Source: a virus. Taken from it: DNA of 54,654 nucleotides. The stretch lies in the IMG/VR virus record IMGVR_UViG_3300034071_001887, positions 1 through 54,654 of that record, one strand, 5' to 3'. Shown here in pieces: positions 1 through 54,654 of the stretch. The number at the start of each line of letters is the position of its first letter. The first letter of the stretch is position 1. A model generated the notes under the pieces. The model was not told where the DNA came from, made no database searches, and saw only the letters and a list, made by a program, of their open reading frames with translations. Made by a program: the position numbers and the translations under genes.

Positions 1-2
1 TT

Positions 3-74
3 CTTGGTTTCTTATTTGGTGCGGTTTTAGCCATATATTCATATATAACTATGCTTGCGGTGTTATATTTATAA
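3..74 (+). CDS. C-terminal end of an upstream membrane protein (partial)
   Basis: The frame is open from the window edge to a TAA and encodes about 23 residues, almost all hydrophobic (GAVLAIYSYITMLAVLYL). It looks like a last transmembrane helix of a gene that starts before the window. The TATTTATA box for the next gene overlaps the stop codon. With so little sequence, a chance open frame cannot be excluded. Confidence 0.35.
   Translation, partial: LGFLFGAVLAIYSYITMLAVLYL
66..73 (+). promoter_or_regulatory. TATTTATA box (putative late promoter)
   Basis: Perfect TATTTATA ending 13 bases before the ATG at 87. The same octamer, in the same orientation, lies upstream of many virion genes in this window. 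It is the reverse complement of the T4 late box TATAAATA. Its role as a promoter is inferred. Confidence 0.45.
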
Positions 75-86
75 TTTATATAAAAT

Positions 87-428
87 ATGGCGGTATTTTC
101 GATCAATCCATTAAATTACAATTCTACTGAATTTCCACTTTGGAAAGATTCTACGTTTGTTCTTAATGACCAAAAAACAGAACAGATATATCCTAGCAAT
201 CAAGCTATATCAAATGGAGATATTATTCAATTATCTGCCAGCCAGGTATATTATAGTTTTGACTATTATGCCATATATCCTCCACATACAATTTATAGTG
301 CCGGTGCTTTTTGGTATACTACGGTGAAAGGGTTTACCGCATCATATGATCCTAATACCATCGTAAAAATAGGTGCCACGGTAAATATTACTGGGTCCAA
401 TGCTGGTATTCGTGCTATTTATAGATAA
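87..428 (+). CDS. Hypothetical small virion-like protein
   Basis: A 113-residue protein with no family I recognise. It is rich in Tyr, Ser, Asn and Ile, has no Cys and no transmembrane segment, and looks all-beta (for example the VKIGATVNITGSNAGIRAIYR end, where short hydrophobic strands alternate with Gly). That composition is typical of small phage structural or fibre-associated proteins. The ATG follows a TATTTATA box by 13 bases, and there is no good Shine-Dalgarno sequence. The next gene starts 4 bases after its stop, so the two are probably co-transcribed. Function unknown. Confidence 0.7.
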   Translation: MAVFSINPLNYNSTEFPLWKDSTFVLNDQKTEQIYPSNQAISNGDIIQLSASQVYYSFDYYAIYPPHTIYSAGAFWYTTVKGFTASYDPNTIVKIGATVNITGSNAGIRAIYR

Positions 429-432
429 ACTT

Positions 433-621
433 ATGAGTATATACAAAGACAACGTAAATCAAAACGAACTAAGCAAGGTTATTAGAGATATGCAACCTGA
501 TGTTAAAAAGTCGCCAAATTATAATGAAGCGGCGGCTAATATCGTGAAACAAGGTATAGATCAAAAGCATGCATTTCGTGCGGAAAATAATCCTTTTAAA
601 CCAAAGAGTAAATTATTGTAA
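433..621 (+). CDS. Hypothetical small basic protein
   Basis: A 62-residue charged, mostly helical protein starting MSIYKDNVNQNELSK. An in-frame start exists at 400, but it would overlap the upstream gene; the ATG at 433 leaves a 4-base gap and is preferred. The C-terminus is Lys/Pro-rich (NPFKPKSKLL). No Cys, no membrane segment, no recognised domain. The stop is directly followed by the ATG of the 558-residue gene at 623, so it sits in a tight operon. Function unknown. Confidence 0.6.
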   Translation: MSIYKDNVNQNELSKVIRDMQPDVKKSPNYNEAAANIVKQGIDQKHAFRAENNPFKPKSKLL

Positions 622-622
622 A

Positions 623-2299
623 ATGAAAAAGCGCATTCCATTTGATATAGAGTTTTTGCTGGAAAGTATAATGACTGAAAGTCCAGACAGATTTTTTGTC
701 AGCCCATCGGATGTTCAAAAACTTGAAAAACTTGGAATAAAACGCAAAGAAACGGTATCTATCCGGTGGGATGATCCCGACGCATATCCATTTTTCATAG
801 AACCAAAAGACAAGATAATAATATATCTGCATCGCGGAACACACGGAAGCTTGGATAAAATTCTTAGATATGCTGGACATAGTTCACGCGGGAAACAAAA
901 TGTGTTTGAACGCAATTATGAATTTAGTCATATGCAGGGTGATCCTGGACTTATAGCAAAAAGAGACAAAGCATATGAGTGTTATTTTCACGGCCTAAAT
1001 GCGAGCAGTCTTGAAGATGTTCGCAAGTATCTAGAAAAGCATAGAGAATATTTCAAAAAACTTGATATTCGGGGCGGTGGCAATGACGATGAATCAAATG
1101 AACTTGCTGGTAGAATTTGGGTAGATGCAAATGTAGTAAGTTTTTGGAATGAAAAAGACAGGGTGATGCCATATATGAATCAGGTATATAGTTTCATGAA
1201 AAACTATAACATGAATCTTGAAACTGCATTGTATGAATTTATTGATAGTCGCGGAATTTATACATACAAAGAATTGACCGGTAATATTCCCGACGACAAA
1301 GAAAAATTGAGCCCAGAAGAAATACAGGCATTGAAAGCACAAAAACATTTCAAGAAAGATAAGGCAGATTATAGTCCAAGTTTTTGGAACAGGCAGGATA
1401 AAAAAGCAGCAAAAGGATTTGACTACCCAGCAAAAGCAACCGCAGCAATGCCAGCACTTGAAGGACATATCAAGCTCAAAGATTTGTTGAAAGAAAGTCC
1501 AGATACTGTGCTTAGTGTTGATGGAGAGTTCAAGATTGCGAAATATATGGATGGCGACGCTATAGCATTTTTTATTTATCCAAAATTTTCAGCAATCAAT
1601 GAGGGTGGAGTACACACCGATATAATGGAAATTCTTCAATACGCTCACGAAAATATGGAGTATATTACAGCCACTGAAGAAGATAGGCGTGATTTTTATG
1701 ATATGGTTTCTAGTCGAGAAATTGAAATATCAGACTTTCAAGCCATGTTTGATTCTGTAAGTTCTGGTCCATTGGCGGATTTTATCAAAGCTGGCAACGT
1801 TCATAATGACGATGATCCCGGCGCATTTAGAATAAAATCGGGTGGATTGGCGGGCAGATTATGGTTTAGAAAAAAAATAATATCATTCTGGAACAACAAG
1901 ACTGAAGTGATTAAAAAATGGAATGACGTTGAAAGATTGTATAAGGATTTTCCAACCATACTTGGAAACATTGAAGAATATAAAGTTGATTGGCTTGACA
2001 GAGATGTTCGCAATGGTGGTCCACTTACGCCAGCAAGTTCAATAACTGCGGGAATGAAAACAGATGTTGGACAAACTGATTTTATGGATAAACTTACTGA
2101 TGAAGCTCCGATTGATCCAGAAGAAATCAAAAGAATACAGCGTGAACTTCATTTGATGACGCCAAAAGAAAAGAAAGCGGCGTTGGAAAAGCTTGGAGCA
2201 AAGAATACCAAGACGATAGACATTGCAAACAAACTTGGTATGAGTGTAGCAGAGTTCAATCACATAATGAATGTGAATGAAGCTAATACTTCCAACTAA
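623..2299 (+). CDS. Hypothetical protein with an internal duplication
   Basis: A 558-residue soluble, acidic protein. I chose the ATG at 623 (MKKRIPFDIEFLLES), one base after the upstream stop; the frame stays open back to 569, but that would overlap the previous gene. It is built of two diverged copies of one module, roughly residues 8-200 and 290-480. Each copy starts with an ESPD segment, has a Tyr/Phe-rich middle, and ends with LAGR(I/L)W followed by (V/I)SFWN. A C-terminal tail (about 500-558) contains helix-turn-helix-like text around GAKNTKTIDIANKLGMS. No catalytic motif is visible and I do not recognise the family. It is the last gene before a 179-base gap. Confidence 0.8.
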   Translation: MKKRIPFDIEFLLESIMTESPDRFFVSPSDVQKLEKLGIKRKETVSIRWDDPDAYPFFIEPKDKIIIYLHRGTHGSLDKILRYAGHSSRGKQNVFERNYEFSHMQGDPGLIAKRDKAYECYFHGLNASSLEDVRKYLEKHREYFKKLDIRGGGNDDESNELAGRIWVDANVVSFWNEKDRVMPYMNQVYSFMKNYNMNLETALYEFIDSRGIYTYKELTGNIPDDKEKLSPEEIQALKAQKHFKKDKADYSPSFWNRQDKKAAKGFDYPAKATAAMPALEGHIKLKDLLKESPDTVLSVDGEFKIAKYMDGDAIAFFIYPKFSAINEGGVHTDIMEILQYAHENMEYITATEEDRRDFYDMVSSREIEISDFQAMFDSVSSGPLADFIKAGNVHNDDDPGAFRIKSGGLAGRLWFRKKIISFWNNKTEVIKKWNDVERLYKDFPTILGNIEEYKVDWLDRDVRNGGPLTPASSITAGMKTDVGQTDFMDKLTDEAPIDPEEIKRIQRELHLMTPKEKKAALEKLGAKNTKTIDIANKLGMSVAEFNHIMNVNEANTSN

Positions 2300-2478
2300 A
2301 TATCGTTCTAACTAGCCCCTTTAAATAAAACGTGGGGTTTTTGCCTTTAGCAATACACACGCACAAGCATTTAAAATGTATATAACCATGTTGTATTCGG
2401 TCACTTATGCTGAACTTACTCACGGTTATTATAAATAGTAATTATTCTAATATTTTGTGCTTGATATTTTAAGATAGT
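2300..2478 (+). other. Intergenic region with a weak terminator and promoter-like text
   Basis: This gap of 179 bases separates two operons. At 2313-2341 a short CCCC/GGGG stem with a long loop and a T run could be a weak terminator. TATAAATA, the exact T4 late box, occurs at 2430-2437 on the + strand, 42 bases before the next ATG. I see no tRNA-like fold and no further ORF. Confidence 0.4.
2430..2437 (+). promoter_or_regulatory. TATAAATA, T4-type late box (possible promoter)
   Basis: Perfect match to the T4 late promoter box on the + strand, in the gap before the GC-richer gene trio that ends at the terminator near 3150. The octamer also occurs by chance inside genes of this AT-rich window, so the call is tentative. 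Confidence 0.3.
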
Positions 2479-2691
2479 ATGGTAATGTATATGAGTATGA
2501 ATGATACATCTAACACATATACTATCAAGCGTGGTCGCGGTCGTCCCAAGAAGATCGTGACTGATGAAAATGGCGACGAAGTCCAGTATAAGAAGGTTGG
2601 TCTTCCCGGCATGATTGAGCCCAATGAGCATGACATTCGCGATGAACTGTCTTATCTGGACAGTTATAACTATTCTCGTTACAACGAATAA
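2479..2691 (+). CDS. Small AT-hook protein
   Basis: A 70-residue protein with a basic N-terminal patch, KRGRGRPKK, a good AT-hook (the GRP core inserts into the minor groove of AT-rich DNA in known AT-hook proteins). The C-terminal half is acidic and Tyr-rich. It may therefore bind the phage's own AT-rich DNA; this is inference. Four in-frame ATGs lie within the first seven codons (2479, 2485, 2491, 2497) and the sequence does not decide between them. It is the first of three small genes with visibly GC-richer, C-ending codons, all upstream of one terminator. Confidence 0.65.
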   Translation: MVMYMSMNDTSNTYTIKRGRGRPKKIVTDENGDEVQYKKVGLPGMIEPNEHDIRDELSYLDSYNYSRYNE

Positions 2692-2706
2692 CACAAAAAC
2701 CAAAAC

Positions 2707-2907
2707 ATGAGTAATAATACGCTCGAACAAACTGAAACCACAATGTACGCTGTTTTTCGGAACAACGTCCGCGTCAGCGACTCGGAGTACGACTCCAAGT
2801 TGGATGCCCAGCGAGAGCTTGACTATTGGACGGGTATCATCAAGCGATACCCCGATGGCAGCAAGCTGGAAATCCGCCCCCTGAACCAGAAGAAGGCCCG
2901 AGTCTAA
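2707..2907 (+). CDS. Hypothetical small protein
   Basis: A 66-residue mixed alpha/beta protein, second of the GC-richer trio. A Tyr/Phe/Val stretch (MYAVFRNNVRVSD) is followed by a charged helix and a basic C-terminus ending KKARV. The next gene ends RRARV, so both share an Ala-Arg-Val terminus. Many codons end in C or G, unlike neighbouring genes, which fits high expression or separate ancestry. No family recognised. It lies 15 bases after the AT-hook gene and 4 bases before the next. Confidence 0.6.
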   Translation: MSNNTLEQTETTMYAVFRNNVRVSDSEYDSKLDAQRELDYWTGIIKRYPDGSKLEIRPLNQKKARV

Positions 2908-2911
2908 ATAT

Positions 2912-3133
2912 ATGAAGAACAACCAAGGTCTAAAACAGCGTATTCTGAGCGCAACTTCTACGGATGAAGTGGAGAAGTTGCTCAACGAAGGAAAGAAGTA
3001 CGAGTTTGCGAGCAAGAAGACTCGCAACTCGTGGGCAAGTGCGGCTCGTCGCAAGGCTGCTGGCGAAAAGTATGTCGCTGGCACGGCTGAAAAGCCCAAG
3101 AGCAAGAAGAAGGCTCGTCGAGCCCGCGTCTAA
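2912..3133 (+). CDS. Small Lys/Arg/Ala-rich basic protein
   Basis: A 73-residue, strongly basic helical protein. The N-terminal 30 residues look like an amphipathic helix pair (LKQRILSATSTDEVEKLL). The rest is Lys/Arg/Ala-rich and ends in KSKKKARRARV, resembling histone H1-like or nucleic-acid-condensing tails. It may coat DNA or RNA, but no specific family is recognised. GC-rich codons as in its two upstream neighbours. A strong intrinsic terminator starts 5 bases after the stop, which closes this short transcription unit. Confidence 0.65.
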   Translation: MKNNQGLKQRILSATSTDEVEKLLNEGKKYEFASKKTRNSWASAARRKAAGEKYVAGTAEKPKSKKKARRARV

Positions 3134-3137
3134 AACA

Positions 3138-3164
3138 AGGGGAGGGAAACCTCCCCTATTTTTT
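3138..3164 (+). terminator. Rho-independent terminator
   Basis: A perfect 7-bp stem, GGGGAGG/CCTCCCC, closed by a GAAA tetraloop and followed by TATTTTTT. It ends the small basic gene operon. The T run abuts the ATG of the next gene at 3165, so that gene needs read-through or another start signal. Confidence 0.9.
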
Positions 3165-3626
3165 ATGAAAAAACTGAAGAAACGAGAAAATCAACTGCTG
3201 AGTATGAGGCTTGATATTCTCAATCCATTATTTGGTGAAATGTGGAATAGGTTTGAACCAATGGTATTTGACGACGACGCCGAATCTGTTGAGTTAGAAA
3301 TCTGTAACAATAACTTTAGAATCGTCGCTAATCCAGAAGTTTGGAAAAAATACAAGCACGATAAAAAGTTGTTTGTTATTTGCCACGAACTATGCCACGT
3401 AATGTTTGGTCATTGGCTTATAAATCCAAAGATGGACAGAGAGTGGTGTAATATTGCCCAAGACATACAAGTTAATCAGTTTTTGTTCAAGTGGTACTTC
3501 AAGGAAGAGGATATTGGCAAAGATATGGCTACGGTAAAAACTGTTTTTAAGCATAAAGCTAAAATGGTTTATACCAACAAAGATTATACTTATTATTATG
3601 ACATATTGATGAAATGCACATCCTAA
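3165..3626 (+). CDS. Predicted zinc metallopeptidase-like domain (DUF2201 N-terminal type)
   Basis: A 153-residue protein with HELCH at residues 74-78, followed by the signature FGHWL and DREWCNIAQDIQVNQ. This arrangement (HExxH, a GH a few residues on, then a D...WN.A.D...N helix) matches the N-terminal metallopeptidase-like domain of DUF2201/VWA proteins. Known relatives usually continue into a VWA domain; this one stops just after YYYDILMK, so it is either a stand-alone domain or truncated. I chose the ATG at 3165 (MKKLKKRENQ); the open frame extends upstream to 2964 only as an overlap with the previous gene. Substrate unknown. Confidence 0.7.
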   Translation: MKKLKKRENQLLSMRLDILNPLFGEMWNRFEPMVFDDDAESVELEICNNNFRIVANPEVWKKYKHDKKLFVICHELCHVMFGHWLINPKMDREWCNIAQDIQVNQFLFKWYFKEEDIGKDMATVKTVFKHKAKMVYTNKDYTYYYDILMKCTS

Positions 3627-3650
3627 TATAATAAATGGGGTCCATTCATA

Positions 3651-3658
3651 TATTTATT
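3651..3658 (+). promoter_or_regulatory. TATTTATT box (near-match late signal)
   Basis: Seven of eight bases match the recurrent TATTTATA box. It ends 7 bases before the ATG at 3666, in a 39-base gap. Confidence 0.3.
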
Positions 3659-3665
3659 TGTATAT

Positions 3666-6587
3666 ATGGTGGATCCCATTGATAAATTTTTAGGTGAGGC
3701 AGAATTCACATTTGACACACTAAATGTGGACAATGCGTATGATATTTTCAATCAAAGTTATATAAAGTCAACAGGCAAGAGTTGGGATAAAGATAAGTTT
3801 GTTGAGCGAGCAAGAAACTGGACATTTTACGGAGATGAAAATGGATATGTTGCGGTAAGAGTTCAGAATAGTGGAATGGTCAAATTGGTTGGTGTAGCGG
3901 GTAGCCCAAAATCAATTTATAAGGGAATACAAGAAGTAAAGAACAAGTATTCTAATATGCCATTATGGGGAATGGTAAGTAAGGAAATAGCCAACCAGTC
4001 AGAGAAAATGGGATTCAAGGTGTTGAGGCTAAAGAACGATATAAGCGCCAAGATATTCTTGAAATTGATCAAAACTATTATTCCTTCCAGCGTGTTTGGC
4101 GGCGCAAAAATCAATGGAATAAACTCTGATGGAACAATTGGGTTTGAATATTCGGATGTAGGCGAGGCAAACAAAGTTTTGGTCGGAAATGAAATGTACT
4201 TTAATGGATTGAAGGAAAAAATAACAGCAAGCGACAAAGTTCCAGAGTTTGTAAAAAATAAGTTAGATCAACTGTTCTTGGATTCTGGATTGCTTTCTGA
4301 AAAGCGGCGTGGTGGAGAAAAAAATCCAAAAATCCCTTACACCGAAATGCTTGATAAGTATATGGACCGCGATGACATATACATCACATTTACTCATTTT
4401 ATAAAGGCAGGTATAAATCCAAACAGTAGTTATGATACTCCGCTGGGTGTATATTGTTTTCCTTTGAAAAAAGCCGCCGAGTTTTATGGTAAAAAAAATG
4501 GAGTTATAAACTTTCCATTTGCGGCAGGAAGACCATATATTTTTATATTGAAAGAAAAAAATAATATAAAAAAGATTGATGTATCAAAGTATACAGAATC
4601 TGATGGCGAAAAGGACATCAAGAAAATTATAGAAATATACAAGGATAAAGTTGAAGATATTGAGGAATTGCTAAATAACGCGAAAGCAGGCACAAACTTT
4701 AGACAACTTGGAGTCGGCGTGTTTTGGTATTTCTGCAAGCTGGTAAGTGAAAATCTTGGTGGAAAATCAACAGTAAACTGGAATAAAATTTTAAGAAAAG
4801 ATCTTGGGTACGGGTTGGTCTTTGATGGAGGATACGGTGTTATTCATTCAAACGAACGATGTCAGGCATTTTTCACAGACAGTTCTAAATTTGAGATAAT
4901 AAGTTATTTGGATAATCCGAATCCATCCGACCTTCCGAGCGAAGACGAATGGAAGGCTGAAAAATCAAAGAGAAAAGATAGAGGAAGAGTTTCTCAAATT
5001 AATTTGGGAATAGTTGCGAACGATTTCAAGGCTGCGGAGGGATTTCTAAGAACTAGAAATACGACATCAGATGACGTGGGGGCTTTGTTGCAACTAACAA
5101 AAGACAAACAAAAGATGATCGATCTTATTCTCAAAACAAAAAGAAATAGAATTGATTATTCCGACATACCTGTTTTGTTCTATTGGTCAACAAACAAGGA
5201 AAAGGTTGAAAACGATATTCTTTCAATAAAAGGATCTTCACTCAACGCGAGCGAAATAGAATCTATACTAGAGTTTGCCGTCGATAAGAAAAAAACAATA
5301 GAAAAGATACTTTCAATTCCCGGCATCAAGCTGGATTATGCATTAATCAGAACTATATTTTATCAAAATAGATGGAACGAGGATATAGCCATACGAATAG
5401 CGAATATGAAAGGCGACAAGTTGACAGGAAATGATGTCGAAGAACTTTTTAGATCAAAAAAATCAGATAAATTAGCGAACACAATTTTTAATCTAAAAAA
5501 GAATTCATTGGATGCAGAGGTTGTAACGCCGTTGCTGTTGGGTTGTGTTGATGCGAAAAAAATGATTGACCAGATTGTTGAAACCGGTAACTCGGACTCA
5601 ATGGATGATAGAAATATGGAACTCGCTATTGCGAAATACCCAATCAAAGAAAGAGAATCTTTGGCTATCAAGCTTTTAAAATTGATTGGATCTAAGTTGA
5701 CCGATTCTCAATTTGCTTATATTTTTTCAGGTATTCACGATGAAAAAAATATAAAAGCGGTCACGAACTATATAATAGATGTAAAAAATAACTCGTTGAG
5801 CCACGATATGATTGAAAATCTCTTGCGCTACGGTGTAGATCCTATTCGACTAATTCCAAAAATATTAAAAGTAAAAAAATTAACTGATTTGGATAAAAAA
5901 GCGATTGTAAAACATGCAAAAGATGTAAATCAAGTTATTGAAATGATTGGGGGAATATCTCCAAGCACGGTTGAGGGTATGGATATAGGTCTCACGAAAG
6001 ATCCTCGCGGGTTGTTGAATTATGTTATAGAGAATGGAAAAAAATTTGATTACGCCACAATAAGTCTCGTGATACGTTTGGCAGACAGCAGCAAAGAAAG
6101 ATTGCTTAATTTAAAGAAAATTAGTACAAAAGATCCAAGTATTTTTACAGATTATGGTACGTTTAACTTACTTGTATACTCTACGGAATATATGGATCCA
6201 GATGATAAAGAAGAAATGATGAATTATATTCTTGAGCATATAAAAAACAACTCGATTAATTTTACGGATTTTGGTACGGAGATAATAAATGTCAGTGGCG
6301 GCAAATATATAGAAAAATTTGTTGACGCAATGAATGCACGTTTAGAAATTTTGGGTATAAGGGAGGTTGATAATATACTTCAAAAATTACTAAATTTCGA
6401 AGACAGCGTCGCTATTCGTATTGTACAGAAAATATATAATTATAGTAAAATGGGCAGCGATCAATTTAGAATAAACGTAATAAATCGTATTTTTAAGCGT
6501 TTTCCAGAAGCAGACAAGTTCTTAACTCAGTTCTTAACTGAGCGACATTTAGATTATAAACAGTATTTTAATTACCTATATTCTTGA
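3666..6587 (+). CDS. Large protein with C-terminal helical repeats
   Basis: A 973-residue cytosolic-type protein. Residues about 1-130 resemble an acetyltransferase-like alpha/beta fold (WTFYGDENGYVAVRV, then GVAGSPKSIYKGIQEV and MGFKVLRL), but I would not assert it. Residues about 225-420 form a second domain with YITFTHFIKAGINPNS, TPLGVYCFPLKKA and PFAAGRPYIFIL. From about 465 on it is a run of units near 30 residues with pattern (I/V)xxLL...DKxKxIxxIL..K...LD, typical of alpha-helical solenoids. No signal peptide or membrane segment. It could be an injected or host-interaction protein. The stop lies 3 bases before the next ATG. Confidence 0.8.
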   Translation: MVDPIDKFLGEAEFTFDTLNVDNAYDIFNQSYIKSTGKSWDKDKFVERARNWTFYGDENGYVAVRVQNSGMVKLVGVAGSPKSIYKGIQEVKNKYSNMPLWGMVSKEIANQSEKMGFKVLRLKNDISAKIFLKLIKTIIPSSVFGGAKINGINSDGTIGFEYSDVGEANKVLVGNEMYFNGLKEKITASDKVPEFVKNKLDQLFLDSGLLSEKRRGGEKNPKIPYTEMLDKYMDRDDIYITFTHFIKAGINPNSSYDTPLGVYCFPLKKAAEFYGKKNGVINFPFAAGRPYIFILKEKNNIKKIDVSKYTESDGEKDIKKIIEIYKDKVEDIEELLNNAKAGTNFRQLGVGVFWYFCKLVSENLGGKSTVNWNKILRKDLGYGLVFDGGYGVIHSNERCQAFFTDSSKFEIISYLDNPNPSDLPSEDEWKAEKSKRKDRGRVSQINLGIVANDFKAAEGFLRTRNTTSDDVGALLQLTKDKQKMIDLILKTKRNRIDYSDIPVLFYWSTNKEKVENDILSIKGSSLNASEIESILEFAVDKKKTIEKILSIPGIKLDYALIRTIFYQNRWNEDIAIRIANMKGDKLTGNDVEELFRSKKSDKLANTIFNLKKNSLDAEVVTPLLLGCVDAKKMIDQIVETGNSDSMDDRNMELAIAKYPIKERESLAIKLLKLIGSKLTDSQFAYIFSGIHDEKNIKAVTNYIIDVKNNSLSHDMIENLLRYGVDPIRLIPKILKVKKLTDLDKKAIVKHAKDVNQVIEMIGGISPSTVEGMDIGLTKDPRGLLNYVIENGKKFDYATISLVIRLADSSKERLLNLKKISTKDPSIFTDYGTFNLLVYSTEYMDPDDKEEMMNYILEHIKNNSINFTDFGTEIINVSGGKYIEKFVDAMNARLEILGIREVDNILQKLLNFEDSVAIRIVQKIYNYSKMGSDQFRINVINRIFKRFPEADKFLTQFLTERHLDYKQYFNYLYS

Positions 6588-6590
6588 GAT

Positions 6591-6806
6591 ATGCCTCATG
6601 AAGTAGAAATAACACAGCAGGAACTAAATAAACTAAAAAGCCACGGTAGTGTTTATATTTGTCGTTCGTGTAAAGATAATAAAAATCAAATAGTGTTATT
6701 AAAGTATAAAGCCGGTGGAATACATCAGGTATTCACCGGCTTTTGTTCTTACTGCGAAAGTTTGTTTGCTGGCTGTGGAACTTGTCAAAATAAAACTAAG
6801 GAGTAG
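6591..6806 (+). CDS. Small zinc-ribbon-like protein
   Basis: A 71-residue protein with three CxxC pairs: CRSC, CSYC and CGTC. The pairs suggest binding of one or two zinc ions, as in treble-clef or ribbon knuckles. No catalytic text. It starts 3 bases after the upstream stop. Its last 11 bases overlap the 3' end of the convergent gene on the - strand. Confidence 0.65.
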   Translation: MPHEVEITQQELNKLKSHGSVYICRSCKDNKNQIVLLKYKAGGIHQVFTGFCSYCESLFAGCGTCQNKTKE

Positions 6807-7113
6807 GTATTGGAGAAGGCGTTGGAGTTGGAGTTATTTCGGTGTGTATAACGGTTTCCCATCTTGGTGGCTTATCTGGACATTTTTGATGCGGCATATA
6901 TAGCTTGCCTACGGAGCATCCACATAACTTGCATTTTCCAAGGTTATTAAACGCGGTTTGATCCCAATGTGGACACGCCAAACATATAGACTTTCTTTGT
7001 TCAAATATTTCTGGACTTACTTTTGCAAACTTATCATTAACACCCCAATTATATACCGCTTTTCCTAAGCTCGCTGCCTTGTCTATTAAATTTGGTTCTT
7101 TTTGTTCGCTCAT
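6796..7113 (-). CDS. Cys-rich zinc-binding-type protein with a Thr/Pro tail
   Basis: A 105-residue protein, the only convincing - strand gene here. Residues about 40-85 hold CLACPHWD, GKCKLCGCS and the His/Cys pair HQKC, a Cys/His pattern that recurs in small phage proteins and is expected to bind zinc. The last 12 residues are [12 protein letters not shown], the same Thr/Pro motif found in the fibre proteins downstream on the other strand. The ATG at 7113 is divergent from the gene at 7128, with 14 bases between. Exact function unknown. Confidence 0.75.
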   Translation of the reverse strand: MSEQKEPNLIDKAASLGKAVYNWGVNDKFAKVSPEIFEQRKSICLACPHWDQTAFNNLGKCKLCGCSVGKLYMPHQKCPDKPPRWETVIHTEITPTPTPSPIPTP

Positions 7114-7127
7114 GATACTTATATGTA

Positions 7128-7508
7128 GTGTTTAATACCGAAAAAAAACTTAATATACCGAAAGAATTTATACTTTTTGGACACAAATACAAAGTCCAAA
7201 TAGAGCCTGATTTGTTTGAGAAAGAGGATTGTTATGGTTGTGCAGACGAAGATTTGAAATTAATACGTTTGCAGGGAGTTGGTGAAGTAAATAGAAAATA
7301 TGAAGAAGATGGTGTGGTATATGAAGCTGTAGTTAAAATAACAGAAGAAACGGTAGCAGAAACATTTTTTCACGAAGTAATGCATATCATATTGGATGCG
7401 ACAGGAGAAGAAACATTGTCTGAGAACGAACGATTTGTGAATATAATGGGAAAATCGCTGTTAGAGATATATTTATCTTCAGTATATGAAAAAGAATCCA
7501 CGCAGTAA
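7128..7508 (+). CDS. HExxH protein (phage metallopeptidase-like)
   Basis: A 126-residue protein with FHEVMHIIL, an HExxH helix at about residues 82-86, and a following acidic segment (SENERFVN) that could supply the third ligand. This matches short ImmA/SprT-like phage proteins that carry little besides the zinc helix; activity is unproven. The N-terminal half is a small beta domain with HKYKVQIEPDLF. No ATG is available, so GTG at 7128 is the likely start. The 3' end overlaps the next gene by 23 bases. Confidence 0.65.
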   Translation: MFNTEKKLNIPKEFILFGHKYKVQIEPDLFEKEDCYGCADEDLKLIRLQGVGEVNRKYEEDGVVYEAVVKITEETVAETFFHEVMHIILDATGEETLSENERFVNIMGKSLLEIYLSSVYEKESTQ

Positions 7509-7857
7509 GTCTGGATCAAAAGTAAAGTTAAAAAATTCATACGAAGTCATAGAACTTCCGTCATCAAACGACGAGATGGAAAAGTATTTGGAAACACATC
7601 GCCACGAGATCAACAGTCGCATATTGAATAACATTGAATATGGCATAAAAAACAGAATGCCGGTTGTTGAGATCTTCAGTTTCAAAAATTCAAATTTTGT
7701 GGTATTGATGAACCAAAAAGATTTTAGGGAAAACATTCAAAATATCATTGAGTTTTCAAAAAAACACGATGATTTTGAAATTTGCCGTCAGGCAAAGCAG
7801 GTTATGCAAAAGTTGGACATGATGTCCGTCTTTTTTGAATACAAAAAAACAAAATAA
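7486..7857 (+). CDS. Hypothetical protein upstream of PhoH
   Basis: A 123-residue protein with a basic N-terminus (MKKNPRSKSGSKVKLK) and an alpha/beta body containing NRMPVVEIFSFKNSNFVVLM and a C-terminal helix pair. No motif I can name. It overlaps the upstream HExxH gene by 23 bases and precedes phoH by one base, so the three are probably translated from one message. The pairing with PhoH may be functional, but nothing in the sequence proves that. Confidence 0.7.
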   Translation: MKKNPRSKSGSKVKLKNSYEVIELPSSNDEMEKYLETHRHEINSRILNNIEYGIKNRMPVVEIFSFKNSNFVVLMNQKDFRENIQNIIEFSKKHDDFEICRQAKQVMQKLDMMSVFFEYKKTK

Positions 7858-7858
7858 T

Positions 7859-8641
7859 ATGTCAAAGAAAAAACGCCTACTGAATAAGAAAAAGCACAAC
7901 GATATAGAAAATAACAATAACCATCAACAACCACAAATAAAACACGATAAAAGTCCAGTAGTGCATCAAAGAGGAAAAATAGAACATCACTTAAGAATAT
8001 TAGACAGAGAACTAACTGAAAAACAAAAGAAATTTATAGAATTAGCGTTAGATAAAAAAGTAAAAATGTTATTGGTTTCTGGACCAGCAGGTTCAACAAA
8101 AACATATCTATCTGTATTGGCAGCGTTGCTACTCATGAACGAAAAGAAAGTAAGTGATTTGCTTTATGTTCGTAGTATCGTTGAAAGTGCCGACACAAAA
8201 ATGGGCACATTACCCGGCGAAGCAGATGACAAGTTGAGTCCATATAAACGTCCGCTAATAGACAAGTTGGATGAACTATTGCCGCGAGAAGATATACAAT
8301 ATCTAATAAAAGACGAAAGAATAGAAGGATTGCCAGTTGGATATCTTCGCGGATTGAACTGGAATGCCAAGGCGGTTATTGGCGATGAAATGCAGAACTG
8401 TACCAAGAAAGAACTAATAACTCTTATGACCAGAGCAGGCGAGTTTAGTAAGATATTCTTGTGCGGAGACCCTCAACAATCAGATATTAACGGAAGAAGT
8501 GGATTTCAGGCACTATTCAATTTATTCAATGACGATGATAGCAAAGAGCACGGTATATATACGTTTGAATTCAATGAAGACGACATATTACGCAGTGCCC
8601 TAGTAAAGTTCATTGTAAAGAAAGTAAAAAATCTAGGGTAA
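7859..8641 (+). CDS. phoH: PhoH-like ATPase
   Basis: A 260-residue P-loop protein. Walker A is GPAGSTKTYLS (about residues 75-82), with Ser-Thr replacing the usual Thr-Gly before Lys. Walker B is VIGDEMQN (about 170). Further conserved PhoH text: YVRSIVES, MGTLPGEADDKLSPY, and LCGDPQQSD (about 200), the SF1-like motif. PhoH proteins are RNA-helicase-like ATPases and are very common in T4-like aquatic phages; their role in infection is not settled. I chose the ATG at 7859; the frame is open from 7835 but overlaps the upstream gene. A Lys/Asn/His-rich N-terminal 50 residues precede the ATPase core. Confidence 0.92.
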   Translation: MSKKKRLLNKKKHNDIENNNNHQQPQIKHDKSPVVHQRGKIEHHLRILDRELTEKQKKFIELALDKKVKMLLVSGPAGSTKTYLSVLAALLLMNEKKVSDLLYVRSIVESADTKMGTLPGEADDKLSPYKRPLIDKLDELLPREDIQYLIKDERIEGLPVGYLRGLNWNAKAVIGDEMQNCTKKELITLMTRAGEFSKIFLCGDPQQSDINGRSGFQALFNLFNDDDSKEHGIYTFEFNEDDILRSALVKFIVKKVKNLG

Positions 8642-8696
8642 TATAATAACTGCTCTAGAAAGTATAAAATCGTATATATTTTTGGGTGCGCCTTGA

Positions 8697-8704
8697 TATT
8701 TATA
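8697..8704 (+). promoter_or_regulatory. TATTTATA box (putative late promoter)
   Basis: Perfect octamer ending 19 bases before the ATG at 8724, in the gap between phoH and the first fibre gene. Confidence 0.5.
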
Positions 8705-8723
8705 ATCAAACGATATTTTTATT

Positions 8724-10982
8724 ATGGCAAACCAGAAAACAACTGAACTACGTTCACTTACTTCAACAAATGTAGCAAATGGCGACTGGCTTCCTATTGT
8801 AGACGTTAGTGAAATAACTAGTCCTACCGGAGAAACCAAGAAAATTTCTGCGGCAGATTTGGCTGAATATGTGGTTTCTGGCGGGTTCGCTAATTTCACA
8901 ATTCCTCAAAGAGGATTTCAGCTTTCAAATGGTTTATCTTTTGCGTCTGGAACATTGCCGGGAAGTGATACAAATTTATTTTGCTACGGAAAGGCATACG
9001 ATCTGGGGGGAAGTTTTTCTTTATCGGTAAGAGCATTTATATCTTCCGACGAAGTGCTGACAGACACAAGTAATAGAGTATTGTTTGGTGTTGGTTCAAG
9101 TTTGATTGCGATGGCGAATAGCGGAAGCCGAGCATACGTTGGAATAAAGTCTAGTAGTTTGATCGGATATATAAATGATGGTACTACCGAAAAAATAATA
9201 GAATATCCAGATTTTTTAAACTTGTATCCAAACCGTCCTTTTGACGCCACAATAACAAAAGATTCTTCTAACTATTTTAAGTTTTATGTAAATTCTCAAC
9301 TCTGGGGAACTCTTTCATCTGCTCCAAGTTTTATAAGCAGTTCTTATACTACTATGGGATGTGGACAGACCGGCAGTCATTATAACATAAACTGCGTTAT
9401 CTACGAAGCGCACGTTTTTAATACTGCATTGACTGGTAGTAAAATTATTCAAAATTATCATGGCGGCGTAAGAAATAACGACTCTACTCTCGTTTCTTCG
9501 TATACTCCGGACAACTTAAATCCTGGACCATCTCAATGGATTGATTCTATCGGCGACAACCATTTGTTGCTGCCAGTAAGTGGAGCATCGGCAACAAGTC
9601 CAGACACCAATTTTGGTTTGATATTTTTCAGTGACGGAACATCTGGATATTTGGGTAATGGTACACAGCGAGATGTTTTGCCTAAGAATTATGTTCTTAC
9701 TGATTGTTTTGTATATTCTCCCGGTAAACCGTTGTTATCTGTTGGATCTACTTCAGACGTTGCAGTAGAAGCGGACAGTGGAATATATTCATTTAATAAT
9801 AACAGAGTACCTTTAGTAAGTGCATCATATGGTAGAAACGTATTGCCATTATTGGAACTTGGTGTTGCCCACACAGATAGAAGTTTGTATGTATTTTATA
9901 GTGCAAGTGCCGCTCCTTGTACATTTAGTTTTCAAGGATATACTTGCAAATATGGACCTATAAATTTTGTTCCAGCACCTACTTCAACTCCTACACCGAC
10001 TCCATCACCTACTCCTACACCTTCTCCAACTGCAAGTCCTACCCCCACACCAACTCCAACACCTTCTCCTACTTCTAGCCCGACACCAACGCCAACCCCA
10101 AGTAATACTCCTACTCCGACCCCTAGCGGAACTGGAGCTACTCCAACTCCAACTCCCACTCGGACACCAACTCCGTCTCCTACGGCGACGGGTGGCGCAC
10201 CTTCTCCGTCGAGTACACCAGGACCAACGGCTACTCCAACGCCAACACCAACAACGCCTCCAGTATCTCCGTCCGTGGATGTTAATATCAATCTATATCC
10301 AACATATATGGATTCAGATTCTTCCGCATATGCACAGTCGGAGACTTTTGTTTCTCACGCTATACAAATGAGAACGGCTACAACTGAGGGTGGATTGAGC
10401 AGTGCCGGATATGTTACAGTGGGATCTCGCAGTGCTCCTCCGAGCAATGTTGGCGGAAATAGTGATTATTTATTGCTTACAAACGTTATTCCTACAGGGA
10501 ATCCTGCTCCATATTGGGTTGAAGCCAGAGGTGTATTGGTGACCAGTGGAGGAACTTATTATAGTTCAACCACCGACGTAGTATATTTCAATCCATCAGG
10601 AGCAACGGCGACGCCAAATCCATCATCGACTGCGACACCTACACCGACAGCTACGCCTACAGCTACGCCAACACCGACACCTACGTCTACAGCTACGCCA
10701 ACACCTACAGCTACAGATCCAGTACCAACGCCTACAGCTACAGATCCAGTACCAACGCCTACAGCTACAGATCCAGTACCAACACCTACATCTACGGAAC
10801 CAGAACCAACACCTACAGACCCTCCGCCAACGCCTACTGACTGCCCACCGGAGGGTACCATTGTTAGCATAAGCTCGTGTGATGGATGCTTGCAAGATAT
10901 AACTTATGCCGATGGAGAGTGCGGTACATACATAGATCCAGCACAATGCATTCCGGGTAACTGCTGCCCAGTATGTCCATAA
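8724..10982 (+). CDS. Tail-fibre-like protein with LamG-type domain, Thr/Pro linkers and Cys-rich end
   Basis: A 752-residue modular protein. Residues 1-50 ([19 protein letters not shown], then [12 protein letters not shown]) match the attachment segment typical of phage tail-fibre proteins. Residues about 60-245 look like a LamG/concanavalin jelly roll ([19 protein letters not shown]). Residues about 415-510 are a Thr/Pro/Ser linker, then a Fn3-like beta domain (about 515-625), a second linker with three exact 27-base repeats, and a Cys-rich terminus with 10 Cys ending CCPVCP. Proline-threonine linkers are typical of secreted glycosylated enzymes and rare in phage fibres. Synonymous codons in the linkers vary, so the pattern is kept at protein level. 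Two paralogous PT proteins and a sugar-transferase operon follow. Confidence 0.82.
10707..10787 (+). repeat. Three 27-base tandem repeats
   Basis: Units at 10707, 10734 and 10761 encode TATDPVPTP each. The units are near-identical in DNA, whereas flanking Thr/Pro codons vary. This points to recent in-frame duplication. Confidence 0.85.
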
Positions 10983-10992
10983 CAATTAAAAT

Positions 10993-11403
10993 ATGAGACG
11001 CAGTATTCCACCACGAGGAAACCCAGAAAAATCCGTATTTGGATTAATAGGATCATTATTTAGTTCCGACGATGCCAAGGTATATATAAAAAGAAGAGAA
11101 GACAGTAGAAATATAGGGTGGGGGAGAATAGACGATTCTACTAACGTCGTCGATGACAATTCTACACCTGCCCCTACGCCTACGCCTACTCCTACACCGA
11201 CGCAGAGTTCTACACCAGGAGCAACACCAACACCAACACCGACGCAGAGTTCTACACCAGAGGCAACACCAACACCAACACCGACGCAGAGTTCTACACC
11301 AGAGGCAACCGCAACACCGACACCAACGCCGACGCAAACTAGCGTTCCTCCAACATCCACTCCAACCAGTTCTCCAACACCAACTCCGGAATTTTCTATA
11401 TAA
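10993..11403 (+). CDS. Small fibre-associated protein with a Thr/Pro-rich tail
   Basis: A 136-residue protein. Residues 1-47 form a compact head ([11 protein letters not shown], then [17 protein letters not shown]). The remaining 90 residues are almost only Thr, Pro, Ser, Gln, Ala and Glu, including three exact 42-base repeats. The head is clearly homologous to that of the next gene ([18 protein letters not shown]), so the two arose by duplication and share a docking or capping function that I cannot name. No membrane segment or signal peptide. It follows the first fibre gene by 10 bases. Confidence 0.75.
11197..11322 (+). repeat. Three 42-base tandem repeats
   Basis: Units begin at 11197, 11239 and 11281 and encode PTQSSTP(G/E)ATPTPT-type blocks of 14 residues. 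The units differ at only a few positions, so the copy number may vary between isolates. Confidence 0.85.
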
Positions 11404-11406
11404 TGT

Positions 11407-12642
11407 ATGCACGAGAAAATTTCAATAAATCAATCTCCTGAAAAAAAGGTATTTGGATTAATAGGTTCTAATGCATCGACCGATACTGGAAAATTTTATA
11501 TTAAAAAATCCGACGATAGCAGGAATATTGGTTGGGAAGAAATCATACAGCTTCCAACTTCTACACCAACGGTGACACCGACTCAAACCAAAACTCCGTA
11601 TCCAACTAGAACTCCCAGAACATCGGCAACTCCAACTCCTACTCCATCCACGACTCCTACACAAACTCCGACTTTTTCCGGACCTACTCCGACCCCAGTC
11701 ACCAGCATACAATACACAATAACATCAACTACCGGAGGTTTTGCGGCTAGAACAGACGGTCCTACTCCCACGGGAACAATTTCTGTTGGCACGGGAGTAA
11801 TGAACATTATTGCATCAATATCTCCGGGATATTATTTTGCGGGATGGAGTGTTAATAGTGCCGGTGTCGGCTTTGGAAACATATATTCTACAGAAACTAC
11901 GGCGTTTGGATTTAATACAAATCAGAATGTTATAATTACTGCAAATTTTTTGCCTGGTACTCTTCCAACATATTGGATAAATGGAGTACTTGGTGCCAGA
12001 GGAGTCATAAGCTTTAATTATATTGATGCATATGGAATAGAGAATAATTATGCCGAATTGCTTGGTTCACCCGGAGAAACAGTTGCGTATCTAGTTTGTG
12101 GAAATAGAATAACCGCAAACCTTCTTGGAACAGCATACATAACTAGTACCCCATGCGATCTTCCAACACAAACTCCTCCACCGACTGGTATTCTGCCACC
12201 AACTTCTACGCCAATACCTGCTACGCCAACGCCCACTCCAACTCCAACTCAAATTCCTCCCACAGCAACTCCAGGACCAACTCCTACTCCCAGCACAATT
12301 CCACCTACTCCAACTCCGAGTGGAACCGGTCCAACTCCAGAACCTACGACTTCTCCAACTGCTACCCCGATAGAGCCAACTCCTACTCAAACTCCAACTC
12401 CATCTCCTATACCTCCGACACCTACAGAGCCACCGCCCACACCAAGTCCAACGCCCGAACCAACACAAGTATGCTCCTTATATCAAGCAAATTCTAACCT
12501 TGGGTCGGTGACGGTGTGGTGTTGTTCTGGCGTTGCCACCGTCGTTGTTAATTCGGGAGATATATATTGTCTCAATGGCTCCGGTAATATATCTGGCTGG
12601 ACTTTGATTTCTACCGGCTGCTCCGGTTGCTTCCTCAATTAA
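11407..12642 (+). CDS. Fibre-like protein: paralogous head, Thr/Pro linkers, InlB-type beta domain, Cys-rich end
   Basis: A 411-residue protein. Residues 1-45 repeat the head of the previous gene. A Thr/Pro linker (about 48-97) leads to a domain ending [14 protein letters not shown] and VIITANF (about 100-180), which matches the divergent InlB B-repeat type (a GYxFxxWS...TVTANF pattern known from bacterial surface proteins). A further small beta segment, a second long Thr/Pro linker (about 255-350) and a Cys-rich terminal domain ([26 protein letters not shown]) follow. The Cys-rich tip may be a receptor-binding or disulphide-closed cap; this is inference. It is the last fibre gene before the sugar-modification operon. 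Confidence 0.78.
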
Positions 12643-12663
12643 AATAATTTAGTTTTATTAAAT

Positions 12664-12671
12664 TATTTATT
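12664..12671 (+). promoter_or_regulatory. TATTTATT box upstream of the glycosylation operon
   Basis: Near-match to the recurrent box, 42 bases before the ATG at 12714. It is followed by the perfect 16-base palindrome at 12676-12691. Confidence 0.3.
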
Positions 12672-12675
12672 ATAA

Positions 12676-12691
12676 CTTGTATATATACAAG
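12676..12691. promoter_or_regulatory. 16-base perfect palindrome (operator- or hairpin-like)
   Basis: CTTGTATATATACAAG is its own reverse complement. It lies in the 71-base gap between the last fibre gene and the first glycosyltransferase gene, 22 bases before the ATG. It could bind a dimeric regulator or act as a small hairpin; no long T run follows, so a terminator is unlikely. Confidence 0.4.
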
Positions 12692-12713
12692 AATATAGTA
12701 AATTAAATGTTAT

Positions 12714-14018
12714 ATGAGTTCTAATGGAAAAATCTTTATACAAATTGCCGCGTATCGCGATCCTCAACTAGTTCCTACAATAAAGGACTGCATAGCAAAC
12801 GCAAAGCATCCGGAAAATCTTGTGTTTTGTATTGCTTGGCAACATTCGCCGGAAGAAAAAATTGATGAAATAAAAGACCTTCCCAATGTAAAAATTATTG
12901 ATATTCCATACATGGAAAGTAAAGGTGCGTGCTGGGCACGCAATCAAATACAGCAGAGATATGAAGACGAAGAATATACATTGCAGTTAGATTCGCATCA
13001 TCGGTTTGTTAAAGATTGGGACGAAGTAATAATTGGAATGTATAAGCAGCTTCAAAAAATGGGACACAAGAAGCCACTGCTTACCGGATATATTCCTTCG
13101 TTTGATCCAGATAAAGACCCAGAAGCAAGAGTACAAACTCCGTGGAGAATGGATTTTGATAGATTTATTCCGGAAGGTGCGGTATTCTTTTTGCCAGCAG
13201 CAATGGACAATTGGAAAGAATTGTCTGCTCCAGTTCCCGCAAGGTTTTATTCTGCACATTTTGCGTTTACAACCGGAAAGTTTTGCAAAGAAGTTCCACA
13301 CGATCCCGAATATTATTTTCACGGCGAAGAAATCAGTATAGCCGTGCGTGCGTTTACTTGGGGGTATGATTTATTTCATCCACATAGATTAGTTGCTTGG
13401 CACGAATATACTCGCAAAGGAAGAACTAAGCATTGGGATGACCACGGCGGTGGTAGTAAAGAAAAAATTCCAGACAAAAAGGATTGGGGAGAAAGAAATT
13501 CTCTATGCCATCGTAGAAATCGTATACTTTTCTCGATGGACGGTGAAAAACACGAAACCATAAAATGGGGAAAATATGGATTTGGAAAAGTAAGAACCTT
13601 GAAAGATTACGAGAAATACGCAGGATTGCATTTCGGAAAGCGTGCAGTTCAACAAGAAACAATAGACAAAACATATCCGCCAAACAAATACCACAAATAT
13701 AAAACAGAAAAAGAATGGGAAGATTCATTCTTGCAGATATTCAAACATTGTATAGATCTTCAAACAAATAGTTTTAAACTAAACGATTATGATTTTTGGT
13801 GTGTTGCTTTTGAGCGAGAAGACAATGGTCAGTTGTACAGACAAGATGCCGATTTGGCTGAGGTTGAACGATTGTTAAAACAAGCCAAAGATCCAAACGG
13901 AGACAAATACATAAAATTGTGGAGAACATTCAACACTTCCGAAAAACCACACCATTGGGTAGTATGGCCGCACAGTAAGTCAAAAGGATGGTGCGATAAA
14001 ATAACTGGAAAATTATAA
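12714..14018 (+). CDS. GT60-like polypeptide N-acetylglucosaminyltransferase
   Basis: A 434-residue cytosolic enzyme. The N-terminus IFIQIAAYRDPQLVPTIKDC, the CIAWQ strand, GACWARNQIQ, and LQLDSHHRF (about residue 90, where DSH serves as the DxD metal site) match the GlcNAc family (PF11397, CAZy GT60). Known members attach GlcNAc to hydroxyproline of Dictyostelium Skp1 or to Thr of trypanosome mucins, using UDP-GlcNAc. Further conserved text: FHGEEISIAVRAFTWGYD. Residues about 354-434 form an added C-terminal domain (FWCVAF...VVWPHSKSKGW) that recurs in the last gene of this operon. The position directly after three Thr/Pro-rich fibre genes suggests those linkers as acceptors; this is inference. 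Confidence 0.85.
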   Translation: MSSNGKIFIQIAAYRDPQLVPTIKDCIANAKHPENLVFCIAWQHSPEEKIDEIKDLPNVKIIDIPYMESKGACWARNQIQQRYEDEEYTLQLDSHHRFVKDWDEVIIGMYKQLQKMGHKKPLLTGYIPSFDPDKDPEARVQTPWRMDFDRFIPEGAVFFLPAAMDNWKELSAPVPARFYSAHFAFTTGKFCKEVPHDPEYYFHGEEISIAVRAFTWGYDLFHPHRLVAWHEYTRKGRTKHWDDHGGGSKEKIPDKKDWGERNSLCHRRNRILFSMDGEKHETIKWGKYGFGKVRTLKDYEKYAGLHFGKRAVQQETIDKTYPPNKYHKYKTEKEWEDSFLQIFKHCIDLQTNSFKLNDYDFWCVAFEREDNGQLYRQDADLAEVERLLKQAKDPNGDKYIKLWRTFNTSEKPHHWVVWPHSKSKGWCDKITGKL

Positions 14019-14021
14019 TTT

Positions 14022-14645
14022 ATGGATTTTAATATACTGGTAAATAATGGATATAAATTTGATTCCATACTGGACGTAGGTGCTCACGCCGGTACATTTA
14101 CATTTGGATGTAAGAAATTTTATCCAAATGCATACTACTATATGATCGATGGAAATCCTATTACAGAGCAATATGTATCAAAGTCTGGAATAGATTATAA
14201 AATTGCATATCTGAGCGACACCGTGAAAGAAACCGTAGTTTACAAGACGAAACACAATTCTTTTAATACCGGTGATTCTTTATACAGAGAAAATACTAGA
14301 TATTATAACGACGAGTCGGTAATAAAACAAAATATAAAAACAACCACCTTGGATGAAATTTTTAAAAATGAAAAAACTTTCAATTTTATAAAAATAGATA
14401 GCCAAGGCTCAGAGATGGATATTATAAATGGAGGATTGGAAATGTGCAAGCGGGCCGATGTTTTTTTGTTGGAAGCATCTGTTTATCCATACAATACCGG
14501 TGCGCCCATGCTCAATATGCTACAACCATTTATGGCTGAACTAGGTTTTCCGTTTACAAAAATCGTGTCAGACATTCATCATCCGGACCATAGAGAAATA
14601 CTTATACAACACGATATATTGTTTTCTAAACGGAGTATTATATGA
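14022..14645 (+). CDS. FkbM-family methyltransferase
   Basis: A 207-residue SAM-dependent methyltransferase. Motif I is ILDVGAHAGTFTFG (about residues 16-29). The FkbM signature FIKIDSQGSEMDIINGG lies at about 125-142. FkbM enzymes O-methylate sugar hydroxyls, so it may cap a glycan built by the flanking transferases. It starts 3 bases after the GT60-like gene, and its stop overlaps the next start (ATGA), which implies coupled translation. No leader or membrane segment. Confidence 0.85.
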   Translation: MDFNILVNNGYKFDSILDVGAHAGTFTFGCKKFYPNAYYYMIDGNPITEQYVSKSGIDYKIAYLSDTVKETVVYKTKHNSFNTGDSLYRENTRYYNDESVIKQNIKTTTLDEIFKNEKTFNFIKIDSQGSEMDIINGGLEMCKRADVFLLEASVYPYNTGAPMLNMLQPFMAELGFPFTKIVSDIHHPDHREILIQHDILFSKRSII

Positions 14646-15217
14646 AAATGGTTGTAGTTATTTGTCATTTTCAAGAAAGCTTGGAATGGATTTCCAAACT
14701 ATCGCATCCTTTTGTGATATATAATAAAAATCCAAAAAATTCGCACAAATACAATAACAATCTTCCGAATTTTGGCTACGATGCAATAGCATATCTAAGA
14801 TATATAATTGACAATTATGACAATTTGCCCGATTATGTTTGTTTTTCTCAAGACAACCCGTTTGTGCATTGTCCCCCATTCTTAGAAAAAGTTAATAATT
14901 TTAAATTTGATGTAGATTTTTTACCTCTTGGAGTAACTTATATAAGAGACAACGATAATATGATAAACAGTGCAAAAAAATATGCAACCGACAATAATAT
15001 ACCAGTCACGCCACCTATTAAATTTAGTAGCGGGATGCAATATATAATCTCAAAAAAACTAATATTAAAAAATGACACAAAATTTTATAAAAATCTAATG
15101 TCAACACTTCCTACAAATTCGGTTAAAACTGAAACAAATTATAATTTAGAATATCTGTGGGCTTCTGTTTTTCATTTTAATGATAACTTGAAGGTTGCTA
15201 GAAATGGATGTGCTTAA
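14642..15217 (+). CDS. DUF3431-like protein
   Basis: A 191-residue protein. VVVICHFQESLEWISKL, HPFVIYNKNPK, then FGYDAIAYLRYIIDNYDNLPDYVCFSQD match the DUF3431 family (PF11913), whose members occur in sugar-modification loci and resemble glycosyltransferases. The biochemical activity of the family is not established to my knowledge. It overlaps the FkbM gene by 4 bases and is followed at once by the next ATG at 15218. Confidence 0.75.
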   Translation: MKMVVVICHFQESLEWISKLSHPFVIYNKNPKNSHKYNNNLPNFGYDAIAYLRYIIDNYDNLPDYVCFSQDNPFVHCPPFLEKVNNFKFDVDFLPLGVTYIRDNDNMINSAKKYATDNNIPVTPPIKFSSGMQYIISKKLILKNDTKFYKNLMSTLPTNSVKTETNYNLEYLWASVFHFNDNLKVARNGCA

Positions 15218-16027
15218 ATGAATACCGCATTACTAGGATTATCCAATAATATATCTGCCAATATTAGTAAGATTGAATTGTGGAGCAAAAGTTTCAAAAA
15301 ACATTGCAATGGAAAAGTGATACTACTTTGTGCCAATTCTTCTGACGAGGAATTAAAGCAGTGCGAAGGTATGGGAATCATACCCATACCGGTGTCGGTA
15401 AAAGACACATGGTATATAAATCACGAAAGACTGAAACATAATTATGAATTTTTAGAAAAAGCGGACGCCGAGTTGATTTTGGTTACAGATGTATTTGACG
15501 TAATATTTCAAGGCAATCCGTTTGAAAAAATGGATTCATCAAATTATGATATATTTGTTAGTGGCGAAGGCGTGCGTGTAGAACAAGAGCCGTGGAATTC
15601 AAATAATATAAACAGCATTTTTCCGGAACATTTTAACAAATGCAAACCGATAGAAATCATAAACTCTGGGATTATTGCCGGTAAAAGAGATGCTTTGATT
15701 AAATTATTCAAACGCATGTATGAACTGTGTGAAGCTGGTTCAAACAACCACAACATTAAAGATCAAGCAGCGTTGATAGTCATGGTTGCAAACAATCAAG
15801 TAGAAAAAATAAAAATATTTAATCTGGATGATGGATGGGCAATGCACTGTGCCGTCGCCGGTCCTACGCAATTTTTTGAGCGTTGGGGATTTAAGCACAA
15901 CATAAAATACGGAATACCGTACATACAGAATGGGTGGGTATTCACAAAAAGTGGAAATAAATATGATATGGTTCACCAATTTAATCGGATTCCAGCTTGG
16001 TACGAAGCAATAAAAAATAATATATGA
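15218..16027 (+). CDS. Glycosyltransferase, GT-A fold, PLOD-like
   Basis: A 269-residue protein. The strand-motif ELILVTDVFDVIFQGNPF (about residues 86-103) carries the Asp pair typical of the GT-A metal site and closely resembles that of the lysyl hydroxylase/glycosyltransferase (PLOD) group. IEIINSGIIAGKRDA (about 145-159) and DQAALIVM fit the acceptor side of the same fold. The donor and acceptor cannot be read from sequence. The start directly follows the upstream stop, and the stop overlaps the next ATG by 4 bases (ATGA). Confidence 0.75.
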   Translation: MNTALLGLSNNISANISKIELWSKSFKKHCNGKVILLCANSSDEELKQCEGMGIIPIPVSVKDTWYINHERLKHNYEFLEKADAELILVTDVFDVIFQGNPFEKMDSSNYDIFVSGEGVRVEQEPWNSNNINSIFPEHFNKCKPIEIINSGIIAGKRDALIKLFKRMYELCEAGSNNHNIKDQAALIVMVANNQVEKIKIFNLDDGWAMHCAVAGPTQFFERWGFKHNIKYGIPYIQNGWVFTKSGNKYDMVHQFNRIPAWYEAIKNNI

Positions 16028-16806
16028 ATAATACAGCAGTAGTAATGTGTACATATCACAAAACGTTTTCTGGAGATTGGTATAATAACATTATAAAGCT
16101 CAAAGAACAGAACTTTCCTATATTTGAATTGTTATTTGACAATCAGTTGAACATGGCAAGGGAGGAAATTTCTTCTAAGTACCAAAATACACCAGTGTGT
16201 GTATTTAACGACGAGTTTTTTATAAAAAATAATTTTAATCGTCCTATAAGCACCAGACATAGATGGGGAAATCACCAGAACCCGAAATATTTCTATGCAC
16301 ATTTTAGAATGTTATGTTATTATATACAAAATCCAAATTACAAATACTATTGGTTTTTTGATGACGACGTTAGTTTTGAAGGAAACTTCAAAGAACTATT
16401 GAATGATTATGAACCATGCGCAGATGATTTTATAGCAATCCAAGTTTTTAAAAAAGAAAACTATGAAAATTTTCCTAATATAAGTGTTATAAATAGACGT
16501 ATGGGATCTGGTGGTAGTTGGTTAGGATTTGCGCCGGGACCGGGAGATAATTACAAGTCCTGCGAAAAGCATATGGGTAGTTTTTTTCCAATAGTTAGAT
16601 TTTCTAATAAAGCCATGCAACATTTACTAGATTTAAATACGCAAGGATTTTATGGATATTCGGAGGGGTTTGTTCCTACTTCTTTGGCAAGTGATGGGTT
16701 CTCCGTCGCCAGTATGTTAGACGAGCATGATAAATATTTTATAAACACAACAACGGAGTGTGTATTAACACATAAACACGCAGCATTTAATTGGTCATGG
16801 ATATAA
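16024..16806 (+). CDS. Putative glycosyltransferase with DDD motif
   Basis: A 260-residue protein. YYWFFDDDVSFEGNFKELL (about residues 108-126) has the hydrophobic strand and Asp cluster of a GT-A metal site. The N-terminus NTAVVMCTYHKTFSGDW resembles the first strand of sugar transferases, and ECVLTHKHAAFNW gives a late His motif. I cannot assign a CAZy family. It overlaps the upstream gene by 4 bases and the downstream gene by 10-16 bases, so all are co-translated. Confidence 0.65.
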   Translation: MNNTAVVMCTYHKTFSGDWYNNIIKLKEQNFPIFELLFDNQLNMAREEISSKYQNTPVCVFNDEFFIKNNFNRPISTRHRWGNHQNPKYFYAHFRMLCYYIQNPNYKYYWFFDDDVSFEGNFKELLNDYEPCADDFIAIQVFKKENYENFPNISVINRRMGSGGSWLGFAPGPGDNYKSCEKHMGSFFPIVRFSNKAMQHLLDLNTQGFYGYSEGFVPTSLASDGFSVASMLDEHDKYFINTTTECVLTHKHAAFNWSWI

Positions 16807-17903
16807 CATTTTGTACATTTTATTTTGATATAGATAGAAAAAACTGGAAGCATTTTACGGTTTCCAACGAGATGTACATGTGTTGGTTCGACAATCTATT
16901 GTCGTTGGATATAAACTTGTTCATTGTTACAGAAAAAAAATTTATAAACAGGATTTTGGAATCGCGAAAGAAAATAGACCCGCAATTAAAAAAAACTATA
17001 ATTAATGAAACTACTATAGAAGCCCTGACAGGATATAAGCTATATAATAAAAAACTAGAACAGTTGATGTATTCAAACGATTTTAAGAGTATAATACACC
17101 ACCGAGATGTGCCAGAAATGTGCAAACCTTTGTATAATGTATTAATGTTTAATAAAGTTCATTATCTAGAGGAAGTGTTAAAAATTAATCCTTTTAATAC
17201 GGAATATTTTAGTTGGGTTGACGCGGGATTTATCAGAAGTTCTTCGGAAGTTGAAAACATTGAACAATGGCCAGATCCTTCAAAACTATTATTAAAAAAA
17301 GATAAGATAAAGTTTTTCTGTATTAATCCTAATGTATTCTCCGATTTAAAAAAGGACGTAAACAGTGCGAAATACCATTTACTTTCTCAGATGAGATTTT
17401 TAAAAGGAACTATATTTTTTCTACACAAAGACTTGATTTCTCCGCTGAAAGATAAATTTGATTTTTATGTGAACGATAGTATAAGCAAAGGATTTATCGG
17501 AAGCGACGAAAAAATATTTGATTTATGCTGTGCTAATAATCCTGATATGTTTGATTTATATCAATGCAATTGGCGGGAAGAACTTAAATTATTTTCTCGC
17601 AATTACACTAAACCAAGTATACTAGAATATACCGTGTCAATCGAGTGGAAAGAAAGTGATATAGAAAAATCAAACGACTATCAATTTTGGTTCTTCTGCA
17701 TAGAAGATGGAAACGGTAAATCTATTATGAGAGAAGATTTTCAAATATCTTCCGAAGAGGATTATCAAAAATATAAAAATTATAAAAATACATACAAAGT
17801 AATTTCTGATCGTAAGCCCGAGAATTTCGTGATATGGCCGGTTTCAAAATCAAAAGGATACCTAAGATACGTAAGGCATCCAGTCAAACATATTATAAAT
17901 TGA
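16791..17903 (+). CDS. HtrL/YibB-like glycosyltransferase-type protein
   Basis: A 370-residue protein. ITFCTFYFDIDRKNW, then MYMCWFDNLLSL, a KPLYNVLMFNKVHYLEEVL helix and FSWVDAGFIRSS (about residues 140-151) match the HtrL/YibB family (PF09612), found in LPS and sugar loci. Residues about 288-370 (YQFWFFCIEDGNGKS ... FVIWPVSKSKGYLRYV) are homologous to the C-terminal domain of the GT60-like enzyme that opens the operon, although the catalytic parts are unrelated. Starts at 16791 or 16797 are both possible. The -35 element of the next promoter overlaps its stop codon. Confidence 0.75.
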   Translation: MVMDITFCTFYFDIDRKNWKHFTVSNEMYMCWFDNLLSLDINLFIVTEKKFINRILESRKKIDPQLKKTIINETTIEALTGYKLYNKKLEQLMYSNDFKSIIHHRDVPEMCKPLYNVLMFNKVHYLEEVLKINPFNTEYFSWVDAGFIRSSSEVENIEQWPDPSKLLLKKDKIKFFCINPNVFSDLKKDVNSAKYHLLSQMRFLKGTIFFLHKDLISPLKDKFDFYVNDSISKGFIGSDEKIFDLCCANNPDMFDLYQCNWREELKLFSRNYTKPSILEYTVSIEWKESDIEKSNDYQFWFFCIEDGNGKSIMREDFQISSEEDYQKYKNYKNTYKVISDRKPENFVIWPVSKSKGYLRYVRHPVKHIIN

Positions 17904-17927
17904 CGAATAGACAATAGATGCTATGTT
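17900..17927 (+). promoter_or_regulatory. Sigma70-like promoter for the HD gene
   Basis: TTGACG, a 16-base spacer and TATGTT. The predicted start of transcription lies about 9 bases before the ATG at 17943. The -35 overlaps the stop codon of the glycosylation operon. Confidence 0.5.
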
Positions 17928-17942
17928 GTATTCATATCATTT

Positions 17943-18617
17943 ATGAATAAAACACTACATACAGGTTCAGATTTGACAGAAAATCAAGTTCAGGAAAATT
18001 ACGAATACTTTCTTGAATTTTTGAAGGAAAAGTTTAGTGGAGACAGGCTTGAAAAATTGCTGAATATGTACTCCGAGAAAAATCTTGGATTGCAACTAGC
18101 AACCGCACCGGCGTCTGGAAAAAAGAATTACCATAACGCTTATATTGGAGGATATATTCATCACGTACTTGATGTAGAACGTGCTAGTCGTGGAGTACAA
18201 AAGCTGTATGAAACTCTTGGCGGCGAGATTGATTATACAGAAGAAGAGCGTATTATGGCGGCACTGCATCACGATTTAGGAAAACTTGGAGATGAAACTG
18301 GGCCATATTATATTCCCAATACCGACGAATGGTCTATGAACAAGCAAGGACTGCTTTTTAAGAATAACACAAAAAATCAGTTCTGGCGAGTTACGGATAG
18401 AGCATTATACAATCTACAGCGGTTTGGTATTGTGCTTACTTGGAAAGAAACATTGGCGATCAAATTGTCTGATGGAATGTATGATGAAGCCGCTGAATTT
18501 TATCTAAAGACTTATGACCCAGAAAAGGGTCTAAAGAATAATCTTGCTCGTCTTATTCACGTTGCAGACTATATGGCCTGCAACGCTGAACACGACGTTG
18601 CGAAGCGAGAAAGTTGA
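17943..18617 (+). CDS. HD-domain phosphohydrolase
   Basis: A 224-residue protein of the HD superfamily. Metal-binding motifs in order: YIHHVLDV (about residues 69-76), ALHHDLGKLGD (about 106-116) and a late IHVADYMA (about 203-210). HD proteins cleave phosphate esters, commonly of nucleotides; the substrate here is unknown. Similar proteins occur in T4-like aquatic phages. It has its own sigma70-like promoter and is closed by a strong terminator, so it is a single-gene unit. Confidence 0.82.
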   Translation: MNKTLHTGSDLTENQVQENYEYFLEFLKEKFSGDRLEKLLNMYSEKNLGLQLATAPASGKKNYHNAYIGGYIHHVLDVERASRGVQKLYETLGGEIDYTEEERIMAALHHDLGKLGDETGPYYIPNTDEWSMNKQGLLFKNNTKNQFWRVTDRALYNLQRFGIVLTWKETLAIKLSDGMYDEAAEFYLKTYDPEKGLKNNLARLIHVADYMACNAEHDVAKRES

Positions 18618-18632
18618 GACACCTAGTCTCAA
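18614..18632 (+). other. Inverted repeat across the HD gene stop codon
   Basis: A 7-bp stem, TTGAGAC/GTCTCAA, with loop ACCTA overlaps the stop codon. It precedes the main terminator and may protect the 3' end of the message. Confidence 0.35.
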
Positions 18633-18647
18633 GCGTGTGACAAAACG

Positions 18648-18672
18648 GAGCACCAGTTTGGTGCTCTTTTTT
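18648..18672 (+). terminator. Rho-independent terminator
   Basis: An 8-bp perfect stem, GAGCACCA/TGGTGCTC, with a 3-base loop and six T residues follows. It ends transcription of the HD gene. Confidence 0.92.
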
Positions 18673-18779
18673 GTGTCTTCACAGGTAAACAGTGTGACAG
18701 ACCAGTTGGCACGCAGTTTGCATATATATGTGCCATCGGTGCCCATAATGGGGTCGATATAAACAAAGGATACAAACAT

Positions 18780-19226
18780 ATGAGTACACTAAGCAGATAT
18801 ACACGGGATGAGTTTCTCACCCCATTTGATCGTCTATTTGACGATGTTTTCAACAGTTTCGGCGTAACACCTTACGCCGGATCTTATACCAAGCACAGTT
18901 ACCCAAAAGTAGATGTTGTTGAATATGATGACAAGTATGTTCTTGAAGCAGATGTTGCTGGATTAAGCAAGGAAGATGTTTCTGTAGATCTTGAGGGCGA
19001 CACGCTTGTAATACGAGGAGGTAAAAAAACTAACAATGAAAACACAACTAAAGGAAAGTACCTATATAAAGAAATTAAGCGTTCTAGTTTCACACGCTCG
19101 TTCAGCGTGGGTGAAGGCATTGACAAAAATAAGATCAAAGCCGACTTCACAAACGGAACAATAAAAGTTGATCTTCCTAAACTGAAGATTGAAGAGCAAA
19201 GACCAAAGACACACAAACTGTTATAA
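18780..19226 (+). CDS. Small heat-shock protein (Hsp20/alpha-crystallin)
   Basis: A 148-residue Hsp20. A short N-terminal arm (FDRLFDDVFNSFG) leads into the alpha-crystallin domain (about residues 43-135) with VDVVEYDDKYVLEADVAGLS, VDLEGDTLVIRGGKK, and the FTRSFSVGEGID and NGTIKVDLPKL strands. The usual C-terminal IxI is not evident. It works as an ATP-independent holdase and is common in cyanophages and other T4-like phages. The 107-base upstream gap holds AAAGGA as a ribosome site; no convincing promoter was found there. Confidence 0.92.
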   Translation: MSTLSRYTRDEFLTPFDRLFDDVFNSFGVTPYAGSYTKHSYPKVDVVEYDDKYVLEADVAGLSKEDVSVDLEGDTLVIRGGKKTNNENTTKGKYLYKEIKRSSFTRSFSVGEGIDKNKIKADFTNGTIKVDLPKLKIEEQRPKTHKLL

Positions 19227-19231
19227 TGCCC

Positions 19232-19259
19232 TTGACAAATATACAACAGTATATAGTCT
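19232..19259 (+). promoter_or_regulatory. Possible sigma70-like promoter upstream of an RNA element
   Basis: A perfect TTGACA, 16 bases and TAGTCT (or TATAGT with a 14-base spacer). It would start transcription near 19266, directly before a folded segment that ends in a terminator. Confidence 0.35.
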
Positions 19260-19261
19260 AA

Positions 19262-19357
19262 TGAAAGTGGTTATGGTTGTCAGTGGCTCCACAAACTGAC
19301 TGGTGGAGGGTGATAAGTCCATCACCCCTAAAGCCCCGCATTTTTGCGGGGCTTTTT
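19262..19357 (+). ncRNA. Candidate structured small RNA or leader
   Basis: About 95 bases between a TTGACA-type promoter and a strong terminator with no good ORF. GTCAGT can pair with ACTGAC, and CTCCAC with GTGGAG, but the two stems interleave and exclude each other. A third stem is GGGTGAT/ATCACCC, then the terminator stem follows. This is the layout of a small RNA or of a switch/attenuator. No known RNA family is recognised. Confidence 0.4.
19331..19357 (+). terminator. Strong rho-independent terminator
   Basis: A 10-bp perfect stem, AAGCCCCGCA/TGCGGGGCTT, with a TTTT loop and a T run. It separates the Hsp20/RNA region from the secreted Ig-protein gene. Confidence 0.93.
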
Positions 19358-19363
19358 ATTATC

Positions 19364-19391
19364 TTGACAAAATGCTGCCTACCATCAATAT
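19364..19391 (+). promoter_or_regulatory. Sigma70-like promoter (good -35, weak -10)
   Basis: TTGACA followed 16-17 bases later by CAATAT/AATATG. The predicted start lies within a few bases of the ATG at 19400, so the message may be nearly leaderless. Confidence 0.35.
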
Positions 19392-19399
19392 GGGCCAAA

Positions 19400-21625
19400 A
19401 TGAAGAACTATATCAAGATACTTTTTTATATACTTGCATTATGCAGTATGGCATGTGCTCAAGACGTTAGTCCAGTTGCTAAAGTTGGTCAGACTGTCAC
19501 CTTTGATGTTACCGCCACCGGAACAGCCCCGTTTACATATCAGTGGAAAAAAGGAGGAACGAATATTGCCGGTGCAACATCTATATCGTATGTGTTAGCG
19601 AATGTTACAATATCGGATGCCGCCGCTTATACCGTGGAAGTTAGTAACTCGTTGGGAAGTAGTCTTTCAAATATTGCAACTTTAAGTGTAGTCAATCCGC
19701 CGGTTTTTACACTACAACCAGTTGCTACTAACGCATCTGTCGCCCAATCTTTTACACTATCATCTCTTGCCACAGGCGACTCTCCACCAACATATCAATG
19801 GTTTAAAAATAATGTTGCTATATCAGGTGCAACATCTGCTACATATACAGTATCATCGGCAGTTCTTGCTGACGCGGGCATATACAAAGTATCAGCAAGT
19901 AATACTGTTAGCGGAACAGTAGTGTCCACGGACAGTAATGCGGTGGCAGTTACTGTCATAGAAGTTTTGGTGCCGCCTATATTTACTACGCAACCCGTCG
20001 CCGCAACGGTAAATCTTACACAGTCATTTACACTATCGGCATTAGCGACCGGCACTCCAACTCCAACATACCAATGGTATAAAGACAACGTCGCTATAAC
20101 TGGAGCAACATCTACATCATATACCGTAAGTTCTGCGGTTAGTGCCAATGGCGGCGATTATAAGGTTGTTGCCACCAATACACTAAACGGAGCATCCAGT
20201 TCAGTTGATAGTAATACAGCAACAGTAACCGTAGTTAGAACTCTTGCGGCACCAATATTTACTGCCCAACCATCCTCCGTGACCATTGATCTCAATCAAT
20301 CATTTACGTTATCTGGGTTGGCTACTGGTACACCAACTCCAACATATCAATGGTACAAAGATGATGTTATTATAACAGGAGCAACTTCTAGATCATATAA
20401 TGTGAGTGCCGCCGCTAGTGCAGACTCTGGTGCGTATAAACTTAGAGCAACCAGTACTATAGATGGTGTATCCAGTTTTACAGACAGCAATACAGCAACA
20501 GTAAACGTTGTTAGAACATTAAAGGCACCTATCTTTACCGTTCATCCTGTTGCTACAAGTGTTGAGTTTGGAAATACACTTACACTATCGTCTTTCGCAT
20601 CAGTATCGGTGTATTATTATACTGTTGGTACAGACAACAATATTTATGAAATCAGCGATACTGGAACAAAGAGGGCTGTGCGAGATGTGTCTACTCTTGT
20701 AGGTGCTACATCAGCAAACGCAATAAACGGAATAGCGTTTGATACTACCCGAGGTCAAGTATTTTTTGCGGCACCTAACCCGAGTGGAAGTGGTCTGGCG
20801 TCTCTGTGGTATTGGAACCAAGCTGCCAATTCTATACCAGTCAATTTAGGGCAATTGACCACCAGCCGACCAGACAACGGAGCATACTGGAATAATGCTT
20901 ATTGGTATATTATGCCGGGCACACATATGCTGGTACGAGTCGCATTACAATATGATGGGTCAGGAACCCCTGCAATGATTTCTAATGGCATTTCGTCCGC
21001 TACGCTCACGGGCGGTATACCTACAACAAACAACAATTATATTGGAGACATAGCCATTACTAGTAATGGTACATTATATGCCACTACTTCCAACGGTTCT
21101 ATGTTTTATAATCTGACTCTGCCGTCTGGTCCGTTAAGTGGTACTATAGCTGCCACCAATATAGGCACAGTTGGTTCTCCGGTAATAGTCAGGCTTCAAA
21201 TCACCTTCGGTCCAGCCGGTTCAACGTTGTATGGTCAATCCTTTGACAATGGTCAGTGGTATACAGTAAACACAGCCAACGGTACATTAACACCACTATC
21301 ATTTAGTACGCTCATTAATGGAGGAACGACTGGATTTCAGGATGTAAGCGGCGTGTCCGCAACGCCTGCCCCACCCGTTACAGATTCTGGAGCAGGTACA
21401 ATATCATATCAATGGTATAGAAATAATGTGGCTATATCTGGTGCTACATTATCGACATACACCGTATCACCAGTCGTAATAGATACTGGCGGAACATACA
21501 AAGTTGTCGCCACACGTACCTTTGATGGAATGACTAGTTCAACGGATAGTAGTTCAGCACTTGTTAATGTTACAGGTATTTCAGCACCAAGTAATGTAAG
21601 AATTATCATACGTTATGGTCCATAA
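19400..21625 (+). CDS. Secreted multi-Ig-domain protein with a nested insertion
   Basis: A 741-residue protein. MKNYIKILFYILALCSMACAQ is a bacterial signal peptide (cleavage after about residue 20), which decides the ATG at 19400; the frame opens further upstream, across the terminator. Four Ig-like domains follow (about 24-107, 109-197, 200-290, 292-380), each with (T)YQW(Y/F)K and YTV/YKV text. A fifth Ig starts at about 381, is interrupted at about 404 by a segment of about 250 residues that looks like a beta-propeller (YTVGTDNNIYEI, IAITSNGTLYATTS), and resumes at about 660 with ISYQWYRNNVAISGA. It is probably exported by the host, perhaps to alter the cell surface. Own promoter suggests a moron-like gene. 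Confidence 0.8.
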   Translation: MKNYIKILFYILALCSMACAQDVSPVAKVGQTVTFDVTATGTAPFTYQWKKGGTNIAGATSISYVLANVTISDAAAYTVEVSNSLGSSLSNIATLSVVNPPVFTLQPVATNASVAQSFTLSSLATGDSPPTYQWFKNNVAISGATSATYTVSSAVLADAGIYKVSASNTVSGTVVSTDSNAVAVTVIEVLVPPIFTTQPVAATVNLTQSFTLSALATGTPTPTYQWYKDNVAITGATSTSYTVSSAVSANGGDYKVVATNTLNGASSSVDSNTATVTVVRTLAAPIFTAQPSSVTIDLNQSFTLSGLATGTPTPTYQWYKDDVIITGATSRSYNVSAAASADSGAYKLRATSTIDGVSSFTDSNTATVNVVRTLKAPIFTVHPVATSVEFGNTLTLSSFASVSVYYYTVGTDNNIYEISDTGTKRAVRDVSTLVGATSANAINGIAFDTTRGQVFFAAPNPSGSGLASLWYWNQAANSIPVNLGQLTTSRPDNGAYWNNAYWYIMPGTHMLVRVALQYDGSGTPAMISNGISSATLTGGIPTTNNNYIGDIAITSNGTLYATTSNGSMFYNLTLPSGPLSGTIAATNIGTVGSPVIVRLQITFGPAGSTLYGQSFDNGQWYTVNTANGTLTPLSFSTLINGGTTGFQDVSGVSATPAPPVTDSGAGTISYQWYRNNVAISGATLSTYTVSPVVIDTGGTYKVVATRTFDGMTSSTDSSSALVNVTGISAPSNVRIIIRYGP

Positions 21626-21653
21626 TACAACTTCGGGGTTTCTTTTTATACGA

Positions 21654-21681
21654 TTGACAACCTTACTTTTTATGGTATACT
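21654..21681 (+). promoter_or_regulatory. Strong sigma70-like promoter for the methyltransferase
   Basis: TTGACA, a 16-base spacer and TATACT: the best host-type promoter in the window. Transcription would begin at or next to the ATG at 21688, giving a leaderless message. Confidence 0.7.
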
Positions 21682-21687
21682 ACTTTT

Positions 21688-22470
21688 ATGGATCTTGGTT
21701 TTCATAACATAAACGGGTTAGAAATGCTCAAAAAGATTGACAACAAGTCTGTTGATTTTGTGTTGACTGACCCGCCTTATATTATCTCCAAGAAGACGGG
21801 TATGGATGCGTTGTTCAATGCCGATGATGCCACTAAAGACAAGGCGAAGTATGGAAGTAAGTATGCGATCCAAACAGATTATGGTGAATGGGATAGCAAC
21901 TTTACCTTAGAAACTCTTGAAGAGTTTATCAAGGAGTTTAGCCGTGTATTGAAGAACGGCGGCTCTTGTATCATCTTTTTTGATCTTTGGAAAATTGAGA
22001 CATTGAGCAAGCTGCTTGAAAAGCACAAGTTTGGTAAGCTGCGTTTTATTGAATGGGTAAAAACCAATCCTGTTCCTATCAACTCGAAAGCAACATATCT
22101 TAGTAATGCTCGTGAAATCGCCATTTCTTGTGTAAAGGGAGGCAAGGCTACGTTCAACTCTGAGTATGATAATGGCATTTATCAGTATCCTATTTATCAG
22201 GGTAAGCGAGAAATTGATCGTATTCATCCTACTCAAAAGTCGCTTGAACTGTTTGGGGAGCTTATCAAAAAGCATACTAATGAAGGTGACGTTGTAGTTG
22301 ATCCATTCGGCGGCTCTGCGACAACATATATTGCTTGCCAGCATCTAAACAGAAAGTGTTATAGTTCTGAAATTAGTAATGATTATTACGCAAAGTGCAG
22401 GACACGAATAAAATGGCACGAAGATAACAAACCTGCTAAAAAAGCAGAGTTCTTTGATTTGGTTAGTTAA
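21688..22470 (+). CDS. DNA methyltransferase (N6-adenine or N4-cytosine, beta-class order)
   Basis: A 260-residue SAM-dependent DNA methyltransferase. Motif IV is TDPPYI (residues 28-31) near the N-terminus, and motif I, VVDPFGGSATT (about 203-213), near the C-terminus; that order is typical of the beta group. RIHPTQKSLELF precedes motif I as usual. It probably methylates A or C in a short site to protect phage DNA from host restriction or to regulate genes; no restriction endonuclease lies next to it. It has its own strong promoter and terminator, so it is a separate, probably early unit. Confidence 0.9.
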   Translation: MDLGFHNINGLEMLKKIDNKSVDFVLTDPPYIISKKTGMDALFNADDATKDKAKYGSKYAIQTDYGEWDSNFTLETLEEFIKEFSRVLKNGGSCIIFFDLWKIETLSKLLEKHKFGKLRFIEWVKTNPVPINSKATYLSNAREIAISCVKGGKATFNSEYDNGIYQYPIYQGKREIDRIHPTQKSLELFGELIKKHTNEGDVVVDPFGGSATTYIACQHLNRKCYSSEISNDYYAKCRTRIKWHEDNKPAKKAEFFDLVS

Positions 22471-22475
22471 TATAT

Positions 22476-22501
22476 AACCCAGATAAAATCTGGGTTTTTT
22501 T
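22476..22501 (+). terminator. Rho-independent terminator
   Basis: A 9-bp perfect stem, AACCCAGAT/ATCTGGGTT, with an AAA loop and a run of T. It closes the methyltransferase unit. Confidence 0.93.
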
Positions 22502-22512
22502 CTTTTTATATA

Positions 22513-22520
22513 TATTTATT
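22513..22520 (+). promoter_or_regulatory. TATTTATT box (near-match late signal)
   Basis: Ends 22 bases before the ATG at 22543, right after the terminator, so it is the likely start signal for the next gene. Confidence 0.4.
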
Positions 22521-22542
22521 CTTATAAGACATTTATTATAAT

Positions 22543-23256
22543 ATGAAGAAAAGTGAATTAAAGCAGTTGATTCGAGAAGTCGTCGAAGAAATAAATCTTC
22601 GAGAAATAGATCCCGTGATAAAAGACAAAGAATCTGGGAAATGGAAGCTCGATGTTCCTGGTATCAAAGTGTTTTTTGATATAACGGGTGCATTTAGCTA
22701 TCGACAAGGTCAAACTTTTTTTGGTACCGGAATACAATTTGTCAATAAAATTGTACACGGCGATCTCAAGGCAGCAAATCACGCCGGATTTGTGCTAAGT
22801 GATGGTAGAATCTTGGACGCGGCAACAAACGGTGTCGGAATAAAAGATGGATCTGAGATAGAAAAAAATCCTCAAAATTATATCATTTTTAATGTCGGAG
22901 GCAGTGAAGATAAATTAATCGCCGCGTATAACGATTTGAAAAAAGGTATAAAAGGTTATGATAGCGCCGGAATAGCCAGACAAGTAAAACAAAAATTTCC
23001 AACGTTGTGGAAATTGTTCAATAGATTTAAAAATGTTGAAGATAAGTTCAAAGAAGATGGGCAAGAAGAATTCTATTGTTCCGAGTTTGTTGCAAATTTG
23101 TTAGCAAGACTTGGTATTATAAATGTAAATGAACTCGTAAAGGCGAATGTTAGTGAAGATTTGAGCGGAATTGATTCTGCTGATGAATTAGATCCTACTC
23201 AATTATATGGATTAATAAAATCTAAAGCTAAATTGTTGGACATTGTACCGGCATAA
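22543..23256 (+). CDS. Permuted papain-like hydrolase (YiiX/NlpC-P60 superfamily type)
   Basis: A 237-residue protein. NHAGFVLSDGRILDAATNG (about residues 79-97) supplies the candidate catalytic His, and FYCSEFVANLLARLG (about 182-196) the Cys, in the His-before-Cys order of the circularly permuted NlpC/P60-like YiiX group. It may cleave peptide or amide bonds, for example in the cell wall, or act on lipids. The N-terminal 17 residues, MKKSELKQLIREVVEEI, recur almost unchanged in the gene at 44801 and loosely at 29752, suggesting a shared targeting peptide. A near-match late box precedes it. Confidence 0.7.
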   Translation: MKKSELKQLIREVVEEINLREIDPVIKDKESGKWKLDVPGIKVFFDITGAFSYRQGQTFFGTGIQFVNKIVHGDLKAANHAGFVLSDGRILDAATNGVGIKDGSEIEKNPQNYIIFNVGGSEDKLIAAYNDLKKGIKGYDSAGIARQVKQKFPTLWKLFNRFKNVEDKFKEDGQEEFYCSEFVANLLARLGIINVNELVKANVSEDLSGIDSADELDPTQLYGLIKSKAKLLDIVPA

Positions 23257-23338
23257 GCCGTCTACCGACGAAGTAGATCTCCAATTTTTGATTGGCTTCC
23301 TATATTTCGGAAGGAAGGTTCTTTTTAGATATATATGA

Positions 23339-23346
23339 TATTTATT
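23339..23346 (+). promoter_or_regulatory. TATTTATT box (near-match late signal)
   Basis: Ends 5 bases before the ATG at 23352. It supports that start over an upstream TTG at 23292. Confidence 0.3.
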
Positions 23347-23351
23347 ATAAC

Positions 23352-24857
23352 ATGAATATCTTAGCATTTTTAGTATTATTAAGCGGTATTGCCATATCAA
23401 TCTGTGGTGCTTATTTTAGCATCATAGGATTGAAGCTGCTTTTTGTTGGTGGCGGATTATCTATTATTATAATGGGTACTGCTCTTGAGATTGGTAAAAT
23501 TATTACTGCCACGTTTCTAAAGCAAAAATGGAAAGAAATAGGATGGTGGATGAAATCATATATGTTACTTGCCACACTATTTCTGATGGGCATAACTTCC
23601 ATTGGCATATATGGTTATTTGAGTGCAGGATATACAGCAACATCTATTGCCGTTCAAGGATATGAACAAAACATAGAATCTAATAATACCAAGATAGCAG
23701 AGTTTGAGAAAGAAATAGAAACTATCAAGAAGTCTGATTATAACTCGGAAGAAATAGCGGGCATTGATGCTAACAGAAAAAAGTTCATAGAACAAAAACT
23801 TCAAGTTGTAGCACAGAAAAATCAACAGATAGAAAGCATTCGTAAATCAGCAAATACAACACAGGATGCTTCAGCAGATATAGCAGCGGCAAAACAAGCT
23901 CTTGAAATATCAAAATCTTCAACTGATACTGATATAGCCAGAGAGCTTGAGCAGATAAAACTATTCAATGCCAGATTGGAAATATTAGACAAGGAAGTTC
24001 AGAAATGGATGGACCAAGGCACAGGTGGGCTGTTTGGTAAAAATGGACTAAACCAAGCTAGAGTTGTAAAAGAAGGTCAAACAAAAGAACGTGCTGAAAT
24101 AGATGAAAAGATAAAATCATCTCAAGACAGAATAACCAAACTGCGTGAGCAATATGCGTCGCAGATGAAGGAATATAATGACCGTGTAGCAGCAATAGAA
24201 AGCAGAAGCAAAAGTCAGCGTGGAGATATAGAAGCAAACATCAAGAAACTTGAAAAGGATATTGAAGAAATAATGGCGTCCATAGACGCATACAACAAAG
24301 AATCTGATAATAAAGTATCATCGCTAAACAGCAAAAAAGATGAACTGGCAGATGCTGGAAAGAAAAAGGTAATAGAATATCAAAACGAAATACAAGCATT
24401 ACGTAATCAAAACACAGATTATAAAGACAAGATAGTAAAAACCGACGTAGGCACATTCAAGTTTATTGCCAAGAGCCTTGGCGTACCATTAGACACCGCA
24501 GTAAATTATTTCATATGGTCCATAATGCTTGTGTTTGACCCTCTCGCTGTATGTTTGATTTTGGCATATAATACATTAGTAGGAAAAAAGAAAGAACAGA
24601 TTTTACCAGTTGCTACGCCAGTTATAACGCCCAATCCAACGGCTACACCAGAACCAACAATATCACCATCTCCTACTCCTTCTGCTACTCCAGAGCCGAC
24701 ACCAAGTCCGACTCCAGAACCTACACCAGAACCTTCACAGCAAATAGAACAAAAAGATCCGTATAACGAACAACTACAAAACAGAATAGAGCCACCTCCT
24801 GCACCAAACGAGCCATTCTTGAGAGATTATGAACGTTTTAGTCGTCCTAATCCATAA
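23352..24857 (+). CDS. Membrane protein with a long coiled coil and Thr/Pro/Glu tail
   Basis: A 501-residue protein. Two N-terminal membrane helices (about residues 2-50), a third (about 70-92; MLLATLFLMGITSIGIYGY), a long charged coiled coil (about 100-375; repeated KxxExE and IEKxxx text), a fourth membrane helix (about 390-413; FIWSIMLVFDPLAVCLILA), then a tail with [16 protein letters not shown]. Similar four-helix coiled-coil proteins occur in aquatic T4-like phages, with unknown role. The tail repeats the Thr/Pro theme of the fibre proteins. ATG 23352 is chosen because the open frame before it uses only a TTG. Confidence 0.8.
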   Translation: MNILAFLVLLSGIAISICGAYFSIIGLKLLFVGGGLSIIIMGTALEIGKIITATFLKQKWKEIGWWMKSYMLLATLFLMGITSIGIYGYLSAGYTATSIAVQGYEQNIESNNTKIAEFEKEIETIKKSDYNSEEIAGIDANRKKFIEQKLQVVAQKNQQIESIRKSANTTQDASADIAAAKQALEISKSSTDTDIARELEQIKLFNARLEILDKEVQKWMDQGTGGLFGKNGLNQARVVKEGQTKERAEIDEKIKSSQDRITKLREQYASQMKEYNDRVAAIESRSKSQRGDIEANIKKLEKDIEEIMASIDAYNKESDNKVSSLNSKKDELADAGKKKVIEYQNEIQALRNQNTDYKDKIVKTDVGTFKFIAKSLGVPLDTAVNYFIWSIMLVFDPLAVCLILAYNTLVGKKKEQILPVATPVITPNPTATPEPTISPSPTPSATPEPTPSPTPEPTPEPSQQIEQKDPYNEQLQNRIEPPPAPNEPFLRDYERFSRPNP

Positions 24858-24873
24858 TTTATTTTATTATAAT

Positions 24874-24901
24874 TTGACAAAATAAAACTATTCAATATAT
24901 A
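24874..24901 (+). promoter_or_regulatory. Sigma70-like promoter for peptide deformylase
   Basis: TTGACA, a 16-base spacer and TATATA. The predicted start lies about 26 bases before the ATG at 24934. Confidence 0.6.
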
Positions 24902-24930
24902 TGTGAATTGTAAAACAAAAAAATTCACAT
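24901..24930. promoter_or_regulatory. 9-bp inverted repeat at the deformylase promoter
   Basis: ATGTGAATT and AATTCACAT are separated by 12 bases. The left arm covers the -10/+1 region and the right arm ends 3 bases before the ATG. It could be an operator for a dimeric repressor or a start-site hairpin. Confidence 0.4.
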
Positions 24931-24933
24931 AGT

Positions 24934-25551
24934 ATGAGTTATAAAATAGTCAAGGATAAAGATTTTCTACATAAGCCAACAACACCTGTATCTTCTATTG
25001 AAGAGGGTCAAGAAATAGCAAACAAGCTTATAGAAACTTTAGATAGTTTGCCTCACGGTGGAGTTGGACTATCTGCCAATCAAATAGGAATATCAAAAAG
25101 TGTTTCTGTTATTAGAGCCAGAAAAGATCAACCGCCAGTTGTGTTGATGAATCCTGTTATAACAGAAGTTAGTAACGAAAATATCATTTATCTTGAAGGT
25201 TGCCTAAGTTTGCCGGGCAAGAGTTGTAATACGATGCGTAAGTTGAAAGTAACCGTCAATACTCTCAACCACGCCAACCCCATCCCATTTGGTCCAGATA
25301 CAAATCCGCCAACAGAAAAGAGCGTATATGACGATGTTGGTATATTAGAAACAATCTGCGTTCAACACGAAATCGACCATCTAAATGGCAGACTAATGAT
25401 TGATCCTGGCGTCAAGTTCATCAAGCCAGTAGAAAAAAAGGTAAAACACGGCAGAAATGATAAGGTTGTTGTGGAAAAAAATGGTGAAACACAATATATA
25501 AAATACAAGAAGGCATTAGAACTCGTGGAACAAGGATGGAAGATACTATGA
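24934..25551 (+). CDS. def: Peptide deformylase
   Basis: A 205-residue metallohydrolase that removes the formyl group from new N-termini. All three motifs are present: GVGLSANQIG (about residues 42-51, motif 1), EGCLSLPG (about 88-95, motif 2 with the metal Cys) and CVQHEIDHLNG (HExxH at about 145-149, motif 3). An insert between motifs 2 and 3 (PIPFGPDTNPPTEKS) is longer than in typical host enzymes. The C-terminal 35 residues are basic. Deformylases are known passengers in cyanophages. Its stop overlaps the start of the acidic small gene (ATGA). Confidence 0.95.
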   Translation: MSYKIVKDKDFLHKPTTPVSSIEEGQEIANKLIETLDSLPHGGVGLSANQIGISKSVSVIRARKDQPPVVLMNPVITEVSNENIIYLEGCLSLPGKSCNTMRKLKVTVNTLNHANPIPFGPDTNPPTEKSVYDDVGILETICVQHEIDHLNGRLMIDPGVKFIKPVEKKVKHGRNDKVVVEKNGETQYIKYKKALELVEQGWKIL

Positions 25552-25706
25552 ACATTGACCCAGACAACATAGAAGAAGTAAAAGAACTATTAGAATACGC
25601 ACTAGAAAGCCGTAGTTGGCCTTCAGTCGAAGAAGCGTTGGGCATCATCAAAGAAGAACTTGGATATGATCCCGACGAAGATGAAGAAGAGGAAGACGAA
25701 GAATAA
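25548..25706 (+). CDS. Small acidic protein
   Basis: A 52-residue ORF starting within the deformylase stop (ATGA overlap). One predicted amphipathic helix (IEEVKELLEYALESRSWPS) is followed by a very acidic end, DEDEEEEDEE. It has no recognised domain. The coupled start and the absence of another ORF in the gap make it a likely real gene; it could be a DNA-mimic or a protein-binding peptide, but that is speculative. Confidence 0.55.
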   Translation: MNIDPDNIEEVKELLEYALESRSWPSVEEALGIIKEELGYDPDEDEEEEDEE

Positions 25707-25714
25707 TAATCTTT

Positions 25715-25969
25715 ATGTGGTTACTAATAACTCTATTGGTTATATTTTTTCTAACGACTTGTGCGTTGGGATATGCGTGCTATAATCTAATCAAAAAGAT
25801 GGAAGTATATGAAGATTGGCTTGATATGTTTAGAGGTGAAGTGTCTGATGTATACAATAGAATAAAAGCAGTAGATGACAAAAACTTGTTCGAGAAAGAC
25901 GATGATGTAGGATTTGTGTTTTCTGAAATCGTAAAGATAATCAAAGAGTTTGACGAGAAGATAAAATAA
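25715..25969 (+). CDS. Small single-span membrane protein
   Basis: An 84-residue protein with one N-terminal membrane helix (LLITLLVIFFLTTCALGY, residues about 3-20) and an acidic, helical cytoplasmic-type domain (MEVYEDWLDMFRGEV). The pattern recurs in small phage proteins of unknown role, possibly tied to membrane takeover or lysis control. It starts 8 bases after the acidic gene and ends 3 bases before the sigma-factor gene. Confidence 0.65.
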   Translation: MWLLITLLVIFFLTTCALGYACYNLIKKMEVYEDWLDMFRGEVSDVYNRIKAVDDKNLFEKDDDVGFVFSEIVKIIKEFDEKIK

Positions 25970-25972
25970 TAT

Positions 25973-26887
25973 ATGAAAAAAAAGAAACTGAAGAATGCTA
26001 AAAAAACAAAACTCGTCAAAAAAGTAAAACGAGTAGCGTCCAAAAATATAAAAAAGGTAAAAAAGGACAAGAAGCAGCCAAAGGTAAAAAAGCAGATTAT
26101 TGTTCCGGTTGTAATAAATGATACGCCGATTGAGCCAAAGAAGCGACCACGGGGCAGACCAAAAGGTGCCAAGAATAAGCAAAAAGACGGCACGCCAAAA
26201 GTATCAAATGTATATTTTACCCCAGAAACAGAAGCAGCCATCATAGCATACAACCAAGCAACAGAATCTAGAGAAAAAGATAGAATATACAACGACCATA
26301 TCCAACAAGCGTTCTTTAAGATAGCAGAAAACGTTTATAACACATTCAAATTTAGTTATGCGGATGTCAGCCCTCTTGAAATACAAAAGCAGGCTATATC
26401 GCATATGGTGGCTAATATAGACAAGTATGAGCCAGGTAAGGGTAAGGCATTTAGTTACTTCAGCATTGTTGCCAAAAACTGGTTTATTTTAGATAATAAT
26501 ACAACATATAAGCGGTTCAAGAAGCACGTTGAAATATGTGAGCAAGCAGGTGATGCCGGTGAGTTTGTAGTAGAGCCAGAACACGAAAAGCAAGAAAGTG
26601 AAACACGCGAGTTTATAGCACTAATGGTAGATTACTGGGATAAGAACGTACATAAGATGTTCAACAAGGAAAAAGACCTAAAGATTGCTCACGCTGTTAT
26701 AGAAATATTCAGAAACGCTGACCGCATTGATGTATTCAATAAAAAGGCACTTTATTTATATATACGAGAAATCGCCGACTGCCAAACTCAAAAAATCACC
26801 AAAGTTATCAATAAAATGAAGGCTACCCAGCAAAACATCGCTGAAGAATATCTGAATCGTGGCACAATCAGCGGGGCAAAAATCTAA
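25973..26887 (+). CDS. Late-transcription sigma factor, T4 gp55-like, with basic AT-hook N-terminus
   Basis: A 304-residue protein. Residues about 80-190 resemble the sigma region 2 core of T4 gp55 (FTPETEAAIIAYNQATESR, then IQQAFFKIAENVYNTFKF and GKAFSYFSIVAKNWFI), which binds core RNA polymerase and recognises the late -10 box. The first 75 residues are unusual: a Lys-rich stretch (KKKKLKNAKKTKLVKK) and an AT-hook, KRPRGRPKG. T4 gp55 is about 185 residues, so this is a longer, DNA-binding variant. It is a candidate reader of the TATTTATA box. It opens the baseplate gene cluster. Confidence 0.8.
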   Translation: MKKKKLKNAKKTKLVKKVKRVASKNIKKVKKDKKQPKVKKQIIVPVVINDTPIEPKKRPRGRPKGAKNKQKDGTPKVSNVYFTPETEAAIIAYNQATESREKDRIYNDHIQQAFFKIAENVYNTFKFSYADVSPLEIQKQAISHMVANIDKYEPGKGKAFSYFSIVAKNWFILDNNTTYKRFKKHVEICEQAGDAGEFVVEPEHEKQESETREFIALMVDYWDKNVHKMFNKEKDLKIAHAVIEIFRNADRIDVFNKKALYLYIREIADCQTQKITKVINKMKATQQNIAEEYLNRGTISGAKI

Positions 26888-26904
26888 ATATATATTATAA
26901 ATAC

Positions 26905-26912
26905 TATTTATA
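26905..26912 (+). promoter_or_regulatory. TATTTATA box next to a TATAAATA
   Basis: Ends 3 bases before the ATG at 26916. A TATAAATA lies at 26896-26903, so both orientations of the octamer are adjacent and form a near-dyad. The short distance to the ATG is odd for a promoter. Confidence 0.4.
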
Positions 26913-26915
26913 GTC

Positions 26916-27293
26916 ATGGATAATGACATAGAGATTTTTAAGGGCAAAAACTTTTCTGACCTGTGTAAAGACATCGTCAAAAACAGCGAAGAAAAGAAGA
27001 ATCAGATAGATATTCTGATTACTGATTTGCGTGAAATGATCAAAACCATCAACGATGCCACCATGATTGTGCCATTATTGAAAGAATATTTTGATGTTGG
27101 TGTAAGAAATGACGAACAACTTATCAAACTTGCTGCTATTATACAGCGATTGATGAGTGGTAAGGGTGGAGCAGAAGGCGAGGGTGGTGGTATGTTGCTA
27201 ACAGAAGACGAACGCAAGCAGTTGATGGCTACCGTAGAAGAAACCGCCAAACAGTTACAAAAACCGGAAGTAACCGAAAAAAAGGTTAAATAA
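26916..27293 (+). CDS. Hypothetical helical protein
   Basis: A 125-residue, all-helical, charged protein (FKGKNFSDLCKDIVKNSEEK, then MIVPLLKEYFDVGVRND and LIKLAAIIQRLM) with a Gly-rich turn (GAEGEGGG) and a Lys-rich end. It resembles small conserved proteins that precede baseplate genes in marine T4-like phages, but no function is known to me. It lies 5 bases before the next structural gene. Confidence 0.65.
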   Translation: MDNDIEIFKGKNFSDLCKDIVKNSEEKKNQIDILITDLREMIKTINDATMIVPLLKEYFDVGVRNDEQLIKLAAIIQRLMSGKGGAEGEGGGMLLTEDERKQLMATVEETAKQLQKPEVTEKKVK

Positions 27294-27298
27294 AATTT

Positions 27299-28726
27299 AT
27301 GGCATATTCTAATATAGATCGCAGAGCAGAACAAATCATTAAACAAGATGATACGCTTGCGTCTAAAAGATTTGTTATAGAAAGAAAGCCAGACGAATCT
27401 CTGTTTTATGAACTAGAAGAAGCTGTAGTACTGGATGTTATAATGGATGAAAACCACCCAGAAATTGCAAGATCTCAGTTGACGATTGATACTTGGCCTC
27501 CGAATATAGATGGCAGTGAACCGATTGGAACGGATAAAGATTATTCGTGGATAGGTAGAATACGATTTAGGCTTATCAACAGTCAGCAAAATGAAGAAAA
27601 AGAAACATTGGATTGGGCATTTCCTATGGAAAATACGGGGATTGTCGAATATCCTCTAATGAACGAAATAGTAATTATTGGAAAATATAGAGACCAGTAT
27701 TTCTATACCAGAAAGTTAAATGTTAATTCCACAATAAATGCAAATGCGGATTTTTCGGCAGAAAGAACTTCGGGTCAAGTTGACAAAAATATAAACGAAT
27801 ACTCTGAAGATGGAGCATATACAGGTCCAGAATCAAAAATTAATTTTTCTGGGGGTGACGATTATACAGGAATATTGGGAAATTATTTTAAATTTAACCC
27901 AAAAATACGTGGATTGAAATTATATGAGGGAGATACCATATTACAATCGAGATTTGGATCATCTATAAGATTTGGAGCATACGACAGTAATCGTGAAAAT
28001 GATAATGGGCTCGGAGAATACTCGGACAAAGGTGGAAACCCAATGGTACTTATACGAAATAGGCAAGCTCCAGTAAAATTACCACAAGGTCGTTCGGGTA
28101 AAGGATATACTCTCGAGGATATAAATAAAGATGGTTCTTCCATACATCTTACTTCCGGAAAAACTATCTCTGGATTTTCTCCGGTGACAACAACGGGAAT
28201 GGTAAATGTCACGAGGGGTATTCCTTTTCCGAAATTGGATGGCGACCAAATAGTAATAAACAGTGACAGATTAGTATTTTCGTCGAAGGCAAACGAAATG
28301 CTATTCTTTTCCAAGAAAATGATCGGAATCTCTACGGATCAAGTACTTTCTTTAAATTCTTACGGAAATACGACAATAACGTCCAATAAAGGAATAATGG
28401 CGTTGAATGCCCCGAAGATATATCTCAATTTTAATACAGAGGGACCAAATGATCAGCCAGTCTTACTAGGCAGAACCACCGTCCTGTGGATGTATGCTTT
28501 ATGTGATTGGTTATTGTTGAGTGTAAATACTCAAATACAAATGTTGACTGCATTAATATCACACTTTCATATGACTAAAGTTGGTCCAACGACGCCCACT
28601 ATGCCTCCCGCCATGGCAATGTGGGCAGAGCAAATGCAATCGTTATATGCATCTCAAATAAGCTTGACTGCGTTAAGATCGCAGTTGAGTTCGTTGTTAA
28701 GTAGTAGAGTATTCTTGGGAGGATAA
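27299..28726 (+). CDS. Probable baseplate hub/spike protein (gp5-like OB fold)
   Basis: A 475-residue protein. Residues about 60-140 have an OB-like set of strands (GRIRFRLINSQ, NTGIVEYPLMNEIVIIGKY) as found at the N-terminus of T4 gp5/VgrG spikes. A central part with LYEGDTILQSRFGSSIRFG and long beta segments (MLFFSKKMIGISTD, GIMALNAPKIYLN) is consistent with a beta-helix spike. The C-terminal 110 residues are helical. No lysozyme motif is seen. The position at the head of the baseplate cluster supports the call, but a direct homolog was not identified. Confidence 0.6.
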   Translation: MAYSNIDRRAEQIIKQDDTLASKRFVIERKPDESLFYELEEAVVLDVIMDENHPEIARSQLTIDTWPPNIDGSEPIGTDKDYSWIGRIRFRLINSQQNEEKETLDWAFPMENTGIVEYPLMNEIVIIGKYRDQYFYTRKLNVNSTINANADFSAERTSGQVDKNINEYSEDGAYTGPESKINFSGGDDYTGILGNYFKFNPKIRGLKLYEGDTILQSRFGSSIRFGAYDSNRENDNGLGEYSDKGGNPMVLIRNRQAPVKLPQGRSGKGYTLEDINKDGSSIHLTSGKTISGFSPVTTTGMVNVTRGIPFPKLDGDQIVINSDRLVFSSKANEMLFFSKKMIGISTDQVLSLNSYGNTTITSNKGIMALNAPKIYLNFNTEGPNDQPVLLGRTTVLWMYALCDWLLLSVNTQIQMLTALISHFHMTKVGPTTPTMPPAMAMWAEQMQSLYASQISLTALRSQLSSLLSSRVFLGG

Positions 28727-28727
28727 T

Positions 28728-29711
28728 ATGAATGTACTATCTGTAGTCAGGGCTCCGTCAGTGTCTTTATCATCTACCACTTTTTCTTCGCCTTCAATAA
28801 GTGTAAGTGCCCCTTCGGTAAGTGTGGGAACAAGTGCCCCTAAATTTTTAACAGGAACAGCACCTGATTTATCTTTAAGATCCATTAGTGCTCCGAGTTT
28901 AAGTATAACAAATCCCATATCTAGTCCATCGAGCTTGAATTTGAGTGGAATTGGACAAACTATGGGAGTACCAACAAGTATAGGAAGTGTGTCGTCCGGT
29001 TTGGGAGTACCTACAAGCATAGGAGGCGCAGCATCTTCACTGGGAATTCCGACATCCTTACCTCCCGTTGGAGACGCACTTAAAACACTTGGATTTAATG
29101 CCAGTATGCCAAAGTTAGATTTAAGTTTGACTGGTTTAAATTTTCCAAAACTTCCAGAATTTCCTGGTATAGATTTAGCTGGTATAAATCTTGGAGCCGG
29201 TCCAAAGTTTATAGCCGAGCAGATAGCAAAATATAAAAGTATAGTTCCTCCATTTATACCGGGATTGAAAATAAATATGGGAATGGCATTAGCAGCAGTA
29301 TCTGTAATAAAGGCGGCAATGTCCGCAAATCCTTCAGAATTGTTGAAACATTTGTTGAGTAGTGTAGTGGATGACATAAAAGGTCAAGCGTTAGGTCAAT
29401 TGCAAACAGCAATTGATTCCACTGGAGTGAATAACTTGCAAGGCCAGCTTAATGGCGTAGTAGGAGGCGCAAAAGATTCATTTTTGAGCAATTTTAATAC
29501 GTTAAATCCTCCTCAAACTACGACAAACTCGGATGGAGAAACGATAGAAGTACCCGCCCCAAAACCAGATTTATCTGGATTTCCAAATGTTAGTAATATT
29601 GCACCGAAAGTTGGAGAAGGTATATTATCGACTTCAAATATAAAAACAAGTCAATTTACGTCCACGGTGGGGTCTACACTTAAATCATTTACCTTTCCAC
29701 CAAATGGCTGA
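28728..29711 (+). CDS. Ser/Pro/Leu-rich structural protein
   Basis: A 327-residue protein of low complexity, rich in Ser, Pro, Leu and Gly. Three short repeats, GVPTSIGSVSSGL, GVPTSIGGAASSL and GIPTSLPPVGDAL, lie at about residues 84-121. A hydrophobic helix near MNMGMALAAVSVIKAAM-like text (about 185-205) and a polar C-terminus follow. It starts one base after the upstream stop, with GGAGG at a good distance. Possibly a tail or baseplate component; family unknown. Confidence 0.65.
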   Translation: MNVLSVVRAPSVSLSSTTFSSPSISVSAPSVSVGTSAPKFLTGTAPDLSLRSISAPSLSITNPISSPSSLNLSGIGQTMGVPTSIGSVSSGLGVPTSIGGAASSLGIPTSLPPVGDALKTLGFNASMPKLDLSLTGLNFPKLPEFPGIDLAGINLGAGPKFIAEQIAKYKSIVPPFIPGLKINMGMALAAVSVIKAAMSANPSELLKHLLSSVVDDIKGQALGQLQTAIDSTGVNNLQGQLNGVVGGAKDSFLSNFNTLNPPQTTTNSDGETIEVPAPKPDLSGFPNVSNIAPKVGEGILSTSNIKTSQFTSTVGSTLKSFTFPPNG

Positions 29712-29728
29712 TTATTAAAAATACTATA

Positions 29729-29736
29729 TATTTATA
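29729..29736 (+). promoter_or_regulatory. TATTTATA box (putative late promoter)
   Basis: Perfect octamer ending 15 bases before the ATG at 29752, in a 40-base gap. Confidence 0.5.
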
Positions 29737-29751
29737 TAAAGCATCATATAT

Positions 29752-30207
29752 ATGAAAAAGAACGAACTAGTAGATATTATAAGAACTATCGTAAAAGAAG
29801 AAGTGCATAACGCTCTTCCGCAGTTATTGATGGAAGTGCTCGCAGAAAAAATGACAGAGAACTCGGCAGCAATACTTGAGACAAGAAAGCAAGCCGACCA
29901 AGTTCCAACCAGAAAACCAAATTTCAACGTTGGATTAGAAGAGCCAGCAAAAAAGCAGGCAGTTCAAGCACCTAGAATTTTTACAAAAAATCCTTTACTA
30001 AATCAAGTATTGAACGAAACGGTTGGTGGCGTTCCAACTGAAGAACAAACGTCGGTGGCCTCTGCGTTGGATGTTATCAAAACTTTACCAAAAGAGGCAT
30101 TGAACGAGAACAAAGAAGTTGCCGCTGTAGCCAATGCATTAACCAGAGATTATTCAAAACTCATAAAAGCCGCCGACGCCAAGGCAAAAGCAAAACGGCC
30201 AACATAA
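29752..30207 (+). CDS. Hypothetical helical protein upstream of gp25
   Basis: A 151-residue helical, charged protein. The start MKKNELVDIIRTIVKEEV resembles the shared N-terminal peptide of the genes at 22543 and 44801. Ala/Lys/Glu-rich middle and end (ADAKAKAKRPT). No recognised family; a structural or scaffold-type role is possible from the location between the hub-like genes and the baseplate wedge genes. It ends 5 bases before the gp25-like gene. Confidence 0.65.
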   Translation: MKKNELVDIIRTIVKEEVHNALPQLLMEVLAEKMTENSAAILETRKQADQVPTRKPNFNVGLEEPAKKQAVQAPRIFTKNPLLNQVLNETVGGVPTEEQTSVASALDVIKTLPKEALNENKEVAAVANALTRDYSKLIKAADAKAKAKRPT

Positions 30208-30212
30208 AATAA

Positions 30213-30623
30213 ATGGCAACAATACCACAACCTTATGGAATAACTTTGCCCATAGCACATGGGCCACAGGGGTATTTCAATCAAAGTTATAGCATATTAG
30301 AACAAGTAAAATCAAATCTTAATTTTCTTCTAAGAACGAAAAAAGGAGAAAGAAGAATGAACCCAGAGTTTGGTTCCGGTCTGTGGAATATATTGTTTGA
30401 AAATTATACAGATAACATTACTCCATTGATAGAAGATGTCATAAGAAAAGATATTTCGCGTTGGATGTCTTATGTAAATGTAAACAGCGTAGAAGTAAAC
30501 ACAGACGACACTGAATACAAGGATAAGTATAAAGTTGGAGTTACCGTACTGTTTACTGTGCCAAGCGTTGGTATAACCGATACACAAACGTTGGAAATCT
30601 CGATGAACACCGGAAATATATGA
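30213..30623 (+). CDS. 25: Baseplate wedge protein, T4 gp25-like
   Basis: A 136-residue protein of the GPW/gp25 family. GPQGYFNQSYSILEQVKSNL, then RTKKGERRMNPEFGSGL (about residues 46-62) and NILFENYTDN match the core of gp25, which joins gp6 at the sheath-baseplate interface in T4 and starts sheath assembly. Length is close to T4 gp25 (132). Its stop overlaps the gp6-like start (ATGA), the same gene order as in many contractile systems. Confidence 0.93.
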   Translation: MATIPQPYGITLPIAHGPQGYFNQSYSILEQVKSNLNFLLRTKKGERRMNPEFGSGLWNILFENYTDNITPLIEDVIRKDISRWMSYVNVNSVEVNTDDTEYKDKYKVGVTVLFTVPSVGITDTQTLEISMNTGNI

Positions 30624-32575
30624 TATTAGATACACCAAAATCATTTAAGCCAGAAAATAAAGATATAAAGTATCTAAATAGGGATTTTTCTCAGTTGAAG
30701 CAATCGTTGATGGATTTTGCAAAGACCTACTATCCAAACACATACAAAGACTTCAGCGAAGCATCTACGGGAATGATGTTTATGGAAATGGCGGCGTATG
30801 TTGGTGATGTATTGTCATATTACATAGATTATCAATTCAAAGAATCAATGCTTGTAAATTCCGAAGAACGCAAGAATATTATAGATGCTTCGAAATCGGT
30901 GGGATATAAGGCAAAGGCAACAATACCTTCGGTTACAAAATTGGATGTGTATCAGTTAGTTCCTGCAAAAACGAATGATGCTGGAGAAATTGTCCCAGAC
31001 TTAAATTATGCCCAGATTATAAAACCAGGAATGACGGCAATCAGTGATACCAATGTAACATTTATCACAAATTCTCCAGTAGATTTCACGGTGGATACAA
31101 AGAATGATCCATTGGAAATTTCCGTATTTCAGAGAAACGCCTCCGGACAGCCGGAATTTTTTGTACTTAAAAAATCCGTCGATGCTTTTTCTGGACAGAT
31201 ACTAACAAAAAATGTATCTGTGGCATCACCTGTTCCGTTTTTCAAAATATACTTAGACAATACTAATGTTATAGAAGTTTTAGACGTATATGATTCGGAT
31301 GGTAATAGATGGTACGAGACCGATTATTTGGCACAAGACTTGGTTCCAATAGATTACGAAAACATCTATAAAAACAACATAACGCTGTCTGCTTATCGGG
31401 ACACTACTCCATTTTTGTTGAGATATTTGCGCACATCAAAGCGATTTGTGACGGGGGTGGATGCCGAAAATAATACATTTTTAGAATTTGGTTCAGGAAC
31501 TAGCATAAAAGACGACGAATTAATTATACCAAATGCGTTTACTGTAAACAGACCGACCACGTTTAGATCAGAAAATATTGCATACGATCCATCAAATTTT
31601 CTATCGTCTAAAGCGTTTGGTCAGGCTCCATCAAACACGACGTTGACTATACGATATGTTGTTGGTGGTGGAGTAGAAAGTAACGTAAATGCAAATGCAA
31701 TAAAAAATGTAAGTTCTGTTGAATTTTTCGGAGATTTAACTGAACTCGGTTTGTTAGAATTCAATTTGACCAATTTGGTACGTAGATCGGTGAGAGTAAA
31801 TAATCCAATACCGGCAACGGGCGGAAGAGCCGCAGAAACAAATGACGAGATTCGAAACAACGCACTTGCATACTTTGCTGCCCAAAATCGTGCAGTAACG
31901 CAAGGCGACTATGAAGTAAGAACATATGCAATGCCATCAAAATATGGTTCTATTGCCAAGGTCTATGCGGTAACAGACACTCAGTTGGACATATCAGATA
32001 TACAAGCACAACCATCAACAACACAGACCGGAAGTTTGGCACCAGGTACAACAAATAAGATTGATACGAGTAAAAATAACCCATTTGCTATAAATTTATA
32101 TTTGCTATGTTATGATAACAATCAACGATTGATACCTACTAACGAAGCGGTACGTAATAATCTGAAAAACTATCTAAATCAGTATAGAATGCTTACGGAC
32201 AGCGTGAATATGTTGGATGGATATGTTATTAACATTGGTGTAGATTTTAGCATTATTGTTTATAAAAACTATAATAAGCGTGAAGTTTTGGCTAATTGCT
32301 TAACATTAGTACAGCAATATTTTGACATAAACAATGTAAAGTTCTGTCAGCCAATCAATCTTAGCAGATTGGAACTGGAAATCGCCAAGGTAGATGGAGT
32401 TCAGTCCGTAACTCAGTTGCGTGTAAAAAATCTTACACTAAAAGACGGCGATTATTCTCAGTATGAATATAACATTGAAAGGGCCACTATAGATAAGGTT
32501 ATATATCCATCCATAGATCCATCTGTATTTGAGGTTCGTTTTCCAACAAAAGACATTGTAGGAAGAGTGGCATAA
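30620..32575 (+). CDS. 6: Baseplate wedge protein, T4 gp6-like
   Basis: A 651-residue protein, about the length of T4 gp6 (660). KYLNRDFSQLKQSLMDFAK, STGMMFMEMAAYVGDVLSYY and AVTQGDYEVRTYAMP are hallmarks of the gp6/J-like family. In T4, gp6 dimers form the inner ring that holds the wedges together and contacts gp25, the preceding gene here. The C-terminal part contains INLSRLELEIAKVDGVQSV, typical of the family. A TATTTATA box follows it for the next unit. Confidence 0.93.
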   Translation: MILDTPKSFKPENKDIKYLNRDFSQLKQSLMDFAKTYYPNTYKDFSEASTGMMFMEMAAYVGDVLSYYIDYQFKESMLVNSEERKNIIDASKSVGYKAKATIPSVTKLDVYQLVPAKTNDAGEIVPDLNYAQIIKPGMTAISDTNVTFITNSPVDFTVDTKNDPLEISVFQRNASGQPEFFVLKKSVDAFSGQILTKNVSVASPVPFFKIYLDNTNVIEVLDVYDSDGNRWYETDYLAQDLVPIDYENIYKNNITLSAYRDTTPFLLRYLRTSKRFVTGVDAENNTFLEFGSGTSIKDDELIIPNAFTVNRPTTFRSENIAYDPSNFLSSKAFGQAPSNTTLTIRYVVGGGVESNVNANAIKNVSSVEFFGDLTELGLLEFNLTNLVRRSVRVNNPIPATGGRAAETNDEIRNNALAYFAAQNRAVTQGDYEVRTYAMPSKYGSIAKVYAVTDTQLDISDIQAQPSTTQTGSLAPGTTNKIDTSKNNPFAINLYLLCYDNNQRLIPTNEAVRNNLKNYLNQYRMLTDSVNMLDGYVINIGVDFSIIVYKNYNKREVLANCLTLVQQYFDINNVKFCQPINLSRLELEIAKVDGVQSVTQLRVKNLTLKDGDYSQYEYNIERATIDKVIYPSIDPSVFEVRFPTKDIVGRVA

Positions 32576-32604
32576 ATATAGATAGAATATCTGTTGGGCG
32601 GTTA

Positions 32605-32612
32605 TATTTATA
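32605..32612 (+). promoter_or_regulatory. TATTTATA box (putative late promoter)
   Basis: Perfect octamer ending 18 bases before the ATG at 32631. Confidence 0.5.
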
Positions 32613-32630
32613 AAGTAAAGAAATATATAA

Positions 32631-33971
32631 ATGCACTACTTTTTATATCCAACAAAAGACACGTTTATAACCAACTATCCAACCTATATGTACAAAAATA
32701 TGGGTTTGGACGAACTATTAGAAGTTGAAAAGCGGGTCTCTGGCTATAGTTGTTCAAGTACGAGTACATTTCCTGTATTGTTTTCTTATACCAGTTCAAG
32801 CATAGAACTATTGAATGGACCAAAATCAGCGTCTTTTAATTCCGGTTCTACGGATTCAAGAATAGTATCCAGTTCATATAAAGATGTATCTGGTCCAACT
32901 ACTATGGGTGCTGTCTTATCACGAGCACTTTTACATTTTGACTTATCTACTATATCGCAATCTATAGCGGCGGGAACAATTACCAGCCCTAAGTTTTTCT
33001 TGAACTTGAAGATTTGTGAGTCGCAAGAAGTGCCAGTTCGTTATTCGCTTGCCGCATATCCTGTTTCTCAATCTTGGGCAATGGGAACAGGATACAAATA
33101 CGATGGAGCATCCACATCAGATGGAGCAAACTGGAAGTTTTATAGTGCCGACCAACTACAAAAATGGTGGAATACTGGATCACTTACCGACTGTAGTGGC
33201 GGTGGTGTATGGTGGTTAGATAGTGCTTCTATCGCGTCTGGTTCTGGATATGCAGAATATCCAAACATAAGTCAATACAATCCATTTCCAGATTGTCCTA
33301 CAAGCAGTTATGTTCCGCCCGCGTCTTCTAGTATAATATCTACAGGTTCATACGCTTGCTATCAATATTTTGACTATCAAACATCTGACGTAAGAATGGA
33401 TGTTACTCCAATAGTAAATGCTTGGCTTAAGAAAGCTATACCAAACGAAGGTTTCATATTGATGCACGCAGACGAGTCAAGTTCTGTGGATTATGGATCA
33501 TTGAAGTTCTTTAGCAAAGAAACCAACACAATATACTCACCATATCTCGATGTGTGCTGGTATGATTCTACCATCAATACTGGCAGTGCGGACGCTATAC
33601 AACTGCGTGACGCTGTAGTAAATATGAAGAATATGGCAAGAGAATATAAGTTTGGTTCTATTGTTCGTATGGATGTTGCCGCAAGACAAAGATATCCAGT
33701 AAAAACATTTACTAATAGATTCTCTGATTATCTTTCACCATACTATCTACCATCGTCCAGTTATTATCAAATCAAGGACGCAGAAAGTGAAGAAACAATA
33801 CTTCCGTATGATGATTTTACTCGTCTAAGTTGTGATCCAACAGGAAACTATTTTATGCTTGATACAAGCGGACTTGCGTCTGAACGATACTACAAGGTTG
33901 AAATACGTTCAGAACAAAGTGGGTCTATATTGACCTATACTATTCCAACAACATTCAAGATTTCTAGATGA
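32631..33971 (+). CDS. Baseplate/tail protein with DNRLRE-like carbohydrate-module fold
   Basis: A 446-residue protein. PTKDTFITNYPTYMYKN (about 8-24), then RALLHFDLSTI, FLNLKICESQEV, PVSQSWAMGTGY, DVRMDVTPIVNAWLKK and GFILMHADES follow the order of a DNRLRE-type beta-jelly-roll module known from bacterial surface proteins. A shorter C-terminal domain (about 330-446; YYQIKDAESEETILPYDDF) follows. Location between gp6-like and a very large tail protein suggests a baseplate component with sugar-binding ability. It overlaps the next gene by 4 bases (ATGA). Confidence 0.7.
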   Translation: MHYFLYPTKDTFITNYPTYMYKNMGLDELLEVEKRVSGYSCSSTSTFPVLFSYTSSSIELLNGPKSASFNSGSTDSRIVSSSYKDVSGPTTMGAVLSRALLHFDLSTISQSIAAGTITSPKFFLNLKICESQEVPVRYSLAAYPVSQSWAMGTGYKYDGASTSDGANWKFYSADQLQKWWNTGSLTDCSGGGVWWLDSASIASGSGYAEYPNISQYNPFPDCPTSSYVPPASSSIISTGSYACYQYFDYQTSDVRMDVTPIVNAWLKKAIPNEGFILMHADESSSVDYGSLKFFSKETNTIYSPYLDVCWYDSTINTGSADAIQLRDAVVNMKNMAREYKFGSIVRMDVAARQRYPVKTFTNRFSDYLSPYYLPSSSYYQIKDAESEETILPYDDFTRLSCDPTGNYFMLDTSGLASERYYKVEIRSEQSGSILTYTIPTTFKISR

Positions 33972-34189
33972 AAGCCAACCCAAATCTAACTGGATATAAT
34001 CAAGCCGATGTAGAAAGTTTATTAAGCACCGGTTATATTGTACCAAATATAGACGAGTATTCTAACCTAATCATACAAAATGTTACTGGTCAGTTGTATA
34101 GTTCATCCATAAGCATAGAGCTAAAAAACGTGATATACGAGCCAGTAAAAGTTGAAACTAGAATTGACCCAACATTTACAGAGTTATGA
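33968..34189 (+). CDS. Small hypothetical structural protein
   Basis: A 73-residue protein, half helical (YNQADVESLLSTGYIV) and half beta (LYSSSISIELKNVIYEPVKV). Start and stop both overlap their neighbours by 4 bases (ATGA), so it is translated with them. No family recognised. Probably a small connector or chaperone of the large tail protein that follows. Confidence 0.65.
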   Translation: MKANPNLTGYNQADVESLLSTGYIVPNIDEYSNLIIQNVTGQLYSSSISIELKNVIYEPVKVETRIDPTFTEL

Positions 34190-37100
34190 ATTTATCCGAT
34201 GTACAATACACAGTAACCTCTACCTCGTCTTTGAGTTATGGATCGTTTTTAAGCAAAGAAGATTTAAGTTTTTACACGGACGGCAAGACTTCCAGAAATT
34301 TTCCATTTAGTCGCTCAGAAAAAGATTATATAAAATTTGGAGTATATAACTTGGACGAAAGTTTGATCACATCGTCCATGATATATTCGACCGGAGAATA
34401 TTCAGTTCATACATCATCATATTATGATGTATTTAATCAGTTCATAACATATTCTTACAAAAAATATAATACCGATTTTGTAATACTTGGTACAGAAACA
34501 CAGTCATTGTTTTTTGACGTAAGCAAAAATCTAAATAACCTTGGCGTACAAAACGGAAATTATAAACTTTATATAGAACTTGGTAGAAACGTCATTGGTA
34601 GTGAGAACGGAAGTGAAAACAAACTTATCATAAACGGAATTTCTACGAGTAGAACGGAAATAGGAATAATACCAAAAACTATAAAAGGTACTAAATCCAC
34701 TATCAACACCGAATATGATATATTTTCCAACGCACAAATACAGGTAAATGAAATTGCGGACGATTTAATATTTGGATTATCCAAACCGGAAATATATCAG
34801 ATTTATAATGGCGCCGCCGCACAAAATCCAACTGGATCAAACGAGCTAAAATTGAATTATAGTTTTAAAAGAGACGTTGATGTTGTTTCGTTTCTAAATG
34901 ACATATACTATGGCGTTAAAAAAGGAAATCGCCGCAGTAATGGCCAATATGCCAACAATGATGTTCTTGGAATATATGACCAGTTCAAAAATTGGGCATA
35001 TCAAAATTACGAAGTAGGTTATACTTTCAGTTCTATTCGTGATTACTATTATAGTCTGTTCTTGTATATCATAGATCAGGAGCTAAACCGCATAACAAAC
35101 AAAAAACCGGACACATATCCTCAGATTGTAGAGTTTTTGCAGACAATATTTTATAATAATATATTTTATCCGGTAATATTTGGGTTAGAACAAAAATATA
35201 ACATAAATTTGTCGGGGTACTTTAAGTATTATTTGAATATACCTGGCAAAAAGCCTATATCAATAATCAATAGAAAATCTGTCGCGGTGACTGACCCAAG
35301 ATTTTATGATGTATTAGTATTGAAATTACTTGAGCCACTCCCGAATGATATAGACCTAAATACCGATGTGTGGGTTACTTGCGATTTTGCGTTCTTACCA
35401 ATCGTACAAAATGTTTATTTTTATTCAAAGCAAGTAATAAGTACTATACCTCTGCGGGGTCCAAACTTTTTAATAAAAATAGAAAATGAAGGAAATGCAA
35501 CCGAAGCGTTATCTATGGAACAACTCGTTGGAGAAACGGGAAGTTTATACAATGAACTAGAAAAAAAATTAGAAGGTAAAAATAAACGCTTTATTGATAC
35601 TACCGACTATAGGAGTTTTGAAAACTTTATAAATTTTTCTTCGGCAGACTTACGGCTCAAGGCATTTGAAAGCAAACGATCAAACATAGAAGAACTTGCC
35701 AGAGAAATACAAGATTTAGATGTAAAACTTACACCAAACCCAAATGACACATTTTATCTAAAACAAAGATCCGAGGCCAACGACCAGATAGACGATTTGG
35801 AGGCAGGGATGGATGGTTATGAAAAGTTCTTATATGATAATCCAATGTGGTATGATGAACATACCAGAGAGATTGATGGATATACTTCTGCTTCTTTGTA
35901 TGATAAAGAGAATGGTGGAGCATTGATTAACAATCTTCCTCAGTTTTTGGTAGAAGATTCCGATAATAACGCAGACTATATAAAGTTTGTTGGTATGGTT
36001 GGTCATTTTTTTGACAATATTTCGTTGGCGGCAAAACAGTATACAGAAAAAAACAACGTATCAAGTTCTCCAAATGTAGGAATATCAACTGATATTGTCG
36101 GGGATATGTTACAATCTCTTGGCTGGGATGTGGAGATATCAAAAGATAATCTTCCATTGATACTTTCTGCGTTTTCAAAATCTGACTTTGACCCAGAGTC
36201 TCCACTATATTCAAAAGCCAGAGAGTTTTCAGAAGAGCAAAGAAATCAAATAATATGGAAACGTATACTCAATACGCTGCCATATATCTACAAAACAAAA
36301 GGAACTGAAGCATCTCTGAACGCTTTGATTTCGTGCTTTGGCGTACCAAAGAATATAATCAAGATAAAAGAATATGGTGGCATACAAAACGTCAGTGATT
36401 TAACCGACAAATCTCTGTATATCGTAGAAGAAGTAAAGTATGAACCGTACTTCAGCGGAAGCGGTGAATATTTCAAGTTGGGTTGGACTGGTAGTGCTCA
36501 GTCAATAGAATTTAGTTTTAGATTCGACACAAAAAAGACACACGATGATGGTAAAGTATTTAGATTAGTAAATTGCTCGGATGTGTGGGTTATGGGTGCT
36601 GTTCGTGAAAAAGGTAAAGATTGGGGGACATTGTTTTTTAGTATTGATGACGGGGCAGGATCGGTAAAGTCAATACTTACTTCGAGAGCACCAATATTTG
36701 ATGGAAATTCATACAAAGCGATGCTTCGTAGAAACGATGTTGAATCTGCGTTTGGAGCAACTGCCTCTCTGAATTCGTATCCTACCAGATATGACTTACT
36801 ACTTCAAAAATCCGAAGATGACCGTATAACATTTTATGTTTCGTCCAGTGCATTCTTGAGTGGAAGTTATAATAACTCGTTTGAATCCGGTTCCTATCTT
36901 TATATCGGAAATTATAATCAAAATACCGCATCATTGAGCATTGACCCAGAGGCATTTTTTGGAAATATAGATGATATAAGAATATGGGAATCTCCATTAT
37001 CTACAGAAAGATTTACTGCCCACACATTAAACACAAATGCGTATGATCTCGAAACTCCGCAACAAATGGTTTCGGAAAACTTGTATAGAATATCGTTTGA

Positions 37101-38847
37101 GCGGCCAGTCGATTTATCGTATGGAGTGATATTAAACAATCTATCATTTAGGAGTGATTTTCCAACATTCGAGGTGGTAAATTTTCAACCAGTATTAGTA
37201 CCATTGGAGCAAATTACATATTGCGATCCACCCGTTGGTACCGGGTTCCCGTATCAATTTTCTCGTAAAGAGGTAAGAATGACAATGAACTTACCGGACT
37301 ATGGGTCAAACAAGTTTAGAAGCAATAAAATTAATTATATAGAGCAAGAACTTTCCACAAACTTGTCATCGGAAACCAGAGCATCATATAAAGCGAGTGA
37401 ATTATCTAACGTAGATTCAAATAAACTTGGAATTTTCTTTTCACCGTCAGAATTACAAAACACGGAAATCATAAAGTTTTTTGGAGAATTTCCTCTCGGA
37501 GATTTGATCGGAGATCCATCCGATGTATATAAACGTTCATACGACAAGTTTGAAAAGTTTAAGCAGATATATTACGACCAAGGATTTGGAAATATAGATT
37601 TTAGTTTATTCATGAATATAGTTCGCTTTTATTTTGACAAGGCGATGTTCAAATATATCAAAGGTCTTATTCCCGCAAGAGCAAAGCTTGTAGATGGTAT
37701 ATTAATTGAACCTACGATACTAGAAAGACCAAAGCTCGAACAAAAACCTTTAGTGAAACACGATGTTGGTCAAAAAATTGGCGTCGCTGATGGAGTAAAT
37801 AGAATCACAGCAATAAAAGATGCTAACAAGAGCGCGAGTTTGGAGGTAAAATACAGAGGGGCTTCAATATATTCCGACGTAAATCAAATATTTTTTCCAA
37901 TTATAGATGATGTTTATGGATTTAGATTGTTTGCCGACGACGGTATCACTTTCTTGGACGGAGAATTTTATAGAGTAGATGTAATAAAGTATAACAAAAA
38001 ATATCAAGTATATCAAAAATACGTAAAACCATACAGTGAGTTGTCTGAACTAGAGGTACTCAATGATTTCCGAGGTAAAACGGAAACTATAGAAAAACCT
38101 TATTATGCAGTAAATCTCGTTAAGTTACCAACGTCGACCGGATATCCAATGACTGCGTCATTTAGTAATCTATTTTCTGGAAACATATATTTCAGTGGAA
38201 GTTTATATTTTAATGATAATTTAGTTGGTGAATATGATTATGTAACAAGTACTCCACACGCAATTTATGGTCTAATATCCGGTGCATTTGAAGGACTGGA
38301 TATTCGCCAATCTCCAAACTTTGTCGTAGGTAATGTATTTAGTCCAGGATTGAACATCACTGGAAGTTTAATATCAAACGGAAGACCTGTGACATATTCG
38401 GGGCTATTTAATTTGATAGATGGAATTCAGACATTTGAAGGTAATATATACGGAGAAAATGTCGGCAACTCTGTCAATGATAAAACGGTCTATAACATAG
38501 AATTCATATCTTCGTCACCAACAAGTTCAGTTTTTAATGATTTTATAGAAAATACTTCAAACGCTCTATTCGGACCACTTGGGCAAGGTCTTTCTTATAG
38601 AAAAGAATATTCTATGCAATATTATCCGTCCAATGCTACTTTACTGAACGGCTACAGAGACAATCATTACAAATATACAAAGCGGCAATTTTCTACAAAA
38701 GAACTAAATAGCTATCAAATAAATCCAACGACTGGCACACAGGCTGGGTTTAAGTGGAAAAAGCACAGTCAGAATAAAAAAACTACCGTAGATCCAAAAA
38801 CTGGTCTTCTTGATAATAGTGAACCAGTAGTATCAAAAACAGTATAA
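34186..38847 (+). CDS. Very large tail/baseplate protein with LamG-type domain (gp7-like by position)
   Basis: A 1553-residue protein, the largest in the window. Residues about 1-480 are mixed beta. A coiled-coil stretch (about 490-560) has SNIEELAREIQDLDV. The segment LPYIYKTKGTEASLNALIS (about 700-718) recurs in large tail proteins of T4-like phages. Residues about 748-960 form a LamG/concanavalin jelly roll (SIEFSFRFDTKKTHDDGK, FFGNIDDIRIWESPLS). A long beta-rich tail follows. T4 gp7 (1032 residues) occupies this place after gp6, but I cannot claim sequence homology. Confidence 0.7.
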   Translation: MNLSDVQYTVTSTSSLSYGSFLSKEDLSFYTDGKTSRNFPFSRSEKDYIKFGVYNLDESLITSSMIYSTGEYSVHTSSYYDVFNQFITYSYKKYNTDFVILGTETQSLFFDVSKNLNNLGVQNGNYKLYIELGRNVIGSENGSENKLIINGISTSRTEIGIIPKTIKGTKSTINTEYDIFSNAQIQVNEIADDLIFGLSKPEIYQIYNGAAAQNPTGSNELKLNYSFKRDVDVVSFLNDIYYGVKKGNRRSNGQYANNDVLGIYDQFKNWAYQNYEVGYTFSSIRDYYYSLFLYIIDQELNRITNKKPDTYPQIVEFLQTIFYNNIFYPVIFGLEQKYNINLSGYFKYYLNIPGKKPISIINRKSVAVTDPRFYDVLVLKLLEPLPNDIDLNTDVWVTCDFAFLPIVQNVYFYSKQVISTIPLRGPNFLIKIENEGNATEALSMEQLVGETGSLYNELEKKLEGKNKRFIDTTDYRSFENFINFSSADLRLKAFESKRSNIEELAREIQDLDVKLTPNPNDTFYLKQRSEANDQIDDLEAGMDGYEKFLYDNPMWYDEHTREIDGYTSASLYDKENGGALINNLPQFLVEDSDNNADYIKFVGMVGHFFDNISLAAKQYTEKNNVSSSPNVGISTDIVGDMLQSLGWDVEISKDNLPLILSAFSKSDFDPESPLYSKAREFSEEQRNQIIWKRILNTLPYIYKTKGTEASLNALISCFGVPKNIIKIKEYGGIQNVSDLTDKSLYIVEEVKYEPYFSGSGEYFKLGWTGSAQSIEFSFRFDTKKTHDDGKVFRLVNCSDVWVMGAVREKGKDWGTLFFSIDDGAGSVKSILTSRAPIFDGNSYKAMLRRNDVESAFGATASLNSYPTRYDLLLQKSEDDRITFYVSSSAFLSGSYNNSFESGSYLYIGNYNQNTASLSIDPEAFFGNIDDIRIWESPLSTERFTAHTLNTNAYDLETPQQMVSENLYRISFERPVDLSYGVILNNLSFRSDFPTFEVVNFQPVLVPLEQITYCDPPVGTGFPYQFSRKEVRMTMNLPDYGSNKFRSNKINYIEQELSTNLSSETRASYKASELSNVDSNKLGIFFSPSELQNTEIIKFFGEFPLGDLIGDPSDVYKRSYDKFEKFKQIYYDQGFGNIDFSLFMNIVRFYFDKAMFKYIKGLIPARAKLVDGILIEPTILERPKLEQKPLVKHDVGQKIGVADGVNRITAIKDANKSASLEVKYRGASIYSDVNQIFFPIIDDVYGFRLFADDGITFLDGEFYRVDVIKYNKKYQVYQKYVKPYSELSELEVLNDFRGKTETIEKPYYAVNLVKLPTSTGYPMTASFSNLFSGNIYFSGSLYFNDNLVGEYDYVTSTPHAIYGLISGAFEGLDIRQSPNFVVGNVFSPGLNITGSLISNGRPVTYSGLFNLIDGIQTFEGNIYGENVGNSVNDKTVYNIEFISSSPTSSVFNDFIENTSNALFGPLGQGLSYRKEYSMQYYPSNATLLNGYRDNHYKYTKRQFSTKELNSYQINPTTGTQAGFKWKKHSQNKKTTVDPKTGLLDNSEPVVSKTV

Positions 38848-38875
38848 AATAAGTAAAAAAAGGATTTAACATATA

Positions 38876-38883
38876 TATTTATT
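38876..38883 (+). promoter_or_regulatory. TATTTATT box (near-match late signal)
   Basis: Ends 15 bases before the ATG at 38899. Confidence 0.4.
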
Positions 38884-38898
38884 TAGAAAGAAACCTAT

Positions 38899-39528
38899 AT
38901 GGCGTACATCAATAACGAAACTATCACTGTAGATGCGGTTCTCACGAAGAAGGGTAGAGAACTACTTGCGGCCAAAGGTGGCCTGAATATTAATTCGTAT
39001 GCTTTAGCCGACGATGAAATTGATTATAGCCTATATCAACCAAATCACCCACAAGGTTCTGCATATTATGATTTGGCTATCCGCAATACGCCTGTATTTG
39101 AAGCATTCACCGATGAAACTCAGGTATTGAAATATAAACTGGTGACATTACCATCCGGCCAGACATCCATACCCGTTATTAGTCTCGGTCAAAGTTCTAT
39201 ATATGTGGATAAGGACTATAAGGGAGAAGTAGTTATTGTTCCGAGCACTAATCCAGTGTATAATACAACGCTCGGATATACTGCTATTTTGGCGAACAAA
39301 GATGTCGGAACGGTCGTTGGAGAACAATTACAATCTGCGACAACTGCCACCATTCCAACATTTATCGGAGACGTTTCTTCGACGACAGCACAAATTGCAC
39401 TCGGTATTAGATTTAGATTTGTCCCAAATTCTTCATTGACTACAACGGCTACAACAACATTGACTGTGATTGGAAATGAGAGTGGTGGATCGGTATCTAT
39501 ACCGGTTACTGTAACCGTGAGAGATTAA
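38899..39528 (+). CDS. Structural protein with TVDAVLTKKGRELLA motif
   Basis: A 209-residue protein. The start MAYINNETITVDAVLTKKGR and the following ELLAAKGG are typical of a small tail/neck family seen near baseplate genes of aquatic T4-like phages. The C-terminal half is a Thr/Ser/Val-rich beta domain (TTATTTLTVIGNESGG). Function within the tail is unknown. It is 12 bases before the next gene. Confidence 0.65.
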   Translation: MAYINNETITVDAVLTKKGRELLAAKGGLNINSYALADDEIDYSLYQPNHPQGSAYYDLAIRNTPVFEAFTDETQVLKYKLVTLPSGQTSIPVISLGQSSIYVDKDYKGEVVIVPSTNPVYNTTLGYTAILANKDVGTVVGEQLQSATTATIPTFIGDVSSTTAQIALGIRFRFVPNSSLTTTATTTLTVIGNESGGSVSIPVTVTVRD

Positions 39529-39540
39529 TAATTTAAACAT

Positions 39541-40635
39541 ATGATTTTCAAGCAATTTGACGCAACCGATATAGTAGCAGGAAGATCCCAGCCAGTATCT
39601 ACCGGCGTTTGGAGCGATGGAGAAACTTCGTGGTCTCAATTTTACACGAGCAGTGCTCAAACTGTAGTGTCTTCTTCGGCATTTGAACCACTTAACGGAC
39701 TGTATTATACGAATGTGTATGACTACCCAATCGCGTCTGCCAGTGCTGAAATTTATTTTTCTTTGACTTATGGTCATTATGCTGGGTCCGGTTCTTCTAC
39801 GTTTGACACTAACATTTCTCAGGGCAGTTTGATTTATCCAACCAAAGCGATATACAACCAATATAGAAATTTATTACTGGCACCGGGAGATTCAAAATTC
39901 TCATTTATTCAATCCGATGCACTTGGTAATCAAACTTCGGTAGATTCGAACGACATATATGCGATGGCGTTCAGGAGTACGAAGTACAAAGACAGAATAG
40001 ATCCCGGCCAATTTGAAATGACTCTAAGTGGATCTTTGGGAACAATCACTATAATCGATGATTCAAAAGATAATCCAGATACAGCAACTCAAACCGGTGG
40101 CAAGAGATACAATCTTATTAGAGGAACCATCGCAAATGGAGCAATTCAAACTAGAAATTACGAGGCAATAGGGTCTATGTATCCGGACCTTGGAATAATA
40201 GTATTAAATCCTACTTCTCTTAAAAATTTAATTGGTCCTGTAGATGGATATTCGCTGAACGACCCTGTAAACGGATGGGGAGGTCAGTTTTCAAGATTGC
40301 AAAACGTGCTATTTACTTCTATCAAAAAAGGTGCGATCATTTCTTCGATGAAAGCCAGAGTGACGGAGTATGTACCTGCTCGTCATTATTTTGTTCGCGT
40401 CAAGAATCAGGAATACAACTACAGCAATAATCCTACATTTATTATATCCGATTCTACAAGTGCAGATTATGGCAAACTAAGATTCAGTGATTTCTATACA
40501 GATCCAAAAGTGTATATCACCACCGTGGGACTATATAACGAAACAAATGATCTTGTTGCCGTAGCAAAGTTGAGTCAGCCATTGCTAAAAGACTTTACTA
40601 ACGAGTGCCTTATAAAAATCAAGATAGATATATAA
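39541..40635 (+). CDS. Tail/baseplate structural protein, paralog of the next gene
   Basis: A 364-residue protein. The N-terminus (MIFKQFDATDIVAGRSQPVS) and C-terminus (RVKNQEYNYSNNPTFI, then YITTVGLYNETNDLVAVAKL) are both homologous to those of the 1078-residue gene downstream (MLKQFSAGDITIRP; EFNYSINPTAL; FITTIGLYDGNELVAVGKL). It is the short, probably ancestral form. The C-terminal GLYN(E)..LVAVAKL segment recurs in structural proteins of marine T4-like phages. No enzymatic motif. Confidence 0.7.
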   Translation: MIFKQFDATDIVAGRSQPVSTGVWSDGETSWSQFYTSSAQTVVSSSAFEPLNGLYYTNVYDYPIASASAEIYFSLTYGHYAGSGSSTFDTNISQGSLIYPTKAIYNQYRNLLLAPGDSKFSFIQSDALGNQTSVDSNDIYAMAFRSTKYKDRIDPGQFEMTLSGSLGTITIIDDSKDNPDTATQTGGKRYNLIRGTIANGAIQTRNYEAIGSMYPDLGIIVLNPTSLKNLIGPVDGYSLNDPVNGWGGQFSRLQNVLFTSIKKGAIISSMKARVTEYVPARHYFVRVKNQEYNYSNNPTFIISDSTSADYGKLRFSDFYTDPKVYITTVGLYNETNDLVAVAKLSQPLLKDFTNECLIKIKIDI

Positions 40636-40659
40636 TCTGAAGGAGGAATATCTCCCAGA
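40636..40659 (+). other. Hairpin between paralogous tail genes
   Basis: GGAG/CTCC plus TCTG/CAGA with a 2-base bulge. No T run follows, so it is more likely a processing or stability element than a terminator. It also contains AAGGAGG. Confidence 0.3.
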
Positions 40660-40664
40660 TATTA

Positions 40665-40672
40665 TATTTATC
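40665..40672 (+). promoter_or_regulatory. TATTTATC box (near-match late signal)
   Basis: Ends 5 bases before the ATG at 40678. Confidence 0.3.
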
Positions 40673-40677
40673 ATTAT

Positions 40678-43600
40678 ATGCTAAAGCAGTTCTCCGCAGG
40701 GGATATAACAATAAGGCCGTTCAATACGTTCAAGAACTGGAAAGTTCAAAGCGTTGATTCGTCTTCTGTTGATGCATATGGATATAGCACATATTACGAT
40801 CAATTTTGCGAGATAAACGAAGGCAAGAAAATATCATCGATTTTTTATCCAACTGGCAGTCCATATTATTCCGCGTCGTTGGAGCCAATCAATCCTTCTG
40901 GAAAATACGCAAGAAACATATATAGTCTCACCGACGCTATGTTTTATAGAAGCAAGAATAACTTCACGGAGTTGTTTGGCGTAGAAAGCTATAAAACCGA
41001 GAAGGCTACCGGAAAAAGAGAAATAAGAAATATAAATGATAGAGTTGTGTCGTTGGCACTAAATCATAACGCATTTGGTGACAAGGTAAGACCAAATTCA
41101 GTTGTAATTACAGACAACTCAAATCCACACGAAGAATACAGGATATTGGACGACGGATATACAAATTTGTATGTCAGCGGTTCTCATTTTTCTACATATA
41201 CAACTTTGGGTGGAGTAAAAAATGTATATGCTAGACCATACTGGGATACTTCAAGTTATTTTGAATATTATTTGAATTTGGGAGATGGTATTACTAGAAG
41301 TATAGATTTAATTTCGGCAAAAGAATATGCCACAATTGGAATGAATGTTTCGTTTGTTGGAACGGCATCAATTTTATTTGAAAGTAGTTCGGTTGTTGAC
41401 AATTTCCAATCGGAAAATGAACATTTTGGAGAATCGGTTAGTTCGTGGTACAAATACGTGGCAGTCGGGTCTTCCATTGACAAATATAGTTTATATAGAC
41501 CCGCATTTGGATATGCGGCAATATTCAAATACGACGATGGTATGGGTGTCCATAGATTAGTTAAAAAATTTAATTGTCCGTTCACCGCGTCTGGGTTTTT
41601 TACGGATTTTGACGTAGATGATACATTTCCATATTCTACGTCTTCTGTTTTGGAAAGTTCATCATATTATTCCGATACTTTCGGGCAATCTGTGTGTGTG
41701 CGTGACAATTTTTTGGTAGTAGGTTCTTCTTCCGGTTCAATATGCTCTTCTAGTTCTTTCTTTCCTGGATATGTATTCGTTTATCAGCAAGATAAAGGTG
41801 GTATAGACAATTGGGGAATGATCAACATACTGCAAGGTGCAACGGATAATGATCACTTTGGACATTCTGTCGCCGTGGATGGAGATATTTTGGCGGTAGG
41901 TGCACCAAATGTCAGTGGATCTGGAGCGGTTTATATTTTCAGAAAAAAAACGTATTTTAGTAATGGCTGTGATAATATAGAAACCAGTTCTTTTTGGCAA
42001 ACTGTGGACGTGAGTCAGAGTTTTTGTGAACAAATACTTTCTCAGTCTAGCTCGTTTTCCGTGTACAACAATCGGTCAGCCGCGTCCGGAGCATTGTCCG
42101 GTAGTTATACTTGGGTATATGAAGCAGTTGTTACGTCTAGTATATTAGCTTCCGGTGATAGATTTGGTTGGTGCGTTTCTTTGGATTCTGGAAGTTTAGT
42201 CGCGGGAACATACAAAAGTGGAAATGGCTATGCCGCAGTATTTACTTGTTCATACTATTCCGCTTCATATGGAGAATGTCCCACAGCTTCTTGGAGCGAA
42301 TATAAGATACTTAGAAGAGATAATACATACGGAGACTTGGACATGTCTCTTGCGCTATACAACAACGATGTTACTTCTACCGAAATAACAACGGATGGAT
42401 TCGGAACATCAGTTGCAATAAGCTATCCCACGATTGTTGTCGGGTGTTTGAGTGACAAAGCATTTATCCCATATTCCACATATTCTGGGGATCCGTCTAT
42501 TCTCGGCGCAGCATATTTTTACAGATACATGCCTCAATGTGGAACTTCTAGTTACTGGAAAACTCTGAAAACGTTCGGTGACAGGCAATATACAAAAAAT
42601 AATAATTTTGGAAAATCTGTGTCTGTTGATGGAAATTTTGCTGCGGTAACATCTTGGTCCGACACAACCGGTACAAGCGTCGATTATGTTGATGGACAAT
42701 ATGTATTACAAAATTATTCATACGCTTCAACTTCGTCCGAAGATACGTCCGGAGTATTGGGTAGAGTAACTGTATATAATTATGACGATGCGTCGGATGC
42801 TTGGAAACTGACAGGCATGATAAAGCGAAACAAAGAAGCATACAAACCAAGTAATATTTATGGATATTCTGTCTGCGTTTGTTCTGACTTTTTGACGGTT
42901 GGTGCACCTGTTGTACACCTTGCCACAGCCTCGGCCACAGAGTCTATTTCTGACCCAAATAACTTACTGGGGTTTCCATCAAATTGTTCCGGTTCAGTTT
43001 ATGTTTATAATCTTAGCAATTACCAGACCAGCCCATTAATCGGAAATGTATTTTATAAGAATGGATATTTTGTATTAACAAATACATCGTCCAATTATTA
43101 CAATATATTCACTGGTACAGGTTCTCGTGGATTTGATTTAAACTATCAAGGTTCTCATACAATATACGAGCACGAACATCTAATTTCTATTAGACCAGGA
43201 GAATTTAATTATAGTATTAATCCTACTGCACTTGTGCAAAGCTCATTGTTGTTTGACGTAAATCAAGATGGAGTTTTTGATTTTCTTGATGTCGATTTGA
43301 TAATGCGGTATTTGCAAAAGAGAAAATTCTTTGAAGAATTCGTGTTTGACGATAATGGAATTATATTGGAACAAGATAGTCTCAAAGATTATAGTTGGTG
43401 GAATAACGATGTATTACAACTCGAGTCCGAGGATGTGCTGTTACTTGAAAGCAATGAAGCGGCATATTTGGCAAGCTCATCATTTAACGCATTTACTAAG
43501 ACGGCGTTTGATTATATAGAAAATACTTTAGTAAACACAGGCATTCTTGATATTGATGGTGACGGAAAAATAAATTTAAATGATGGAAACATACTTTCAC

Positions 43601-43914
43601 TGTATTATCTTCAGCTTCTTACACCAGAAAAATTAGAATTACTAATTAGTGACGATTCTACGCGCAGATATGTAAAGGAAATAAAAGACTATTTGAACAT
43701 ATATTGCCGCAGTGATAATGCAAAAGTAAATCCATATTTCTTGGAATATCAATATAGTTCATCGTATGATCCGACCGGTTCATATTTGGCTCCTTTTATA
43801 ACAACTATTGGACTGTATGATGGGAACGAACTGGTGGCGGTTGGTAAATTGGGAAGACCTGTAAAAAATCTAATTGATTGGCCGGTCAATATTGTCGTTC
43901 GTTTTGATACATAA
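40678..43914 (+). CDS. Tail protein with seven-blade FG-GAP propeller and EF-hand/dockerin-like motifs
   Basis: A 1078-residue protein. Its N- and C-terminal parts match the preceding gene. Inserted between them (about residues 250-785) are seven FG-GAP-type units, starting FGESVSSW, FGQSVCVR, FGHSVAVD, FGWCVSLD, FGTSVAIS, FGKSVSVD and YGYSVCVC, each followed by a hydrophobic (L/V)AVG-like strand and a V(Y/F)xY strand. Seven is the number in an integrin-type propeller. Within the C-terminal domain lie two calcium-loop motifs, DVNQDGVFDFLDVDLIMRYL (about 860) and DIDGDGKINLNDGNI (about 957), like EF-hands or dockerin repeats but about 100 residues apart. A host-surface binding role is likely; this is inference. 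Confidence 0.8.
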   Translation: MLKQFSAGDITIRPFNTFKNWKVQSVDSSSVDAYGYSTYYDQFCEINEGKKISSIFYPTGSPYYSASLEPINPSGKYARNIYSLTDAMFYRSKNNFTELFGVESYKTEKATGKREIRNINDRVVSLALNHNAFGDKVRPNSVVITDNSNPHEEYRILDDGYTNLYVSGSHFSTYTTLGGVKNVYARPYWDTSSYFEYYLNLGDGITRSIDLISAKEYATIGMNVSFVGTASILFESSSVVDNFQSENEHFGESVSSWYKYVAVGSSIDKYSLYRPAFGYAAIFKYDDGMGVHRLVKKFNCPFTASGFFTDFDVDDTFPYSTSSVLESSSYYSDTFGQSVCVRDNFLVVGSSSGSICSSSSFFPGYVFVYQQDKGGIDNWGMINILQGATDNDHFGHSVAVDGDILAVGAPNVSGSGAVYIFRKKTYFSNGCDNIETSSFWQTVDVSQSFCEQILSQSSSFSVYNNRSAASGALSGSYTWVYEAVVTSSILASGDRFGWCVSLDSGSLVAGTYKSGNGYAAVFTCSYYSASYGECPTASWSEYKILRRDNTYGDLDMSLALYNNDVTSTEITTDGFGTSVAISYPTIVVGCLSDKAFIPYSTYSGDPSILGAAYFYRYMPQCGTSSYWKTLKTFGDRQYTKNNNFGKSVSVDGNFAAVTSWSDTTGTSVDYVDGQYVLQNYSYASTSSEDTSGVLGRVTVYNYDDASDAWKLTGMIKRNKEAYKPSNIYGYSVCVCSDFLTVGAPVVHLATASATESISDPNNLLGFPSNCSGSVYVYNLSNYQTSPLIGNVFYKNGYFVLTNTSSNYYNIFTGTGSRGFDLNYQGSHTIYEHEHLISIRPGEFNYSINPTALVQSSLLFDVNQDGVFDFLDVDLIMRYLQKRKFFEEFVFDDNGIILEQDSLKDYSWWNNDVLQLESEDVLLLESNEAAYLASSSFNAFTKTAFDYIENTLVNTGILDIDGDGKINLNDGNILSLYYLQLLTPEKLELLISDDSTRRYVKEIKDYLNIYCRSDNAKVNPYFLEYQYSSSYDPTGSYLAPFITTIGLYDGNELVAVGKLGRPVKNLIDWPVNIVVRFDT

Positions 43915-43919
43915 CATTA

Positions 43920-43927
43920 TATTTATA
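43920..43927 (+). promoter_or_regulatory. TATTTATA box with downstream Shine-Dalgarno
   Basis: Perfect octamer ending 23 bases before the ATG at 43951. Here a clear AGGAGA ribosome site lies between box and start. Confidence 0.55.
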
Positions 43928-43950
43928 ATAAATAATAGGAGAAAATACAC

Positions 43951-44238
43951 ATGGCACTACTAAATCCAATCACTAGAACATCGATCAATACGAACTTGGA
44001 AAGACGATATAATACCTCAACTAGACTTGGTGGAGACATAGGTACCGCGAAATTTGCAGGAACTAGTCGCGCTACCACAAACATGATTAATGGAACAGCC
44101 TGGTCGATGAGAGACAAGGGTAATGATATTCATAGCATAAATTTTAACACTGCTGCCCGAGTACCAGGCTTCACCGGTGCCGCGTTTGCTTATTCCAGAG
44201 ACGTGCTAAGGCACAGCAACGCCCAATATTACGGTTGA
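43951..44238 (+). CDS. Small structural-type protein
   Basis: A 95-residue polar protein, rich in Arg, Asn, Thr, Ala and Gly (MALLNPITRTSINTNLERRY; ARVPGFTGAAFAYSRDVL), without membrane segment or Cys. It resembles small virion proteins in composition, not by a named family. It has both a perfect TATTTATA box and the clearest Shine-Dalgarno (AGGAGA) in the window, suggesting high late expression. Confidence 0.65.
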   Translation: MALLNPITRTSINTNLERRYNTSTRLGGDIGTAKFAGTSRATTNMINGTAWSMRDKGNDIHSINFNTAARVPGFTGAAFAYSRDVLRHSNAQYYG

Positions 44239-44256
44239 TTTATTGTAAATGGTTAT

Positions 44257-44748
44257 ATGAAAGTGTTGGGGCTTGATTTATCAACTACTACTTGTGGTTG
44301 GGCTATTACAGAAAATAAAGAGATACTATCTTGCGGCTATATTGATATATCAAACGCCGAGAAGTATAAAGATAAAGCAGACCTTATTATAAAAACTCTG
44401 GTTGGTCATAGTTTTGATAAGATAATGATTGAAGAAAGTTTGTTTGGGTTTGCTGGTGGAGGTACTTCACAGCAAGTCATTATTAAACTGGTCAAGAACA
44501 AGGCTGTAGTAGGTTATATACTTGAAAATCATTATGGTGTGAGTATAGATAGTATTCACGCACAAACTGCTCGTAAAAAGGCACTTGGGGCGGCGAGAAT
44601 CAAAGGAGTAAAACCCAAAGTGTTTGTTAAAGAAAGTATTGATAAGATGTATGATATGACTAAATGGACTGTTCTTAATAAAAAGGGAACTGAAGAGAAG
44701 CGGATGGAAGATGTTAGGGATGCTATTGTGCTCAGTTTGGCTGGTTGA
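44257..44748 (+). CDS. RuvC-like Holliday-junction resolvase
   Basis: A 163-residue RNase-H-fold nuclease. VLGLDLSTTTCGWAI carries the first catalytic Asp (D7); IMIEES gives the Glu (about residue 59-60); the C-terminal EDVRDAIVLSLAG provides the last acidic pair (about D152 and D155). The order and spacing match RuvC. It would resolve branched DNA during recombination and before packaging, as gp49 does in T4 by another fold. It follows the last structural gene by 18 bases and opens the DNA-metabolism block. Confidence 0.85.
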   Translation: MKVLGLDLSTTTCGWAITENKEILSCGYIDISNAEKYKDKADLIIKTLVGHSFDKIMIEESLFGFAGGGTSQQVIIKLVKNKAVVGYILENHYGVSIDSIHAQTARKKALGAARIKGVKPKVFVKESIDKMYDMTKWTVLNKKGTEEKRMEDVRDAIVLSLAG

Positions 44749-44800
44749 TTACCGTTTTAGTATTATACCTATTAACATAACCTTTTAACAATATATCATT

Positions 44801-45274
44801 ATGACAAGAAGCGAACTAAAGCAATTGATTAGAGAAGTAATTGAAGAAGCGAATGGAAAATATTGGGACGTAGATGAGCCACTTCGCGATTCGGGGTTTA
44901 ATATCATCGTTGGAGACGCAATTCCAAAAAAAGAGTGGTTTACGTCATACGTAAATCACATATATTACAACAAAGAAGAAGATTTTCTACGATTGGATGG
45001 TCATTACAAAACTATGGACGAACAGGGAAAAGGAAAGTTTGCAATTTTTGTTCGTGGTTTTATGAAAGGTGGAACGAGAATTGATGCCGAGACTCTTGGA
45101 GATACTAAAGGTCATTGGGGTGGAGACTTAAAAGATACAACTTCGGGAACAGCGAAACACAGCTTGTATCTAAGCGATAAGGCAAAACGGGTACTTAAGT
45201 ATATACGTGAAGTGATTAAAGCAGAAAAATACGACGAATTGGCATCTGGAATACACCAAGTTTCAAGTATGTAA
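44801..45274 (+). CDS. Hypothetical protein with shared N-terminal peptide
   Basis: A 157-residue alpha/beta protein. The first 16 residues, MTRSELKQLIREVIEE, are nearly those of the papain-like gene at 22543, though the bodies are unrelated. The rest contains DGHYKTMDEQGKGKFAIF and KAKRVLKYIREVIKAEKY. No family recognised. The shared head may be a targeting peptide; IRE fits the IxE/LxE rule of T4-type prohead protease sites, so it could be a capsid-packaged protein. It ends at a strong terminator. Confidence 0.7.
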   Translation: MTRSELKQLIREVIEEANGKYWDVDEPLRDSGFNIIVGDAIPKKEWFTSYVNHIYYNKEEDFLRLDGHYKTMDEQGKGKFAIFVRGFMKGGTRIDAETLGDTKGHWGGDLKDTTSGTAKHSLYLSDKAKRVLKYIREVIKAEKYDELASGIHQVSSM

Positions 45275-45280
45275 AAATAA

Positions 45281-45306
45281 AACCCGCCAAATACGGCGGG
45301 TTTTTT
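45281..45306 (+). terminator. Rho-independent terminator
   Basis: An 8-bp perfect stem, AACCCGCC/GGCGGGTT, with a 6-base loop and six T residues. Confidence 0.93.
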
Positions 45307-45354
45307 ATTGTCAGAAATTTTTATATTTTTCAGTCGTTTATTATCAGTCATTTA

Positions 45355-45362
45355 TATTTATA
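45355..45362 (+). promoter_or_regulatory. TATTTATA box (putative late promoter)
   Basis: Perfect octamer ending 14 bases before the ATG at 45377, downstream of a terminator. Confidence 0.5.
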
Positions 45363-45376
45363 GTAAAGGTCATATT

Positions 45377-45538
45377 ATGGGAAGAAAAAAACTATACATA
45401 ACTGAAGATGAACAACGAGACGCAAAAAGCCAACGCAACAAGCGATACTACGATAAACACAAGCAGCGTATCAACAAAGACGCAATGCGAAGATACTATT
45501 CCAAAAAAGATAGTGGGGATTTACGGGTTGCGAAATAA
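45377..45538 (+). CDS. Basic N-terminal region probably split from the GIY-YIG gene
   Basis: A 53-residue basic ORF (MGRKKLYITEDEQRDAK, then NKRYYDKHKQRINKDAMRRYY). Repeated basic (K/R)xYYxKHKxx text is common at the N-terminus of phage homing endonucleases. It ends in frame 0 just inside the start of the GIY-YIG domain, which is read in the +1 frame. The switch falls at a run of six A (45503-45508). A one-base indel would join both into one protein, so this is either a broken gene, a programmed frameshift, or a sequencing error. Confidence 0.5.
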   Translation: MGRKKLYITEDEQRDAKSQRNKRYYDKHKQRINKDAMRRYYSKKDSGDLRVAK

Positions 45539-46118
45539 GACAACTGGTAAATGGTATGTTGGGCAGAGCATTGATATAGAGGATAGATGGAAATATTACA
45601 AAAGGTTAAAATGTAAAGGACAGCCAAAAATCTATAATTCATTGCTGAAATATGGGTATGATGGCTTTGATAAAATCATATTGGAAGAATGCTCTTCTTG
45701 CCCAAAAATGTTGGTGGAGCGAGAAATATTTTGGGTCCAGAAATATAACTCAATAATAGATGGGTACAATATTAGAAACCCAGACTTGCGGTCTAAATTC
45801 AGCGATGAAACGAGAGCAAAAATAACCGCATCTAAAACGGGTAAAAAATACAAGCCTCGTAGCGAAGAAGCGAGAAAAAATATGTCTGCCGTACTTCGTG
45901 GAGAAAAGCATCATTTTTATGGCAAGAAATTTTCCGAAGAACATCGTGCTAAATTAAAAAAAGCAAAACGGGTCATTTCGGAAGAAACTCGTAAAAAGAT
46001 GTCAATGGCCGCGAAAAATAGAACGCCCCCGAGTGAGGAGTCGCGGCGTAAAATGTCCGAAGCATCAAAGAACTATTGGGCAAATATGAGATTGACATCC
46101 GCCGCCAGTATCCCATAA
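45408..46118 (+). CDS. GIY-YIG homing endonuclease with NUMOD3 motifs
   Basis: Up to 236 residues. The GIY-YIG domain starts at about residue 37 (IVGIYGLRNKTTGKWYVGQS) with the later Arg (DIEDRWKYY) and Glu (MLVEREIFW) of the catalytic site. Three to four NUMOD3-like DNA-binding repeats follow (FSDETRAKI, RSEEARKNM, ISEETRKKMS, PSEESRRKMS). It is of the T4 Seg type, a free-standing selfish nuclease that spreads between phages. The first 35 codons overlap the basic ORF in another frame and may not be translated; GTG at 45513 is an alternative start. It sits between a terminator and the primase gene. Confidence 0.85.
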   Translation: MNNETQKANATSDTTINTSSVSTKTQCEDTIPKKIVGIYGLRNKTTGKWYVGQSIDIEDRWKYYKRLKCKGQPKIYNSLLKYGYDGFDKIILEECSSCPKMLVEREIFWVQKYNSIIDGYNIRNPDLRSKFSDETRAKITASKTGKKYKPRSEEARKNMSAVLRGEKHHFYGKKFSEEHRAKLKKAKRVISEETRKKMSMAAKNRTPPSEESRRKMSEASKNYWANMRLTSAASIP

Positions 46119-46119
46119 T
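46092..46119 (+). promoter_or_regulatory. Sigma70-like promoter for the primase
   Basis: TTGACA, a 16-base spacer and CATAAT, within the 3' end of the endonuclease gene. The predicted start falls at about the ATG at 46126. Confidence 0.45.
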
Positions 46120-46125
46120 GAGAAG

Positions 46126-47100
46126 ATGGGATCTCTGAAGCAATCGGAATTACAATCATTACTCAACACCGTATTCAAACACGCGGGGCGTCTGCGTAAG
46201 GGAAATAATTTACAATTTTTTTGCCCGTTTTGCCACCATCATAAGACAAAGATGGAAGTGTGTCTGGATGATCCCCAAAAATGGAATTGCTGGGTATGTC
46301 ACGCCAAGGGTCGTGGATTATATTGGCTGTTTAAGCGAATGAACGTAACGTCTGATATATTGGACAAAGTGCGGGATAATGACCGATATACCGGGCACAA
46401 ATCAAATCTATCAGAGTTTGACAGCAAGATTTTATCACTCAAAGTTGGTGAAGTTGAAGTTGAAAAAACAGAATCACTTTCTCTTATGCCCGACTTCAAG
46501 AGTTTGGCAGAAAATGACGGCAGCAGAGAATATAAAGTCGCATTCAACTATGCCAAGAAACGCAAACTATCGTTGTGTGATATTGTAAAATATAACATTG
46601 GATATTGCTCAAAGGGTCCATTTGCCGACCGTCTTGTATTTCCGTCATACGACAAAGATAACAATCTGAACTTTTATAGTTGTCGCAGTTATTATGATGA
46701 CGGCTACAAATATAAGAACAGCGAGTTTAGCAAGAATATCATTGGGTTTGAGAATATGATAGACTTTGATTATCCAATATATCTATGTGAAGGTGCGCTC
46801 GATGCTATATCACTCAAGCGTAATGCCATACCGCTGTTTGGCAAAACAATGAGTAAAAAACTTCAAGCAGCAATAACTTCCAGCAAATGTCCTGAAGTCA
46901 ATATTGTGTTGGACGATGATGCGTTGAACAGTGCCATCAAGATTGCGAACTTTATACAAACTCTTGGAAAAACTGCCAAGCTTGTGCGTTTAGAAGGCAA
47001 AGATCCCAACGTGCTTGGATTTGAAAAAACTATAAACCAGATTAAACAAACGGATGTGCTTGACTTTGGGGCACTAACCTGTTTAAGATTAGGAAAATAA
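46126..47100 (+). CDS. DNA primase, gp61/DnaG-like
   Basis: A 324-residue protein. An N-terminal zinc finger has CPFCHHH (about residues 33-39) and CWVCHAKGRGLY (about 55-66), as in CHC2 primases. The TOPRIM domain follows with YLCEGALDAISL (about 220-231) and VLDDDALNS (about 263-271), the acidic metal motifs. It would make RNA primers for lagging-strand synthesis with a helicase encoded elsewhere. Length is close to T4 gp61 (342). It ends 4 bases before the SbcD-SbcC fusion gene. Confidence 0.88.
   Translation: MGSLKQSELQSLLNTVFKHAGRLRKGNNLQFFCPFCHHHKTKMEVCLDDPQKWNCWVCHAKGRGLYWLFKRMNVTSDILDKVRDNDRYTGHKSNLSEFDSKILSLKVGEVEVEKTESLSLMPDFKSLAENDGSREYKVAFNYAKKRKLSLCDIVKYNIGYCSKGPFADRLVFPSYDKDNNLNFYSCRSYYDDGYKYKNSEFSKNIIGFENMIDFDYPIYLCEGALDAISLKRNAIPLFGKTMSKKLQAAITSSKCPEVNIVLDDDALNSAIKIANFIQTLGKTAKLVRLEGKDPNVLGFEKTINQIKQTDVLDFGALTCLRLGK
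47060..47087 (+). promoter_or_regulatory. Possible sigma70-like promoter for the SbcD-SbcC gene
   Basis: TTGACT, a 16-base spacer and TTTAAG inside the primase 3' end, with a predicted start about 11 bases before the ATG at 47105. The spacer length matches the other host-type promoters. Confidence 0.3.
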
Positions 47101-47104
47101 TATT

Positions 47105-50100
47105 ATGGTAGATACATTTGAAAAGTTGGATATAGGACTAAGTAAGATTGACTATGTTGTTCATATATCCGATATACATATTCGTCTTACAAAACGCCAC
47201 GAAGAATATAGAGAGGCGTTTGAGAAGCTGTATGCCGAAATATCAAAGACGCCAGAAAACACGGTTATTATCAATACTGGCGACACACTTCATAGCAAAG
47301 TTGATTTGAGTCCAGAAGCAGTTCAGATTACAAGTGAGTTTTTTCATAAACTATCAGAACTTAGACCAACGATTATCATCGCAGGCAATCACGATTGTTT
47401 GCTTACTAATGCTACTCGTCTTGATAGTATTTCTCCTATCGTTGATAATCTAAAACACAAGAAGCTATTTTATCTGAAGAATACCGGATTGTATGGTGCC
47501 GCCAATCTGCTCATCAATAATATGAGTGTATTTGACGACGTTACCAAATACATCAAGCTCAAGAACGTAACTAAAAAGATAAATACCAGTTTTGATACAA
47601 AAATCGCTTTATATCACGGCGGCGTGCTAAATGCTCGCACAGATATAGGATATGCGGTCTCGGATAAAACAATAACCAACGAACTATTTGATGGGCACGA
47701 TATTGCCATGCTTGGTGATATTCATATGGCTCAAGATTTACAGCAATATGATGAAACTAATGAAAAACCTATTATACGTTATGCGGGTTCTCTTATCCAG
47801 CAAAACCACGGCGAAGCATTGCTTGGACACGGACTATCGTTGTGGAATATCAAGCAAAGAACATATTCTCATGTTGAAATACCAAACGACTATGGGTATT
47901 TTACGATAGATGTTGATGACGGCAAACTGATTACTGACATAACCACAATGCCACGCAAGCCAAAGCTGCGTGTGCGTTGTAAGGAAAGTGTTGCGACGGA
48001 AGTAAAGAAGGTAATCAATGAGCTACGCAAGACATATGAAATCACCGACTTGATTTATGTAAGAGTAGATACAGATGGTGCCACCAAGGTTGCTCAGGCA
48101 CAAAACATATCAAATCTAAATCAAATCGGCAATATTGATTACCAGAACAAAATCATCACGGATTATCTGCGAAAGAAGTTCGTGGATGTTATGGACGATG
48201 AAACTATTGACACCGTTTGTAAAATCAACAAGGAACTAAATACTGGACTAAGCAAGGATGATACATCCAGAAACATTCGCTGGAAGCCAGTCAAGTTTGA
48301 GTTCAGCAATATGTTCAGTTATGGCGAAAAGAACATTCTTGATTTTACAAAGCTTGAGGATGTATATGGACTATTTGCGGCAAATGCCAGCGGCAAAAGT
48401 TCATTGATGGATGCGTTGTGCTTTACGGTGTTTGACAAGAGTGCACGAGCATTCAAGGCCACCCACGTAATGAACTCGCAAAAGATGAGTTTTAGTGGCA
48501 AGTTCACGTTTGAGATAAACAATGTTCATTACGTCATTGAACGTGAAGGTAAGCGAGACAAAAAGAACAATGTCAAAGTTGATGTAAACTTTTACAAGCT
48601 AAACGGCGATGAAAAAGTAAGCCTAAACAGCGAGGCTCGCCGCAGCACCAATGAAATCATACGTGATTATCTTGGCGACTATGATGACTTTGTATTGACT
48701 ACACTTGCTCTACAAGGCAATCAAGGCTCATTCATTGATATGGGACAAACAGAACGTAAAGAACTATTGTCTCAGTTCATTGGTCTAAACTTGTTTGATA
48801 AACTGGCTTCTCTTGCCGCCGACAAGACCAAGGAACTATCTGGTGCGGTCAAGTTGTTCAACAAAGAGAATGGGCTGAAGAAAATAAGCCAAACCAGCAA
48901 TGACATAGAACTACTTGACTCTAAAATCAATGACTTGAACGCACAGAAAGAAACACAAACAGCGTTCAAGAATGAAGTTGATGCCGAAATAGACGCTAAA
49001 AAAGCTACGATTGTAAAACTTGAAAATGTTCCTACAAACATAATGCCTATTGTTCGTGAGCGAGATAATCTTGTATCAAAAAACAAGTCGGCAAATGAGG
49101 CGATTGAAAAGATTGATATTGAAGTATCAGCCAAGAAGCCAATATATGTTGAAGCCGCCAACAAGCTAAAAGAGTTTCCAGACGATCTCAAAGAAAAGCA
49201 CGACAAGTATCAGACACTAAGCAGAACCAAGCAGCGTATTGAAACCGAGATGGATAAACTCAAAACGATTGTGTCTGAAAAGCTGAAGAAGTTGGCTCAT
49301 CTTGATAAACACGAGTATGACCCCAACTGTAAATACTGTTGCGATAATATCTTTGTAAAAGATGCTATATCAACCAGAGAAAGCCTTGCCGCCGATAGAA
49401 CAGAAGCCAAGGAACTATCCGACGCATTATCAAACATCAAAACAGAAATGGAAGCATATGCTGAATATGTGTCAAAGTATGAAGAAAGCGTGAAACTAAA
49501 AGAAATACTCAACACGCTTACTGCTTTTATTTCCAAGAAAGAACTTGAAAAGACAAATCTAAAGTCCGGTGTTGAAAGAAATGATGCTCGCATCAAAGAA
49601 CTACAAGATCAAATTGAACTATATGAAAAGTCAAAAGAGATTGTAGAAAGCAACAAGGCTATAGAAGATATTGTCAATGAACTAAAAATCAAAGCATCAA
49701 ACATATCATCTAAGCTCAAAAACATAGAAAAAGAGCATATGGATGCGTATAGTAAGAAAGTATCTGCGGTTGATCAACTCAAAGAATCGGAAAAACAACT
49801 ATTTACAATACAGCAATACGAAGATGATTTGTCCGCATATCAATATTATATTTCTGCCGTTGGCAAGGATGGCGTGCCATATCAAATAATATCCGACGCC
49901 ATACCAAAGATTGAACAAGAAGTAAATAACATACTATCTCATATTGTTGAGTTTAGTGTAAGCATAGAAACAGACGGCAAGAATGTGAATGTATATATCA
50001 AGTATGAAGATAAGAAATGGCCGCTTGAACTATGTTCAGGTATGGAAAAGTTTATATCAGGTTTGGCACTTAGAGTTGCTCTAATTAATATAAGCAACCT

Positions 50101-50311
50101 GCCAAGACCAAACTTTCTCGTCGTAGATGAAGGAATGTCGGCATTAGATGCGTCCAACATGCCTATGTTGCATGCATTATTTGATTATCTAAAACGTAAT
50201 TTTGAGTTTATTATTATAATAAGCCATCTTGACGCTATGCGAGATATGGTAGACAAGCAACTTGAGATAAAGAAGGAAAACGGGTTCAGTAAGATAGATA
50301 ATACCGTCTGA
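47105..50311 (+). CDS. Fused SbcD-SbcC (gp47-gp46) recombination nuclease
   Basis: A 1068-residue fusion. Residues about 15-330 are an Mre11/SbcD nuclease: VVHISDIHI, NTGDTLH, IIAGNHDCL and MLGDIHMAQ metal motifs. Residues about 395 on are Rad50/SbcC: Walker A FAANASGKSSLMDAL (about 423-437, with Ala in place of the first Gly), a long coiled coil with a zinc-hook CKYC (about 742), a signature SGMEKFISGLALRVAL, and Walker B NFLVVDEGMSALDAS (about 1002). In T4 these are separate genes 47 and 46, which resect DNA ends for recombination-dependent replication. Fusion fixes a 1:1 ratio. Confidence 0.93.
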   Translation: MVDTFEKLDIGLSKIDYVVHISDIHIRLTKRHEEYREAFEKLYAEISKTPENTVIINTGDTLHSKVDLSPEAVQITSEFFHKLSELRPTIIIAGNHDCLLTNATRLDSISPIVDNLKHKKLFYLKNTGLYGAANLLINNMSVFDDVTKYIKLKNVTKKINTSFDTKIALYHGGVLNARTDIGYAVSDKTITNELFDGHDIAMLGDIHMAQDLQQYDETNEKPIIRYAGSLIQQNHGEALLGHGLSLWNIKQRTYSHVEIPNDYGYFTIDVDDGKLITDITTMPRKPKLRVRCKESVATEVKKVINELRKTYEITDLIYVRVDTDGATKVAQAQNISNLNQIGNIDYQNKIITDYLRKKFVDVMDDETIDTVCKINKELNTGLSKDDTSRNIRWKPVKFEFSNMFSYGEKNILDFTKLEDVYGLFAANASGKSSLMDALCFTVFDKSARAFKATHVMNSQKMSFSGKFTFEINNVHYVIEREGKRDKKNNVKVDVNFYKLNGDEKVSLNSEARRSTNEIIRDYLGDYDDFVLTTLALQGNQGSFIDMGQTERKELLSQFIGLNLFDKLASLAADKTKELSGAVKLFNKENGLKKISQTSNDIELLDSKINDLNAQKETQTAFKNEVDAEIDAKKATIVKLENVPTNIMPIVRERDNLVSKNKSANEAIEKIDIEVSAKKPIYVEAANKLKEFPDDLKEKHDKYQTLSRTKQRIETEMDKLKTIVSEKLKKLAHLDKHEYDPNCKYCCDNIFVKDAISTRESLAADRTEAKELSDALSNIKTEMEAYAEYVSKYEESVKLKEILNTLTAFISKKELEKTNLKSGVERNDARIKELQDQIELYEKSKEIVESNKAIEDIVNELKIKASNISSKLKNIEKEHMDAYSKKVSAVDQLKESEKQLFTIQQYEDDLSAYQYYISAVGKDGVPYQIISDAIPKIEQEVNNILSHIVEFSVSIETDGKNVNVYIKYEDKKWPLELCSGMEKFISGLALRVALINISNLPRPNFLVVDEGMSALDASNMPMLHALFDYLKRNFEFIIIISHLDAMRDMVDKQLEIKKENGFSKIDNTV

Positions 50312-50315
50312 TATA

Positions 50316-50323
50316 TATTTATA
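50316..50323 (+). promoter_or_regulatory. TATTTATA box (putative late promoter)
   Basis: Perfect octamer ending 22 bases before the ATG at 50346. It marks the change from DNA-metabolism to virion genes. Confidence 0.55.
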
Positions 50324-50345
50324 ACCATAGGAACTATAAAAACCT

Positions 50346-52559
50346 ATGGCACAAATATTTGACGCGGATTACAACTCTAACACCTACTTTTTTCTAACTA
50401 ATTTTAGTGATGTACTAAAAGCGGGCAAGAATTCGTTTACGGTAAATACAACCCCGTATGTTATACCTAATGCCCTACTCACGGTTAGGGTATATGACAC
50501 GCAAAACAATCTTTTACCGAGCGGTATAATCAAACCGACGAATGCTCTTTTTTCAGAGCAAACATTAACCGGTCAGTTATATTATGTAAATGTATCCAAA
50601 GATACAATCAATGGCATAGGAAAAATAGAAATAAAAGGGCTGGGTGTAAATCTGTTAGACTATACCGGTAGCATTGCTTATTATAATAACATAGGATACA
50701 AGATAAGCAACGATCAAAAACTTCCTCTTATTACCGCACCATCTTTGGATAAGATATTACAAACCGTAGAAGTTGTATGGACCAGAAACTTACTGATAGA
50801 TACTAGCAAAAAAACTGATTCTGAGGTAAGGTTTTTTACATCGCCATATATTAGAACAAAATCGGAAATATATTCACTGCCGTCATATCCAACGAGTTCA
50901 TATAGATTATCTTCTGGGTCTTTTTCTTCCATAGCGGTGTCTCCACGCAATAATTCAAATGGAGATTATGATTATCAGTTTGAAGATGCATCATATCAAT
51001 TATACTGGAAATCTGGAAATAAGTTTAGTGCCAGTATGGAAGGCGAAAACATACGCCTTAAAAATCCGACCGTAACAAAGTTTACATATACAAACTTTGG
51101 TGATAATAGAGTAGAGTATCAAGGCGTATTGAATACAGACTTTATCGCAAAAATAAAGCGAGTAGTAAATGAAACTTCGCTATTGCTTGATATACCATTT
51201 ACCACGGTGTCTGAACTTATCAACTCAACGAACGAGGATTCGCCATACGCCAAAAACAATCTTGTTCAGTTGAAAGGATATACGGTAATAGATGACGCCG
51301 CCAAGCAAACTGTATTTCACAAGAAAAATTTTTATGTATTAAGTTTGTCTGATGGTCAATATGAAATATTTCACAAACAAATACCAGTCACATTGCCAAG
51401 AACCACGACATATCTTGCATCTACACTGAACATTGAATGTAATAATGCTAGAACATTGTGTGGCGACTTATCATACTACAAGATATATGGCAGAAGTTTA
51501 AACACGCCAATATCAAAAACATTGCTGGCTGAAGGTAAGATTGAAGCAGAACACGTTATACGTTCAAAAAAGTTTGATAATGGACTGTATGATAATGCGG
51601 CATATTTTTATAACAACGCACACGTAAATAAGCATTGGTTTATAAAAGGCGGATGCGTTTTTGCTCAAAGCAACGAAGTGCTTATGAATGGTGCCAGAAT
51701 AAGCCACGCCGATAATAGTTCATTGAGTGATTATGTAATATTCAAGGATAATACATTTTCAGGTTCAACCGACTTTACGTATTATGGACCTAACTTGCTG
51801 AATAACTCATATTGGTATGCTAATACAGACGCATTTATAAACTATGGTATATATCCAACGTCGTCATATCTTGGCATAAATAACATTCCATATATATCAA
51901 ACTACAGTGCTTCACAAGAAAATCTAATAAACGGACAGATTCACGACAGTAATCCTATCAGATTACGTCAAAATACTTTATATAAGTTCAGTATGAAAGT
52001 AAAAGCGGGTGCCAATAACTCAAATGACGCCAAATTATATACTTATTATATAAGTGGAACAAATAAAAAAATGATCGGATATATAGACAGTTCATACAAC
52101 TTTGGTGCTAATGAGTCATACGAAAAGACATTTTTCAATGAACAAGAGTCATTTGGTACTATACTTCTCGCACCAAGCAAAGGCGAATGGAACATATCTG
52201 ATATTTCTATACAGCCATATCAAAATATAGATTATTCTATTGATAGTTTTAGCGTAAAAATACCATTTACACCCAAAGTGCCCAATGAACTATATGAAAT
52301 AGAAATGGAACTATATGATGCCCAAAACAGATTGGCATATGGCTCAAACTCATATACTTTTGCTTATAATAAAAGATTTATGCCATTAAAAACAAAAATA
52401 TTCGTAGATCCAACTGGTGCCGTAGTCAGCGACGTTCCATTGACCGTGATAAGTGGTGGTGGCGGAGGTGGCGGAGGTGGCGGAGGTGGCGGAGGTGGCG
52501 GCGGAGGTGGGACAATTATAGACATTGTTCTAGATGGTGGAGATGCTGGTTCTACTTGA
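50346..52559 (+). CDS. Tail/fibre structural protein with jelly-roll segment and polyglycine tract
   Basis: A 737-residue beta-rich protein. N-terminal beta domains (FTVNTTPYVIPNALLTVRVY) are followed by a long middle region. Residues about 480-620 (YYGPNLLNNSYWYANTDAF, then LRQNTLYKFSMKVKAG and ISDISIQPY) resemble a CBM4/9-type jelly roll. Near the C-terminus 19 consecutive Gly (codons 52455-52511) precede IIDIVLDGGDAGST. Polyglycine helices form the tips of some T4-like adhesins, so this end may be a lattice or linker. The next fibre gene starts 13 bases on. Confidence 0.75.
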   Translation: MAQIFDADYNSNTYFFLTNFSDVLKAGKNSFTVNTTPYVIPNALLTVRVYDTQNNLLPSGIIKPTNALFSEQTLTGQLYYVNVSKDTINGIGKIEIKGLGVNLLDYTGSIAYYNNIGYKISNDQKLPLITAPSLDKILQTVEVVWTRNLLIDTSKKTDSEVRFFTSPYIRTKSEIYSLPSYPTSSYRLSSGSFSSIAVSPRNNSNGDYDYQFEDASYQLYWKSGNKFSASMEGENIRLKNPTVTKFTYTNFGDNRVEYQGVLNTDFIAKIKRVVNETSLLLDIPFTTVSELINSTNEDSPYAKNNLVQLKGYTVIDDAAKQTVFHKKNFYVLSLSDGQYEIFHKQIPVTLPRTTTYLASTLNIECNNARTLCGDLSYYKIYGRSLNTPISKTLLAEGKIEAEHVIRSKKFDNGLYDNAAYFYNNAHVNKHWFIKGGCVFAQSNEVLMNGARISHADNSSLSDYVIFKDNTFSGSTDFTYYGPNLLNNSYWYANTDAFINYGIYPTSSYLGINNIPYISNYSASQENLINGQIHDSNPIRLRQNTLYKFSMKVKAGANNSNDAKLYTYYISGTNKKMIGYIDSSYNFGANESYEKTFFNEQESFGTILLAPSKGEWNISDISIQPYQNIDYSIDSFSVKIPFTPKVPNELYEIEMELYDAQNRLAYGSNSYTFAYNKRFMPLKTKIFVDPTGAVVSDVPLTVISGGGGGGGGGGGGGGGGGGGTIIDIVLDGGDAGST
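52455..52511 (+). repeat. Polyglycine tract, 19 codons
   Basis: Mostly the 9-base unit GGTGGCGGA repeated four times, then GGT GGC GGC GGA GGT GGG. A likely slippage hotspot, in frame within the tail protein. Confidence 0.9.
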
Positions 52560-52567
52560 TATTTATA
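52560..52567 (+). promoter_or_regulatory. TATTTATA box overlapping the upstream stop
   Basis: The octamer begins at the last base but one of the upstream stop and ends 4 bases before the ATG at 52572. As a -10 box it would start transcription inside the gene, so here it may act otherwise. Confidence 0.35.
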
Positions 52568-52571
52568 GAAA

Positions 52572-54654
52572 ATGTCAACGATAAGAATTTCCAGAATTCA
52601 GTTAAAAAGAGATACTGCTGCAAATTGGACCGCAGCAAATCCTATTTTGTATGCTGGTGAATCTGGATTTGAACTTGATACGGGAAGACTAAAAATAGGA
52701 AATGGTACCGCATCGTGGACTAGTTTGCCGTATCTAAATTCTGGAGGTTCTGGTTCAATCGTGAGTGGTTCTATTGATTTAAGTCAAGTAAATCAAAATA
52801 TAATTCCTCAAACAGATAATTTGTATGATTTAGGAAGTCCATCCAAACGATGGAGAGATATATATGTAACTTCTGGGAGTTTATATGTAGGTTCGGTAAA
52901 ATTAACAGATCAAAATAATGGAACCCTTACAATACAACAGGGTGGCGGGCCAATAATAGCAATTCCTACAGAGTCCATCGATGTAGTTAGACAGGAACTA
53001 GGACTATTCTCTTCGTCCATATCTACCAACGTTAGAGTATTGGCTACGGCGTCAAGTTCTCTTAGTACAAGAGTTACTTCTCTAAACGACTCTCTGACCA
53101 GCGTATCTTCTTCTGTAATAATAAGATTAGATCAAGTTTCTGCGTCTTTATCTGCGAGTTATGGTGCATTTAGTGAAACTTTGATGCAGAATTCTGCATC
53201 AACTGCGGCATATGTAACTTCAGTATATGGCGCATTTTCCGATAGTTCTTCGTCTTTTGCCGCAAATATAAACAGTCTTGGTTCGTCGATATCAATAAAC
53301 AGCAGTTCTTTAGCAAGCTCTATAAAAACTATAGAAGCGACATTGACTACTACCAGCGAATCTATTGCGACTAGAATTGATACGATTGGCTCTACGGCAA
53401 CCTTTAATAGTGCGTCACTTGCCGCTTCAATAGATACTACATATACCACTTTTATAAATGCGAGTTCTTCTTTATCGGCAAAAGTAGAAAATCTTTCTTC
53501 TTACATAGCTGGTTCAGGTTCTTTGGATAGTGCATCATTAGCAGCAACAATAACTCAACTATCTTCTACACTAACAACTTTTAGCTCATCCGCCGCCACA
53601 CAGATTGTAGAATTAAATACGTCATTCACCAATGTTTCTGGAACTCTTGATTCCGGTGTTAAATCTATAAGAGATTCTTTTACTACAACCAGTGCGTCTT
53701 CTGCGTTAACTATAGATGAATTAAGAAGTTCTTTTTCAACTACAAGTTCTTTACTTGAATCTAGTATTTCTGGTATCAATTTGACCTTAACTGACGCAAG
53801 TTCTTCATTGGCTTCAAGGGTTGACACAATATCATCTAATATAATAAATGCAAGTTCTTCATTGGCTGCATCTATAACTACAGTAAATACCACATTCACA
53901 AATTCAAGTTCGTCTTTTGCTGGAAGAATAGATGTAATTGCTGCCGCTGCGGCTGGTACAGGTTCTTTGGATAGTGCTTCACTGGCCGCATCCATAACAG
54001 AAGTTAATACTGCGTTAACTAACACAAGTTCTTCATTAGCACTTAGCATAACATCATTCAGTTCTTCTTTTGCAAACACTTCGGCAGCATTAAATTCGTC
54101 TATAGAAACTATAAATAGTACAATAACTACTGACAGTTCTTCTGCCGCAACGAGAATGGACACTCTTCGGAGTTCTATAGATACAAATAGTTCTTCTCTG
54201 GCAGCAAGTATAACAACTACGGATAGTACTATAACTAGCAACAGTTCGTCCGCAGCGACCAGCCTGAGAAACTTGTCAGCGGCACTAAACCTGAGTGGTT
54301 CAGTCTTCACGGCAAGCATACAAAAGGTAGACAGTGCGGTCACCAACAACAGTTCGTCCGCAGCCACCAGCCTTGTCAATCTGTCTGCCGCACTCAACCT
54401 GAGTGGTTCAGTCTTTACGGCAAGTATACAAAAGGTGGACAGTGCGGTCACCAACAACAGTTCGTCCGCAGCCACCAGCCTCGTTAACCTGTCTGCCGCC
54501 CTCAACCTGAGTGGCTCTGCCTTCACAGCCAGCATACAAAAGGTGGACAGTGCGGTCACCAACAACAGTTCGTCCGCAGCCACCAGCCTCGTCAACCTGT
54601 CTGCTGCCCTCAACCTGAGTGGCTCTTCATTCACGGCCAGCATACAAAAGGTGG
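52572..54654 (+). CDS. Tail fibre protein, repeat-rich (partial, open at the window end)
   Basis: At least 694 residues, no stop before the edge. Residues 1-55 (IQLKRDTAANWTAANPILYA, then DTGRLKIGNGTASWTSLPYL) match the N-terminal module of Mtd-like and T4-like fibres. NLYDLGSPSKRWRDIYV (about 80-96) is the recurrent fibre motif that packs trimers. The rest is a Ser/Thr/Ala-rich heptad-like stalk with dozens of SSSLAASI and SSSFA units. From 54240 on, exact 36-residue repeats appear in DNA of clearly higher GC. The receptor-binding tip lies beyond the window. A - strand open frame across 53555-54643 is its shadow. Confidence 0.85.
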   Translation, partial: MSTIRISRIQLKRDTAANWTAANPILYAGESGFELDTGRLKIGNGTASWTSLPYLNSGGSGSIVSGSIDLSQVNQNIIPQTDNLYDLGSPSKRWRDIYVTSGSLYVGSVKLTDQNNGTLTIQQGGGPIIAIPTESIDVVRQELGLFSSSISTNVRVLATASSSLSTRVTSLNDSLTSVSSSVIIRLDQVSASLSASYGAFSETLMQNSASTAAYVTSVYGAFSDSSSSFAANINSLGSSISINSSSLASSIKTIEATLTTTSESIATRIDTIGSTATFNSASLAASIDTTYTTFINASSSLSAKVENLSSYIAGSGSLDSASLAATITQLSSTLTTFSSSAATQIVELNTSFTNVSGTLDSGVKSIRDSFTTTSASSALTIDELRSSFSTTSSLLESSISGINLTLTDASSSLASRVDTISSNIINASSSLAASITTVNTTFTNSSSSFAGRIDVIAAAAAGTGSLDSASLAASITEVNTALTNTSSSLALSITSFSSSFANTSAALNSSIETINSTITTDSSSAATRMDTLRSSIDTNSSSLAASITTTDSTITSNSSSAATSLRNLSAALNLSGSVFTASIQKVDSAVTNNSSSAATSLVNLSAALNLSGSVFTASIQKVDSAVTNNSSSAATSLVNLSAALNLSGSAFTASIQKVDSAVTNNSSSAATSLVNLSAALNLSGSSFTASIQKV
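54240..54654 (+). repeat. 108-base tandem repeats in the fibre stalk
   Basis: Units begin at 54240, 54348, 54456 and 54564; the last is cut by the window end. Each encodes 36 residues (NSSSAATSLVNLSAALNLSG, then a FTASIQKVDSAVTN part). The units differ by only a few bases from each other but much from the older stalk repeats upstream. Confidence 0.92.

Follow-up and report, generated by a model that had tools for sequence, protein, structure and literature searches.

The closest structural counterparts of the protein described here are the heads of integrin alpha subunits (for example PDB 7nwl and 3fcu), which consist of seven FG-GAP-type blades. Among phages, T4-like cyanophage S-TIM5 encodes a 'virion structural protein' (AEZ65754, 407 aa) with an FG-GAP_2 propeller of six PF14312 repeats. 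Synechococcus phage S-MbCM6 carries FG-GAP repeats embedded in a 'gp8 baseplate wedge protein' of about 7,000 aa, the gene of which adjoins gp10 and gp7. This gp8-annotated gene is 21 kb in length (JN371768, nt 50779–71847), and the FG-GAP repeats lie at about aa 3980–4250 of the stretch read. In the 'baseplate wedge subunit' of S-H9-1 a single chain bears a LamG-like segment as well as FG-GAP-like repeats, and Vibrio phage nt-1, also T4-like, has a protein that GenBank names 'FG-GAP repeat protein' (AGN30308).

When the S-TIM5 propeller was used as a tblastn query over 50,697 phage records, at least 21 records matched, among them one 'FG-GAP repeat protein' and others that their annotation assigns to the virion structure or the baseplate. 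A BFVD fold search also detected FG-GAP propellers in other viral proteins. None of the papers found in a literature search treats FG-GAP in phage tails. The module is rare in phage tails but known in annotation. The original prediction, made from the DNA letters alone, had called it unusual in this setting; it is indeed rare there, but not new.

Genomic setting and the seven-bladed propeller

The stretch of DNA analysed here (the window, 54,654 nt) is from a T4-like myovirus of a lake, and carries genes for gp25- and gp6-like wedge proteins, an SbcCD-like protein, a RuvC-like resolvase and a late sigma factor. Of the phages with names, those closest to it have Microcystis and Flavobacterium as hosts, and two related long contigs have no psbA. 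Elsewhere in the window, a 782-aa protein (nt 19277–21625) matches several families of Hoc-like head decoration proteins and of major tail proteins and is apparently a string of Ig-like domains, two regions match glycosyltransferases (nt 12714–14018 and 15218–16027), and another matches peptide deformylase (nt 24934–25551).

About 8 kb downstream of the genes for the gp25-like (nt 30213–30623; phrog_261, E = 1.2e-17) and gp6-like (nt 30620–32575; phrog_219, E = 1.3e-19) baseplate wedge proteins is an intact ORF of 1078 aa (nt 40678–43914), which is on the plus strand, as are the wedge genes and all features of the locus described below. Profiles, alignment and model divide its product into a scaffold, an FG-GAP_2 propeller and a split, dockerin-like EF-hand module. 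It directly follows an ORF of 364 aa (nt 39541–40635) that carries the C-terminal motif of the scaffold and is a partial scaffold paralogue without insertion; the predicted fold of this upstream ORF had no match in the PDB. The corresponding gene pair of Flavobacterium phage immuto has a baseplate wedge gene on one side and, on the other, genes annotated as tail fibre/spike. The product had been predicted to be a phage tail protein with a place on the baseplate. Synteny does put the gene in the tail/baseplate block, and by the same synteny the protein would be located on the baseplate.

Pfam FG-GAP_2 (PF14312) matches the 1078-aa protein with an E-value of 2.1e-22 (79.5 bits against a curated cut-off of 23 bits, five stretches reported) and is matched by all 20 aligned homologues (49–91% identity to the propeller protein), while the classical FG-GAP family (PF01839) remains below threshold (10.3 bits, cut-off 22.1). 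The propeller extends over aa 240–782 (nt 41395–43023), so that the range of residues 240–790 put forward for structure prediction was right. It displays seven motifs of the form [FY]G.[SC][VI], compared with a mean of 0.2 and a maximum of 3 in 2000 shuffled copies of the protein. By motif, held-out profile and model, blade 1 comprises aa 240–304 (nt 41395–41589, FGESV at aa 250), blade 2 aa 331–388 (nt 41668–41841, FGQSV at aa 335), blade 5 aa 570–632 (nt 42385–42573, FGTSV at aa 575), blade 6 aa 638–718 (nt 42589–42831, FGKSV at aa 644) and blade 7 aa 723–782 (nt 42844–43023, YGYSV at aa 728). Blade 3 (aa 389–430; nt 41842–41967; motif at aa 394) contains the best PF14312 stretch, and is also defined by held-out profile and model. 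Its outer strand is probably at aa 477–485, and comparison of homologues shows the loop at aa 431–476 to be an insertion hotspot. Blade 4 (aa 488–546; nt 42139–42315; FGWCV at aa 496) is defined by motif, profile and model. When a profile built from six units was scored against the seventh and compared with 999 shuffles, six of the seven units exceeded all shuffles (19.5–42.0 bits, with a shuffle maximum of 14.4). The weakest, unit 4, failed this comparison (10.2 bits against 14.8 for shuffles), and is accepted as a blade because of its motif, position and predicted strands. All seven units are retained in nearly all of the 20 homologues.

An AlphaFold2 model of the 1078-aa protein, based on the 20-sequence alignment, has a mean pLDDT of 57.5 and a pTM of 0.55. 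Core blocks of the propeller are mostly at pLDDT 70–94 and the scaffold parts mostly below 50; a single good model for the whole protein was for this reason rejected, and only the propeller and the EF helices were read from it. Between aa 250 and 780 the model has some 27 strands, which fall into seven groups the size of a blade, mostly with four strands each. Foldseek retrieved integrin alpha heads as the best PDB matches (E = 8e-10, probability 1.00); 173 matches had E-values of 0.001 or better, and the 50 best listed are almost exclusively integrin alpha subunits. For the best integrin heads the TM-score by target is only 0.45–0.56, with an rmsd near 8 Å, so the overall fold is clear and ring closure and geometry are inaccurately modelled. 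By sequence, a profile of the propeller alone gives weak but significant matches to integrin alpha-4 (E = 1.8e-5) and alpha-L (E = 9.7e-4). Taken together, motifs, held-out profiles, Pfam and strand groups confirm the predicted row of seven FG-GAP-type units, and the fold matches support the predicted integrin-like propeller. Calcium-binding DxDxDG loops were not found within the blades; the EF-type pattern is confined to two positions beyond the propeller, aa 860 and 958. Judged by sequence, the blades belong to FG-GAP_2 and lack the calcium loops that integrins have.

A scaffold with two insertion slots

Besides the lack of calcium loops in the blades, the original prediction overlooked two features of this gene: the propeller has been inserted into a scaffold that also exists without it, and it is accompanied by a dockerin-like EF-hand module. 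When profiles of the parts of the gene were searched across all loci, the propeller appeared as a cassette, in slot 1 of an otherwise uncharacterised scaffold. The scaffold N-part (aa 1–236; nt 40678–41385), which was traced by these searches and has low model confidence, is present also in propeller-less homologues. The middle part (aa 784–856; nt 43027–43245) is highly conserved (GNVFY...HTIYEHE...FNYS.NPT), and the C-part (aa 1018–1078; nt 43729–43911; ITTIGLY...AVGKLGRP) is common to the upstream paralogue; both were delimited by alignment and profiles. Between them lies slot 2 (aa 857–1012; nt 43246–43713), with the EF-hand module recognised by PF00404, loop pattern and predicted helices. 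The scaffold matches nothing in Pfam, the PDB, PHROGs or NCBIfam. T4 gp8 and other solved baseplate proteins were rejected as its counterpart, as neither fold, profile nor sequence gave support, the S-MbCM6 protein annotated gp8 included.

Among homologues that occupy this position behind the same neighbour, the content of the segment between the scaffold N- and middle parts varies. Slot 1 is without recognisable domain insertion in 17 distinct proteins of 336–427 aa (17–94 aa in the slot), is occupied by Laminin_G_3 in three loci (L086, L093 and L152; E = 1.6e-15 to 2.7e-6), and holds the propeller in the relatives of the window. Exchange of binding-type domains at a single site is typical of phage receptor-binding proteins, and the present family likewise combines a conserved anchor with a slot that is empty or carries LamG or a propeller. 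In relatives of marine type (1472–2495 aa) the propeller is interrupted by hundreds of residues, mostly after blade 3. In five loci (L072, L073, L074, L076 and L077) the gene is split close to where scaffold and propeller meet, and the scaffold N-part of two of them (L072 and L077) continues as a protein of its own, 1114–1359 aa long.

Slot 2 measures about 163 aa and includes the EF module in the window family, whereas in propeller-less proteins it is only 10–65 aa and lacks EF loops. EF loops were found in this slot only in the propeller-bearing group. Loci L072 and L074 have a propeller and a slot 2 of 145 aa, the loops of which no longer fit the EF pattern, and two loci scored as propeller-negative (L176, L179) proved to be fragments of propeller-bearing genes. 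Since the sequences are related, the association of propeller and EF module may reflect a single acquisition. Two distant marine relatives carry a LysM domain in the same region, which in L083 (aa 1235–1278) lies between the two EF matches and in L081 occupies aa 1916–1959.

Candidate functions of the propeller protein

The domains and the order in which they stand, the pattern of insertions and the synteny were observed; from them we infer a baseplate-proximal virion protein in which the propeller is a host-binding, adhesive head and the EF pair its brace or dock, a reading to which we assign, as a whole, a probability of roughly 0.62. The three scaffold parts would anchor the protein to the tail, the propeller in slot 1 would most likely bind some structure on the surface of the host bacterium, and the EF pair in slot 2 would most likely brace the propeller or dock it to the scaffold in a calcium-dependent manner. 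This reading is supported by the seven units and integrin-like fold, found both by model and by sequence, by the position of the gene after the gp25/gp6 block and of the immuto pair among wedge and fibre/spike genes, by the exchangeable content of slot 1 together with the LysM domain between the EF loops in marine relatives, and by the restriction of EF loops in slot 2 to proteins with a propeller. The distribution of variability also favours it, as the loops between blades are the most variable (mean pairwise identity 0.29 between blades 1 and 2, 0.43 between blades 3 and 4) and the scaffold C-part the least (0.80).

Evidence of selection counts against this reading. Estimates of dN/dS, with many synonymous distances saturated, are mostly 0.05–0.2 in propeller and scaffold alike, with no sign of positive or diversifying selection over the two, and propeller distances correlate closely with scaffold distances (r = 0.93). 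Both results point to a propeller that is under purifying selection and travels with the scaffold, and within the clade of the window the head is thus stable, not swapped. The lack of database matches for the scaffold, and its poor model, count on the same side. Low dN/dS and correlated distances would also fit a propeller that serves the baseplate structurally or protectively, as a space filler, a wedge stabiliser or a dock for another phage protein, and makes no contact with a host receptor. Its obligate co-occurrence with the EF module and the existence of scaffold members without any head would fit such a role, and FG-GAP_2 propellers are also found in bacterial proteins of unknown role, so that ligand binding, which the original prediction had proposed, is not implied by the fold. 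Against a structural role stand the unrelated adhesion-type folds (LamG) in the slot of relatives and the loops between blades, which are the least conserved parts; this alternative is considered possible but rather unlikely.

Other features of the comparison concern the history of the locus. Over nt 42600–43200 the window is 95–100% identical to two related loci (L005 and L007), against mostly 70–92% in the flanks, and dS is near zero in blades 6 and 7, which suggests recent recombination inside the gene; this segment is a probable recombination tract. Identity to the same two loci is very low at nt 44800–46100, between well conserved flanks, and genes may have been replaced there. No close bacterial donor of the propeller was found, the best matches in genome contigs being 22–34% identical and spread over many phyla.

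The Dockerin_1 profile (PF00404) matches in the whole-protein scan with an E-value of 4e-5 (24.2 bits against a cut-off of 22.9), each match corresponding to one repeat, and was detected in 19 of the 20 homologues. Taken literally, this match would imply a module that docks a separate cohesin-bearing partner, as in cellulosomes, and a protein that serves as an adaptor recruiting a phage or host protein; the upstream ORF even shows a weak cohesin match (E = 0.33, or 0.002 in a one-genome search). But the two calcium loops (aa 860–871 and 958–969) are 98 aa apart, far from the arrangement of tandem dockerin repeats within some 60–70 aa, and the cohesin match was rejected, being sub-threshold (13.7 bits against 24.1) and absent from six other records searched, relatives included. 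An adaptor of this kind is improbable. Still less credible is a protein acting outside the virion, in or on the host cell, for although the FG-GAP protein of nt-1 is encoded outside the tail genes, among hypothetical ORFs and a nicotinate phosphoribosyltransferase, the propeller of the window forms a single protein with a scaffold that shares synteny with baseplate/tail genes.

The reading as a host-binding head can be extended, tentatively and with considerable doubt, to a two-slot tail scaffold shared by freshwater and marine T4-like phages, in which propeller and split-dockerin EF module were acquired together and form one calcium-dependent adhesive head. If true, a phage tail would recognise bacteria by means of the fold of metazoan integrins, with calcium bound outside the propeller.

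Comparison with known propeller carriers

The host-recognition parts of uncultured myophages are mostly unannotated. The scaffold family, itself without a Pfam, PHROG or NCBIfam match, has slots in which domains of adhesion type are exchanged (LamG, LysM, FG-GAP propeller, dockerin-like EF pair), and can be used to search the T4-like phages of lakes and seas for candidate receptor-binding proteins.

Integrin alpha heads are 10–14% identical to the phage propeller, which differs from them in having no DxDxDG calcium loops in its blades and no beta subunit and in being embedded in a phage scaffold. The S-TIM5 protein shares about 25% identity with a relative of the window propeller but is encoded by a free-standing gene, without scaffold or EF module, and that of nt-1 is likewise stand-alone and lies outside the tail block. 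The carriers in S-MbCM6 and S-H9-1 show no similarity to the window scaffold, which suggests independent recruitment; the carriers of the integrin-type propeller among phage tail genes are thus of at least two unrelated kinds. Conversely, Microcystis phage Mel-JY01 (WWT39517) and Flavobacterium phage immuto (QQO92083) encode members of the same scaffold family, at the same place after one or more paralogous genes, but in Mel-JY01 LamG replaces the propeller, in immuto there is no recognisable insertion, and both lack the EF module. Compared with all of these, the window is new in its two-slot scaffold and in having a propeller paired with a split, dockerin-like module.
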